From the NCBI GenBank assembly GCA_951640195.1, contig OX621166.1, positions 124,001-188,000 of the forward strand: a stretch of DNA of 64,000 nucleotides, given 5' to 3'. Source of the stretch: Porpolomopsis calyptriformis. Taxonomy: Eukaryota; Basidiomycota; Agaricomycetes; Agaricales; Hygrophoraceae. Under the pieces are notes generated by a model that ran no database searches, was not told where the DNA came from, and saw only the letters and a list, made by a program, of their open reading frames with translations. Numbering within the stretch: the stretch's first letter is position 1; every line of letters begins with the position of its first letter. This document shows positions 1-64,000 of this stretch, in pieces. Made by a program: the position numbers and the translations under genes.

Positions 1-1
1 C

Positions 2-796
2 CATGATCTATCATTTTCAGCACGTCGGGCAACCTTCTTCCCTGAACAAACTATCCAGATCCCAGAGAATTCAGTCTGGAAACCATACACCCAGCCTGGA
101 GGATATATCTCCACTTACCACCAATATCTTGTGGATTGGGATATGGATGAAGGTGATCAGCTCTGCTGTGAATTGGACAATATATTTGGCCAGTTACAAT
201 GCCTTCCTGTAGGTGGCCTATCGAATAAAAAGGGGAAACAAGTCATATGGGGGATGAAATCAGGCAAGATCAACTTTATTTCGAATTCAAAGTTCTATCG
301 GATTGAAGAAATTGGGAAAGAGGTGGCTGCGCGTCCACGAACTCAGGTCCTAAAAAGGCCTCATGCTTCAAAGAATATACTTCAGAGACGACTAGATGAA
401 ACCTTGGGGAGATCGATAAAACCACCTATTCGGAGCCGAAAGTCTGCCAAAATCTACCAAAAACGAAAGCCTCCTGTGAGACGGAAAGCAGACAACAATC
501 CTTCAGGTTCAGAGAGTGGGAAAGAGCAACAGGTTAGGGTTACTCGCTCAAAGGCCAAGGCTGCCCAGAAAGACGAGGGAAGAAAGGGGGTGAGTGGTGT
601 GCGGATAACTCGGTCAAGAATGAACGCTGCTAGGAAAGATGCGGAGAGAGAAGATTCAGGTTCAGGAAGACATATAGTAGGTAGATCTCAGTCAAGAGTC
701 AAGGCTGCTAGGGAACGGGCAGATTTAGAGTCTGATTCCGATTCCGATTCATTAGAGTACACAGATGAGCCAGGATCAGAGCAATCTAGTAGCTAA
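2..796 (+). CDS. C-terminal end of an unknown basic-tailed protein (5' partial)
   Basis: The reading frame is open from base 2 to a TAG at 794-796, about 264 codons, so the gene begins outside the window. I do not recognise the family. The first ~110 residues are mixed and look globular. The rest is very basic and low-complexity: three imperfect copies of a roughly 20-residue motif built on TRSKAKAAQKD, TRSRMNAARKD and SQSRVKAARER, then an acidic Ser/Asp-rich end (DSDSDSD). A basic repeat followed by an acidic tail suggests a nucleic-acid-binding or nuclear protein, but that is inference. There is no stop or frameshift in the visible part, unlike most other genes here. The satellite array starts about 65 bp downstream. 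Confidence 0.5.
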   Translation, partial: HDLSFSARRATFFPEQTIQIPENSVWKPYTQPGGYISTYHQYLVDWDMDEGDQLCCELDNIFGQLQCLPVGGLSNKKGKQVIWGMKSGKINFISNSKFYRIEEIGKEVAARPRTQVLKRPHASKNILQRRLDETLGRSIKPPIRSRKSAKIYQKRKPPVRRKADNNPSGSESGKEQQVRVTRSKAKAAQKDEGRKGVSGVRITRSRMNAARKDAEREDSGSGRHIVGRSQSRVKAARERADLESDSDSDSLEYTDEPGSEQSSS

Positions 797-862
797 TGTA
801 TTGATTTGAAGATTATATATTCACAGGTCTATTCTACCTATATGTGTTACACTGCTCATTGT

Positions 863-2745
863 GGTACCCCAATCAGTCTGCCCATGGGGATGTGGTTATT
901 CTGGGATGTTATCACACTAATGCTATTGATTGAACATAACATGCTGGTGGTTAGAGAGCTCGGTGAGAAGTTGAAGGTATAACCTCTGATACCTCTTGCA
1001 TGCTAATTATGGTACCCCAATTATTCCGCACATGAGGATTGGACTACTCCTGATGTTTGTAGCACCAATGCTATTGATTGAACATAAAATCCTGATGCTT
1101 AGAGGGCTCTCTGATAAGTTGAAGGTATACCCTCCCATACCTGTTGTATACTTATTGCGGCACCCTAGTTAATCCACACATGATGATTGAACTATTCCTA
1201 ACCTTTGTAATACTTATGCTATTGATTGAACATAAAATCCTGATACTCGGAGAGCTCTGTGATAAGTTGAAGGTATATCATCCGATACTTCTTACATACT
1301 ATACCCCAATCATTCCACACATGAGGATTAGACTACTCCTGACCTTTGTAACACTAATGCTGTTGATTTAACATAAAATCCCGATGATTAGAGAGCTCTC
1401 TGATAAGTTAAAGGTATACCACCCCATGATATCTTATATACTTATTGCGGCACCCTAGTCAATCCATACACGAGGATTAGACTATTCCCAATGTTTATAA
1501 CACTGATGCTATTGATTGAACATGAAATCCTGATGCTCAGAGAGCTCTGTGATAACTTGAAGGTATACCCCCCCCTACCTCCTGTATACTTCTTGCGGCA
1601 CCCCAGTCTATCTACACATGATGATTGGACTATTCCCAATGTTTGTAACACAGGTGCTATTGATTGAACATGAAATCCTGATGCTCAGAGAGCTCTGTGA
1701 TAAGTTAGAGATATACCCCCCTATACCCCTTATATAGCTTATTGCAGTGCCTCATTCTGTCCATATATTGTCATTCCGAGCATCTGTAACACTGGTGCTA
1801 TTGATTGAACATGAAATTGTGATGTTTAAAGAGGTCTGTGATAAGTTGGAGATATACTCCCTCATACCCTTTATATACCTTATTGGAGTGCCTTATTCTA
1901 CCCATATATTGTTATTCCGAGCATCTATGACACTAGTGCTATTGATTGAACATGAAATTATGATGTTTAAAGATGTCTGTAATAAGTTGGAGATATACCC
2001 CCCCATACCCCTTATATAACTGATTGCGGTACCCCAAATGGTCTATAACTTAGGATTTTTGTATTCCCCACCTCTATGACACTGGGGCTATTGATTGAAT
2101 ATAAAACCCAGGTTTTTAAAGACCTCTGTAATAAGTTGGAGATATACCCCCCCATACCCCTTATATAGCTTATTGCGGTACCTTATTCTGCCTATACATC
2201 AGGATTTTGTTATTCCGAGCCTCTATGACACTACTGCTATCGATTGAACATGAAATCCTGATTTTTAAAGAGCTCTGTGATAAGTTGGAGATATACTCCC
2301 CCATACCCCTTATATAGCTTATTGCGGTACCCCAAATGGTCTATAAATCAGGATTTTTGTATTCCCAGTATCTGTGACACTAGTGCTATCGATTGAACAT
2401 AAAATCCTGATTTTTAAAGAGCTCTGTGATAAGTTGGAGATATACCCCCCCATACCCCTTATATCACTGATTGCGGTACCCCAAATGGTCCATAAATCGG
2501 GATTTTTGTATTCCCCACCTCTATGACACTGGGGCTATCGATTGAATATGAAACCCCGATTTTTAGAGCAGTCTATAGCTACTTATACTTATGCCTCCTC
2601 CTAAAACCTTACTATCTTCCACCACGACATACCAAATGCTCTAAAAATCGGAATTTTCTGTGGGCCCACCATTAGTTCACTGTGCCTATCGAATGGACAT
2701 GAAATTGTGATTTATAGAGTGCAATACAATAGCTGGGCTGCATAA
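863..2745. repeat. Tandem satellite, about 13 units of ~148 bp
   Basis: A unit beginning near ggtacccc and containing tgctattgattgaacat recurs head to tail. That anchor lies near 921, 1069, 1217, 1358, 1507, 1655, 1796, 1937, 2086, 2235, 2384, 2533 and 2683, giving spacings of 148-150 bp with four shorter units of 141 bp. Each unit also holds gagctctgtgataagttg and a run such as ataccccc. Units drift gradually from left to right, with the last ones the most diverged. Small open frames run through the array but only follow the repeat. The period is close to a nucleosome repeat length, as often seen in satellites; I cannot tell whether it is centromeric, subtelomeric or local. Confidence 0.93.
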
Positions 2746-3139
2746 TGGTATAAATGGAGTATTTTACATATATCTCAAGAATGGGACCGCCGATTTTTTT
2801 AATTTATGGCTTAAACTGATTGTATTGGGATGCCCTAACGATCCCCCAAAGAATTTTGAATTAATTTTGTGCCAGCATTTTGGTCATTTTGTTGATAATG
2901 GGTCCCTGATGTGCAAAAAAGTGTAAGGATTGGGGATAAGTTATCACACTTTGCTCAATACCAGGATATGCACAGAACCAATGTATTGGGGCAATCTGGT
3001 ATAAGCGGGAGTGGGATGTAAACTTATTGTTTACCTAAGTATAACCGGTACTTAAGGTATCTGGTACAAATACGTACAAACACGGCATGGTGGCTGTATG
3101 TAACATATCTGTTACAGTAGTGGTGAAGAGATTGATGTA
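2746..3139. other. AT-rich spacer without recognised features
   Basis: This stretch of about 390 bp between the satellite and the ribozyme-bearing region is AT-rich. I see no coding frame, repeat or RNA fold in it. Confidence 0.5.
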
Positions 3140-3520
3140 AATGACAACTAGCCTGTTCATATGTAAATATTCACTCTTGGGTTCGAACCCAAGACATAGC
3201 ACTATCTACTTTCGGCCTTATCTCCGGAGACGGCCGACTGCTAGTAAGTGTGTGGGTTCGATAACTAAAGGCTATCGTGGACAAGTCCTTTCGCTCATGA
3301 AAGGCAGGCAGTCGGCCATCATGGTCCAATGTGAATGTAGAGGAAGTAGGGCGCACTTCACCATTCAGTCTGCACCCCCCTTGACTACCCACCTGTTCGG
3401 GGTCAAAGACCTCTACCTTCCGTTCATGGTCGGTTTGAGTGGACCGTTCATGGTTGTTGGGTCATTCATGACCTGATGCTGGACTCCCCCTCAGCAATCT
3501 AAGTTGGGTACACAGTATAG
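3140..3520. other. Unassigned region with a B-box-like palindrome and an inverted repeat
   Basis: At 3178-3195 the sequence cttgggttcgaacccaag is a perfect 18 bp palindrome whose core resembles a tRNA T-arm or pol III B box. A 10 bp inverted pair, ggccgactgc (3232-3241) and gcagtcggcc (about 3309-3318), encloses about 67 bp. Open frames run in both directions but have no recognisable domain. The location directly upstream of a hammerhead motif suggests both may belong to one small non-autonomous element, such as a SINE- or retrozyme-like unit. I could not define its ends. Confidence 0.3.
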
Positions 3521-3527
3521 CCATAAG

Positions 3528-3588
3528 GGCTGGTATGGGCAAGCGGTTAAGCCCACTGATGAGCCCCTTCGCACGGGTGAAACCAGCT
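3528..3588 (+). ncRNA. Type III hammerhead ribozyme motif
   Basis: All parts of a hammerhead fold are present in order. Stem III 5' strand is ggctgg (3528-3533), followed by the cleavage triplet GTA with predicted cut after A3535. Stem I is tgggc (3536-3540), loop 3541-3550, gccca (3551-3555). The core ctgatga is at 3556-3562. Stem II is gccc (3563-3566), loop 3567-3574, gggt (3575-3578). The core gaaa is at 3579-3582, then ccagct (3583-3588), which closes stem III. Helices I and II are capped and helix III is open, so it is type III. The first stem II pair is a G-U wobble where G-C is usual; a C-to-T change in a CpG would explain that. Loop-loop contacts and activity are unknown. Confidence 0.82.
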
Positions 3589-3680
3589 AGTCCCGCCACT
3601 ATGCCAATTAACCAATAAAACAAAGTCTTACCTAGCATGCAAGTCATGAGGGTGCCAATGGCATCATCTCATTGAAGGTA

Positions 3681-4180
3681 TCACATCCTCAACGCCATTA
3701 ACAACCTGTAAATCAGTGGAATGAAACTAAAATTTAATATCAACTCATCGAAATTTCGTATCTGGTGTGCCGCACCTTCAAGCCAACTTATGATACCTGT
3801 TGAAGTTAAGGAGCTTTTTGCTGGGAGTCGTAGGAGACGTTCTATAAGAAGGGTTGCCCTCACGACAGAAGGTGAGATCTGTCAGGTAACGTCCTTTGCG
3901 CCAATAACCTCAGTCAAGAAATTAGTTAAGGGAGCTAGCAACGTACCCAAGAATGGGACGGCAGGAGGAGCAGTATTACGAAGTTTGGAGCAATACTCAT
4001 GATAGATATGCCAATGGGCTGCAAGTCTTCTCAAAGAGGTTAGCTGTATCTTGTTTTCTAGGGAAGACCCTGTCCGACAACATCAATAATGCCAAAAAGG
4101 TTTCAGGAAGGCTGTGATGAGATCAGCTCTATTCAAGTCCGCCGTCAGTCTCGGAAGCTTGAGCATCATAGAAAGCGCAC
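3681..4180 (-). pseudogene. RasGEF (Cdc25-type) gene, 3' fragment
   Basis: Minus-strand translation in pieces gives signatures of the RasGEF catalytic domain that activates Ras-family GTPases: HWHIYHEYCSKLRNTAPPA, then VPFLG, an apparent intron (GTACGT...CAAAG), then YLTDLTFCREGNPSYRTSP and KKLLNFNRYHKLA. The last peptide runs into TGA where Arg is expected, a CGA-to-TGA change; a shifted frame continues with AHQIRNFDEL. Only the C-terminal third of the domain is left. Its upstream side abuts the broken 3' end of the fatty acid synthase near 4180, with no intergenic space, so this is a fusion of two gene fragments and not two adjacent genes. The boundary is approximate. Confidence 0.7.
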
Positions 4181-7100
4181 CATGGTCGGTACCGACACCT
4201 ATTGCTGTGCCAGTTTCAGTGAGGACGTGTGATATTTCCGAGATCGCCTTTGTGTTGGCGGTATCCATCTCTATGGTTGTCGTCATTTTCTCGGGGAACA
4301 CGTAGCTACCGGTCTTCGGGTTGAGAGTCGCTCTCGCCATGGAGTTCAACAAAACGCGGCGTTCCAAGTCAACGCTGTACGGGGGAACCTCCTTGATCTT
4401 CACAAGCGAATTTGAAGTCATCATCTCGCTCATCGCCCGGTACGATTGAAGGGCGCGAATACGATTTCTAGCTTTGTAAGACTCGTATGCGGAAGGTTCG
4501 AGTACACCAAACAAATATCGGGGGTGAACAACCAAAGCCGTGCCGCCAACTTGACCAAATCCAAAGGAGGACTAGGAACACGAGGGTGAGATGGTTTTCG
4601 GATAAGCTAAGAGTTTCATACCATCACTCCTGCGCGAATACCGTCGGTGTGAATAGATTTCGAAGGGAACATTAGGAAGCGATGAGCTTGGAAGTGAGCG
4701 TCGACGTTGCTGTGCATAGTCAGAAAGGTGTATTTAAGTACATGATCGGATCCTACTCACTCGCTATTGCGGTTTCCAGGAATAATGCCGGAGCTAACGG
4801 TTTGCAAGAGACCCATCAATTGCCATGATGCTGATCCTCCTTTCGAGTGTCCCAGTAAACTCTTCTGCGCCATGATGGGGATGGCATTACCAGGGGTACG
4901 AGTAATGGAGGTGAAAATATCGTTCCAGATGTGTGTCTCGTTTTCTTCCTGTAGCTTCTGTGAGTCTCTCGATTCATCGGAAAGAGGATAAACTCACATT
5001 AGCACCGGTGCTGGTTCCATGGATCGACAGAACGACAATGTCATCAGCGGTTAAGCCCCAAACAGCAAGCGCACGACGCAGCGGTGCTACTCGTGGGTCG
5101 GATCCTTCAAGCATGCCGTACATAGCTAACACATCTTCCTCTTGGCGGTCGGCTTCCTTCTCGATATCGGCCACCCGTGAAGAGAAGTATTCGTCGTCGA
5201 CAGGCTCTCCTCGGCTCTTACATGCTTCGAGCTCCTCACGAAGTTGTGAGTGCTCGTGTGAAAGCCATTGAGAGATTTGAGTGCGTCTAAACGTGATTTG
5301 ACGAGAACGGTAGGCTACGTCGAGGAGCGGTAGGGGGTGTTTCGATGCTACCTCCCTAGCAATTGTCAGTACCCCACAACCAGGGGCTGGAATAGACCGT
5401 CCTGCTTTATCACTGAATAGTGGTGTCAGTCTCTATACCAGTGCGAATCGGCTTATACCTACGTCGAGGTGGAAGTGAATGCAATGACGCCACGAATCGG
5501 AGCTTCAAGTGCCAGGGCAGTTTTGGCAGTCATGACAATGTGTATCCCAGTTCCTTGTGCCTCCATGAACTGAGCGGTTTGAACGCATGAATATCAGAAG
5601 AACAGATATGGTCAAATTTGTCTTACCCCTGCACGAGTTGTTGTTGCTGGACGGGACATCTCCGTAGGCTCCCGACCCATCGCAAACTCTGTTTCTGCAC
5701 TGCTTGTCGCCTTCATGTTGGCGAACTCGTAAGAGCCCTCTTCGCAAATGTCGTCAAAGCCACCAGCGATCATGACTTTAGCTTTTCCGGACAGGAGGGT
5801 ATCGCATGCGATCTCAAGGGGCTGTAGTGCCGTTGCGCTGCGGGAGGGATCACGTCAGCGGGAAATTACACGGAGAGGAAACACGAACCAGGCTCCCACG
5901 GGGACTTTAACAGGGCCACTCGAGGACATTAATAACAAGTTCACCCAGCCAGCCGTGGTATTAATGAAACTAAAATGGGACGCTGAGAAATGGGATGACC
6001 GTACTGGAAAAAGGACTCACGTCTCTTGAAGGATGTCATTCTGCACTTCCTTCTCTTCTCGGCGATCCTTGAACATCTTTCCCAGACTCTCAGTTCCACC
6101 CATGCCACTTCCAAGGCAAGTCCCGACCTCCGAGGGATGCATGTGCTTGTATAGTTCGTATGGGTCTGTGATGCGGGACATATTGAGAGCCTCCGCTGTG
6201 CAGACAAGAGCCCACAGGGTAGCTCGATCCGTTTGAGCAATGATATCATCAGGAATGCCGTATCGACCAGCGTGCCAACCTGTCGGGACTTGACCAGCCA
6301 CTGTACGGCTGAACTTGAAAGCTTTTGGGACGAAGATGCATGCACCCTTCTTGAATTTCACAAACCACTGGCCGCTTTCACCAGCCCAGATATCGCACTT
6401 GTCACCATGTTGGTATTTGAAGTTTTCGGCCTCGGCTTCCGCGACTTCAATGGGTTCCAAGTCATGGATTAGCTCAACCTCCTGGTTGAAGATTTTCTTT
6501 TTGGGGTTGTAACCTCGGAAAAGGTCAGGTTCTAGGATGCAAGCGTAAGCTTTTGAAGGGGGAATCAGCATACTTTACTCACCGATGAGGCGGACTCCGG
6601 CATGACTTAGGATTTCTTTTTCGTAGCGTCCTCTGACATACTTATCATCCACTGGCTCGTTGGTTTTGCTGTCAACCCAGCCGACATACAAAGACCCATC
6701 CTTTAGGCGACCGTCGAAGTGTTTTATGTAGCCCATCATCCACGCCATTTCAATACACCCTTCGATGGTGAATTCACCTCTTGCTTCCATCTCCCATCGT
6801 GTTCTGGAGCTACCCCAAGGACCGACTTCAGCGAAGCCCGTGACAACGATGACTCTGTCCAGATCAATCATACCCCGTAGCTGGGATACATCTTTCAGTG
6901 AGTCGACCGACTCCAAAGCGGGGAAATCGAATCGGAAATTCGCCAGGGGGACCACGTTTACGGTCTGCAAAAGTCTTTCCGCCTCAACGCCATTGACAAC
7001 CTGAAAATCGGCGGAACTATCTCTCGCGATAGCACGGCGAAGTTCGCTCTTCTTATTGAGGTTGATACGGATGCGGGTTGTGATATCTGCAAGGTGCGGA

Positions 7101-10100
7101 AGCCGAGCCATTCCACCGTTGAGGTCTGCCCAAATCGGCTCCACTTGAGTAATGCTGAATAGCAGCGGATGCATAAGACCCAGAATATTGAACGCCATTT
7201 CTTTCGCCGAGAAGGTGCGAACGCCATAACTTTCCAACTCATGTGCGACAATATTGGCGGGGCTCATCAAGCCCGTACCACGGGTCCATCTAATGGGAGC
7301 AAATTTAGATAGATGATGACAAAAGCGTCGACATTCACTCACCCAATGACAGCACCCGCCAGGCAGAGGTACTCACCCCAACTTTCCGAGCTCCAGCGAT
7401 TAAACAGCGTCTCGAGAGAAATTTTTGACTCGGAGTAGAGACCATCATTCCCAAAAAGACCATGGTTGGGCGAAAGCGGTAATATGACTTGGGTAGGCCG
7501 TGTGACGAAATCTCGACTGGCTTTCTTGTTTTTGACAGCGCCGAGAATTCGAAGGAGGTTGACCAACATGATACGATGGGCAAGTTCAGACTTGTCGTCG
7601 ACACCATCAATCTCTCGTCCATTTTCAGGAACAGCGGCGAATGGGAGAATATAGTCGAGATCGAGCCCTAACGTAGCATAGATGTAGTCAACTAGAGCTT
7701 CGACGTCTTGCTTAGAACCCTGATTGAATGGGACGACAATCAAAGCGGAACCGCGACTTCCAAAGCTCTGGAAGATCGATTGGTAATACTCGACAGTGGC
7801 GCGACTGTAACGGGATGTGGTGACCACAACATGTGCACCGCCAGAGAGCAGCCCTTTCAAAATCTCGACACCGATAGAACCCTTGCCGACGCCAGTTAAC
7901 AGAGCATTCTTGTCCTTGAATGTCGTACCTGAGGTAGCAATTTCGTGGAGGATATCCAAGTAGACACTCGTCAGGTTGTTGCTATATTCCCAATTAGTGC
8001 CGACTCTGCGTTTCAAGTGCAACAAGGGAATCTTGTCGGCCGATACGAATGAAACGCTTGTAATTTGAGGGCGAAGGAATTGAGATGATGATCTCCGGCT
8101 TCGGGTTCCAACGCGGCTACGAGGATCAGGTCCTTTACGTAGAGAACGAACCACCCCTTCATAAAGCGCCTTGATGCGATTCTTCTGCTCTTGGCTAATT
8201 CCAGGTTGCGATTTTACAACCGTCCAGAGTTTAAGAACATCGTCCTGAACCTTTTGGATATTTACGGCTCCCGAGACAGTGTCACCACTCGCCATTTCTT
8301 CTACGTACGCTTCAAGCTTGCGGACATTCTCGCGAACGACTTCCGAGTACACAATATCGCCCTTTTCCGTGACTTCGGTACGAGGCGCGGTGGGAAAGGT
8401 AACTTCAGGGACCAGTTAGAAGAGAAAAGTAGACAATATCTAAGCGCGACTAACCATCCTTGTAAACCGGTGGCCTTCCGATGACCTCTTTAGTGTTATC
8501 GAGGAGTTGTTGCCCGAATTCTTTGGCCAACTTGTAGTTTTCGCCTCGAGTAACGTCACATTGGTCAATGTTGTATTGCATATAGACAAGGAAGTCCGGA
8601 TCGGCACGATTGAGGAGAGAAATGGCACGCGCAGTAATATCGCGATCTACGGTGGCGAGTCGTCCGAAAATAACGTTGTAATACATAAGCAGAGCATCTT
8701 GTCGAGCCCAGTTCCAGGAAGAATCAAAGCGCCGTGCCTTGAGTGGATCAAAGATTGGCTGGATACCATCGATATAGGTGTCGCCGTGCTCCTTCGCGAT
8801 GCTGTCTAACCGGGCTTGAAGAGCGATCGAATGTGCCTTTTCTTTATCAAATGCAATTTCACCCGAGCGTGAGTCGCGTTTGAGGTAGCGCATATAGAGT
8901 TCGACGTGCTGGGCTGCAAACCGTTCCTGCTCTGCCTGGAATTTCAAAAACTCCTCACTATTTATCACGGCTCCTCCAGCTGCCCCAGCTGCTCCACCTC
9001 CCGAACTGCCTGGAGACAGAGAAATCCCGGACCTCTTAGCATATATCGCCACGATGCCGTCCAGCCAGGTCTTGGCTTCAGCTTCTGAACCAAGCCGCTT
9101 CGCAGGTTCTAGGGTGGTTCCAAGCAACAAAATGCCGTCTGACCGCGAAGGTCCCAGACCCCAACTCTTGGCAAGGCAAGACTTGATGGCAGAAGAATTA
9201 AACCCGCCAGGCATCTTACCACCAATCATACGAGAGACCAACGCGTTGGAATGTTTTCCAAGGGTGCCGGAAAATCCCATCCCCAATGCGGACGCCAGTT
9301 CTTCGAGCGGCATTTCTTCGGCTTTCTCAGGGGCAGACGCAAATTCCAACTGTAGGTCGCCTAGTATCTCGTTTTGTAGTGTGGACTTCCCGCCTACAAG
9401 GTCTTTGATGCTCTTTGAAAGGGTACTTCATCTACTTTTTTTTTGAGCTTTTGGGCAATGACAACGGTCAAGATCTCAATGGATTTCAGAGGAACATCCT
9501 CCACCATGGTGACGGAAGCAGATGGAGCGGAAATCGACGCAATTGTAACCGGAGCGGTACTGGGAGCCGGGGGTGCAGTTTGAGGAGCTTCTTCGACTAC
9601 TACAACGGCTTCAGGCTCATCTTCGAATTGGTAGTATATTTCCTTCCCGTTCTGTGCATGACAAAGAATCGACCGAGAGCGGCCGGTGGAATCATCTCGG
9701 GCCTCGTATTTGGCCTTGAGTGTACGTTTAGCCATGCCGGTCAACGTTGGAGAAGGGCCAAGCTCGATGAACCTTTCGAACGCGAAATCTGCGAACAACA
9801 GGTCCTGTGTCTCGATCCATCGAACAGGGGAAGCAAATTGGTATGCGAGGAGTTCCACAAGAATGATATACGCCAACTTTTGACGTTGCGCTGGGTCAGC
9901 CCAGCCGTCCTCGTCCCACCTCCCCAAAACTTTGTCAAGGCGTGGAGACGATGTTTGGTCGTAGGTTAGCTGGGCATACTCGCGAGAGACTTCGAATGGC
10001 TTAGCGATAAGGTTAGGGATATACTTTCCGACGAGCACGTCGGGATTCAGGTGATCGGCCTTGAGCTTTTTTGAAAGATCTGCAATATGGATATTAGTTA

Positions 10101-13100
10101 TCAGAATTCAGGTAGCGGTTGAGTTATCCTACAAGCTCGGAATGGCATGACCCCAGCCCAAAGATAGCGGGAATGGAAAGGTACATCAATACCAGGGAGG
10201 GGGATTGTTGCAAAACCACGTTCGAGCTTTATATGGCCTTCGACTTTTTGCTGTTCTTTAGCTCGTTCGAAACAACTCTTGACGATCTCTCCCAGCATCT
10301 CTTTGACCCTCTCAACAGTGTATGTTTCAGTGAGCTGCATAAACTTTGTTAGCCACATTTAGTTTAACACTTGAATTAATTTCACCTTGGCAATGTCAAT
10401 TTTTTGGACTTTCAAATAATTGAGGACATTCGTCATCGTTTCAAGTGCCACGAGCTCCCCAGCACAAACGTATTGTTGACCCTGCAAGATTACCGAAAGA
10501 TCAACACCAGTTAAAGGTACACCAAACGCAACACACCTCGACATTGTAATTGACGATTTCAAGGAGACAGCTAGTTGATAGAGCGATGCTGTCAACTACC
10601 TCACGCAGGGCTGCATCGCCGAATGTCTTCGAGATTCGACTCGGGTTGACGGCACACATGGCGTAATTAGACCGGTTTTCGGAGTCTCGCTCCACAGCAC
10701 GCTGCATTGTGATTCCACGGTAGAAGACAACGTCAACAAGAGACAAAATGGGAAGGACGTCTGTGATCGAGGCCAGTGCGGAATACTCGCCCAAAGAGTG
10801 TCCGGCAAAAGCACAGTCCTTCTGCACGAGACCCTTCATCCGAAGGTCCTCGAATGCGGCCTTCTCGGTAACGACGAGAGCGATCTGTGCAAATTGGGTA
10901 GCAAAGAGCAGTCCATTCGGATGACTAAATGTATATTTGGGAGTGCGAACGTCGATATCGGCGAAGAGGGGGAGAGTCTTGACGTTACCGTCCTTGTCCA
11001 TTGTGTCGTATGTCATATCGATGTATCGTTGGCGAATGGCTTGACCTTTGATTCCACCAAAGTGAATAGTTTTCTCCTTCGGGTTGTCTTTGACTATCTC
11101 CACGATAGAGAATCCATACACATTGCGGAGATGAGCATCGGCACTCTCCCACACTGCGCGGGCGGCAGGGGAACTATTGTAAAGATCCATACCCATACCT
11201 GGTTCTTGAGATCCTTGGCCGGTGAATACAGACGGTGGTGGGCTGTGCAACCTCCGCTGAGCCTTCAAGAACCTTCTCGCCACGACTATTTCCTGTCTCG
11301 ATTTGGACGACGATGTGACCATCCCGCATAGCAACATGTTTGATACTGACGGTCAATTCGTCACCGGGCAGGACCATCCCCACAAACGTAACATTATAGC
11401 TTTGAGAAACAAAATCCGTCAATAATTCCGTCTCAGTGATAAGTACCACGCACGCAAGGACCCGTTCGGAGTGACCTTCCGCAACAACATTCTCGACGTG
11501 GCAACGTGTTGCAGCACTAGTCCACAAACCATGTGTGATGGTGCCGGGGAGAGACGCATAGTCAGAGAAGTACGGGTTCACGTGGATGGGGTTGAAATCA
11601 CCCGAGACGTCAGAGTATGGTTCGTTAGTAAGGGGGGCACTGAATACGGCTTTGGCGGGGCTGGTCAGTGAGTAACCGCCGTTCGCCAAGGGCACCGCAA
11701 GCCCTTGAGGGCTGCCGTGACGTTGCAAGTACGCGAGGACGGGGTTACCTTTACAATCGTCCTGTTGGAAGTCCACAGATCCGACCTTGACCAAGCGTCT
11801 CAGAAGGTCTCTAACGAAGACGCTGCCAGAGACCGAGACATCGCAGTATGAGGTCTTGTCCTTGAATGAAACTTGCCACTCGATACGGAAAATAAGCCAT
11901 GTGCCAGCCAGGAGTGGTCTAGATTCATCATCCCATTTGAACCATTCCTTCGACTGCAGCACCCCAACGGCAGCGTCGTTTGCAAGCTCAACTAGATAGT
12001 CGGGTTCCTCCGTTGTCTCAAATGTATTCTGGTAGTCGGAGAAGCGACCACGATAAAGAAATGCCGATACTACCTCGATAACTGGTTTGTCGCCACGACG
12101 AACATAACCTTTCACCTTGACTATCTTGCCCTCGTTCGCATTTGTGACCGAGACGATTCGAGCTTCCGCCTTGCAGACATCCCCAACTTGAAGTGGTTTC
12201 GCACCATCGACCATGCGGAAGCCGTTGGAAAGGTGGACAAGTTTAAGGAGATCTCCATCAATTGCAAATGGGAATATCGACTTTATGATTGCCTGTGGAC
12301 CACCGTCAAAGTACCATAAATATTTATGAATATGAGACTTGCCTGCCATCCAGTCACGATTGCGAAGTCCATAGGCGCCTGAACCTTCGTGTTCCTAACG
12401 GTGTTGAAGGCCTCGCCTTGATTGCCAACAACACCACAAAATCTTGCTACGTCAGTGACATCAATTGTGACTTCGGGGCCAACGAATACATCGTGGATGT
12501 CAAGGTTAGGGAGGACAGCTTCATCGCCAAACCAAAGCTTCCAGTAAAATTCCTTGATCCGAGTGTTGCGGCCCTCCGCGATTTCATGAATTGGAACTGA
12601 GCCCATGGAAGGCTTATACACAAATCGTAAGTGGAGAGGAACTGAGACTCCCTGACGTTCTTCGAAAACCGTAATATTGATCAGCTTTGATTGGGCGTCA
12701 TATTGAATTTCTACTGCTTTGAAGGCCGGCGTTTGAACGTTATTCGACCGGGCGGCACCATAGACGGTGACGGAAACAGGGGATGAATCCAACAAGGTAA
12801 CGACAACTCTTTGTCCAGAACGAGGAGCAAGGAGTCGATGAATGGGGTTACTGACATACGATGAACCTTGCACAATGGTCGGTGAGCAGAAAAGAGCCCG
12901 CAACCATCCGATTTGGGGGCCAGCTAACGTCTCTAACCACAGGGACTGCTCAGGTGCCGCAGTACCCATCACTTGGAAGTTTCGGCCTCTGTCTCCACTC
13001 GCTGGATGTTGAACGGCACCAGGAAGTCCGGAGAAGCAGCCTTGGGTTTTACAGCCAGGTAGTCGACAGAGGGGATTTTGGATTCGTCGCCGCCATAACG

Positions 13101-15983
13101 GTGCTCTACAAGCTTCTGGATGAGAGATGAATTGACGCTATCAAGTAGATCCTTGATGGCTGGATCCTTGACTTTAGAATGTTTCACAGCCACCGGTCCT
13201 TGCAAGATGCAAACTCGTTGAGGGTCTTGATCAAAAACGCCTTCGATATCCTCAGCTGCCCACAAAGAGTCCTGTCGGAAGGTCACACCTAATTAGAACA
13301 ATCTGTCGATAATTCTGGTTGGGTCACATACCTTCTTAAACCATACTTCGAAATTGGCATCCAGCACGGGAATGAAGGGTACGGGTTTTTGTCCAAGTCT
13401 CTGAGAGATGGCCAAGAAATATGCCTTATCTTCTGAGGCCAAAGGTTGCTCCCTGGCTAACGGATATGCTCTGAAGAACAAATCGACGAACGGTAGGGGG
13501 TCGTCGAGCGTTGCAAAGCTCTGCAAAAGTGATGGTTTGTCGCCACCGCCATTCACGCCTGCAAAACGTTCCTCTACTCTCCTCAACCAGTCACCCGTCA
13601 AATTCCTCAAGGACGTATCCACCCATCGGTTCTCGTGCTTCACGAACATGAGTCTCACCATCCTCAATACCACCTCTTCATATGTCATAGCACCAAGATC
13701 GGTTGCAACGCTATCGTCCTTCTTCCATCCAAACCATGGCTTGCTGAAGTCTTTGTTTAATTTCTCTATAACTTCCGCTCTACGCTCTGTTAGCCATGCC
13801 ATGCGTTTTTCCTTTGGTAGGCTGAATACGGTGTCGTCGAACTCTTTCCACAACTTGACGCCCCGTGTCGCAATCTTATGAATCGGCTCTCCGAGCTCGG
13901 ACCGCACAGTGAAATCCCCCCCGTCGGCTTCACGTATGTACCTTCCCAGCCCCTGTCCTCCACACCAGGGGCCGCAACGATCAAGTCTTTCACTGACGAG
14001 CTTGTGTGCGCTTCTTTCGCAACCATGACACGGCTTGCGAATAGAAAGCCGTCGAAGGGCATGGGCTGGACGTCGTACGAGACAGACTAGTCCCCGGTTA
14101 GGTATGGCCACACATCATCAGCGGCACCAAAACCAGATCCGGCTACAAGGGAGATATTTTTTTGCTGGCAAATGAAGCGATACGTTGCAAGAATAGGTTG
14201 ATGAAAGTCCTCGAATGAATGGTGCCCATCGGCCCGCCCGCCAGTCCATTGTAAAATGATGGGGAAGTCGGGATTTGAAGCAGCAATGTTGACAACCTGT
14301 CGAATGCCATCGGTACTACCAGGCTTGAATGCGACGTGCTTAATCCCAGCGTTCCTCAGCCCCTCAATAATCTCGGCAGCTTTCTCCGTAGTCGGAATGC
14401 CGGCGGCAACGCAAAACCCTTCTATAGGCAGCCCTTCTTGCCGTAACTGTTGCCATAGAGGGAGCTGGAAACCGAACTGACGAGGGTTGATGTAAAGGGA
14501 GTTGAGTGTGATGCCAATCCCGGCGGGGATCTTCGTCTGTATTTCGGAAACTTTGGCACGCAATGCAGCAGCGCTGTAGTGCCCTCCGCCAGCAAGTTCA
14601 ACATGGTATCCAGCCTCAAGAACAGCACTGACGAAACCAGCTTTTACAGTGGTGGGGGTCATACCGGCAACCATGATCGGCGGTTTGCCCAAGAGACGAG
14701 AAAACGGGGTATCGAGATGTATCACACCATCGCTATTGATGGATTAGAGAATAACGGAAGATATCGGTATCATTAAACGAACCTTGTCCGCACCAAGCCC
14801 GGCGCCCATTGCTCACTCCATCGATCCTCGAACTTGACGCATTGCGTATCGTAGAGTTCAACATCACCCTTGCCTTTATCCCCAACAACAATAACCCGAA
14901 CTCCTCGTCCATCTAGATTGCGCGCAGTGAGAGGTCCGATCCCGCTCAAGCCGCCAGGACCAAAATCAATCGCATGGGTCGCTGCCTTCGGGAAGTTGGT
15001 CGCAACTGACCAGTGAATGGGTAACGTAAATATTTGATCGCAGAGTAAACGCGTGATCGACCCTGAAAACAGTCGCAAATCTGAACCTGTGCAACCGGCT
15101 CGTCATTATGTCGAAGGTGAAAGAGACGACAAAACGCACCATCCTCGGTGTGAAAAACTGGTATCTGCAGGTCCTCGGGCTTCCAGAGATCCTCTCCCCC
15201 GAGATCCTCTACACAGAGCTTTTCTCCCGCGCCGGCAAGATATGTGCTGTGATACGGGACGCCAACAACTAAGAAACGAATGGAAAATACAGACTTGCGT
15301 TGTGAAAATGGCGTTTTGCTCTGATCGATCCCGTTGGGTGCACGAACATTCCTCAAATTCGTTACAAGTCCACACAACGAGCGCGTTGGTCCAGTGATAA
15401 CAAATGCGCGTGGCCCATTATGCAAAGATACTGTCAACTTGGCGTTTTCGGGGAGGTGGGAGTTCGTCTTCTTCACGTGTGGCTCCAAGTCCTTTAACGA
15501 GAGGCCAGTCACAGAAAGCATAGGGCTCGGCACGCCCTCTCCACCCTCAACTGTGTCCTGGACAATACTCGGCTCTAGAGACGTTACGGGAAATGCTTGT
15601 TGTCCACGCAAACCAGAGAAAAACAGCCACCGAATCGCTTTACGAGCATTGTCCATGAAGGACTCGAAAGAGCTAGATGCGGCGATGGCTACGGCTGATA
15701 CTAGGCGTCGCGAATGACCAGTCGCGCCAGCAATACGATCACGGAGTTCACCTGGAGTGAGACCAGAGACACGGCAGACAACCAGGTACTGGGCAAGTTG
15801 TGTGAGGCCAATGAGAGGTGAAGAAATAGGGATAGATGCGAGATAGATGGTAGAAGGGCGAGGAATGGTTTTAGAGAGCCAAGCGACGACCTCCATGCCA
15901 TGAGGGTAGAAGAGTGTATCTTGACGAGCAACTGCGAGGGGTTGGAGAACCTCGTTGACCATGGATGTAAGGAAAGAGGTCAC
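4180..15983 (-). pseudogene. FAS1/FAS2: Fused fungal type I fatty acid synthase, truncated at both ends and frameshifted
   Basis: One minus-strand gene carries the yeast beta- and alpha-subunit domains in order: acetyltransferase (15983-14790), enoyl reductase (14725-13300), dehydratase (13286-11230, with SGDFNPIHVNP), malonyl/palmitoyl transferase (11230-9660, GHSLGEYSA), ACP (about 9420-9050, pantetheine Ser in GGKS), ketoreductase (8250-6950, GLYSESK) and ketosynthase (6570-4500; catalytic Cys of GACAT split by an intron, HGTST). The two subunits are fused, as in agarics. Introns of about 50 nt fit the frame (15139-15087; a GC-AG intron 12342-12293). Lesions: the N-terminus is missing; TAG for Trp in GDWSV (14087-14089); frameshifts near 13915, 12975 and 9417; a 2-nt loss near 11228; acetyltransferase GHSQG reads GHSRR; and the C-terminal phosphopantetheinyl transferase is cut near 4180. 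Not functional as read. Confidence 0.93.
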
Positions 15984-16007
15984 AAACGTGCTATATATAG
16001 CACGACT

Positions 16008-16925
16008 AACCCGACTTTGCGTTTTTACTGAGCGTGACAGCCGCCGCTTTGCCTTTATCGAGAACTTCCATTAATCCGACACTGGCCCATTCACGTCTCG
16101 TACTTCACGAGTCAAGACTAACCGAACCTCGTTCACCAACTCGCCGCTGGTGGGAATACTGCCTCTCATAGCCAAGTACTGTTCTCCATGGAGTAATTTC
16201 GCCTGAAGCAGAGTCGGTGTCGGAAGCAAGGTATTAGCAGTTGACTAACTGGGTTGAAGTTGGGGAGCCAGCCCAACGGGATGCCAGCGCTGGCAAGGAA
16301 CTGAGGGATAACTCCAAAAGTGGGAAGGGCACTGGATTCATCGTGTCCCTCATACGTCCATTGGAGTTCCTTTGCTGCCGCACCAATTCCTATGTCATAC
16401 AGGATTACATCTCGCTCGGTGTAGTTGGATCGATGTGGACCCCTTTAGCGTCCCTGACAAGTTGCGAATCTTCTTGATTCCGTATTTGACGCCTTCTCGC
16501 GCCACGGTTTTGGTGAATCCGATGAGACCTCATAAATGTTTGCGAGTGAGTCCGTCACAAAAAACGATGACGATAACACCGGGGTTATAATAAATTACGC
16601 CCAGACGAGTTTCATTGAGAAAAACTCACCCCTTGTCTTGTAAACTACTGGCATTGTTGATCAGGATGGTCACCGCGCCGAACGCATCAAGTGCAGACTG
16701 TATAACAGCACCCCCGTCTGTCACCGAGGACGTATTTGCGACCGCCTTGCTGCCGGCTGTAGAATGGAATTAACTTGTCGGATATTACAGGACATGGATT
16801 GACAAACACTTGATGACCTCGTCAACAACTTTCTGGGCAGCGGCAGCACTGACGTCGCTAACGACGACATTCGCGCCGCGAGAAGCGAAGAGCTCTGAAT
16901 AACTGGTTGAAGTGAGTGGTGGTGA
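16008..16925 (-). pseudogene. FOX2: Peroxisomal multifunctional beta-oxidation enzyme (FOX2/MFE-2) fragments
   Basis: FOX2 carries two short-chain dehydrogenase (SDR) domains and a MaoC-type hydratase and catalyses hydration and dehydrogenation in peroxisomal beta-oxidation. Here minus-strand pieces of it appear in order: SDR segments ASRGANVVVSD and DAFGAVTILINNA (about 16890-16640), an SDR end GLIGFTKTVAREGVKYGIK (about 16530), then MaoC-domain segments YTERDVILYDIGIGA, LQWTYEGHDESSALPTFG, LLHGEQYLAMRG and EVLDKGKAAAV (16430-16030). The catalytic SDR middle and most of the hydratase are absent. Stops and frame changes separate the pieces. The fragment ends directly against the 5'-truncated fatty acid synthase. 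The start of the gene is missing. Confidence 0.8.
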
Positions 16926-17024
16926 GTGCGCGGGCAAAACGACTTATACAGTATATGGATCGGTTCATGTTGAAGGAAAGCCTCGCGTACTCTGCCTGTT
17001 TTGCTCGTGTTCGTCACCATTATA

Positions 17025-18044
17025 ATGGCTCCCAAATCATTTCTATCCACTGTCCGTTCTGTATTCTCAAAGTTTTTCGTAGCGAACAATCCAATGTCCA
17101 CCGACCACTTGCTCTTGCCTGGGGAGGATCAGTCACTCCCCGTCTCGGTGCTCAGCCAATTTGTAAAGAGCAAGGAAAACCTCGACTTGGCTAACTCAGC
17201 TTTCGTCCGCCAGGCGACTCACTTCAAGCAGTCTTCTACCGTCTTCCACGAATCAGTCCTCCTCGACATTGACATCGTCGACATTGATGGATCACCCATC
17301 GCTAAGACTTTTTTTCACGCTGAACGAGCAGGAGGAGACGGCCCAGTCGGAAACTGCTCACCCTCCAGCTCATCCACCTCGCTTGCTTCCTTGTCCGAAA
17401 ATACCATAAAAGCAAAGGATACACTCTTACTTCCTGGCTCAAAAGCCCGGGATAAATATTCATTCGATGACTACCTAGCTAAAGATCACATACGACTCAG
17501 GACCATCCGACTGTCCAAGGCGATGTCGGTTGCGCAACTGATGGTTATGCTGATGGTCCTGCATGACCACTGGCCCCATTACGTTCTCTTCACCTCCCAG
17601 TGTTATTTGTTTGCAGGGGCAGTTTGTGAGATGTTGCGGATCGAGTTTGGTGGCTACGTTGTTGATGATGGGAATAACGTGAAGGCAGGAAGGTTCAAGT
17701 CTGTGCAGGTCACAGAATCACCTCCCGATGTTACGGAGGTCCTTGAAAAGTACCGCGCGGAGTGGGAAAGGTTTTGTAAGAAGACCCTCGAGGCAGAGGG
17801 ACGGGTGGAGCAGCAGCACCAGGAAGAGTTGGCAAGACGTGAGCGGCAGCTCCAGGAAGAGGTAGCGAGACGTGAGCGGCAGCTCCAGGAAGAGGTAGCA
17901 AGACGTGAGCAGCAGCTCCAGGAAGAGGTAGCGAGACGCGAGGAGGCGGAGCGGCAGCATGAGGAAGCGGTAGCAAGACGCGAGGAGCAGCACAAGGAAG
18001 AGTTGGCATATCTGAAGGGGCTGCTCCAACAACAAAGTCAGTAA
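17025..18044 (+). CDS. Unknown agaric-type protein with C-terminal coiled-coil repeats
   Basis: An uninterrupted frame gives 339 residues from the ATG at 17025, chosen because upstream codons in frame offer no ATG. I do not recognise a named domain. Residues about 140-230 contain a conserved-looking stretch (DHIRLRTIRLSK, HYVLFTSQCYLFAGAVCEML) that resembles lineage-specific mushroom proteins I have seen only as hypothetical. The last ~75 residues form a highly charged coiled coil from 11-residue repeats (RERQLQEEVAR). It is the only intact gene in the 3.7-22 kb fragment series and runs opposite to its neighbours. Its promoter side abuts the FOX2 fragment, its 3' end the histidine kinase fragment. 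A downstream exon is possible, as the 3' sequence contains intron-like borders. Confidence 0.6.
   Translation: MAPKSFLSTVRSVFSKFFVANNPMSTDHLLLPGEDQSLPVSVLSQFVKSKENLDLANSAFVRQATHFKQSSTVFHESVLLDIDIVDIDGSPIAKTFFHAERAGGDGPVGNCSPSSSSTSLASLSENTIKAKDTLLLPGSKARDKYSFDDYLAKDHIRLRTIRLSKAMSVAQLMVMLMVLHDHWPHYVLFTSQCYLFAGAVCEMLRIEFGGYVVDDGNNVKAGRFKSVQVTESPPDVTEVLEKYRAEWERFCKKTLEAEGRVEQQHQEELARRERQLQEEVARRERQLQEEVARREQQLQEEVARREEAERQHEEAVARREEQHKEELAYLKGLLQQQSQ
17806..18010 (+). repeat. 33-bp coding minisatellite
   Basis: Units built on cggcagctccaggaagag recur about every 33 bp and encode 11-residue coiled-coil repeats. Three central units are almost identical and the flanking ones are shortened or diverged. 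The array stays in frame. Long antisense frames rich in Leu/Pro run through it but are by-products. Confidence 0.85.
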
Positions 18045-18094
18045 CACTTTTTTAATATTCTTAATATTGTATCCAATTTTTTATTGCAGGTTTG

Positions 18095-19570
18095 TCTCAA
18101 GCAGGGTAATATCCACAGTTCCTTTGAGCGTTGCCATCTCCCCCTCGACAAGTATCTCAATCTTCTGTGTAAGGTCGCCCTTGGCTACAGCGGTGGTGAC
18201 ATGGGCAATCGAGCGAACTTGATCGGTTAAACTTGAGCACATTCGATTGACCTTTTATAAGAATGAGATAAGGCAACCGTACATCCACATAAAAACTCAA
18301 AAATAGACACTTACATTCCTGACAAGCTCGAACCAAACACCTTCCACGTCTGGAACATGCGCTTGCCCCCCGAGCTTCCCTTGACTGCCTACTTCCAGTG
18401 TCACCCTCGTCACTTCCGCCGCCAACGCACGGAGTCCCACACCATACCGTTCACGGTGTTCTTCAAATCTAAGATCTCGCCGCGTCCACTTCGATCTGCT
18501 TGGACAAGCCTCCTAGTGCGACTGCCTTGGTGACTTTTGCAATCGACCGGACTTGACTAGTGAGATTAGCGGCAAGGTTGTTGACTACGCCTGTGAGTTC
18601 TCGCCAGGTTCCTTCGACGTCGAGGACAAGAGCTTGTCCGCCGAGTTTACTAAATAGTAATTCTGCATGTTGCAGCCAACGAGGGGTGGTAAAAGATCAC
18701 TTACCCTTCTGTGCCGACCTATTGACTGACTCGAGTAACCTCCTTAGCGAACTGTCCCAATTTATCGACCTATGTACAATATAACGGTAGCGTACAATGG
18801 AATTATGATAGAGTAATTCGCACCATAGTATTGATAACGTCTTTGAGTTGGACCATGACAACGCCCTGTACTGGCACGGTTATCTTCTGAGATAAGTCAC
18901 CCCTAGCGACGGCGTTACAAACACGAGCGACATCTTGGACTTGTGCATTGAGCAACCGCAGCTCCTCGACGGCACTCATCCCGCTCTCGAACGCAACGGA
19001 AGACAAACCGACAGAAGGGTCGGTGTACACATGTCTCATGGTGGTGGCGTCGGTGGTGACCCTCCCGCAGGTCGGGCAGGTGGAGTGATGTCCATGGGAA
19101 AAGGCCGGCGCGGAGGCCGTTGTGGTGTAAAGGTATCGGGTGTGCTTGGTTGGGGCAAAGCCTGTGAGGTTTTCGAGGGAGGAATGTTCCGGGCGGCCAT
19201 TTGGGGGTGGACAGGGGATGGTGGATGGATGGTCGTCATCTCGTGGTTCCATTTCGACGTCCTGTTCGGTGGTGCCATTATTGTTGCTTGGATGGGACTC
19301 ACCGTTGGCGATGATGTGATGATAGATAGAATGCGGTGAAAGCTCGTTGGTGAAGGAGGGTATATCACCCACACTTCGTCTCTTTTTTGTATCTGGTCCG
19401 TTCAATTGCCAGCTCTCGGACGCTTTAATGGAAGCAAGCGTGTCTTCTGCAGTGTACATCCGTCTCGCCATTGCACTGAGCGACCTGAGGATGATATCCA
19501 TCTGTTTATCTGTGGGGCCATCGTATCTGGGGATTGGAGCCGCCGAAGGACCAAGCTCATAGATGGACAA
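18095..19570 (-). pseudogene. Group III (Nik1-type) hybrid histidine kinase, N-terminal HAMP fragment
   Basis: The minus strand begins with MSIYELGPSAAP at 19570 and reaches tandem HAMP modules: VQDVARVCNAVARGDLSQKI, then [19 protein letters not shown] and [20 protein letters not shown]. Such HAMP arrays are typical of fungal osmosensing kinases upstream of the Hog1 pathway. The histidine kinase and receiver domains are absent: similarity stops after about three HAMP units near 18095, close to the coiled-coil gene. Introns lie between modules. Damage includes a TAG in the expected VSxEVGTEG segment near 18735 and one-base frameshifts near 18480 and 18430. It could not signal as read. The start codon assignment is tentative. 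Confidence 0.82.
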
Positions 19571-19889
19571 GAGAGCGACAAGATACGGGATGGTGATTGA
19601 TTGTCGACGATGTTGGTCATCGTCAACGACAGCGAGGAGGAGGAGGGTAATAAGCTCAACACGTGCAGAACCGTTTCCTCATCTTATCTCTCACCATGTC
19701 TTCCAATTCCAAAACCTCTCCTCAATCAACGCACAAAATCCTACGAATTCTTCGGTCCTCCGGGCGCCCTTTTCGTCACCCTCTCCGTCCCCTTCACAAC
19801 CTACTTCCTCTACTTTGCCTGCTCAGAGCATTCAGGCGGTTGCCCACCCCGCCTCCCACTCGAGACACTCAAACACAGCCGGCCTTGGC

Positions 19890-21545
19890 TCTGATTCTGC
19901 CCGTTTATCGGACTGTACTTTTTGAATAACTCGTATGACTTTGTGTACAGCTGCAGTTGACAACGAGGAAAAAAACAGGGGCAATTGTCTTTGAACCGGC
20001 TGCGCAATGAGTTGGCCAAGAGGATGATACGGACCTCCAAGATGATCGTTAGATGATCCACCTTCTTCTCGTTCACGAATCCGGGGGAGGTCTGCAGGGC
20101 CCGCACCATAATCAGATCAACCAGACATCGTCCGATATTTGCATGCTTACCTCCATCTTCAGAGCGGCCAGAAAACGTTCCCTTCTCAATCCAGTGTACC
20201 GAGCTGCCATGTGATAATAGTACCCAGGATGCTGCAATGCATGACTCGCATTTATCCCAGCGTTGGCTTGGATGGTCAAAGGTACGGAAGAGCGTGAGGT
20301 GGAGGATAAGGATACAGGGGCGGGGAGATGAGATGGGATGGTGAGTGTGGATTGCGTGCCCTGCTCGAGTAATTCGGCAAAGACACGGTATCTGGAGTAT
20401 CGAAAATACTGTTTGAAACTTGAGGAGTGACGAGGAAAGGATGATACGCAACTGTCTTGCCATCCAGCTCCAAAACTCGTACGTCTCTTCACCAATCCCC
20501 CAACCACGCGAAAAGTTGGCAAAGCGGCGGGCGTGGGTATTGTGATGCGAGAGCGCAAGCGTGTGCTCGTTATTATAAAGATAGAGCTTTGAGACCTGAG
20601 ATCGGATGAGAATTTTCGAGGACGTTCTAAATTTTAGGCCGAGATTGCTAGATAGAGGGATTTACCTTCACGTTAATACAATCTGCAAGTACCTTGGCCT
20701 CCGACCAACGTTTCGTGCGAGGTGGGAGAATCGCCGTCTTCGCCTCGAAACTCTGCAAAGCATGCCATCTTGTACTCATAGCGCACAGTCCACCCCTCAG
20801 GACGTAGCGGCCTTGCTGTCCCAAGAGGTGAGTTTGAGATATGGCTAGATCCTGATTGTGTGTGGCGGTTTCGTTTCCGGCGTACACGTTTCGAGTGATT
20901 GGTGTAGTACTCCAGTGCGGGTTCGTACAAGGCCTGCTGCAAGCTACAATATGGTTTGTACTGATCGTCCGACAATAAAAACGCAAAAGTTTTGGTGACA
21001 TGATAGGGAAACAGTGCACTTTCGTCGCATAATTGATGGTTGCAAATGAAAAGAGGCGTACCTCTGTACGAAATCACCGAGTTCTGACGGGCTTACTGGG
21101 CTCAGGACAAAGAGCGCCGCGCGTGACGCTCTGTCTCCGGATGTAAGTGAGACGTGCATCCAGTAACCGGTCGTCTATTAACAATGAGGTGAATATATTG
21201 AAGAGAAGCAACAGGAACTCACCTAGCATGCGTCGTGTGGCAGTAAGAACAACTGTGAGCTTTATGCCACGCTCACTTGTGCTCTTCTTGCGCCCGCTGA
21301 GAGTTCAGAGTCCTTACGCCGCTCCTCATCTGCCCTTTCGCGTTCTCGGTCTGGATCTGGCGGGTCAAGGGGTGAACGAGGAGTAACAGATGGTAGCTCA
21401 AATGAAAAGGACAAAGACGCTTGGTACCAGCGTAGTGTGCTTGCGGATCCAGATGGGCCATCAGGGAAGAGGGGTCAGTGGAGACAAGGGAGAGTGTGCC
21501 GTAAGGTACTGCGGGTCATCTGGGACGAGGATGAGAATGTCGTTT
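19890..21545 (-). pseudogene. TRAPPC11: TRAPPC11 (TRAPP complex subunit, foie gras family), N-terminal half
   Basis: Minus-strand segments match this membrane-traffic tethering subunit in order: DDPQYLTAHSPLSPLTP and WPIWIRKHTTLVPSVFVLF (about 21540-21400), SRAALFVLSPVSPSELGDFV (about 21110), YEPALEYYTNHSKRVRRKRN and RPEGWTVRYEYKMACFAEFR (20930-20760), LADCINVKV, then YLYNNEHTLALSHHNTHARR (about 20560), YEFWSWMARQ, LQHPGYYYHMAARYTGLRRE (about 20200) and FVNEKKVDHLTIILE (20070). Similarity stops at KYSPINGQNQSQGRL near 19900, where the rest of the foie gras domain should follow. Several segments are in different frames; some joins are introns, others are frameshifts. The extreme N-terminus is replaced by another gene fragment at about 21545. 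Confidence 0.83.
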
Positions 21546-22407
21546 TGAGAGTCGAGATAGGTTCGGGGTTGGGTACCATCCGTCCTTTGTTTCTGTTTTA
21601 GGATGGGGGATTTGGAGGAAGGAGGGTCGAGAAGGCCGAGAAGAATGATGTCCGAAATGGATAGAATGTTTTGATTGGGCGTAGGGTGATCGGGTGTTGT
21701 TGGGGAAGCGGGAGCTGAAATATGTGCATATTGTATCCTGATAGCGAGAGATGTGGCGGGTAAGACGTAAGGGGCTGCACGTTCGATGGTCAAGGCATCT
21801 ATGGGAGAGGGAATGGAGGGATAAGCGAAATTGAGGAGGAAAGCATGGATGGAATCGACGAGTTTGCAAGAGTTGGGACCGCTGGCGATTTTTTGGAGTG
21901 GAGAAGAAGGGGGGGAGTGGTAGTGATGGGGGGAGCGAGGGAGGACGTGCACGAGGAGAGCGCGTTGTTTGATGACGGGGGAGAGTATTGGGGGGGGGAA
22001 GAGGCAAAATGGAATATGGACCACCTGTTGCGAGGCTGAGAGGCGGCGGCGGGGGTGGGGAAGGGTTCGCAGAGGAAGGGATGGGCGACGGTGGTGAGCA
22101 GGATGGTCTGTTTGAGGAGAGACTTGTCGGATACGTTTGAGGGGAGAAAATTGAATATGGCGTCAAAGGAACGCTGAGCGGGGTTGACTGAGGGAATGGG
22201 GGACTTTGACTTGAAGAGGGCGCCGTCGTCGATATCGGAGAGGTAGAGGATGCCAGGGAGTCTGTGGGATCTCCAGACACGGGCGACACGTTCAGCGCGC
22301 TCGAGGGCGTCTACGAGGGGGATGGCTGCGGCGTTCTTGGGCTGGCGCTGCGAGGGAGATGATCCTGACTGCGGGGAAAGTGTCGGACGGGAGCTGGGGC
22401 GGGGCAT
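21545..22407 (-). pseudogene. Unrecognised protein fragment, frameshifted at a homopolymer
   Basis: From an ATG at 22407 the minus strand encodes a Pro/Ser-rich start and then a globular-looking part (ERAERVARVWRSHRLPGILY, FDAIFNFLPSNVSDKSLLKQ). The frame then shifts within a run of about nine G (plus strand, near 21990) and continues with SIHAFLLNFAYP and LTIERAAPYVLPA down to about 21560, where it joins the TRAPPC11 fragment. I cannot name the family. The frame change at a homopolymer may be real or a sequencing error. It is the last piece of the minus-strand fragment series. Confidence 0.45.
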
Positions 22408-22984
22408 GGGAGACGATGATGAGAAGAGAGGAAGGCAAAAGAGGGGAGTGAATGAGGGGATCTAATTGAGTATGACCCAGAGCTGAAAGGGGATTAGGAT
22501 TGGAATAGGAAGAAAAGAGAGAGAATTACCACCGAGAATGAGGATGACAATTGAATTCAAATAGGCGATGATTGACTGAGTGGTGAGAAGGAAGGGAGAC
22601 ATGACGGAATAGAGTTAATCGGAATGACGTACTGATCGACGATGAGGTTGAGGATGAACTTGCCATACAGTATGGGTCCGGCTTTGTATGTTGCGATATT
22701 GAGAATTGGATATGAAAGTCTGATTGAATTTATGTGTGTGCTCGATATAAATTCAATTGCGACTTTCACAGTTTGGGGGAAAAACTTGAGATCGTCCTTT
22801 TAGTATTTGTCTATTTTACAAATATGAAAGAATATAAACAAATGTTATAGGGACGAGCTCAGAGTTTTGAGCGCGTTGAGGTTATCCGAAAAGAGAAGGT
22901 CTGAATAAGATTCGAATAACCCAAATCGCGTAGCGAATACACCATCGAGTCTTACAGACCGATACCCCAAACTGAGCTAGGTGA
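22408..22984. other. Spacer between fragment array and YR retrotransposon
   Basis: About 580 bp with no convincing coding frame. It may contain the 3' terminal repeat of the neighbouring tyrosine-recombinase retrotransposon, but I could not match it to the other flank. Confidence 0.4.
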
Positions 22985-24230
22985 TTATTTAAGATTGTGT
23001 CTCTTCTTGTATGTGTCCATGGAGGAAGAAATGGCATCAATGCGTGAGGAGATGCCAGACGTGGATATGAAGAGTGGGAGAATAGATTCAATGCGACGCC
23101 AGTACTCTAGAAAGGCGCGAGATAGCCAACGACCTTGAGAGGCTACGATATCTGGGGGGATGCCTGATAGTAAAAGATGAGTAGCGCCTCCAATCCGAAA
23201 GCTGTGGCCAGGCATTTCAGGAAGGCCGGCAGCAGACCATATTGAGTTGCATCGGGACAGAAACCAGGAGCGGGTCATGGGGGACCAGGATTGAGAACGA
23301 GCGGAATAGGAGAAAAAGGGAGCGGAGGTTGGAACAGCGCTGTTGGTGGAGAGGTGATGTTCAAGTGCTGTCAGAGGACAGGAGGGGTCGACACGAGATG
23401 TGATTGAAATGATGGCTCCTTCGCCTAGCGTGGTTTTTGTCCAGGGTATGTGTAGCGATGTGAAATGAGTACTATTGATGGAGGAGGTAGAGATGATAGC
23501 GAGACGTGAGACATGTTTGATGGGATCAAAGGTATTGGGACTGGGGATTAGAAGCTCGCCTAGGCGACAGCAGGACCAGAAGGCTATACAAGCTATAGCC
23601 CAAACGGCGGCGTCAAAGGAGTTGGTCAAATCAAGTCCTTTGAGGAGGGCGTATAAGTGTTCAATGGTGACAGGAGGACGTTTCTTGCGTTTGGAGGAGG
23701 CTGGAACCAGCTTCCGAATACCTTTCTTGGTTTAGTTGAGCATGTGGCTGCCATGCCATGTGGCGTCGTTGACGATGTGCCAAAGGCGTAGACCAGCAAA
23801 CCAGGTGTCTGCGGTGGAGGCGGAAATGAGACCAGCAAAATTAGAGGCGAAGAGAGATAGTAAGTGTTCGGAGGCGGGCATGCAATCTTCCTCTGGGATA
23901 TGCATGATGTCGCAAAATTGCGTGAATCGTAGGAGACCAGCCCCATACCCAGAGCGAGTAGAGGCGTCCAGGGAGAGGGACATTACCTCCAGCATGCGAT
24001 TGAGGTGGGAAGGAGAGTGCCGAGACGAGATGGATTCACGAAAGAGAGCCGAGTGGGGTGTGGTCCAGTGTATGAGGCGATCACTAGCCAGTACGTGAGG
24101 ACGGAGTATGGATGGAGTGTGTTGATTGTCCCTCCGCGGTCATCTTGGAGTTCTCACGGCATTATGGGGAGAATTGGAGGGAGGGTTGGGATAGCGAGAA
24201 CTGTAGTGAAGGGACATGATGTGTGATAAC
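22985..24230 (-). pseudogene. Tyrosine recombinase (YR) of DIRS/Ngaro-type element
   Basis: The C-terminal catalytic domain shows the signature residues of the phage-integrase fold: the first Arg in CRLGELL, the H-x-x-R box in GHSFRIGGATH, a Gly-Arg-Trp (GRWLS) after it, and the nucleophilic Tyr in FLEYWRR (about 23100). The N-terminal core-binding part is seen in SLDASTRSGYGAGLLRFTQF. An in-frame TAA at about 23733 (after GSHMLN) fits CAA-to-TAA or a similar change. The product would integrate circular cDNA of the element. It ends at TAA 22985. Confidence 0.85.
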
Positions 24231-24281
24231 TTCTGAAATTCACTTTGTATGTCAACATTGTGGAGAGCTATTGAGAGAGAA

Positions 24282-26580
24282 TCAGACGTGATGAAAGAAG
24301 CGACGGACATGGGGGTCAAGAAGAAAGGAGTGTGATATGCGACAAGTGTGAGAAGGAAGTATGCCTCGAGAAATGGGATTGGCTAAGTTAAGGGCGGACT
24401 CTACATATTCGAGGATGAAGGAGAGACCACTACTGTCTAAGAGAGCCTCCGTCCGACGGATGACTAAGTTTACTTCAAAATTGTGAGAGCGTCCTTTGGC
24501 GAAGGCACCAATGATGCCTTTGTTGTCACTGTGGATGAGGAAATGGGAGTGGTGATGATCAAGAGTGATGAGTGTGGAGACGAGAAATTCGACAGCTATG
24601 GCTTCCAGCCAGCCAATGTCGCGTGCGTCACAATGCCAGTCTCCGACGACTTGCCAGGCGTCCCAGAGGTCATTGATTAGAAGACCAATGCCCCAGTCAG
24701 TAGATGCGTCAATGAATATGTTGATATCGACGGGGGTGGGAGGTGGAAGGAGTTGGCGAAGATGGGAAGGGTTGGAGAGAGCTTGCAACCACTATGAGAG
24801 ATTGGTCATGATGGAGGGAGGGGGATAGCGAGGAGCAAAGGGATTGAGAAAGGACTTGAGCCATAAAAAGAGATTGGAGAGATGAGAGCGACCTCGTTGA
24901 TGAACGAAGGATAGATGCGAGAGGGAGCCGTTGATTTTTTCGACATCTTTTTTGAGTACGTGATGGGTTTTACATTTCTCTATGAAGATGATCAGCCGTG
25001 AGAGATGCTTCATGCGTTTATTGTCTGGGATGGTGACTGTTTTGAGAGTGAGATCCCATGAGAATCTGAGGTAAGGGAAGATGGAATTAAAGTCTTGACC
25101 CTTCTCGCGATGCTAGGGAATGTTGAGAGGTGCGATGAGATCTTTGATGAGAGAAAGGTCATAGTCATAACGGAGAGATGGAAATTCAGGCAAGGAGAAG
25201 CAGCCGGAGTCTGATGGGAAACGAAAGAGGTTGAAGTCATCAACCCACTTGATGACAGGATGAATGTTGAGACTGTAAAGAATATCAACAGTCACATCAG
25301 CGACTTCTCCTTAGAGTCCATGAGCGGAGGCGGCACCGAATGGGACATTGTGATCAAGAAAATACTCGTCGTGAAATCGAACAACGATGAATCATTTGTG
25401 GTCGGGTTTGACTGGTATGGTGCGATAGGCACCTTCTATGTCCATGGTCGCTGCTTGAGCTCCATAAGGAGCAGAGGCTACCTAGTGAATGATGTGGAGT
25501 GAGCTAGGTAATTGTGTCCTTCAAGCCGAAAGGCGAAAGAGACAATGAATCGCCCATGAGAGACAGCGCAATCGCTTAGGTAGAATAAAGATGCAATGTC
25601 ACACAACCGCAACAGAATAGTAATGATGGGTGCGATAAGGATTGCACACATATGAGGATATAAATGGTGACGCGATGGAATTGCGTAAATGATGAATGCA
25701 CGGATGTGGGAGTACATGATGTGTGATGGTATTCATATGAGGGGGATGTAGAGGAATGATGAAGACATACAATTTCTGCGCATCTGACGGCGGTATACCA
25801 GCGAGTGTGGAAATTGCTTGAGTCGATTAGATCATTGATGGAATCATCTAGATTCCCTTTGAAGGAGAGATTGCAACAACATCGGAATTTTTTGGGAAGA
25901 TCGGGACCGTTGTCTACGACGGCAACTTGGATGGGAGAGGAACGGAAAGGGCCAATTTTGGAATGAAGAAGATGTTTGGAGAAAGGACCAGAGAAGCGAT
26001 GAAGAAGGAGTTCGCCATTGATGTAGGATCGTACGTAGTCAGAGTGTTCATAAGCGAAGGGTGGGTTGTCAGGAGTGTAAGTGGTGTGAATGGGGGGGAT
26101 GGGGCCGAGAGAGAAACTGTGTCGTAATTTGAAGGGTAGTTCAGGATAACGATCTGTGAGACATGCTTTGGAGAGATACAGATGGAAGGCAAGAGAATTG
26201 TATGGGGTACATATGCGAGAGAAGTCGGGATCTTGATCATATATGTGATGTTCGGTCTTGAGGTTGTCGTGATAAATTTTTCGGTCTAGGGGGAGAGGGG
26301 TGGTATTGAATGAGAGGGTATTAATGAACATGGATATGTTGAGAGGAGAAAAATGGGTAAGAGTTGAAAAGGGATTACAAGCACTTGCGAGAGCAGGTGC
26401 TGTGGTCAGGGGATCCGCAGAAGGAGCAGACGTGAAGATTGGGATGTTGTCTGTCACAGCGTCTGGAGGTAGAAGAGTTGAAGTAGAAACAGATGGGATC
26501 GTTTCCGCTGTGTTTGATGATTTGCTTGTCAATGCATTTTGCGAACATTTGTTTGCCATCTGCCGTCTTCGTTTTGTCAC
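24282..26580 (-). pseudogene. Reverse transcriptase-RNase H gene of DIRS/Ngaro-type element
   Basis: The N-terminal RT region is recognisable by AYEHSDYVRSYINGEL, GPFRSSP and CNLSFKGNLDDSINDLI (26100-25800). After a probable 289-nt intron it resumes with VASAPYGAQAATMDIEGAYR, FGAASAHGL and the polymerase motif WVDDF (about 25240). RNase H follows: FIDASTDWGIG, WLEAIAVE, HSDNKGIIGAF; the last acidic position (usually ADPISRG) reads ANPISRG. Two in-frame stops, TGA in PDHK*F and TAA in HGL*GEVAD, fit CGA-to-TGA and CAA-to-TAA. A frame change lies near 25110. It overlaps the gag frame by about 200 bp. Confidence 0.82.
25482..25770 (-). other. Probable spliceosomal intron inside the RT gene
   Basis: RT similarity stops at CAEI and resumes at VASAPYG with no loss of family residues. 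The intervening 289 nt begins GTATGT and ends CACTAG, and removal restores the frame. It is much longer than the ~50 nt introns of the host genes here. Confidence 0.65.
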
Positions 26581-27652
26581 ATTTAGAGAATTTGTGCTCG
26601 CATTGACAGATAAAGCAAATGGGAGGGAGATTGGTTCGAAGGGAGCGAAAGGAATTAGTGGGGAAGGAGTCTCCTTCAGTGGTTTGTCAGTAGTTGTCGT
26701 GAGAATAGGGTTGAAAGCGAGCGGGGCAAAAGGTGGAATAAGGGCGGGTGGGAAAGGTGCGAAATTTTTCCTTCTCGAGTTTTTCTTGATCCTTGTCGAT
26801 TATTTCCTTCAGGACAATGAGTTTTAACTCTTCAGAGCGGCGATGATACTCTGTTGGATTGTGGGTGTGAGGTGAGGTAAAGTATCGGGTGCATTGTTTG
26901 ATGTCGAAGCATAAAATGGCGGAGAAGTTGGACTTGAAGTTGTCTTGAGTGGCAAGGAAGCGATAGTGATCTGTCCAGCGCGAGACGGTGTCAGGATGGG
27001 ATGAAGAGGATAGAAAAAAGGTGAAGCGATTCCAGGCTTCATGCCAGTCGCTGATGTCCATATCTCCTTCTTTAGGAAACTCGGAGGTGTCGAGAACGCG
27101 TTGTTTGGCGCCGGTGATGCGGTGATAGATAATGATTTTCTTGAGGGTGGAGTCCTCAAGGAAGAGTTTGTTGGTAGAGGCGGTGGTGAAGAGGGAGAGA
27201 GGGATATGACAGGAATTGCACGCTAGATCTAGAATGGCGGAGTGAGTGTCATAATTGTTATATGCATTAGTGGATTTGTCGTTGGATGGGGAATAGAGAA
27301 ATTGAGGAGAGTCAGAGGTGGTCTGAGTAGGATCTAAGGAGGTGGAGACCGTTTTAAGTGATTTCTCAAAGTTGAGTTTTGAGCCGGGAGAGAGTAGACT
27401 AAAGGCAGATAACACCATGTTGGTGGTTGGTTTGGGTGTGATAGGTCGATTGAGGTTATCGTCGGAAGAGGTGACTGGAGTGGAAGAGTTGGATGAGGAA
27501 GTGGATGAGGTGTTAACCGGGGCTGGAGGATTCACATTGAGGGAAGTAGAGGAAGCGAGCAAAGACGTGGCTTGAGCTCTGAAATTGAAGGGAGTGATCA
27601 TTGGAGGGTTGCCAGATGTTCCGAGAGGAGGAAGAGGGGATTGTTGAGTCAT
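26375..27652 (-). pseudogene. Gag-like protein with Cys/His clusters of DIRS/Ngaro-type element
   Basis: The frame runs from the ATG at 27652 through a Ser/Thr/Pro-rich N-terminus and a conserved gag-like core (ISDWHEAWNRFTFFL, RYFTSPHTHNPTEYHRRSEE). After an in-frame TGA near 26685 it continues into Cys/His clusters (PPICFICQCEHKFSKC, ICFYFNSSTSRRCDR, HVCSFCGSPDHSTCSRKC) typical of this element group in basidiomycetes. The TGA fits a CGA-to-TGA change. Natural stop TAA at 26375-26377. The protein would package element RNA. Confidence 0.78.
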
Positions 27653-28139
27653 GAGAGAATCAAATAAAATATGAACAAAGGAGAGAGATGATGATGAGGA
27701 GAAGGAGAGAGATGCCGACTTCGTGTTGAGGTTGTGTTTATTAGTACCAACTTATGGTTCAGTCATATTTGACGTGAGAATAATTCCATCTTATCGCTTT
27801 ACAAAGCCTTAGCTCTATTCTCATGCTCGTGAACTCATCCTAGTATAGAGCTTCCCTCAATGCTACTACTCATTGATGATTAGGTGAGCAACTCGAGTCG
27901 GACTCACCGTCGGACTTTCATTTGGTTATCTTGAAGGAACCAGCGCAGGTGGAAGAGGGAGAGGTGATTCAGGAAGTACAAGGTTCGGCCTCGCTTCGCT
28001 TCGGCCTTGATGTTGATAGTGGAAGGAGATGAAGACTAAGTGTGACGGTGAGAGTATTTTGGAATTAAAGTGAAAATTGCAAGGCAAAGTGCTACTTCAA
28101 CAGTTCGTGATAGGTGACATTAAGAGTATTTGTATGACC
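27653..28139. other. Spacer with GC-rich palindrome between retrotransposon and Helitron
   Basis: No coding frame. At 27979-28009 a GC-rich imperfect palindrome (caagg...ccttg enclosing ttcggcc repeats) lies downstream of the Helitron coding region when read on the minus strand. About 10 nt beyond it the minus strand reads CTGA. A hairpin followed by CTRR is the Helitron 3' end signature, but the next base is A, not the expected T. It is a candidate terminus only. Confidence 0.35.
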
Positions 28140-31100
28140 TCATTCCAGATAAATCAGTAAATGATCGCGTTCACGAACACGAGATAAAGCAGTATATAAC
28201 TGTCCATGAGCGAAAACTGGGCGTGTAAGGTCAATCCCAACTTTATCTAGAGTCATCCCTTGGCAACTGTTGAAAGTGGTTGCATACGAAGGTGAAAGAG
28301 GAAATTGTTTGTGTTGAAGTGTGTATACTGATGTAGGTAGTTCCGTGGTGAAAGAGATACGCGGTATGAGTATGTCTTCATCATATCTTGTTTCATCATC
28401 TCCAATGTCGTGCAGAATGCATACTGTTATGAGCCTGTTTCCTAGTGATACGATGTGAACACGAACATTCTTCACAAGACCACGACCAATGGATATGTTG
28501 CGGAGTAATCGGAAGACACCATTGACTTTGATTTCGAGGTGATGTGGTGGCATCCCAGGTTGAGGAGTTGATCCAGCATAGTCAAGAACGGCAGTAGGTT
28601 CTGGCAATCTGACATCTTCAGCTTCTTCGATCTCTTTTAGTGAGTCAGTTGCAAAATAGGTTCGTGAAAGTCCAGGTACACGTGCTAGTATAGTGCTGTT
28701 GTATTGATCTATCTGTTGGTTGGTGGGAGCAAGGATCGCGCATGAAAGACATTTGTTCGGCTTTGTAAGAACATTATCAGGAAAAATGACGTCGATCAAA
28801 GCCTGGTCAGAGTGGACAATGGAGAGCATGTCGAGTGGTATGTGAGGTCCAGCTCCGTCACCAATAGCATCAACAAATTGTGTGAAAGGAATGTCGTGAG
28901 CATTTCAAATGGGTATTGTTAAATGCTCGATTTGAAAGAAAGGCCAGAGTGGTGAATTCTTGATTGATGCCTGCACAGTTTCAACTCGGGATCCGCCACA
29001 GATGACAGGACATGTTTGTCTGAAGTCTCCTGCCAAAATGATAATTTTTCCACCAAAGGGTAGTGGGCTGTCTATACAACGTTGACATGTTTCATTTGCG
29101 CAGTTGAATGTTGCTTGGTTAGCCATAGGTGCTTCATCCCAAATGATTACTTTTGCTGCGCGAATGAGGTCTGCTCTAGGATGCGTTCATTCGATCATTG
29201 GCTCTAACAGTTCATTTCTCTTATTGACAGGAATCTTCATATTGACGTGAGGAATGCATAGGGAGGTTTGATAATAGGCGAGCTTACCTTTAGAGCTGAG
29301 TGTGTTGTTTGTCCACCTGGGTATAATAATGCAGCAAAAGCAGATGTTGCTGTAGGCATGACAATTTGGTTCATAGCATGAATGGTGTCGCAAATGGCAT
29401 TGAGTAAGTAGGTTTTTCCTCGGCCTGATTTTCCATCAACAAACAGGAGTAGGGGTTTATTTTCAACAACAGCAGACATGATGAGATTGTAGATGTTAAG
29501 CTGGTCAATGTTGAACTGATCAATTGCATGAGAAGTGCGATCTTGTAAAGCCATCCGATCTGCACCCCATCGTTCCAGTTCATGTTCCACTTCACTTGCG
29601 TATGTTGTTGGTTCGGGAAGTCCAAAGTCAGATGGTCGTTTACCATATTCTTCTAGAAGCGATGCAATGTGCTGTTGACAATCATTCAATCCTAGGTCAA
29701 TGGCATTGCTGTGTTTTAGAGTGAAATCGAATGCAAAGTTGAGTTTGTACTTTTCCCAAATGATGATAGGTGAATCGACGCAGTCATTGACCAAAAGATG
29801 AGTGAATAGAATGCGAATCTGGTTAGGTGTGTATAGCGAAGCAATTGCTTCAGCGATAGCATATTCAGCTTCACTGTTTTCATGAGCAAATAGACCCATA
29901 GCAACAGCGGCAGCTTGAAAAGAGTCATATTGCACACCATTAACCACTCGTGCATCAGCATAGGATTGGGCAGGTTTGTGTTGCAAAATAGCACGTAAAT
30001 AGAATCGCTCTCCTGCAGTTGGACGGACTGGGTGAAGTCGGCTAATGTGAAGGCGTGATTCGTCGCAGAGGATGACATGCATGGGTACTGTATCGGTGTT
30101 TTCAATGAAGTAATTCTCCCGGTTATTATTCCGCGCACTGTATTTTGATAAGCGAAAGAGGGTAAAGTATTGAGCATACTTGACTTTATCAAACGACATC
30201 AGTTGTGATTTATATGTGAATGAACCAGTTGGGCGTTTGAAATAGTGATCCAAAAGTGAAGAGCTAGCCTGAGCCTGTTGGTTTAGATGCTGATAGGGAG
30301 CGTGTTGATGGCTACCAGAAAGATGGATAGGAATTGCTGTAACGCTAGGCCTTTTCTTCGTCAAGTTAAAACCCATCATACGCCATGCTCCCTCACCTGC
30401 TGACAGGTAACGACCATTCCAGTAGTCATCAATTTCATCAACGTGGTTGGGTTGGCTATGATCTTGCACTTGATACCGTGCATTATCAGCAGCTTATAAT
30501 ACAGATCAGTAAATGATTGTGTAAGTGAGAATTATAGTTTAGCATATGTTTATGCATATACTTGAACAGATATTGAAAGATGTGGGATGTAGCTGCAACT
30601 TCGAAGTTAATGTGACAGTTGAACTCTCGCGAAAGTGGTAGGCAGTGAGGTACAACCATTTTATCACCTTTATTTCGTCTTCGATAGTGAACTCGGCCAT
30701 TGCTGTCAATGGTTGTTGACTGTTGTAAAAGTCGTGGATAGTGAAATCGACATGTTCTGGTACCAACCTCATTGTCGCGCTGACAATATTTTGATAGTGG
30801 TTCAGAGGGAAGGGGATGCTTGTGCATCATGAAGCGTTTGACCAACTGTGCATCATCTTCATCAGGTGGAATTTCAGCGGACACGACATGGTCAATATCA
30901 GTTGGAGTAAGGCAGTCGGATTCGAACTTGAGTAGAATGTGTGCATGAGGTAAGCCACGTTTTTGAAACTCGACACTGTGTATACAGTACAACAACCAGC
31001 CAGCATTTGGGAACATGGTTTCTAGTGCCTTTTCAAGCAAAGCCAGTTTTCACCGGAAAACACGAACAACAACAACAGGCACATCGATCCACAACTGGCC

Positions 31101-32261
31101 TGGTTGCAATCGACTTTCAATTTCAGGCCATTCTGGGTTGCACGTCATCATTACAAAAAAGGTTGGATTGCCAAGTTCAGCTGCGATAGCAAGAGAATCT
31201 GCAACTTGGTTGCTCGCCCATCGATTGGAGCCAATAAATGATAATGGTAAGTAGATGCTTTCATTTGGATTCTCTTCATCGTCTAAGCAGTTTAACTCAT
31301 TATCCTCCCTCCGGAGTCGGTTCTGGTTGGCTCGAATGTACATCAAGCGGCACTCCAAGTCGCGTGTGAACATGTCAACAATATATTCATTTGTTAATTG
31401 ACCAAATATCTGGAATAGAGGCTCTCATAACAGTCTGGCACGGTAGTGCCACATTTGTGTAGTAGGTGCATTCAGGCCATGTGTGCCATCCAAATGATTG
31501 TTATCTGCAGCAATACCCCATCCCAGTGTCGCATCAGGAAAGAGGAGTGGATATGCGAGTGGTTCCCAGAAAGTGGAAGTAGTCAGTATGTGTTGTTGGT
31601 GACCAAGTTTTGCCTGGATCACTAATTGCCATGGTTTTGCTTGCTGTGAAGTCGTGTTGTCATAGGAGATCAATGCAGCAATTTCAGGAATGGGACCACA
31701 GTCAAGAAGCGTAAGTTGTGCATTGGGGAATGTGTTAATCTGTATTGATAACTGCTGGACAGCGTGAACGAAGTCATTGACACGAAATAGCGCAGATTTT
31801 ACGGCAGCGATCCATGCTGGAGGCAAACAACTTGCTAACTCAGTATGAGGTGTGTTATTTACAAATCCATCATAAAGAAGCCATTGCACAGCTGAATTTC
31901 GATGTGTAGGTCGTATTCAATGATAAACTTTGCCATGGATGGCAACGAATCCTGGTGGGCCTTTGTTTTTGGGAAAAGGATGAGTGGTCTCAAGGGAAGC
32001 GAAGGAAAAAATGAGGTTGAGGATATGTGATTCAGCTGAAATGTGTGGGTCATTAATGAAAGTGTCAAATTCATGCAGTAGAGGAGGTAAACATGGAACA
32101 TCATTTAGACGTGACCCTTTTGATCCACAGCAGAATCCTGGATATTCGCCTGTCAAGAGTTCAACACCACACCATCGGCAGCAATGTGGTGATGAGTGAG
32201 TTCCCCCCCATGTTAGCGCAGTTGATGGTATGCGTCGAATGAACCAAGTGTCGTCAGTCAT
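28140..32261 (-). mobile_element. Helitron (rolling-circle transposon) Rep-helicase gene, degenerate
   Basis: Minus strand, one large gene in pieces. The N-terminal Helitron region has CRWCGVELLTGEYPGFCCG, FINDPHISAES, WEPLAYPLLFPDATLGWG and NPTFFVMMTCNPEWPEI. The Rep HUH motif is GLPHAHIL (about 30935) with Tyr-bearing YLFKYMHK (30555). A Pif1-type SF1 helicase follows: Walker A DGKSGRGKTYL (about 29410), Walker B VIIWDEAPM (29140), ILAGDFRQTCPV, and C-terminal ATTFNSCQGMTLDKVGIDL and LYTALSRVRE. Introns occur (GTAAGC...GAAG at about 29290-29235). In-frame TGA codons near 28903, 29190, 31048, 31425 and 31919 sit where Arg (CGA) is plausible. Rep would nick and the helicase unwind donor DNA. 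Confidence 0.9.
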
Positions 32262-32879
32262 TTCAGTCGAATTGAAAGAGTGCGGCTGAAGAAATTATAT
32301 TTGTGAAAACTAAAAAATTAGCTTACAGGCTATGAAAACATAACAAAACTAAAATGAATCTAATCGAGTTGAGATTGACAATGACCACGACCAAGTTTAG
32401 CTGAAACCAAAAGTGAGTATAGATGAAAATGTAAACAATTGCTACCAGATACCTTAACGCTATATGGAGTGTACAGATGGAGTACTATCAACTGATAAGG
32501 AAACATACAATAAAATTAGCCAAAAGAGTGGTACGATCAAGAAAGGCTTAGTAGTAAAATGGACGACACATATTGCTTTTGTCATGAACCATTGCAATGC
32601 CGCAAGATATGATCTGATGAAGTAGTTATAAGTCAAAGTCAATGTGCAAGCGATGGCAGCATTACATACCTGCACAGGTACGATACCATGGAAGAGTGTT
32701 GAAAAGTAACACCAACACTAATGTTGTGTTAAGTGACATGGACTGCTGGTAGTTCAAAGTACAGTTTCATTTGGTGCAAACGATCACATGGCCATCTGAA
32801 ATCTCTGTCCGAGTTGCGTGCATAAGTATTATTAGTACAGAAAGATGGCAAAAATGAAAATGCATCATATGCTCATCAT
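32262..32879. other. Spacer upstream of the Helitron gene
   Basis: About 620 bp, AT-rich, between the Helitron helicase start and the 3' end of the next minus-strand gene. It should hold the Helitron promoter, but I see no distinct motif or coding frame. Confidence 0.4.
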
Positions 32880-34001
32880 ATAGCTTTAGCCTTTCCCTTT
32901 CCCTTTCCTTTCGCTACCAGTATGGGCAGATCAGCAGGTTCACCTGCCGGTGGATCATCAGATAAATCTGCATTTTCCATTGAAAAGTCCGTCAACGATG
33001 AAGTACTTGACCAACCTTCTCCAGTATTCTGAGTCTGAGAAGTTGACGCTATCTGCGATGCTGCCAGCATCAAGCTAGCATTCGGTTCACTGTATTATAA
33101 AATAATAAGGCTGTGAGAGAAAGAGAATATGAACTCGAACGCACTTTGTCTCTTTCACCGTTTGTGTGCCAGATCGAGAAGGTTTTCTTTATTACCGGTC
33201 ACAAATGATAACACAGTATAAGAGAGTTCAGTACTCACCGGTGAGATGCTATCGCACTAAATTTACGTTTCTTGCTTGGAGAGCTTTCAGGTGATAATGT
33301 GTGCTGGGGCGGGGCACCACCTGATGCAGGAGATGGTCTGACATTGAGGATAAGGGCATTGATTTCGACTTCAAGCAAGCCTGCTGAAGTGAGTGAACGA
33401 CATGGACCAAATGCTAGGACAACTGAGCTTATTCTTGGTAAAAAAGTGCGAGCCCAGCGAGGTTTGGTTGAATCGTAACAACACCTTTTGTGAGGAATGA
33501 AACTTGAGTGATAATGAAAAGCAAAAAGGGCACGCACTGAATGGAAGAGGCATTTTGTTGATCTCGAACGTACTCACTAACATTGACAGTGAACGTCCTA
33601 TATACCATTCCGGGTGCAGGCTCACTTGCTCGTGAAACTTGTCCAAGAGCAAAAACGAAAGGAACGGGGACATCAGGTACACAATCGTCATAGGTATCAA
33701 GACTTGCGTCGCCTGGAACAGGAGACAAATAGAAAGCATCCAAAAGAACGACCGAGTTTGCAGGAGCAAATGCCTTCGCAATAACAAAGGCAACAGTGTC
33801 ATTAGGAAGAATGACATCAGTTGAGCTACTGTATACATGGAGCTCAGCAGGAATGCTGTTGTCGTCAAGAATACACTGAATGCATGTTGAATAATGGGTG
33901 TGATAAATACGAATGTCGCCACCAGAACGGCCAGGTTTAGTTACGAATTGGCGATTGCCACCAGTGAGTCCAAGGAATCCAATGATAAAGAAAGCACTCA
34001 T
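32880..34001 (-). CDS. Unknown protein upstream of the Helitron, possible accessory gene
   Basis: Starts at ATG 34001 and continues to about 33550 (SGGDIRIYHTHYSTCIQCIL, STDVILPNDTVAFVIAKAF, YRTFTVNVSEYVRDQQNA). It is then spliced (GTGCGT...AAAAG) to TKPRWARTFLPRISSVVLAF and INALILNVRPSPASG, ending that exon with a basic SPSKKRKF. A further segment, 33073-32880, ends in GKGKGKAKAI. No stop or frameshift is evident if these introns are accepted. I do not know its function. The beta-rich pattern recalls an OB-fold or similar DNA-binding protein, and plant Helitrons carry RPA-like accessory proteins, so a Helitron accessory role is a reasonable guess. Same strand as the helicase, about 620 bp upstream. 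Confidence 0.5.
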
Positions 34002-34417
34002 CGTGGATGGTTGTTATACAGCCAAGAAGCCACCGACAGTCTTTATAACCCTTCCGAAGACATGCCCCAGATCTGATAACAATCTGATAATAATGGAGAC
34101 AGATCCAAATGTACCGTATATGACAAACACAGACCACTTGACTTGCATCGAACGGAACTCGGAAGCACCGCCACGCCATTGTAGAAGTGTATATAAGAGG
34201 CCAGTAATAAGCAAATGGTCGAGCGAGAGCGTAGATAACGAGTGGAGCAAAACAAACATGACCTTGCACTGATCTGCTTAATATACTTAATTAATGTCTC
34301 TGAACCGTCGAGGCAGTAGTCGATTAGTTTGCAGTTTCCAAGGCTGGCGCTCCATCATGGATAGCTCTGAGTCGTTAACTTCTGGTCGCTGCTCAACTGA
34401 AGTTCAAAACTTCTCCA

Positions 34418-34879
34418 TCACTGGAATGCAGTGGGACTCACGAGCTCTGTATCTTTCCCAAATACAGCCAGTGTACTTGTCGATTCAGAGCCAACAGTCT
34501 GCGTTTCACTGTGCCTGGCATCCGATTGTTGAAGATCCACAGAGTCCAGCTTCTGTTCGAAGACGCCATGAATCCGACACCTTTTTTTCCCTATCCATAA
34601 CTCTTTCGCCTTCTCCAGAGCGCATGAGAGGCACTTCTTCGACCTTTGACACGATCGTTGGTGCTTACTCAAAGCATTCCATTGAGAAAATGACCTGCCG
34701 CATACGCATCTTGCAGTACAAAGTGGTTCACTACTTGCAAGAGGGGATTGCATATCACAAAGACTCAAGAATGGTCGTGTCATGCTAGGGACCCAGCTCT
34801 TCATTGAACACAATTTGGTAAGTTGACAATCCTGGAGCGATTGGGCCAATCTTTCGGATTCATTCCGAACTTGGTGCAA
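34418..34879 (-). CDS. C2H2 zinc finger small protein
   Basis: The minus-strand frame contains CVCGRSFSQWNALSKHQRSC, a C2H2-type finger, followed directly by a basic helix-like stretch (QRSKKCLSCALEKAKELW). This finger-plus-basic-tail arrangement is frequent in small agaric proteins. About 150 codons are open; the likely ATG is 34783 (MTRPFLSL), as upstream codons look intronic. It could bind DNA. The neighbouring gene at 35028 is divergent and separated by about 150-250 bp, so they may share a promoter. No stop interrupts the finger. Confidence 0.55.
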   Translation of the reverse strand: MHQVRNESERLAQSLQDCQLTKLCSMKSWVPSMTRPFLSLCDMQSPLASSEPLCTARCVCGRSFSQWNALSKHQRSCQRSKKCLSCALEKAKELWIGKKRCRIHGVFEQKLDSVDLQQSDARHSETQTVGSESTSTLAVFGKDTELVSPTAFQ

Positions 34880-35027
34880 CTGCTAACTGGTGATGTGCAC
34901 ATTTTCCTAATTGGTTCAATTAGGACAACTACATGGACCAGTTTCAGGTGCCCTATTGAGGATATGGTCATGTACGTACTTCGAAAATTTATCATATAAA
35001 GCAGATTGTTTAATTGATAAATCTTAG

Positions 35028-35943
35028 ATGGCGTTCACCCACCCTCACCCAATGCCCGTTCTAAGGACTCGTAGTGCTCCTTCTGCAGGGGTAGTACAGT
35101 GTCAACCTACGATCATTCGTACTCCACGAAGATCTCGGGTTTTCCTCTTTAGTACTGATAACAGAGGAACTCGCACTTACCCGAACACGCCTTCCTCACC
35201 AACATTTCACATCCGAGCGAACCATCAACATGGCCATCCCTCGGCCATCGGGCCCTATGCCTATAGGCCTCAGAAATCCAGGGTTCAGGATTCTCCCACA
35301 AGTGACCAGCAAGTTAAATCCGATCATGGGTTCAATTGGGCCATCAGATACAGCGTTTTTCCGCACGAGAGTGAGTAGCCATGTACACTTTCTTGGGATC
35401 TAAATGTCCTTGTGTGCTGACACCTGACACCTGACCAAAGGCTCGGACTCGATTTCCGCAAGCAGTGGCATATTGACTGTCATCAGTATCAGCAGTTCCC
35501 CTGAATCCAAGCCTGGTGCCTACCGCCTCTTTGTATTCTGGGTCTTGAGGCTGATGGACTTTCAGGAAAGCCCGTGCTCGCTGTCGCTGGCTCGGAAATC
35601 ACTACCAAGATCAATGCCGGTGCTAAACAACCCACAGCCTATGATGGTGCATATGTCTCTGTAGAATACATACTCTGGTGACAAAACTCTTGCAGGTCTT
35701 GACCCGGCAATATTCAAGAGAGTCTATCCAACTTCGCAGCCATTGGCACAAAGCAACATCCACTTGTTAATGGCGCTGGACTGCTTTAGCGGGGCTGGTC
35801 TATCAGAGAGGCAATTGTCGGCTCTTATTGTGAAGTGCTGCCATTGTCACAGGTATATGACAAGGAGCTCAATTGAATGGCACAACTGCGAGGAAATTGA
35901 TTCGAACGAGACTGATTTTATTGACTTAACCACTGACGATTAG
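35028..35943 (+). pseudogene. Agaric protein family of unknown function with C-terminal CCHC-like cluster
   Basis: Three plus-strand segments join into one gene: 35028 to about 35371 (ends DHGFNWAIRYSVFPHE), then about 35440-35690 (LDFRKQWHIDCHQYQQFP, then AVAGSEITTKINAGAKQPTA), and about 35697-35943 (ALDCFSGAGLSERQLSALIV, then CCHCHRYMTRSSIEWHNC and a DFIDLTTDD tail). I recall this architecture from many uncharacterised Agaricomycete proteins. The Cys/His cluster may bind zinc, and the IDLT tail resembles a SUMO-interacting motif; both are inference. Exon 2 contains one in-frame TGA after QQFP, compatible with a CGA-to-TGA change, so it is probably broken. Confidence 0.5.
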
Positions 35944-36230
35944 CATACCAGTTAATCCCTAACGCGTTTATTTGTAAAATAGCATGTCTATAGGATGTTG
36001 AGTAGTAAAAAACTCCTTTCTCATTTACTTTGCAAACTTAGTGAAATAAATATCGCATCATATTATACACCAATAAAAATGCAGACAAATGGAGAAACAT
36101 ACTAATTCTGGTGGCTACAAGTGATGGCTCGGGATACAGCTGAAGTTCTACTTTTACAAGTAGTTCCCACATCTCCTATGGATTTTGTCAATAAGTGGGC
36201 ATGTGGGACAAGAACATAGATGTATTCACT

Positions 36231-36930
36231 CTAAGAAGTAACACCGTTCATGGGCGGCTTTGGGGATTCCGTTTTATCGCGTCGATGTTGCCAGCCGATT
36301 GCGCTGAAGGTGACCAAAAGCCTATGCTGCCGAGCAGCGTTCCCAATGCGTGAGATATCATGTTGCGCTTGTTGTAGTATGTGACATGTAAGTAAAAATT
36401 TTTCGCGACTGGCTTGCATATGGTTGAGGTCATGGGTGTATTCTTGTTGGGCAAGAAGCTGTTCATTGTAACACTTCTCTTCCATCTCCCAGATGCGATG
36501 CATCTCTTCTTGGGTGACGTCCAGTGGAACAAGTAAATCGTGATTCTGCAAAAAGTTACACTGTCTCAAAACTGAAGCTTGAAGAATGGTTATCACATGC
36601 CGCTGGGAAACAGAATTCTGCACCTTCAAGCTGCCAGTTCATATTGGACATTGGATGAGAAGTCGAGGTTGGAGAGAATGACACCTTAAGTGGAGAAGGT
36701 GAGCGGGAGCTTGTTGGTGCATCCCCATGAGCGGAGGGGCATCAGAAGTCTGATTTAGGTGGTTGGCTGTAGAGCCACATACCTTGATGACTCTGGACTT
36801 GAATGGCATGTTGAGGGCGAAGGGATTGCTTCACGCCAGACCAAAACTTTAGTCGGGGGGGTTTCAGTGAGGGATTCGGATGATGGAGGTTGTGCCATTT
36901 GAGAACCAAACGATGAGTTGGCAACAGCAT
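36231..36930 (-). pseudogene. Unknown protein remnant
   Basis: Two minus-strand frames, 36930-36742 (HRLVLKWHNLHHPNPSLKPP) and 36629-36231 (VTQEEMHRIWEMEEKCYNEQ, HDLNHMQASREKFLLTCHIL), look coding by composition and are separated by a stop-containing stretch. The second is rich in helical, coiled-coil-like sequence. No family is recognised. It could be a small intact gene beginning within 36629 or part of a decayed one. Confidence 0.3.
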
Positions 36931-37097
36931 AACTTATTTGAAACTGGAGTGAGAATTGAGTCGGAGCTTGTGCCTGGAATTAAGCTCCTATCATGTGAAA
37001 TCTAAATTTAGTGGTTGCCAATTAGCCTCAGGAAGACACTGCTCTTTGTAATGATGGATCCAATTGGGCAGACTATAAACTGCAAGTGAGAAGGGCT

Positions 37098-38725
37098 TGT
37101 AGAAATAGATTCAGGATATTTTGTAGTCAGATTATAGGGCACCTGACTTAGCATAGGATATCAAAGTAGGGAGCCTAGAGATGAGTGACTAACTCAAAGG
37201 AAAGATTTCCTGGTGTACTGTGTATAATCTAATGGGGAATCTACCCTATCATATAATACTATATATACAAGAGTTTGGTGGATATGCTAGGTAGCATGTG
37301 ACTAATGAGCTCTTAATACTACTAGTATAGGAATACATACATGATATGTTGGAATATTCAGAAGCCTATTTAGGCTATCTTGGTAATTATGAGGAACATT
37401 CTATTTTCATGTACCAGTAGCGTATTCTGCTCTCATAGTCAGCTTTGTAGTCAGCCACAGTAGCACTGCCACATTGCGATGTATATAATGTACGTAGCAA
37501 TGGGGTGAATTCCCCATTGGATTATACAGTCATGTACCTTGACTATTCTGTCAACTGAGATCATCGCTTGCTATCATTCACTCTATAGCCTTGACACCAT
37601 CAGCAACGTCTTCCACATTCTACCCTATAATCCAACATCAGAATTGCGTTGAATCAATTCTCAACATGATACATATATAATATAGCATAATATCTAAGTC
37701 AGCCAAAATTGGCTCCCAAATATTCCAACACACCCCCTGGAGCCTAAGCATGCTGACATTGGGTGGAGGCATTGGTGACTTGAGTACTCCACTTGTGTTT
37801 CCTCTTGTCCCTTGAAGATTGTGCTACATGTCATCACATTTCAGTTGCATCCACTACTATGGCATTATACGATTCAGTGTCTGGTGGTGTAGTAGGCAGT
37901 GGGTATAACAAATGATATTGAAGGCTAGGGTGCAGAGGAGATAAAGGGTTGATCACCCCCTGGCTATGGGAGTGGGACTTCTTGGACTTCTGGTTCTTTG
38001 CTACTCTTTTCTTCATCATACTGGGATCCTTGGTACAGCACTCTGTAGCTCCATGACCAAGGGTATGGCAAGTGGTACATCTAGTGCAAGGTGCACAGCA
38101 TTTCAGTTGCAACATAGTAGTAGCAGTGGTAGATATAGTCAGATCATATGTGGAAGTGACAGATACACTGCTGGCTTACTCTAAGTTGTTTAGTTGATCA
38201 TTGATCTCAGTGTGGACAACTTCAAGTTGTTTGTTGTTCTAATTGACTTGTTCAAAACCTTTGAACAGCTGTTCTCCTAGATAGCATATTGTGTGGATAA
38301 TCTAATTCTTAATTATCATAATTGAGGAGGAGTCTAGCACATCATTGAGGGAGTTCCTGAACCTTTCACAATCAACTGGAAGGAGTTAGTAAGACATCTT
38401 CAGAAGAGTGTGATGGTAATTGGATTATGTAGAAATAGATTCAGGATATTTCATAGTCAGATTATAGGGACCTGACCTAGAATAGGATATCAAAATAGGG
38501 AGCCTAGAGATGAGTGACTAACTTGAAGGAAAGATTTCCTAGTATACTGTGTATAATCTGATAGGGAATCTACCCTATCATATGATACTATATATACAGG
38601 AGTTTAGTAGCTATGCTAGGTAGCATGTGACTAATAAGCTCTTAATGCTACTGGTACAGGAATACATATGTGATATGGCACAATATCTGAGTCAGCTAAA
38701 ATTAGCTCCCAAATATTCCAATAGG
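37098..38725 (-). mobile_element. Copia-type LTR retrotransposon remnant
   Basis: Two direct copies of the same LTR flank about 700 bp. Read on the minus strand they start TGTTGGAATATTTGGGAGCC and end CTATTTCTACA. The copy at 37098-37730 is about 633 bp; the copy at about 38427-38725 lacks some 330 internal bp. On the minus strand CCAGGGGGTG directly precedes the 37098-37730 copy, a good polypurine tract, so that is the 3' LTR. Between the LTRs only a gag zinc knuckle is left. The TGTTGGAATA start is typical of copia elements. Confidence 0.7.
37834..38115 (-). pseudogene. Copia gag zinc-knuckle fragment
   Basis: The minus-strand frame contains CTTCHTLGHGATEC, a C-x2-C-x4-H-x4-C retroviral-type zinc knuckle, followed by a basic stretch. 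It lies between the two copia LTRs in the same orientation. The rest of gag and all of pol are absent. Confidence 0.6.
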
Positions 38726-38727
38726 GC

Positions 38728-38877
38728 TATAGGTCAAAAGGGTTAGTAGCATATCTTGAAGGCTATGTAAAGGAACCTACTGCCTTCACCAAGGTTATAG
38801 GTGTTCCCCAAGTGAATAGTAAAGATGTGATAGAAGAACAAATAGAAGCAAGGGAAAAGAAAATAGCTGAGTTTAAG
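38728..38877 (+). pseudogene. Copia-type gag N-terminal fragment cut by a Ty3 insertion
   Basis: The plus strand reads SKGLVAYLEGYVKEPTAFTK and EEQIEAREKKIAEFK, resembling the N-terminal part of copia gag polyproteins, and is interrupted exactly where the 5' LTR of the Ty3 element begins at 38878. The continuation is not found after the 3' LTR at 45743. Confidence 0.45.
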
Positions 38878-39236
38878 TGTCAGAGATAGATTTTTTCTTT
38901 TTCCTTTGCTCGTCTATCTCTATTTACATCAGACAGTTTACATCAATAACCGCTTAGCCACCCAAGCTCCGCTTAGTAATAGAAGGTGACCAAGCCATAT
39001 CTATATTTAGTCTACCATCACTCTCCTTATCTATATGACTCATCCATAGTCGTTACGACTCACACATAGTCAGCATGACTCATACTTGGCTAGTATATAA
39101 AGCTAGCAGTAGATAGACTTAGGATAAGTCTGTTTCTTTCATTAACACCCCAATCAGTAGTCTTCCAACCCTTTAAAACCCTACACCCAGAGCCTGAAGT
39201 AAAACCTTGCGATCAACCCTAGACTGCCGTCTAACA
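38878..39236 (+). repeat. 5' LTR of Ty3 chromovirus
   Basis: Begins TGTCAGAGATA and ends GTCTAACA, matched by 45385-45742. It contains TATATAA at 39094-39100 and the predicted RNA start near 39126. Confidence 0.92.
39094..39137 (+). promoter_or_regulatory. LTR promoter: TATA box and predicted RNA 5' end
   Basis: TATATAA lies 32 bp before aagtctgtttct (39126-39137), the exact reverse complement of the bases that follow the LTR. In self-primed elements the RNA starts at this complementary sequence, so the spacing supports both assignments. Confidence 0.65.
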
Positions 39237-39248
39237 AGAAACAGACTT
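39237..39248 (+). other. Self-complementary primer-binding site (Tf1-like)
   Basis: The 12 bases directly after the 5' LTR, agaaacagactt, are perfectly complementary to aagtctgtttct at 39126-39137 within the LTR, at the predicted 5' end of the transcript. This is the arrangement by which Tf1/sushi-type elements prime reverse transcription from their own RNA in place of a tRNA. Confidence 0.75.
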
Positions 39249-39416
39249 CCTTCTTGCTCACTCCACGCTATACAACCTCTACTCTGTCTGGCCAGTGCTG
39301 AAGGTCTTCACCCACCAGATCAATTTCACCACCCAGACATCAATATCGATTAGGCTTGCTTTCTCCCCTTGTATTCCCGTCAAGCTCCCCAATATCCAAC
39401 TGCCACCATTCCACCA

Positions 39417-40580
39417 ATGGTTTTGACTCGTTCATCATCCACTATCCCTCACCCTGCTATCCCTCTCTCCCAGGAAGGTTCTCTCCCTCCTGCCCCAGCT
39501 CCCATCCCTGATGAGACGGTTGACCCTGCCCAAGAAGAAGAAGAACAAGCGGGTCCCTCTCACTCAAAAGGGAAAGGTCAAGCTGAGGACAATGATGAGG
39601 ATGAAGAAGAAGATCCACGCGTAGCCTTCGAGATTATGAAGCAGGATTATCAACAATTGCTGCAGGTCCAACAAGACCAAGCACAAGTGAGTCATAGAAT
39701 TGAACAACAACTTCAAGTATTGATGGCCAACCTCATAGGCCCCCAACCTGTCCCTGCCCCTGCCCCCACCAAGATCAAGATGAACCCTCCTGACGAATTC
39801 TCTGGTGACCCCACCAAGCTCCGCAACTTCCTGCATCAAGTGAAGTTGAATCATTTGGGGTGACCAGGAATCTCAGAGACCAACAAGATTATCTATACCT
39901 TGTCATTTATAATTGGAGGAAATGCAGAACCATGGGCTGAGCATCAAGTAGACGCTTACACAACATTGAACTGGGTTGGTGCCGATTGGGCTGTCTTTGA
40001 ACAAGCCCTCACCTGAGACTTTGGAGACTTGGACCCCAAGTCAACTGCTCAACTGAAGATCAAGGACGTCAAGCAGTTCAACAAGAGTGCAGAGGAGTAC
40101 AACATCGATTTCAATCGATGGGCCCATGATACTGGATACGGACAAGAAGCTTCGGTGATTTTATATAAAGATGGACTCAACCCCTCCCTTTTGTGACAGA
40201 TCTACCTTTCAGATCATCAACCCACCACCCTCTTTGAATGGCAGTCTCATGCTGCAGAACTTGACAGACAACATCGAGAATTTTTGGCTAGAACATCTTC
40301 TAAGCCCCAGACTCGCAACACTCGCATCACCAATACCCCTTACCGACAAGGACCACCTGCTGGTCCCTCCACCTATTCCAACCCTGCTGCCCCCAGAATC
40401 AAACAAGAAGAGAAGCCTGCTTCACTAGGAGGAATTCCCAAAGGAGCATGTTTCAACTGTGGACGATTTGGCCACTTTGCCAGTTCTTGTCCCAATACTC
40501 CTAGGATGAGTACTTCTGGTTCTAGAAGCCGCTCCTTCACCCCAGCAGCTAGAGGTCGTCGAGGAAAGAAACCTAGTTGA
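39417..40580 (+). pseudogene. gag: gag of Ty3 chromovirus
   Basis: From ATG 39417 (MVLTRSSS) one frame runs to 40580 with in-frame TGA codons at 39861, 40014 and 40194; the TGA at 40578 may be another lesion or the natural end. Content: a Pro/Ser-rich then acidic N-terminus, the capsid-like gag core (PPDEFSGDPTKLRNFLHQVK, AEEYNIDFNRWAHDTGYG) and a zinc knuckle CFNCGRFGHFASSC followed by a basic tail. The first three stops sit at positions where Arg (CGA) fits. Pol follows in a different frame. Confidence 0.85.
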
Positions 40581-40732
40581 GGGAGAAACGTTTGAGTTCT
40601 GGAGACCTCAGCCTCAATTGAGGAGGTCAACTCTAATGAAGATTCTCATCAAGATTTCAAGAAGTGTGGTATCGTCAACTGGGAGCCTAGGAGGAAAGAA
40701 GAGCTGAAGAGAGCTTTGGAGAAACAGGGTTT

Positions 40733-43700
40733 TTGAACAGTCCAGACAATAGCTTGTGCATTGCGGACTCCTTTTCTCTGTGTACCACTACCCCTATGCA
40801 ATCTATTTCCCAAATTCTTGGTGCACTTGATTTGAGTGAAGAAGCTTTAACCATCCCCCTTTGGTTGGAAACCACAGACACTGGTAGACAAATTGCCGCC
40901 AGTGCATTGATAGACTCTGGCGCCTCTGGATGCTTTATAAACTGGAACTTCATGCAGGAATGCGATATCCCTTTTTATCGATTGGAAGGACCAATCCCCG
41001 TGTGGAACACAGATGGGACAGACAACCGAGGAGGTTCCATTGAATATACTGTAGACCTGTGGTTGGAGATGCCAGATTTTCCTAGAGAACGAACCCATTT
41101 GGAAGTGACAAATTTAGGAGATATGATACAGGTTATCCTTGGCTACCCGTGGCTCAAATGTAACGATCCCCTGGTTGACTGGAAGGCTGGAACACTGACT
41201 TCATGTCAGACTGTGGCCCCAACCAAGACTTCTCAGGCTGGAGTGATAGTGTCATGAGTAGGCTCTACGTTGAATGGCGACTCCTACGCCAAGATTATCA
41301 GATTGGTCTCACTGGGAGACCATGCAAGACCCACTACCGTGGAGGAAGATATGAAGAAGTATGTGCCAAAGAAATACTGGAGGCACTGGAAGGTGTTTAT
41401 GAAGACTACCTTTAATAAACTTCCCCCATGACAACCAGAATTTGACCATGTGATTGATCTCGAACCTACCTTTAGACCCAAGATTGGAAAGGTGTACAAA
41501 CTCACTGAGTACGAACAGGGAAAGCTGAATGAATTCCTGGAGGAACAACTTGCAAGTGGATGAATACAACGATCGAACTCCAAACAGGCTGCCTCATTCT
41601 TCTTTGCTGCCAAAGGTGAAGAAGTTAATGCCCAAGGACAAGATGCTGGACTGCGTCCAATCCAAGACTATTGCTATCTGAATGCTCACACAATCCCAGA
41701 TGCCTATCCCTTACCTCTCATCTCTGAGATTATTCAACAAACCAAGTTATCAGAAGCGGAACTGTTCACAGTCATGGATATCCGATGGGGCTTTAACAAT
41801 ATTTGTATCAAAGAAGGAGACGAATGGAAAGGAGCCTTCAACACTCGACGAGGGCTATTTGAGCCCACCGTTATGTTCTTTGGAATGCGAAACTCGCCTG
41901 CCTCCTTCCAACAAATGATCGATGTTCTCTTCAAAGAGGTTATCGATTCCAAGCAGGTCCATATCTATATTGACGATATCCTGATCATGGGAAAGGACCT
42001 CACTGAACTCACCTATTGGACAGAATGAACTCTAGAGATCATGGAGAAGAATCAACTGTCCTGCAAACCCATCAAGTGCCAGTTCGAGAAAAAGGAAGTG
42101 ATTTATCTGGGGATGATGATCTCAAAAGGCCACATTGCTATTAACCCCAAGAAGGTTGAGGCGATCAGAACCTGGCCTATCCCCCAGAAAAAATGAGATC
42201 TCCAATCCTTCCTTGGCACTGCCAACTTTTGGCGAAGGTTTATCAAGGATTACTCCCTGATTGCTCGTCCTCTCAATGAGCTCCTACGAAAGGATCAAGA
42301 ATGGATTTGGACCCCTAGGCAACAATGTGCTTTTGATACCCTCAAGAATGCACTTACCTCTGCTCCTGTTTTGAGAACCCCAAAGCCAGACCTTCCTTAC
42401 CTTCTGGAGACGGATGCCTCTGGTGTTGCACTGGGTGCAGTCTTAACCCAGAAAGAGAATGACGAAGAGGATTGGCATCCCATTGGCTTCTACTCCAAGA
42501 CCCTCCTCCCGGCTGAATGAAATTACCCCACCCATGACCAAGAGCTTTTAGCTATCATATCTGCCTTGAATGAATGGAGATACCTCCTACAAGGGACACG
42601 GCAACCCATTATGATCAAGACTGACAACCAGTCCCTCTAATACTTCATGACCAGTCATCAACTCTCCAGACGCCAGGCTAGATGGTCTGAGTTTTTGGCT
42701 CGCTTTTAGTTCAGAATCAGCTACCAGCCTAGAATCAAGAATAAGGCTGATGGACTCTCCAAATGTCCAGATCATTACCCGGAGTCTTATGAGGAGGTGG
42801 AGGACAAGGTCCTTCTGCCAAAAGAACTTTTTGTCAATGCAATCATCAGTTTATCATCCCCCAACTTTTATCCAAGCTTTGCTTCCATTCCCCCCTACCC
42901 CCTGAGATCATGGCCAAAATTGAAGATCCCTCTTCCAGATACACCTATGTAGATGGCATTGTGCGCAATGCTGGAGATCGTATAGTTGTGCCAAAGGATG
43001 TATCTTTGCGCATGGAAATTATTCGATTGACCCATGACACACCCACTGGTGGCCATCCCGGCATTGAGAAGACGAAGGAACTGCTCCTCCGTAACTACAC
43101 ATGGGAAGGTGCCCCACAAGATATCACCAATTACGTGAAGTCCTGCCTTGCTTGTTAACAGACCAAGGTTTATCCACAGAAACCCACTGGACTTCTCCAA
43201 CCGTTACCCCCTCCTACTAAACCGTGGCAACAGATCACTGCTGATCTAATCGTGGAACTCCCTAATTCAAAAGGATTTGACGCTATTCTAGTTGTGGTGG
43301 ACAGATTCACCAAACGGGCTCACTTCATCCCAACAACTGGAAACCTGTCTGCTAAAGGAACTGCTGTGCTGTTTCAGGAACATGTCTGGAAGCACCATGG
43401 ATGGCCAGAGAAGATCATTACCAATCAAGGAACCCAATTCTCATTGAAGTTCGCTACGTCATTGAACGAACTCCTAGGAACCACTTCTGGGCTTTCTACC
43501 GCCTATCACCCCCAAACAGATGGACAAACTGAACGAACCAATCAAGAGTTAGAGCAGTACGTATGGCTCTACACTAACTTCATGCAAGACGATTGGAAAG
43601 ACTGGTTAGCCCCAGTGGAGTTTGCTTATAACAACCGAGAACATTCCTCCACTCACCAATCCCCCTTCTGGCTTGAATATGGCCGACACCCTCACACCCC

Positions 43701-44299
43701 CTTATCAGTTCCGACCCAAACCTCAAATCCCGATGCCAACAAGTTTTACGTGCAGCTTACTAGAGCTAGAGAGAACGCTGAAGAGTCTCTTCAAAAGACT
43801 GCTAACTCAATGAAGCTCTATGCCGATCGAAAATGTCAAAAGGAACCCACATTTTACAAAGGACAAAGGGTCTGGCTTAATGCCAAGAATTTGAAAACTG
43901 GCCAGCCCACAAAGAAACTGGATGTCCGCCAGCTCGGACCTTTTATAATTCTAAAACAAGTATCACCTGTGGCTTACCAACTAAAGCTACCGCTGTTATG
44001 GAGGATCCACCCTGTGTTTCACGTTTCACTACTCAAAGCTCTAGAGGAGAATCTCGATCTCCATCCCCCCATTGAGGAAGATGATAACCTCCGACCACCT
44101 CTGGACATGATTGAAGGGGAACCCGAGTATGAAGTGGAACGTATTTTGAATCACACCCCAGGAAAACGAAATCGACAATACTTAATCAAATAGAAAGGCT
44201 ACCTGATAGAGGCAGCCACCTGGGAACCACGATGGAACCTCAAGCATGCAAAAGACATCTTAATGAATTATGAAAAGTCTATTCAAGCGGCGATTTAAC
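40733..44299 (+). pseudogene. pol: pol of Ty3 chromovirus (PR-RT-RH-INT-chromodomain)
   Basis: Protease ALIDSGASGCF (about 40913); reverse transcriptase FTVMDIRWGFNN and YIDDIL (about 41970); RNase H LLETDASGVALGAVL, ELLAIISALNEW and TDNQSL; integrase with the GHPGIEKTKELL zinc region, TADLIVELP, and DGQTERTNQELE; chromodomain EYEVERILNHTPGKRNRQYL then KGYLIEAATWEP. In-frame stops: TGA at 41255, 41429, 41561, 42026, 42194, 42518; TAA at 42638, 43156; TAG at 42707, 44191. A frameshift lies in the C-rich run near 42890-42900. The second integrase acidic residue reads TNQGTQF where DRG is expected, so the catalytic Asp is also lost. Apart from C/G-to-T/A changes the protein is well preserved. 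Confidence 0.92.
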
Positions 44300-44412
44300 T
44301 CTCTTTTACGAATACTACCGATATCACGATCATTGAATCTCCTTTTCTCCTTTTCAATCTCCAACAATTATAAGGACTTCCCCTTTCCAACAATCATCAA
44401 AAGAAGCACAAA

Positions 44413-45105
44413 ATGCCCCGTGAAGTTCGTTACGCCCGCAAGTCGACTGGGAGGCATCCACCCTGAGGGAACCCCACTGCTTCTACCTCCAACCTCCCCC
44501 CTGATTCTTCTTCCTCCTCTTCCTTGTCCGACAGTGTCTTGGTTACCCGACGGTTCAAGAAGCCGAAATGACGTACTGATACTATTGACAAGCCGGGACG
44601 AAATCGTAACTACTGAGGGCTCCCCTTTGCCAAGGTTGAGCACCTATCTGGGTGCCCTGAGACCTACATCCCATTTATTTCTGGGGCACCTCAATGCGAA
44701 CTTAACTACGACCGTCACTGGTACACGTTCAACAAGGACAGCGACTTTGACGACAAGAAGAATCAACTTGAAGATTGGCTGGAGGCGTACCAAGTTGGGC
44801 GCCAACTTTTGATGGTTATAATGGACCAGGATGAATCCAACGTCACCACCCCCACTATCCCCAAAGACCCCATCTCGCACCGCATCCATCACATTGCCAA
44901 CCGACTCTATACTGCCCAGAACGGGTACCGCTCAATGATGGATGCCAAGTACGAAAGGATCCTTGACCTGGAGGAGAATCCTGTGATGTGTAGGGAGCTG
45001 GCTGAAACTTGGTTGCGATATGCCCAGGAGTTGGATGGCTGTTACCACTGGTTTGACCCAGATGGACACCTGCTTCAACCCCCAGTTTATGATGGCGTGA
45101 CCTAG
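44413..45105 (+). pseudogene. Additional ORF between pol and 3' LTR
   Basis: A separate frame starts at ATG 44413 (MPREVRYARKSTGRHPP) and runs to a TAG at 45103-45105, about 230 codons, with TGA codons at 44464, 44569 and 44614 that all fit CGA-to-TGA changes. After the third TGA, 163 codons are open. The N-terminus is basic and Ser-rich; the C-terminus is acidic and helical (HRIHHIANRLYTAQNGYRSM, ELAETWLRYAQELDG). It has no signal peptide or membrane segment, so it is not envelope-like. Function unknown. A second chromovirus remnant at 47 kb has an ORF in the same place. Confidence 0.6.
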
Positions 45106-45384
45106 GGAGCGGATGCTGTTCCCTAATGAACAGTATTCCTTACGCCTCCCTTCTGGATGTGTGGTTAGAGAAGGTGATATCTACTGGAGAGTTGAGGAAA
45201 AGTATACCTAGTAGATAGTCTTTGATCTGACATCTGTCCACTCATCCCTCCTCTTCATCGCTCACCCATCTCATCACCCCTCTACCCACCTCTACCATCC
45301 CTTTACACCTCCCCTTGATATCCTTCCTTCACTTCGAAGGGTCTTCTCAAAATTCAGGATGAATTTCCTTTTTGTGGAGGTGAA

Positions 45385-45742
45385 TGTCAGAGATATATTT
45401 TTTCTTTTCCTTTGCTCATCTATTCCCATTTACATCAGACAGTTTACATTAATAGCCGCTTAGCCACCCAAGCTCCACTTAGTAATAGAAGGTGACCAAG
45501 CCATATCTATATTTAGTCTACCATCACTCTCCTTATCTATATGACTCATCCATAGTCATTATGACTCACACGTAGTCAGTATGACTCATACTTAGCTAGT
45601 ATATAAAGCTAGCAGTAGATAGACTTAGGATAAGTCTGTTTCTTTCGTTAACACCCCAATCAGTAGTCTTCCAACCCTTTAAAACCCTACACCCAGAGCC
45701 TGAAGTAAAACCTTGCGATCAACCCTAGACTGCTGTCTAACA
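45385..45742 (+). repeat. 3' LTR of Ty3 chromovirus
   Basis: Begins TGTCAGAGATAT and ends GTCTAACA; the copy of 38878-39236. The purine-rich gtggaggtgaa directly upstream (45374-45384) is the likely polypurine tract. Confidence 0.92.
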
Positions 45743-46334
45743 ATTTCTATCTACTATATGCATATGTATAGGGTACTGAGGCAACTGCTACCCCTCGGCT
45801 GAGCCATTCTCGGCGTCAGCGGACCTCTCTGAAGGTGGATTAATACATGCAATTATCAGCAAAGTTACCCAAGGCCAAAGCAATCAATTATTCACAATAT
45901 ATATTTCTATCTACTATATGCATATGTATAGGGTACTGAGGCAACTGCTACCCCTTGGCTGAGCCATTCTCAGCATCGGCAGACCTCTCCGAAGGTGGAT
46001 TAATGCATGCAATTATCAGTAAAGTTATCTAAAGCTAAAGCAATTAATTATTCACAATATGTATTTCTATCTACTATATGCATATGTATAGGGTACTAAG
46101 GCAACTGCTACCCCTCGGCTGAGCTATTCTCAGCATCGGCGGACCTCTCTGAAGGTGGATTAATGTATACAATTATCAGCAAAGTTGTTTATAGCTGAAG
46201 TAATTAATTATTCGCGATATATATTTATATCTACTATACACATATTTATAGGGTACCGATGCAACTGCTACCCCTCAGCCGAGCCATTCTCAGCATCGGT
46301 AGACATCTCTGAAGGTGTAGTATAGCATACCAAT
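45743..46334. repeat. Tandem array of about four 160-bp units
   Basis: Units start at 45743, 45903, 46063 and 46223, exactly 160 bp apart, with atttctatctactatatgc at the start and gggtactgaggcaactgct inside; the fourth is more diverged and incomplete. The first unit begins at the base after the Ty3 3' LTR. Confidence 0.9.
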
Positions 46335-46750
46335 CTCGGCCAACCTGTATATATAGTAGAAACCACCTTCAGCCCATCGGTAGTTATCAGCAATGTATAT
46401 CTCGGCCAACCTGTGTATATAGTAGAAACCACCTTTGGCCCATCGGTAGGCATTGGCAATCTATATCTCGGCCAACCTGTATATATAGTAGAAACCACCT
46501 TTGGCCTATCAGTAGTTATCGGCAATCTATATTTTGGCCAACCTGTATATATAGTAGAAACCACCTTCAGCCCATTGGTAGGCATTGGCAATCTATATCT
46601 CAGCTAACCTGTATATATAGTAGAAACCACCTTCAGCCCATTGGTAGTTATTGGCAATCTATATCTTGGCCAACCTGTGTATATAGTAGAAACCACCTTC
46701 GGCCCATCGGTAGTTATCGGCAATGTATATCTCGGCTGAGCCATATACAT
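46335..46750. repeat. Tandem array of about seven 66-bp units
   Basis: Units keyed on ctcggccaacctgtatatat start at 46335, 46401, 46467, 46533, 46599, 46665 and 46731, each exactly 66 bp apart. Because 66 is divisible by three, open frames run through in both directions; they look repetitive and not genic. Some base changes recur in alternating units. Confidence 0.92.
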
Positions 46751-47372
46751 ATACATCCATTTCTCAGCCCCTCCATAGTCTTTGGTGAGTACTATCTTCG
46801 GTTTATTAGTGTATCTCCCTTATTACTCTTGGCTACCCTGTAGTGTACTGGTATACCTGCCTTTTAGTGGAGATGTATTACACTACTATATATAAATTTT
46901 GGTGCTTCAGTGTACATCAGCTATATATGTATTTTCAGCTGAAGATCGGTGGACCGAGAAACACCGCTATATAGCAAGTTCATTTCACTATAGTTCACCA
47001 CTATCTTTGACTGAACCATGTGACATCTCAACCTCCACCAGATCTGATTGAGAATGAAGAAGAATACGAAGTCAAATCTATTCTTCAACACTCCAGAGCT
47101 AAATGCCAACAAAAATATTGGGTCAAATGGAAAGGTTATCCGATCGAAGAAGCCACTTGGGAAGAATGATCGAATGTCTTACAACATGCCAAGGAAATTG
47201 TGAAGACTTATGAAGATTCAATTCAAACAGCAACTTAATTCATTTGTTATTATTCCAGCTGTCCATTTTTGAATTCTATTCTTAGATCTGAGAGGCACTT
47301 ATAAATCCAGAGCCATGGATACGACTCCATCCAGTCTTTCCCCACTTTTGACGACAAGACCACTAGACTAAA

Positions 47373-47774
47373 ATGTCACAATACTACCATTTAACAATGC
47401 CTGCCTCTCGTACCTCCACTCCCAACTGACAAGTCGCCACTCAACATGCTGGACAAATCCCTTTGTCTGCAGCCCATTCCCCTACCTCTGGTCCCTCCTC
47501 TACTACTACCATCCCGATCTCTAGAAGACTATGCTGACAACGTCATATGACCACTGCCGAGCTTCTCGGTAACAGCCCAACTCCACCTCCCGAAGACCCC
47601 AACATCACCATCACCCACCTAAATGTCAACAATGAAAGCATCAGACAATGGAATCGTGAGTTGCAAGTGGAGCTGACAGCGTTGAAAGCAGAGTTAAAGT
47701 TGTTGGAGAGACATATCATGTTTTGGAAGGACAGTCATGATGCAATCGAGTGCAAACTCTGGATGCTCGAATGA
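47373..47774 (+). pseudogene. Post-pol ORF of second chromovirus remnant
   Basis: A frame from ATG 47373 (or 47397, MPASRTSTPN) to TGA 47772 has two internal TGA codons (after TSTPN and after SRRLC). The part from 47547 is Pro-rich and then coiled-coil-like (QWNRELQVELTALKAELKLL). It occupies the same position between pol and LTR as the ORF at 44413 and starts with a similar Met-Pro-basic opening. No function assigned. Confidence 0.5.
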
Positions 47775-48147
47775 GAAAAGAAATGAAACTGGGTCAACTG
47801 CAGGAATGCCACCACCCACACCATCATTACCTGAATGTTGGTAGACTGTCAAGCCATCGAGGGCTTGACACAACAAGATCTTGCGATGAGGGAGACCCTC
47901 ATCGAGTATGGGTTGTCAATCGAAAACCCCATCAACCTTGACTTGGAATACCCAGACAATGATGAAAGTGTTACTGCCATCCCCTCCCCCACCTAGCCGA
48001 CTTCGGAAGTCAATCCCATCACTTCCCTCTCAGTGGCCATTGAGGCCCCTGCCACTGAGGAAATCCAAACCCAGGCCTTAGAGAATGAAACGACCGACAT
48101 TGCCCAAGTCTGAAATTTGGGTTGAATTTCTTGAAAAGCGAGGTGTA

Positions 48148-48542
48148 TGTCACAGATGTAATTTTTCACTCTTTCTCTATGTTAGTCATTATAGCTTAGT
48201 CAGACTTGTCTTATCTTTGCTTGGGATTCCCCACAATTACGCTATGGGATTCCCCATAGCCTTACCTTTTTCATTTACCTTAGATAGGATATCTTTCATT
48301 TCTGACTACTTATGTTTCATCTCTTCACATGCTCTGCATTGTTATCATGCCTATCTCTTATCTACCGCATGTATTCCTCATTGTAACACTGACTCATCCA
48401 CAGTATGTAGTCAGTATATAAACCCCTAGTTAGTTGTACTCAGACCTTAAGTCTAATTCCTCATTAGACACCCCAATAACTAGGACTTGAGACATCATCA
48501 TCGTCTTGGGACAGAGCACTCTGAAGTAAAACTGTCTTGACA
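48148..48542 (+). repeat. LTR of the second chromovirus
   Basis: Begins TGTCACAGATG and ends CTTGACA, with a TATATAA box near 48415. The start resembles the Ty3 LTR at 38878, but only one copy is present. Confidence 0.65.
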
Positions 48543-50206
48543 ATAACCAGTTTATAACAGTAATGAATCCAAGTCAAGTTTGGAAATTCTAAACTATACA
48601 AGATATGGAATGTGTGGACTACAGCAAGGTTGCTGCAAATATAAGCTCCTGCATGGCTTCCAGACAATGAGGCAATGAATTGACAGATTGTAATTTCTGA
48701 AGTTAGAGAGGTGAAGGAAAGGGGGTGGTTATTTCAAGAGCAGAATAAGATGAATTAGCATATACTGTTATTATATGTCCACCTTGTGGATGGAGCCTAT
48801 GCCTGAACCAGTAGATTTGAAATTCACCCTAGGGTGGTAATACTTCCCTCCCAGATGCAGGGTACCTCCTCTTAACAAAGTCTAGGATAAGTGCGAGCCT
48901 TGATGGTGAGATTAATATGAAAGGATTAGATGGCTGATAGGATTTGTCAATAAGTGTACACACACACTACCCTATAATTTATGATGAGTGCAAGTACACT
49001 ATACACAACTAATTTGGTTGGACACAAGGACCAATCCAAGATGAAAGATATTAAGGAACTTTTGGCAGATGAGAAATCAATCTAGAGCTTGGGAGAATCC
49101 CATGTGAAGCACTGTCTACCAGATTATTACCTAAACCCACCCACTTTGGGATAAGATATAGGTTTGAGTTATAAAGTAGAAAAATAATCTAATGCAGCAC
49201 TGTGTTCTGCTCTATACTGTATGATGACCCTGTATGAAAGGAACCTACTACTTCTGAATTATCTGAATGAATAATAAATGCTGTGTTTCATACACTGCTT
49301 TTGATCAGTGTGAGTACACACAGCTTGAGCATTACAAATTCTGCCCAGCCTATATCCTGGCCCTTGCCTTTCCAGCTAGGAAGTAGAGGCCAAGTTAGCT
49401 AGTTTCCCTCCATAATAATACCAATCCCCCAAGATGTTAATGTATCCACAAAAATCTCAGATCCTAGAGTGGAATGTGGGTAGAAAAGTGATATTCCCAC
49501 CCACTCCTGATCTAGGGTCTTTCTCTACTAACTGGTGTCTTCTGAGATAGAGGCAGGAATGTAGTGCTGGACAAATGGTTGATCTGATGGGAAGCCTCCC
49601 AAGAACTAGTAAAGTGAGGGTAAATGCATCCAACTACTAACAATAATTGGGTAACAATGATTTAAGGAGCCTACAAGTGATTGTGCCTTAATACATGAAA
49701 CACAAGAGCCAGAGCTCCAGCTAGTTAACTTTGATAGAAATTTTTATCATTTTGAGTCAGGTAGTGATACAGTTTTAGAGACCAAATCCCAGTTTAAACC
49801 CAGGTATAAGAATACTGTCTTGAATGGTGTACACTTTGTTGGGGACTATAGCTATCCAAGGTCAGGGATGTCATGACTGCAGTTGGACTGAGTTATGCCC
49901 TAACTTGAGTTGCACTGATGAAAATAGTCTGACTAGTTAAGGGTTTGTGAGAAATTTACCTAAAAAGGCAGGTCACCTTGCACAGAGGAGATTCTGCTCT
50001 ACACCACTTATCAGTTTGGAGATTTTGCAGCACATTCTGCTTCGCAACATCAGCGGAATGGATGTGGGAAAGATTTCACTGGAAATTCCCAAGTGACAGA
50101 GTTGTAGTAATACACAAAAATCAAGCTGACATACTACTTGCCATTAAGACATCTGCACCAGTCTCACCTGCACTTTCCTCACCCAAGCACAAAATCTCGT
50201 GAGCTT
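48543..50206. other. Non-coding AT-rich region
   Basis: About 1.7 kb without a convincing gene. Short frames only. It may contain old transposon sequence too decayed to recognise. Confidence 0.4.
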
Positions 50207-51780
50207 CTATCTCCTTTTCCAAGTTCCTAATACCCTCCCACACCTCAATAGGATCCACCTCACAAGCCTACAACAGTGTGTTGATAATAGATATATATAC
50301 ATACTGCAAAGATGCACCTTCTCTTTTGCCATTACCTCCCATTCATCTAGAGCTATAAACTTAGGACTAAATTCTATGCACTCATTATAGTAATCTATAA
50401 AAGCAGACTGGAAGGTTGGATCAGCTGCCTCCTTGAAGATTCGAAGGTGAAGGGACTTGAGCATGTTACATAAACTAATCGGTGTAAGTGTTGGATTTGC
50501 TTGCAAAAGACATTATCCATGAAGAAATGGGTTTAGAAGGACTGCTGCAATAAAAGGGTCTTAATCTGCAGCAGCCCAGCATTTCTTGAGACTCTCTAGA
50601 ACCCTTTCCTGGATGTTGGCATCAAGGTCAGGGTCTGAATAAATGCAATAGAGGTTCCCAAGTGTCATGAGAACATGGTCAAGGCAAGTATTTGATCCTT
50701 ACGTGATATTTGCAGCAACTGTGAGAGGTTGAAGATGATTACAAGTTCTTCAAGGTGATAAGCATTCATATATAATATATATTATTACTCACTTTTTCAC
50801 CCATTTCCAGAATTGCAGGTCCTCAACAATAGCTTGGATTTTACAAGCATGCTGCCACACATCAGCCTTTGGGCTAGCACACTCAATTATTTGCTGACTA
50901 TACTTCATCTAGCTTGCTTTCATTGGTACTTCAACTTCAAGAAGCCAGGCGAGTGAGAGGTAGTATGCCATCCACTGACTGATAATAGGAAGGATAAGGG
51001 ATAGAAACTTGTTGAAGGTTTGTTACTGTTCTTGGCAAAAAAGCCCTAAAGTGCAGCTATGGTTATTCATCTACTTGACAACTAGTAGTGCTTTCAGTAT
51101 GCATGTGAGGAAATCAACTCTAAGATATAGATAGTCACTGACAATTAGGTTGATTTGATGTACCCAGCAAACAGTGATGATAAGCCATAGCATTAATGCA
51201 AGTAAAGCCTTCGCATTTTGTATGCATTACCACCATTATCAGAGTAGAGGGCAACTATTTTGAAATTGAACATGTCCTGGTACTATTGAATATCTTCAGT
51301 AACTAGCTTCAACAGGGCTTTACTACTTTTAGTGTCAGTAGAAACATTGTGAGTATGCATCAAGTAAGGCTATGAGATTAAATTAGTATTTAAGGGAATA
51401 AGGCTACATTTTCACTCACCTCTGAAGCAACTGAAACCATTGAGGCTACAATGGACTGTTTTGCTCAGTTCTTCCAACCATCTGTCATAAAAGTAGCTAA
51501 CCTCCCCTGTAACTTCACCCTTAATCATTCCTCAACTTTGGCAGCCTCCTAGTCAAGAATTGGACTAGATAACATTTGCCGATCTAGAACAACACCACCT
51601 GGAATCCATTTCTGGACAAACAAGTGCATCTGTGGGTTATTTGCAGAGTTCCATAGAGCCCGAATTGCAATCAAAAGCTTGTATAGATCCTCCCCAAACT
51701 CTAGCTACTTAGCGGCAGTCCATGATAGTTTATTACCAGAAAAGGGTGAGTCTTCATAAACACTTGATGTTCACTTATAT
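50207..51780 (-). pseudogene. hAT-type transposase remnant
   Basis: Minus-strand pieces recall a hAT/DUF659-like transposase: LYKLLIAIRALWNSANN, VLDRQMLSSPILD, GRLATFMTDGWKN (about 51480), HTHNVSTDTKSSKALLKL and VALYSDNGGNAYKM (about 51250). A possible C-terminal part is seen at 50506-50207. Many stops interrupt the frames. No terminal repeats or 8-bp target duplications were found. A cut-and-paste transposase of this kind would need all the segments in one frame, so the copy is dead. Confidence 0.55.
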
Positions 51781-52402
51781 TTAAAAGCTAGTTCAAGATT
51801 CATTGGCAGTAAGAGAGGGCCCCCAAGTGGTGATGGAGCTACAGAGATGGGTGGCCTAGTTGAAATAGTCAAAGGAAGCTGTGGTAAGTGAGACCAGCTG
51901 ATTGAATGCTGAAGGGAATTAAGTGGCATAGATTCATTGGCAGTGTCACAACTGTAGTTGCAAGTCTTTTCGTTAATCACAAGGCAGGCCTTGGAGCTCA
52001 ATAAGTCTAGTAGGATGTAGAAGAAGGTTCTGACAGGGACGTCTTCGTATAGAGTGATGATTCCTTCTGAATTAAGTTTTACTTCTACAAAGAAGTTGTT
52101 CTGCGGGTTGAATCCGTTGTGTGCCTCTGCTGAGAGTTTAGGGAATATGGGCATGAACGGTTGGCTCAGTAGTTGTGTTTTGTGTTTCTCTTTTCTTGTT
52201 CTGATGGAAAAGAAGTCTGATGATTCTGATTGCGTTCGTGCTACTACAAGTAATCTCACAGGAGGACAAAGTGATGATCCACTTCACCCTCAGGGTTTAT
52301 ATAGTATTTCTAAAATAGGAGTCACTATGAGTCAGCTTCCGCAGTTACCCCATTTTCTATTGTTCACAGCCTCCGGTTTAAGGTTTGCCATTGTTCTTAG
52401 TC

Positions 52403-52465
52403 ATACTGCGGAAGGCTGTGTTGTTTTGATGACTCAACTCTATTGGGCATAGCCTTCCGCAGTAT
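52403..52465. repeat. Perfect 15-bp inverted repeat upstream of the 52661 gene
   Basis: atactgcggaaggct (52403-52417) and agccttccgcagtat (52451-52465) are exact reverse complements separated by 33 bp. They lie about 200 bp before the start codon. Possible roles are a cruciform-forming or dimeric transcription factor site, or the remnant of a small transposon; none is shown. Confidence 0.8.
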
Positions 52466-52605
52466 CAGGCTGTGCTGTCTCATGACTGGTTCCTATTGTT
52501 CTTCTAGTCATGAGATCGCCGCTGTTTCTATCTCTTGTCCGGCGTATCGGGTTTCTCTTCCTTGACTAAGGAACCTCCTTTTGGTCTTCCCTTTGTGTCT
52601 GAGCA

Positions 52606-52612
52606 TATAAAA
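52606..52612 (+). promoter_or_regulatory. TATA box of the 52661 gene
   Basis: TATAAAA lies 49 bp before the ATG at 52661, a suitable distance for a short fungal 5' leader. Confidence 0.5.
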
Positions 52613-52660
52613 GGTGTGGGGTTGTATCCCTATGCTTCAGTTCAATCCTTGTCAATCATC

Positions 52661-53492
52661 ATGACTTCTTCCCACCAAGGCCACTATGTTCGATTCTTCA
52701 AGCAGTCTGGAGTGGTGCACCGCACCGCTCCTGTCTTTCTCGATTGCGATTCATTTCATTACTACCTTCAGCGCATCCCTTCCGACGCCGACCTCTGCTG
52801 GTCTTCCTTCTCTTGTTTTGCTTGCGGTGGCAAGCATAAGGTCAGAAAGTGTCTGTATGTTCGCTGGCCAATCCAGCATGTTTGTGGCTTGATGGAGGAT
52901 CCGCTTGGTATGTATCTTGTTTTGTCTTTATTAGTCCGTGTTTATTGATAATAGGCTTTCCCTTTTTAGCTTGGGATGATGACGCCCCTCCTCCCACCTC
53001 CAAGCTCCCTTTGGAGGAGCGAGTTGATTGGAGTTCTGACCGTTGGGGGTATCCCCTCCCCTTTGATGATGCTAAGCCTGAGGACTTAGCTACCAGCCCC
53101 CCTTTCCGTCCTTGGACCCCTGGTCCAACAAGTGTTTTGTCTAGTGGTGAGCCTTTAACTCTCTCGCTCTCTTCATAGTTGCTGATTCCCTGTCTTTTTT
53201 AGTCGAAGATTTGTCGTCGTCGTTGACCAACGTCAATGTCAAGATCGAGGAGGAAGAAGTTCCTCCTAGTTTGTTATGGAGTCCCACCAATGATTGGTTG
53301 GGTGAGGAAGCGAGAAAGATAGTGATGAGTTTCATTGAAGGGAAGGCTGCCAAGTTGCAGGCCTCCGGTGGTGACACCAATGGGGCAATCTACTGGGGTA
53401 ATAAGTTGGCCACAATAGATGGTCAAGTAGTGTCGAGTTTTGTAGAGTTCTTGAGGGATAGTATGGTGCAGGAGATTGCCAAGACGGACTAG
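52661..53492 (+). CDS. Intact three-exon gene of unknown function with a Cys cluster
   Basis: Exons 52661-52907, 52970-53146 and 53203-53492 are joined by introns GTATGT...TTTTTAG (62 nt) and GTGAGC...TTTTTAG (56 nt); splicing keeps one open frame of about 238 codons ending at TAG 53490. The N-terminal part has HYVRFFKQSGVVHRTAPVFL and a Cys-rich segment CFACGGKHKVRKC that could bind metal. The middle is acidic/Pro-rich, and the C-terminal part is soluble and helical (GEEARKIVMSFIEGKAAKLQ). I do not recognise the family. A TATA box and an inverted repeat precede it. It is one of few genes here without lesions, so it may be young or under selection. Confidence 0.65.
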
Positions 53493-54077
53493 TATAATTA
53501 GCTAGTTGGACATGGACTCCTCCTTTTGTACAAGTAGTTTCCGCTGCCAATAAAGACAGCCTTCCTCCCAAAAGAATTGGTATAAGAAAGAAAAGAAAAG
53601 AACGAAGAAAAGAGAGGAATTTTAAGAGAGTGAATGCCAATTTCATGATAGGCAGTAGCTTCAGCCCTGGCAGCTTGAGCATGAGCTTGAGTAGCAGGGT
53701 CAACATAGGCACATTTGCAAAGGTGCAGCACCATGTTTTGTTTTAGTTTTCCAGCCATAGGTTGGCAGTTGATTCATGCTAGCTAATTGTGTGAGATTAA
53801 GTGTACCAAATTGCAGATATATACCTTGTTCATCTAGCTCTGCAGGTGTTTGACCTTGGGTTAGACCAGCTATTGCAACAGCAATGGTGTCAGCACTTTG
53901 AAGCATCTGTCGTTAGTGTGCCAAGCATTGAATTCACCATGCATTCTTATTTGAGTTGTTGTTTCAATAGAGGGATCCATCTGTGAAGAAATGCTCCCAT
54001 GACCAGTGGCTTATAGCTGGGGAAAATGATAAGAAAACTCCACCATTGTGACTGATATATTCAACAGTATTTTTACT
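53493..54077. other. Region between the three-exon gene and the mariner element
   Basis: About 585 bp. Minus-strand frames (53906-53700, with DTIAVAIAGLTQGQTPAELD, and 53758-53498) have a coding-like composition and might be exons of a small gene, but I cannot join them convincingly. Confidence 0.3.
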
Positions 54078-54079
54078 TA

Positions 54080-54203
54080 CAGCTATTTGCATTCTGTATG
54101 GAAATTGAAAAAAAAAATCAATGGTGGCTATACTAGCCCAATAAGGCCAGCTGAGAGCTAGCACTAAGTATTTCAGCTACCACCTATGCAGAAGTAAACT
54201 CAG
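54080..54203 (+). repeat. Left terminal inverted repeat
   Basis: 124 bp, imperfect inverted copy of 56931-57054, ending in gtaaactcag directly before the companion gene ATG at 54204. Confidence 0.92.
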
Positions 54204-55762
54204 ATGTCTGACGCAAACAACAATGGGACTCCCAGTACTGGGGGTATACTATTGCCTCCCCCTGCACAATGTCTCCCTGTATCCCAAGAGTTCTCTCTCC
54301 AGCTTGTCTACTAGGTTACTAAGACTACTACCAGTAAAGGGAAAAAGACTCAAAAAAAGGAAATCCGTGGGAAGGACATCTTTTTTGAATGCTTGCAATT
54401 GAATTATCTCCACTTTCTAAAAGCACTACTTGAGCACTTTGGTGAGACAAAGTATCAGATAACTGCTAAACACCGCTTCCCCTTCAAATATTACCACCCA
54501 GGATGAGGGTATTTTTTTTACTTTCTATAAGTTGGTTAGGTAATAATTCTATAGCTTTTACAGAAAGAGTGATGCATTGGATGTTGAGTGGGAGCAAGAA
54601 TACTGTGAGATGGTAACCAAGTTTTATGCTAACACATTCAAAAAAGTCAATATCATTTTTGACATAGCCAACATCAAGAAAAAGTGTCTCATATTGAATG
54701 TATATTTCTGAAATTCCTTGTTCTGGTTGATCTTTAATTTTATATACACAGGAGGGCTCTGAATTATCAGATGGAGACAGCTCACGAGGACAGATCAAGC
54801 TTTCAGATTTGGAGCGCAACCTTACCCAAATCCAGGTGCTATTAGAGTAGAAGTATTTAGATGAGAAGGAAGGCAGGTATATCTATGGGTTCCCTGATGG
54901 GAACAAATTGCACCTTACCCCAATTATGATCAGGGAGTAGACTATTGCGATTGCATGTTTTTTTTTTCTTTTTTTCTTTCAGACTTTATGCTTAATACTA
55001 ACTAAGGGTTTTCTCTAGCATGACGGAAGGAATATTCTACTCCATCCACCCCAAACACAAGCCTTTGACCCTTCCTACCACCCTCCCTCCTGGAATATTC
55101 AGAGCATGGCACCCAAAGTGTCACCAGCCATCCCAATTTCTTCTGATCTCACTGGTCTCACCCAGCTGATTACAGCCATAAAACAAGTTGTCAGCCCAGA
55201 ATCAATGGTGCCCTCCACCCCAAAGGGTGCACCAAAGACTTCACCTGCCATCTCCCCACCTTCCACTCACAGTAATGGAGACCTCTGCCAGTTCCTAGGC
55301 TATGCGGAATCGAAACTAGGTGTGAAGAATGCCTCAAGATATGAATACCCCTTACAACTGAAGGAATATAGTCCCAACATTTTGTCCAGTGTCCCAAATC
55401 ATGATCTAACAGAAGTTGGGCTAGCGCCTGGTAATGCCCTCTGCCTCAAACATGCTTTGACAGACTGGTGGAATCATATAGCCAAATGGCAGCACCATAA
55501 AGACCATGTAGTCACGAATACAGCTGATGCAAGCATGAGCCAAAAAATCACCAATCCAGTGAGATATGAAGAGCACTGGGCAGATGGGGGTGCCCAACAG
55601 TTTTATAGTGCCTACATGGTGGAAGGGCACTAGTTCACGAAGGATAGTACAATATTTTATTTCTGTGAAGCTTGTCAGGAGTGGTTTGAGGTCCCTGATG
55701 GATGGGTCTCTCTGTTACCTTCAGGAGAAACTGCACAGGATGATCCATTCAGATATGTGTAA
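54204..55762 (+). pseudogene. Companion gene with SAM-like region in the mariner element
   Basis: Segments in order: MSDANNNGTPSTGG and KALLEHFGETKYQ (54204-54490), KSDALDVEWEQEYCEM (about 54565), GSELSDGDSSRGQIKLSDLE (about 54757), IYGFPDGNKLHLTPIMIRE, and a long open part 55106-55633 with YAESKLGVKNASRYEYPLQL, LTEVGLAPGNALCLKHA and DWWNHIAKW, then YFCEACQEWFEVPDGW, ending at TAA 55760. The region about LGVKNASRYE to DWW resembles a SAM-like helical domain of an Agaricomycete family I know only as uncharacterised. Introns separate the segments. Internal stops, such as TAG in IRE*TIAIA and in EGH*FTKD, fit TGG-to-TAG and CAG-to-TAG. Its role in transposition is unknown. Confidence 0.65.
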
Positions 55763-55868
55763 TTCATGTCAGTCATCGCATACATGTCCAATGACACTGC
55801 TTTGTTTGTGAATGAATGATCCCAATGAAAAATAAAATTACAGCTAATATAATGTATACCATACATAC

Positions 55869-56914
55869 TACATATATCCAGCTTTCTTGAACCAACCCTC
55901 AGCCTTTGAAGGTGTTACAGTGTTACAGGCTTGCACAAGATCAAATATGTTGTGGGATACTGGGGTATGCCAACGAAGCCAGGCTTTGATTGAGGAAAAT
56001 GCATACTTGATTAGATTGAGGTCTGGTGAGTATGGGGGCAGGTACACAAGTTTACATCCTGAAGGGTGATAAGTTGTGGGCAGAACTATTCAAAAAAATC
56101 ACATACCAGCTTGATCTTCAATCAGACAGCAAACATCTTCTGAATGGTGAATGCTGCAATTGTCCAGCACAAGGACACTGCAGGGACCAGGGTAAGGGTT
56201 CGTGAGAGGAACCTACAGTTGAATTAGCCATGATTCTTAGTAGTAAATTGAACTTACAATGTATTCTTGCAGAAACTGTACAAATCGCTCCACAGTGACA
56301 GAGCCCTCAATGATGTTGTATGTGATAAACCCATTAAGGGTTAGGACTGGGAGGATGGAATATCATTCACCATGGACAAATGGCTGATGTTACACACATC
56401 GTTCTCCGATTGGTGCCCATCTATTCCGTTGTGCTGTCATCCGCCAATCTTTTGAGGTTTCATCAGTGAACATGAGCATATCATTATTCATAACAAGCTC
56501 AGCAATATGGTTTATAAATGCAGCTCGATGTAATTCATCCCGCTCAGATGCAACGATGGAGACCTTCTTGTTTGAGTAACAGATTCGATTTAGGGTGTGT
56601 GAGATGGTTGACAGTGAGATGTCAGCATTCTATTTGTGCAGTAAGTCCTGGATTTCCACAAGCAAAAGAGTCGGATCCTGACAAAGGGATGAACAGATGA
56701 AATGGATATTAGAGCTGGTGAGGTGCCAGTGATGATGGGATACTCCTTTGAGAGGATTTGATGTGAGACCATATTTCTTGTAGTATTTGAGGGCACAATA
56801 AGCTGTTGATGACTGGAGACTAAGGATTTGACAGATAGCAGAGACAGTGAAGTGTTGCTAGTAATAAAGGATGGGGATGCAGTCCTTGAGGGTGGAATCG
56901 ACGCAGCGAGGCAT
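55869..56914 (-). pseudogene. Tc1/mariner-type DDE transposase
   Basis: Starts MPRCVDSTLKDC at 56914 and has two short introns (GTAAGT...TGTAG near 56255-56212 and GTATGT...TTCAG near 56108-56063). An N-terminal helix-turn-helix region is followed by the catalytic domain: first Asp in MFTDETSKDWR, second Asp in VLVLDNCSIHHSEDV, and LPPYSPDLNLIKYAFSSIK, where the usual third acidic residue (NPIE) reads Lys, a GAG-to-AAG change. Further lesions are several in-frame stops near the N-terminus (ILYY*QHF, LLHK*NAD) and in CV*HQ and GE*YS. It would have excised and inserted the element at TA sites. Confidence 0.88.
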
Positions 56915-56930
56915 ATCAACTATCGATTGT

Positions 56931-57054
56931 CTGAGTTTACTTCTGCATAGGCAGTAGCTGAAATACTTAGTGCCAGCTCTTGGCTGGCCTTATTGGGCCA
57001 GCATAGCCACCATTGATTTTTTTTTTCAATTTCCATATGGAATGCAAATAGCTG
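56931..57054 (-). repeat. Right terminal inverted repeat
   Basis: 124 bp, imperfect inverted copy of 54080-54203, ending GCAAATAGCTG next to the TA duplication. Confidence 0.92.
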
Positions 57055-57056
57055 TA

Positions 57057-57485
57057 AAGAATCTCGGTCAAGACATTGCCTAACCTAGTTAGTTAGACCT
57101 TACTTGGCCTGAAATAGATATTGCACCTTTGCTGATAACTTTTGTATTGAAGAAACAGACCTGACACTGCTTGGCAACATATCTGGATGTTTAATCACTC
57201 AAATCAGCTGAACACATTCCATGTGTGTGAGCCATCACGGTGGTTACCTCGAGACAGACACAAGGATATCCAAATTGGCCAAACAAGGTACATTCCAAAC
57301 ACCGCATTTGATCCTACTTCCTAATTAGACACATTTGGCAACTTGCCCGCCAGTTTCTGGCACTCCTCATTGAAGAACTAATCGATAGTCAATTGATCAG
57401 CCAGAATTGCTGCAAGTCTTCAAAACTGTGTATCTTGTCATGGTCCGCATTTCTCCCCAAACTGCCAACTCTTCTCAGTTTTTGG
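57057..57485. other. Upstream region of the DUF6532-like gene
   Basis: About 430 bp without a clear coding frame; probably holds the promoter and 5' leader of the next gene. Confidence 0.35.
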
Positions 57486-59333
57486 ATGACTTCCACTGGC
57501 CCCCTGTCAAGTTCCGATGGTTCTGGTCTGTTGGGTTCGAGCGAGTCACCCGAACAGCAGCAGCAAGCAAACTGGCCTGGCGCACTGACTCACTATGAGA
57601 TATCCTTCCCAGCAACTGAATCTTCCCTGCCTACTGAGACCAGAACACCCTATGGCCATTCTGCCACCTGTGAGTATGATCTCTGAATCCTCCCGATCTC
57701 TACTCATTCCTTCAAGCAGACTCAGATTACCATAACCCTTTCCCAGGAACTCAAAGCTCACAGTTAAGTGTACTGCCTCGCATTGAGACCACCTCTGAGG
57801 CTCCAGGGCAATATCATACATTTTGACTCCCTGATGCATCGTTGCAAACCTATGTACAAGACGCTCCACCCTTTCCGGGACCGCCGCATCCCTTCCTGCA
57901 AGGCCACCCACCACCCATTGCCATCCCGGCCTTCAGGCATCCACGGAACTACCAGTATCATCCATATCAACCGACCCACATAAACCTTGGCGTCCAGGAC
58001 CCGATTTCCTTTCAGCGGCCAATCTTACCTTGGCATCAAACTGCCTCCGGAGATGAATCAATTCAATCACCATCCCAACCCGCCCGTAGCAATTCTGCTT
58101 TTTCCAATGAACCAGCCATTCATCAAACTAGTCCTGCCCCTTCAACGGCATCTCGAGCGTCGACCTGCAGCCTCTCCAGAAGTATTCATTTCCCCCTGAA
58201 ATCGCACCTGCCCCCTCTTCCTGTGTCCCTCGAAGTCCCAACAATGACTCACTTCCTGCTCTACATGCCAAGCTGGGTCACTGTCATTGACTCAATGACT
58301 TTCACTACGTTATCATCGCTGGCCTGTGAAAATTTGTTCCCCCAAGAAAAAGATATACAACGTCATATGCAGTTGGCCATGAACAAATATGAAGGTGCAC
58401 CCTATCTGCAGAGATGTGAGTAAGACGATGCCAATATTTTTATCACACTAACTGCAATATAGCCTACACCGATGAACATGGTGGAATACACGAATTGACG
58501 CTAAACGCGTCATCATGCCCAGTGTTTTTTAGGTCCTTCGTGCGTAGCTTCAATACTTACATGCTTTCTTTTGACGTCACTCTAGGTTACTGCTCACGTT
58601 TACAATTTCCGTGATATCGGAGAGAGGGTGGCTCACGATATCATCTTCAACTCTTCGTGCGGATTCTTGCCGTCCAACGCAGATGAGGCAACATTGAGGG
58701 AACAAGCGAAGGCCGAGACAATGATCCAAAGATTTATGAATGCGAAAGATAGTGAGGTAAGCACTATTTGTCTCATAAATGTGGCTACTTAACGCAAACG
58801 ACATCCAGGGTCAAGACCTCATGTTTCAAGTGGCTTGTATACAGGTTTTCATACATAAACTCTTTTGGGAGTCAGAATATCACTTTGCAGATGATGAACA
58901 GTGGGATGGGACCATCCCAGAGTTGGCGTTCACTGCAGCTTGTACTTTTGTGAGTTGCTTTCCTTTTCATTACTCCTCTAATCATCATATCGCGGACAGT
59001 TTCAGACAATCTTGAACCAGTATCAAACCAGCATCCGAAACTTCGAGATAACGTTGAACAACGATGCGGCCGTAGAGTTTCTTGCACAAAACTACTACGT
59101 ATCATGGCTCTCTCTACTTCAACATACTAGCTTAGCTGCCACATCAAATTCTTTTTTCGCCTCCTACAGAAGACAACTTTTCGATGAGATCACTCATTAT
59201 TTGAAGATCCAGAGGTACGATTATCATTATGGTTGTATCTGTGCGGTTATCTGACTTATCCGCTACTAGGATGTTTGTTGTCCCTCACGCAATTTTCCAT
59301 CCACGGGATGACGACTTTGTATCGCTGTCTTGA
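57486..59333 (+). pseudogene. DUF6532-like agaric protein gene, probably damaged
   Basis: Suggested start ATG 57486 (MTSTGPLSSSDGSG). A first intron (57671-57719, GTGAGT...AAGCAG) leads into a Pro/Gln-rich N-terminal half with one in-frame TGA (GQYHTF*LPDA, near 57825; CGA-to-TGA is plausible). The C-terminal half has the DUF6532-like pattern: VTAHVYNFRDIGERVAHDII, GFLPSNADEATLREQAKAE, MFQVACIQVFIHKLFW and LNNDAAVEFLAQNYYVSW. Introns lie near 58420, 58759, 58950 and 59214; it ends RMFVVPHAIFHPRDDDFVSL at TGA 59331. These proteins are numerous in agarics and of unknown function. If the TGA is real the gene is broken; the second half could also be a separate gene. Confidence 0.6.
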
Positions 59334-59962
59334 AATACTACAGTTCCTGTGTACATTGAGATTCTACAATAAACGAGACCTTGATACCTGTTCATCAATG
59401 TGAGTTGGGCCTCAAGTGCATCTAGACCGAGTATTGCGAACTTTTAATCAAGACTGCATTGGAAGCAGGTGAATGCCGCTGGTCCACAAAAGAAGTCTCG
59501 CTTTGCATGGTCCTAGCTACAATGCGAACAACGTAATGTTTGCGATTACTATGTCGGACAATCCTTTCGAAGCTGAGTAACACCTCGCATTCTCCTTGCA
59601 TTCTACCCACTGATGTTTTCAAAGGGCCGACGAAAGAATCTCTTGAATCCATGGGTTGAAACACAATGGCCAGAGGCTGGGTAATCTGCTGTCGAAAGCC
59701 TTAGTACATGTCAGGCACCAGTAGAGTTGGTAAATCTACCGCCACTGAACAAACTTAACATTCACACCACCAGCATCACTAAATTGGGATAAACCCCATT
59801 TAACTAACAAGGAACGCACCCATTCGGTGGTAATTGACCCAAAGTGACCAGAAAGTTCAACTTTTTCATGTTCATTTCTTAGCTTCTAGCCGCCTACAAA
59901 AGGCGCTAGTTGAACTTGACTGCTGTGAGTGTGTTCCTCACTTTCGTTTGATTTCCTTGAAC
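59334..59962. other. Intergenic region
   Basis: About 630 bp, no recognised feature apart from the expected promoter of the next gene. Confidence 0.35.
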
Positions 59963-61443
59963 ATGGTTAACCACTCATTTCCTTGGACTCCTCCAACAAA
60001 TTATAATCTCGAACGCCACAATGCTTTACAGCTTGGTCCTAGAAAGAAGCTGTATGTGCAACACTCAGCTAGCTTCAGAATCTCAGCCAAATTTTTTAGT
60101 TGCGTCACTGACCCTCTAGTCCACCATGGGCATCATTTCAGTCGAACGGCCCATGCCATGTGTAGTGTTCATACGCTATTGACTAATGGTCTTCTACGGA
60201 TGGGCGAACTAGCTGATGAACCGGAGGAATCCTTTACAGCAGAGTAGGTTTTCGTTTGAGCTCTAGTCTTATCCATCCTAACGTAATACTTTAATGATTT
60301 TTTCTCAGAGAAAGACGCGAACACCGTGTGTTCCAGAATCTCCTCCATATCGTTCCTAGTCTCGAAGACCGTCTCCTGCGAAGTTCTGAGGAAGAAATTC
60401 GCATGATTGCTGACTTGGCACATCTATATTTTTTAGATAGTGGTTAATGGCTGACGACCCCATTATTTTGACTAACACAGGTTCAGAAGGGTGCCTTGAG
60501 TGCTCGAGCTGATGATACAAAGAGTCTTAAATCTGCAGTTGTTGATTGGATCACACCTCGAGGTCAGGTCCTAGATCCCCCGTTATTGCGCAACATCAAG
60601 GTTAATCGTGGGTTCAATCATGATTGCACCGGGGCTCTACTTTGCCCTGCGGGTCTGGATTGGTCAAACCCTGAGTTCGCTAGTTGGCAATTCTCTCCTT
60701 GGCGATCGCTCAATCTCTGAATGTAGAATCAGGGCAAAGTTACACAGTGGTGAAGTTGCGGTCTCAGGTGACCAATGGCCCATCTTTCTCTATCGCGGCT
60801 ATAGCTATAACCCAGAGAATCCATGGATCGGGTTGTTCAGGAGTGTTCTCTTGGTATCAGTGAGTCAACACATTATCGCATTTGCGTGGATACATTGTCA
60901 CCCTTGAGATTATCAGGCATTTAAGCATATATTTACATCTCCGAGTTCGGTTGAAAAGGAACCGAAAGCAACGCGTTCGGGCAATGCCCGTATCCATGGG
61001 ATGACTCAGGTAACAGCTTCCTCAATCGCATATATCTCCACCCAGGCATGTAGTTCCTTCTAGATTTAATGATGGTGAACATCTGCCAATTCCTCTAACA
61101 GGTTTAATTCGCGCTTTCGTCGTCCCCAGTCTTTTCGCGAACAGATACAGTCACAGACTTGGAGTGCTTCTACACATCTGTTCTTGAGCTCCTGGAAGAC
61201 AGTGATGAAAAGGAGGAGGTCACCGAGCTTATGGTCTGGTGGAATCGGTCAGAATTTCTCTTTTTCGATCTATTACACTGATTATTCACGGATCATCAGA
61301 CAAGTCTTCCCGAACTTCTCATCTGCGCAACATTGCTCCTCAAAGCACAGCGCCTTGGCGAGGATCAGAGCGAAGTGGGCTGTATTGAAGGCCACGGTAC
61401 TCTGCATTCCGGGAGATGTTCCCAAGTCTAGGGCCGCTGTTTG
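59963..61443 (+). pseudogene. DUF6698-like family protein, copy A
   Basis: ATG 59963 (MVNHSFPWTPPTNYNLERH). Exon joins at about 60243/60309 (GTAGGT), 60418 (GC donor), 60673/60727, 60858/60916, 61016 or 61044 (GC donor GCATGT) and 61248/61301 keep one frame. Key segments: KGALSARADDTKSLKSAVVD, NIKVNRGFNHDCTGALLCPA, GDQWPIFLYRGYSYNPENPW, AFKHIFTSPSSVEKEP and TVTDLECFYTSVLELLED, ending KSRAAV at TGA 61441. In the TASSIAYISTQ segment the following exon begins V-stop-FALSS, where TAA fits a CAA-to-TAA change. Family name is from memory and tentative. A paralogue follows at 62268 on the same strand. Confidence 0.55.
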
Positions 61444-62267
61444 ACATTATCCACCCCGTTGTATCAAATATATATGTTTTTTCCGAATTCTGTTGTCCAG
61501 AGTGAATGGGCTACCTGTATAGGAAGCCTTGCTGTCTTTCCACCAGAAAGACATGCGCAGGCACATGTTGCGCTCCTTGTGAGATTCGCACTTCTTCTAT
61601 TTATTATGATGCATCTGTAGTTTATTATAATGATGAACACTAAAATTATTATACTGGTTACAATGCATTATAAAGCCAGTTTAATAGATGCAGTCTTATT
61701 GCAGTGGCAGTCGTTGAACTGACATCCTCATTCTAGTGCTCCTGGTATTCTCGCATCTATATTCACAACCTGGACAAATTGGCAAACCTCACCGCTGTTG
61801 ATAAGATCTGATTGACTTTACACCTGAGATAAGAAATGCAAGACATATGGTTGATTGTGAAGCTGTATAGTCCTTGCCAGTCAGATAGATTTTGCAAGCA
61901 GTAGCATCCTTTGTAAGGCTTGATAAATCTGTCGCGTAACACAAGATTGATGTTTGGTTGGGAATGGGGATCACCATTGTTGATCAGGCCGATTCCACAA
62001 GTTCTACTGTCCTATATCTGCCATTACCGATTCATATGTAAGAACGACAGGTATTACAGAGGTTAGTGGGTTTATAAGGGCATATAAGGTCACTTCCTTT
62101 TATCCTTGGTTTCCTGATGTTAATAATTCGGCCTTGCCCCCAGTATTTGACAGGTTTTCATGCTTCGCATCAGTAGTCCTCTGATTCTTTGGGTCACAAG
62201 TCCAACCTAGGAGTAAGCGTTAAAAGTGATTGCTCAATAATAGTACCGTACGTATTGGATCTCCACT
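61444..62267. other. Intergenic region between the two paralogues
   Basis: About 820 bp, AT-rich with taattattata-like runs around 61600-61680. No gene seen. Confidence 0.4.
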
Positions 62268-63818
62268 ATGTCTACTTCCCAAGTGTCTGGCCGACATCTA
62301 TCTAATCCACCAGATGAACAAGACGAACGCTCAGCAGCTACATATGCTGCTGCCAAACGTCGCATCGCTGCTCTTGAACAACAACTCTGGAACTTACAGG
62401 AAGGAGAGCCAAAGCGCAAGTCGTACGTGTTTGTGTTTTTGCACCGTCTGCCTTTGACATTCTCATCGCTAGGGATCTTACCTCCACTGTGACCCAAGGC
62501 TGTGTCATTTGTCGCCTAGTGTCAATGTTCCAGTCTATTGAAGAACTGGTGGAAGAAAATCGGCGTCACGCTCTGGAAGCTGATGATGATGGTGATATGG
62601 AGTGTGCGCTTGAGTAAGCCTTCCCTTTCATCTGCAGATATTGATATAATAACCTCTGTACAGAGAGGATCACACCTTTCGAGGTTACAAGCAGCTAATC
62701 TGCCACATCCCCTCAATCAAGGCCAAACTTATTGATCTAGACATCCTGGAGCTTAACCACTATTACCGAGAGGCGAGTCAAGGCTTCTTAAAGATTGAGA
62801 TATTACTGATATTCTTCGCAGTTGCGTAAAGGGGCAGGCGGTGCCCAAGGGGATGATGCCGGAAATTTAAAAAACGATGTCGTCTCATGGATTACCACCC
62901 TTTTCAAGCCTCCTGCCACACCTCTCTCTCCATATACCAAAATGGACCGCGGCTTTGAGAGTGACGACACCGGTTTTCTTCTCTGTCCCATCGACTATGA
63001 TTGGGAAGATGAGAAGTAAGTCACACTGTCTATCAATGTCTCAATGACATCACTCCATTCTTACAGTGTACGAATCAAGATCCGGGATGGGCATCCTGAC
63101 TTCATCGTGACAGCTGATCTATGGCCAGCATTTCTTTATCCGCATGGCAAGGGTGACACAAACGACATCGAGAAGGGATTGTTTCAGAGTGCAATCTTAT
63201 TAAAGGTATGCCCTCATACCCCTCTGGTTTTGCGACCGAGCCCATGCAATCTTTGACTAGGCTTTTAAACATGTCTTCACTTCACCAACCTCGGCTCAAG
63301 ACATTGATGGCAAGCAAGACTCTGGGAATCAAGTACAAGCCCGAAAACGCTACAAAAAGTCTAAGGCCTCCACATGTGGAAACGTTGCTTCCCTGTTAGG
63401 CATGAAATCAGTGTCTCCGCGGTCGATTGCTTATATCGCTGTGCAGGCAAGTCTGATATTTCTTTGAATTATTTGAGTGAATTTAATCACCCTTGTAGTT
63501 GCGCTTTGCCCTCTCTAATGCAAGCGCCTGGAACGAGAACGATGGCTGCTTCAACTATCCAGCTTTTTATAACCACATTTTGGACTTCTTCGAAGTCCCA
63601 CCTGGTCCAGCCACTCAGGCTGATGTTGAGCAACTTCTCTTGTAGTGGACGACGTGAGTAATCTCAAATCGCGACTCTTTTTGTTCACTGCAACTTGCTT
63701 GTACAGCAAGGTTTTCAGAGCCAACCAAGGATTCAGCCATGGTCGATCTCAAGCTGGTTCCTCTGTTCACAAACTAGCTAGTCAACGCGAGGTGCGGGAG
63801 TGCAGGAATAATCACTAG
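62268..63818 (+). pseudogene. DUF6698-like family protein, copy B
   Basis: ATG 62268 (MSTSQVSGRHLSNPPDEQDE). Introns: GTACGT...CGCTAG near 62420, GTAAGC...GTACAG near 62615, a GC-AG intron (GCGAGT...TCGCAG) near 62773, GTAAGT...TTACAG near 63016, GTATGC...GACTAG near 63209 and a second GC-AG intron (GCAAGT...TTGTAG) near 63445. Segments match copy A: KGAGGAQGDDAGNLKNDVVS, MDRGFESDDTGFLLCPIDYD, ADLWPAFLYP, AFKHVFTSPTSA and RFALSNASAWNEND. A TAG at 63643-63645 stands where copy A has Trp of a WW pair (TGG-to-TAG), followed by one more exon to TAG 63816. Otherwise intact. Confidence 0.58.
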
Positions 63819-64000
63819 TCCGATGTACCATAGAAAAATATGTGAATTTAATTCTTCAGACAAATTCAGATCTGTTATCGCACAACCCTGGTAACCCTGC
63901 CAGAATGCGTGCGGGATCCCTCCATATCGACTATCAAGTTTACCTGACTGGTATGGGCATACAAGATGGCATACTTGCTGGTGATACCAACCCAAAGAAA
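63819..64000 (+). other. 3' flank of copy B, no feature assigned
   Basis: 182 bp to the window edge. Nothing recognisable on either strand. Confidence 0.3.

What the first reader, a model, noticed from the sequence alone, without database searches (positions are those of the whole stretch)
3528..3588. Hammerhead ribozyme outside any recognised element
The sequence shows the full three-helix hammerhead core in order: GTA cleavage triplet, capped 5-bp stem I, CTGATGA, capped stem II, GAAA, and a closing stem III of six pairs plus the A-U core pair. Type III hammerheads are established in viroid-like RNAs and plant retrozymes; an orphan copy in a mushroom genome is unusual. The single weak point is the G-U pair next to the core, which a C-to-T change in CpG would produce. 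Inference: a relic or active part of a small non-autonomous retroelement or circular RNA.
Basis: partly seen in the sequence, partly recalled or inferred. Interest (0 to 1): 0.88.

Follow-up and report, generated by a model that had tools for sequence, protein, structure and literature searches.

The report
Self-cutting RNA motif, fungal repeat
A fungal genome carries what looks like a genuine self-cutting hammerhead RNA motif at the end of a short non-coding unit that exists in three diverged versions; similar motifs have been reported in fungi before, so it is a new example rather than a new kind of thing.

Summary
The motif is real. Window 3528-3588 (+) has every hammerhead core nucleotide and three helices in type III order. 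It is the only strict-descriptor match in the window; 400 Mb of random sequence gave none. Rfam Hammerhead_3 scores it 19.9-28.3 bits, below the curated 48.5; genome-wide E is 0.0087.

"Orphan, outside any element" is wrong. It ends a ~420-nt non-coding unit (about 3176-3597). Fourteen core matches were found in this genome, in three lineages. Twelve, the window's included, ride in a duplicated block of at least 14.8 kb in 11 of 12 copies that also carries a frame-disrupted fatty acid synthase region. One is a 67%-identical relative at C4:622k; one is a decayed relative at C11:1032k. Between window and C4 all 12 core sites are unchanged while the middle of the unit is 58% identical, and a stem I pair changes U-A to A-U.

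Retrozyme features are not met or not shown: one hammerhead per unit, no paired repeats, no clear TSD. Best reading: low-copy remains of a short structured element whose RNA would cut itself after A3535. Hammerheads are reported in Pleurotus and Yarrowia. Transcription and cleavage are untested.

The parts
3528..3588 (+). Type III hammerhead motif: stem III 3528-3534/3582-3588, stem I 3536-3540/3551-3555, core 3556-3562 and 3579-3582, stem II 3563-3566/3575-3578
   Evidence: sequence; RF00008 below cut-off; descriptor; pairs across three lineages
3535..3536 (+). Expected cleavage site, between A3535 and U3536 (inferred from the hammerhead scheme)
   Evidence: sequence; cleavage not tested
3543..3572 (+). 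Possible loop I-loop II contact: GCGG 3543-3546 with UCGC 3569-3572 (my reading; also possible in C4, not in C11)
   Evidence: sequence; not computed by any tool
3499..3510 (+). Block CTAAGTTGGGTA just before the hammerhead, kept in the three lineages (one difference in C11)
   Evidence: alignments
3176..3597 (+). The ~420-nt non-coding unit; BLAST homology with C4:622k covers 3180-3597
3183..3261 (+). 5' hairpin of the unit, 23 of 23 pairs kept in window and C4, two of them with changes on both sides
   Evidence: two sequences; structure predicted from the same two
3180..3190 (+). GGTTCGAACCC, resembles a pol III box B (recalled consensus) but is also part of a palindrome and of the 5' hairpin
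   Evidence: sequence; searches find no tRNA in window, L048, L034
3111..17927 (.). Duplicated block that carries the unit: 12 copies start at or before 3111; 11 of 12 reach at least 17927, the twelfth runs into the start of contig C7
8450..16070 (-). Fungal type I fatty acid synthase domains in pieces; the ACP domain frame is interrupted in the block copies
1046..2720 (.). Tandem array of 141-149 bp units upstream of the unit; no hammerhead in it

Best explanation
The window holds one copy of a short (~420 nt), non-coding, structured unit with a conserved 5' hairpin and a type III hammerhead close to its 3' end. RNA read from the + strand would be expected to fold the hammerhead and cut itself between A3535 and U3536, leaving a 2',3'-cyclic phosphate and a 5'-hydroxyl, which trims or releases the unit's RNA near its 3' end. 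The unit most likely spread long ago as a short non-autonomous retroelement, or is a small non-coding RNA family; three diverged versions remain. The window's version was then copied passively to 12 places by duplication of a larger block. Shown: the motif, the copies, the homology of three versions, core conservation. Inferred: transcription, cleavage, way of spreading.
For: Motif and chance test. 14 exact core matches, 0 at 1-2 mismatches, 8 at 3 mismatches against 5 for the reversed control pattern. RF00008 on its own reports 12 plus the C11 copy at 28.3 and 26.1 bits. Window and C4: 301 of 448 columns identical; the hammerhead region 53 of 59, the middle 131 of 227; 12 of 12 core sites unchanged, P about 0.0014 at the middle's identity. 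Stem I closing pair U-A, A-U and G.U; one stem III pair C-G and U-A. The 12 block copies keep 12,388-12,389 bases between window positions 3111 and 15500 in the 10 other copies where both ends are seen (my subtraction).
Against: Below the Rfam cut-off. The minimum-energy fold of 3496-3606 is another long hairpin (-32.7 kcal/mol against -21.6 for the hammerhead with open flanks); for the motif alone -20.8 against -20.5; C4 -22.1 against -19.2; C11 -16.5 against -12.9; the two-sequence consensus fold also prefers the rival hairpin. With three rows, shuffles reach the covariation score 93 of 500 times. The pair next to the core is G.U in the window and A.C in C4. No RNA data. Only three lineages, so mobility is not shown; no TSD at the ends.
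Confidence: 0.6

Rival explanations
1. It is a solo LTR or single-repeat remnant of a retrozyme-like element that once had two hammerheads and moved through a circular RNA.
For: Length of the unit is near the ~350-bp LTRs of plant retrozymes, which carry a hammerhead (PMC7761336, passages). Fungi, Agaricomycetes among them, have short LTR elements with tRNA-like LTRs, Helenus (PMC10886601, passages).
Against: One hammerhead per unit in all 14 matches and none paired within 1 kb. No TSD of 6 or more at the ends; one 6-base match in C11 lies 48 and 27 bases away from them; 4-5 bp TSDs cannot be judged because the exact ends are unknown. PBS and PPT were not searched for.
Confidence: 0.17
2. It is a small non-coding RNA gene family, not a mobile element; the hammerhead makes the 3' end of a functional RNA.
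For: Low copy number, three lineages. Core and 5' hairpin kept while the middle diverged. All three versions seem to share the same two ends.
Against: C11 is about 230 nt shorter and has lost G12 of the core; no transcript data; no shared gene neighbourhood was seen, though flanks were only looked at by eye.
Confidence: 0.14
3. It is a tRNA-derived, pol III transcribed SINE with a hammerhead, like SMalpha of schistosomes.
For: GGTTCGA box at the 5' end of all three versions. SMalpha is a SINE-like family with a hammerhead (PMC8490949, passages).
Against: No tRNA found by ARAGORN in the window, L048 or L034 and no tRNA family at E up to 10 in the three units. The box is part of a palindrome and of a hairpin with compensatory changes. 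No clear box A.
Confidence: 0.05
4. It is a chance look-alike, not a ribozyme.
For: Below Rfam's curated cut-off. Loose hits ring in 7 of 14 control genomes at E up to 10. A rival fold is more stable.
Against: 0 descriptor hits in 400 Mb random. Two homologous loci keep the core pattern exactly. The 22-base core pattern occurs once in the prokaryote contig collection, with no hammerhead around it.
Confidence: 0.04

Closest known systems
Hammerhead_3 matches in the mushroom Pleurotus ostreatus (PMC5040776, passages read)
   Same: Type III hammerheads in a basidiomycete nuclear genome: five listed, three of them on one scaffold within about 10 kb
   Different: The paper lists them from an Rfam search; its passages describe no surrounding element.
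Hammerheads in interspersed repeats of Yarrowia lipolytica (PMC3088659, passages read)
   Same: Hammerheads in a multi-copy repeat of a fungus
   Different: A yeast, not compared in sequence here
Plant retrozymes (PMC7761336, passages read)
   Same: Small non-coding unit with a hammerhead
   Different: Retrozymes have two ~350-bp LTRs with hammerheads, PBS, PPT and 4-bp TSDs; here one hammerhead per unit and no LTR pair was found
Metazoan non-LTR retrozymes (PMC7761336) and SMalpha of Schistosoma (PMC8490949), passages read
   Same: Short non-coding SINE-like units with a hammerhead
   Different: Those are described as type I; here type III, low copy, no tandem repeats of the unit found
Terminons, telomere-linked Penelope-like elements of rotifers (PMC6431247, passages read)
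   Same: Hammerhead near a 3' end; 9 of 12 block copies lie within 132 kb of a contig end
   Different: After the hammerhead here comes CTAGTCCC(G/A)CC in window and C4, not a run of telomere-complement repeats; C4:622k, C11:1032k and C9:601k lie far inside; no reverse transcriptase in the 10 ORFs scanned
Helenus TRIMs (PMC10886601, passages read)
   Same: Short fungal non-autonomous units with a box-B-like GGTTC
   Different: Helenus has LTRs with a tRNA-like part, PBS, PPT and 5-bp TSDs; the paper's passages mention no hammerhead in it, and no tRNA was detected here

Membership tests
Hammerhead ribozyme, type III | Core CUGAUGA, GAAA with A15.1 pairing U16.1, and cleavage after NUH | tested here: met
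   3534-3535, 3556-3562, 3579-3582 (descriptor)
Hammerhead ribozyme, type III | Three helices, stems I and II closed by loops, open end in stem III | tested here: met
   95.6% of 45 cells paired over three lineages
Hammerhead ribozyme, type III | Score above Rfam's curated cut-off | tested here: not met
   19.9-28.3 of 48.5 bits
Hammerhead ribozyme, type III | Self-cleavage | not testable with these tools
   needs in vitro RNA; a rival fold is predicted
Retrozyme | Two repeats each with a hammerhead flanking a central region | tested here: not met
   14 single core matches; one model match in the window
Retrozyme | PBS for a tRNA and polypurine tract | not tested
   no internal region could be defined without an LTR pair
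Retrozyme | Target site duplications | tested here: inconclusive
   no repeat of 6 or more at the assumed ends of three units; 4-5 bp not judged
Viroid-like circular RNA | Ribozyme on the second polarity | tested here: not met
   no minus-strand ribozyme of any Rfam family at E up to 10 in 3060-3620; some such RNAs have only one, so not exclusive (recalled)
Viroid-like circular RNA | Unit-length circular RNA | not testable with these tools
   no RNA data
tRNA-derived SINE | tRNA-related 5' region with boxes A and B | tested here: not met
   box-B-like motif only; no tRNA by ARAGORN or Rfam

The most novel reading that the evidence does not exclude
An undescribed fungal family of short, non-LTR, non-coding retroelements that carry a single type III hammerhead at the 3' end and a conserved 5' hairpin; the ribozyme is still active, helped by a loop-loop contact, and defines the 3' end of the element's RNA instead of making circles.
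Probability: 0.3. Interest if true: 0.6.

Novelty: new member of a known kind. Interest (0 to 1): 0.38.

Why it matters
Type III hammerheads are best known from viroid-like RNAs and plant retrozymes (recalled). A fungal unit that has kept one such ribozyme at its 3' end through long divergence, with no sign of paired repeats, would point to another use of the ribozyme in mobile or non-coding RNA. It also shows that a curated Rfam threshold can miss a conserved fungal hammerhead, and that copy number alone misleads: 12 of the 14 matches are one insertion copied by block duplication.

Tried and rejected
tRNA D-arm origin of stem-loop I: GGGCAAGCGGTTAAGCCC resembles a Ser/Leu tRNA D-arm (from memory). 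The pattern hit 7 viral contigs; ARAGORN finds no tRNA in any of the 7 loci and the 40 bases after each hit show no CTGATGA core. Dropped.

Relatives elsewhere: three family patterns (two core, one 5' domain) gave 0 hits in viral contigs. The one hit in the prokaryote contigs (Sulfitobacter) gave no hammerhead match in Rfam at E up to 10. No other fungal genome could be searched. Exact patterns find only near relatives.

Upstream tandem array (1046-2720): the unit's model finds nothing in it, so it is not a ribozyme satellite.

Literature: ten searches. No listed title is about this unit; only part of each result list was opened, and the library lacks most subscription journals, so I make no claim that it is unpublished.

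Mistakes: the script took an alignment row for the window, so its first printout and its 'win' entry are void; only its locus-to-locus comparisons are used. One search failed (structure of wrong length), redone.

Full report
What was checked. A whole-window Rfam scan at curated thresholds finds nothing. Permissive scans find RF00008 Hammerhead_3 at 3532-3584: 25.6 bits, E 0.0033, or 19.9 bits, E 0.15, in another cut of the region. Genome-wide the score is 28.3 bits, E 0.0087. The cut-off is 48.5. A strict descriptor (5-bp stem I, CTGATGA, 4-bp stem II, GAAA, 6-bp stem III with the U-A core pair) hits once on both strands of the window and never in 400 Mb of random sequence with the window's dinucleotide make-up. 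It was written after seeing the motif. I take the motif as real.

Copies. The stretch 3500-3620 has 12 matches at 100% in the 33.5 Mb genome, the window's own included, and one at 84% over 98 query bases. Over 610 bases 11 of the 12 have the full score and one a slightly lower one; a further fragment covers only 3111-3264. The core pattern with up to 3 mismatches gives 22 places: 14 at 0 mismatches (the 12, C4:622114, C11:1032343), none at 1 or 2, and 8 at 3, against 5 for the reversed control pattern. RF00008 alone reports 13 (the 12 and C11), scoring 68 of 6333 candidates; it missed C4, which scores 14.6 bits, E 5, when looked at alone. Queries with the C4 and C11 units add no new place, nor do two other family patterns (13 and 14 places, all known). 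So three lineages were found, not 14 independent insertions. More diverged members could be missed: the unit's own model could not be run on the genome.

Why 12 copies. The window copy lies in a larger duplicated block. All 12 share the sequence from 3111 on. In 9 of 12 (window included) the upstream tandem array is joined to it; L015 and L018 have another upstream sequence joined at 3111; L012 has the array, then 3111-3264, then 1277 bases of that other sequence, then 3111 on. Eleven of 12 reach at least window 17927; the twelfth, on C7, runs into the start of its contig. Between positions 3111 and 15500 the 10 other copies in which both are seen keep 12,388 or 12,389 bases (my subtraction). 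From 3111 to about 8.6 kb identity is 99.9-100% in the three copies whose alignment starts there; alignments that include the array give 97-99%. Nine of 12 lie within 132 kb of a contig end, the others at about 163, 238 and 601 kb. The block carries fungal fatty acid synthase domains on the minus strand at 8450-16070. Genome-wide the FAS ACP domain lies in an uninterrupted 552-aa frame in 2 places (C8, C12) and in 12 block copies with a stop inside; 11 of these also show a piece in another frame, which looks like a frameshift, though the search ignores introns. The hammerhead strand is opposite to the FAS strand. The hammerhead is multiplied here as a passenger.

The unit. Window 3180-3597 aligns with C4 (L048:1501-1934) at 301 of 448 columns, 67%. 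C11 (L034) resembles both ends, by short BLAST matches and MAFFT, and is about 230 nt shorter. All three begin with GGTTCGA in a hairpin-like palindrome and end about nine bases past stem III. Identity of window to C4 by region: 5' domain 71/90, middle 131/227 (39 gap columns), stretch before the hammerhead 20/28, hammerhead 53/59, tail 9/19; 12 of 12 core sites unchanged, P about 0.0014 at the middle's identity. I chose the regions after seeing the alignment.

Structure support. On three rows the hammerhead pairs 95.6% of 45 cells; slides by 1-3 columns give 17.8-53.5%. The stem I closing pair is U-A, A-U and G.U, and one stem III pair C-G and U-A. Letter shuffles reach the covariation score 93 of 500 times, so covariation is not decisive by itself. 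The 5' hairpin pairs 46 of 46 cells in two rows, with two double changes; slides give 21.7-45.7%, shuffles 145 of 500; it was predicted from the same two rows, which favours it. Loops I and II can form a GCGG/UCGC contact in window and C4, lost in C11 (my reading). Against: the minimum-energy fold of 3496-3606 is another long hairpin, -32.7 kcal/mol against -21.6 for the hammerhead with open flanks; for the motif alone -20.8 against -20.5; C4 -22.1 against -19.2; C11 -16.5 against -12.9. The two-row consensus fold also takes the rival hairpin there.

State of the copies. Window: full core, G.U beside the core, GUA triplet. C4: full core, A.C there, GUU triplet. C11: GAAA reads AAAA (G12 lost) and a stem I pair is broken, so it is probably dead. 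The weight of G12 and of the pair next to the core is recalled knowledge.

What it is not shown to be. Retrozyme: only single hammerheads, no TSD of six or more at the ends, PBS and PPT not searched. tRNA-SINE: no tRNA by ARAGORN or Rfam. Viroid-like: no ribozyme on the minus strand. Three exact family patterns have no match in the viral contigs.

Literature. Five Hammerhead_3 matches in Pleurotus ostreatus (PMC5040776, passages). First fungal hammerheads, Yarrowia interspersed repeats (PMC3088659, passages). Retrozyme anatomy (PMC7761336, passages). Helenus (PMC10886601, passages). SMalpha (PMC8490949, passages). Terminons (PMC6431247, passages). A mushroom transcriptome study removed hammerhead RNAs found with Rfam (PMC8893723, one passage). 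Fungal ambiviruses carry ribozymes (PMC10237039, listing and start of abstract).

Verdict. A genuine but below-threshold type III hammerhead at the 3' end of a low-copy ~420-nt fungal unit, copied in this genome by block duplication. New member of a known kind.

Noticed in passing
window 8450-16070 (-), and the other 11 block copies: A fungal type I fatty acid synthase region is present in 12 block copies with a stop inside the ACP domain, beside 2 places (C8:1409404, C12:52966) where the domain is in an open 552-aa frame.
   Followed up: partly
window 1046-2720: Tandem array of 141-149 bp units, 10-12 copies, next to the unit in most block copies.
   Followed up: partly
L012:3214-4490, L015 and L018 upstream of window position 3111: A second upstream sequence joined at 3111; in L012 it lies between two copies of 3111-3264. 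L015 and L018 also hold a 413-bp inverted pair at 85%.
   Followed up: partly
window 18115-19500: A different repeat with at least 25 places elsewhere matching from query position 2616 or 3014 on, 96-99% identical (40 of 52 candidates scored).
   Followed up: no
L048:1198-1456: Two similar ~145-bp units lie just upstream of the C4 copy (by eye); no match to the window's array.
   Followed up: no
window 16974-18044 (+): A 356-aa open frame with repeated QLQEEVARREE-like runs and no Pfam match.
   Followed up: no
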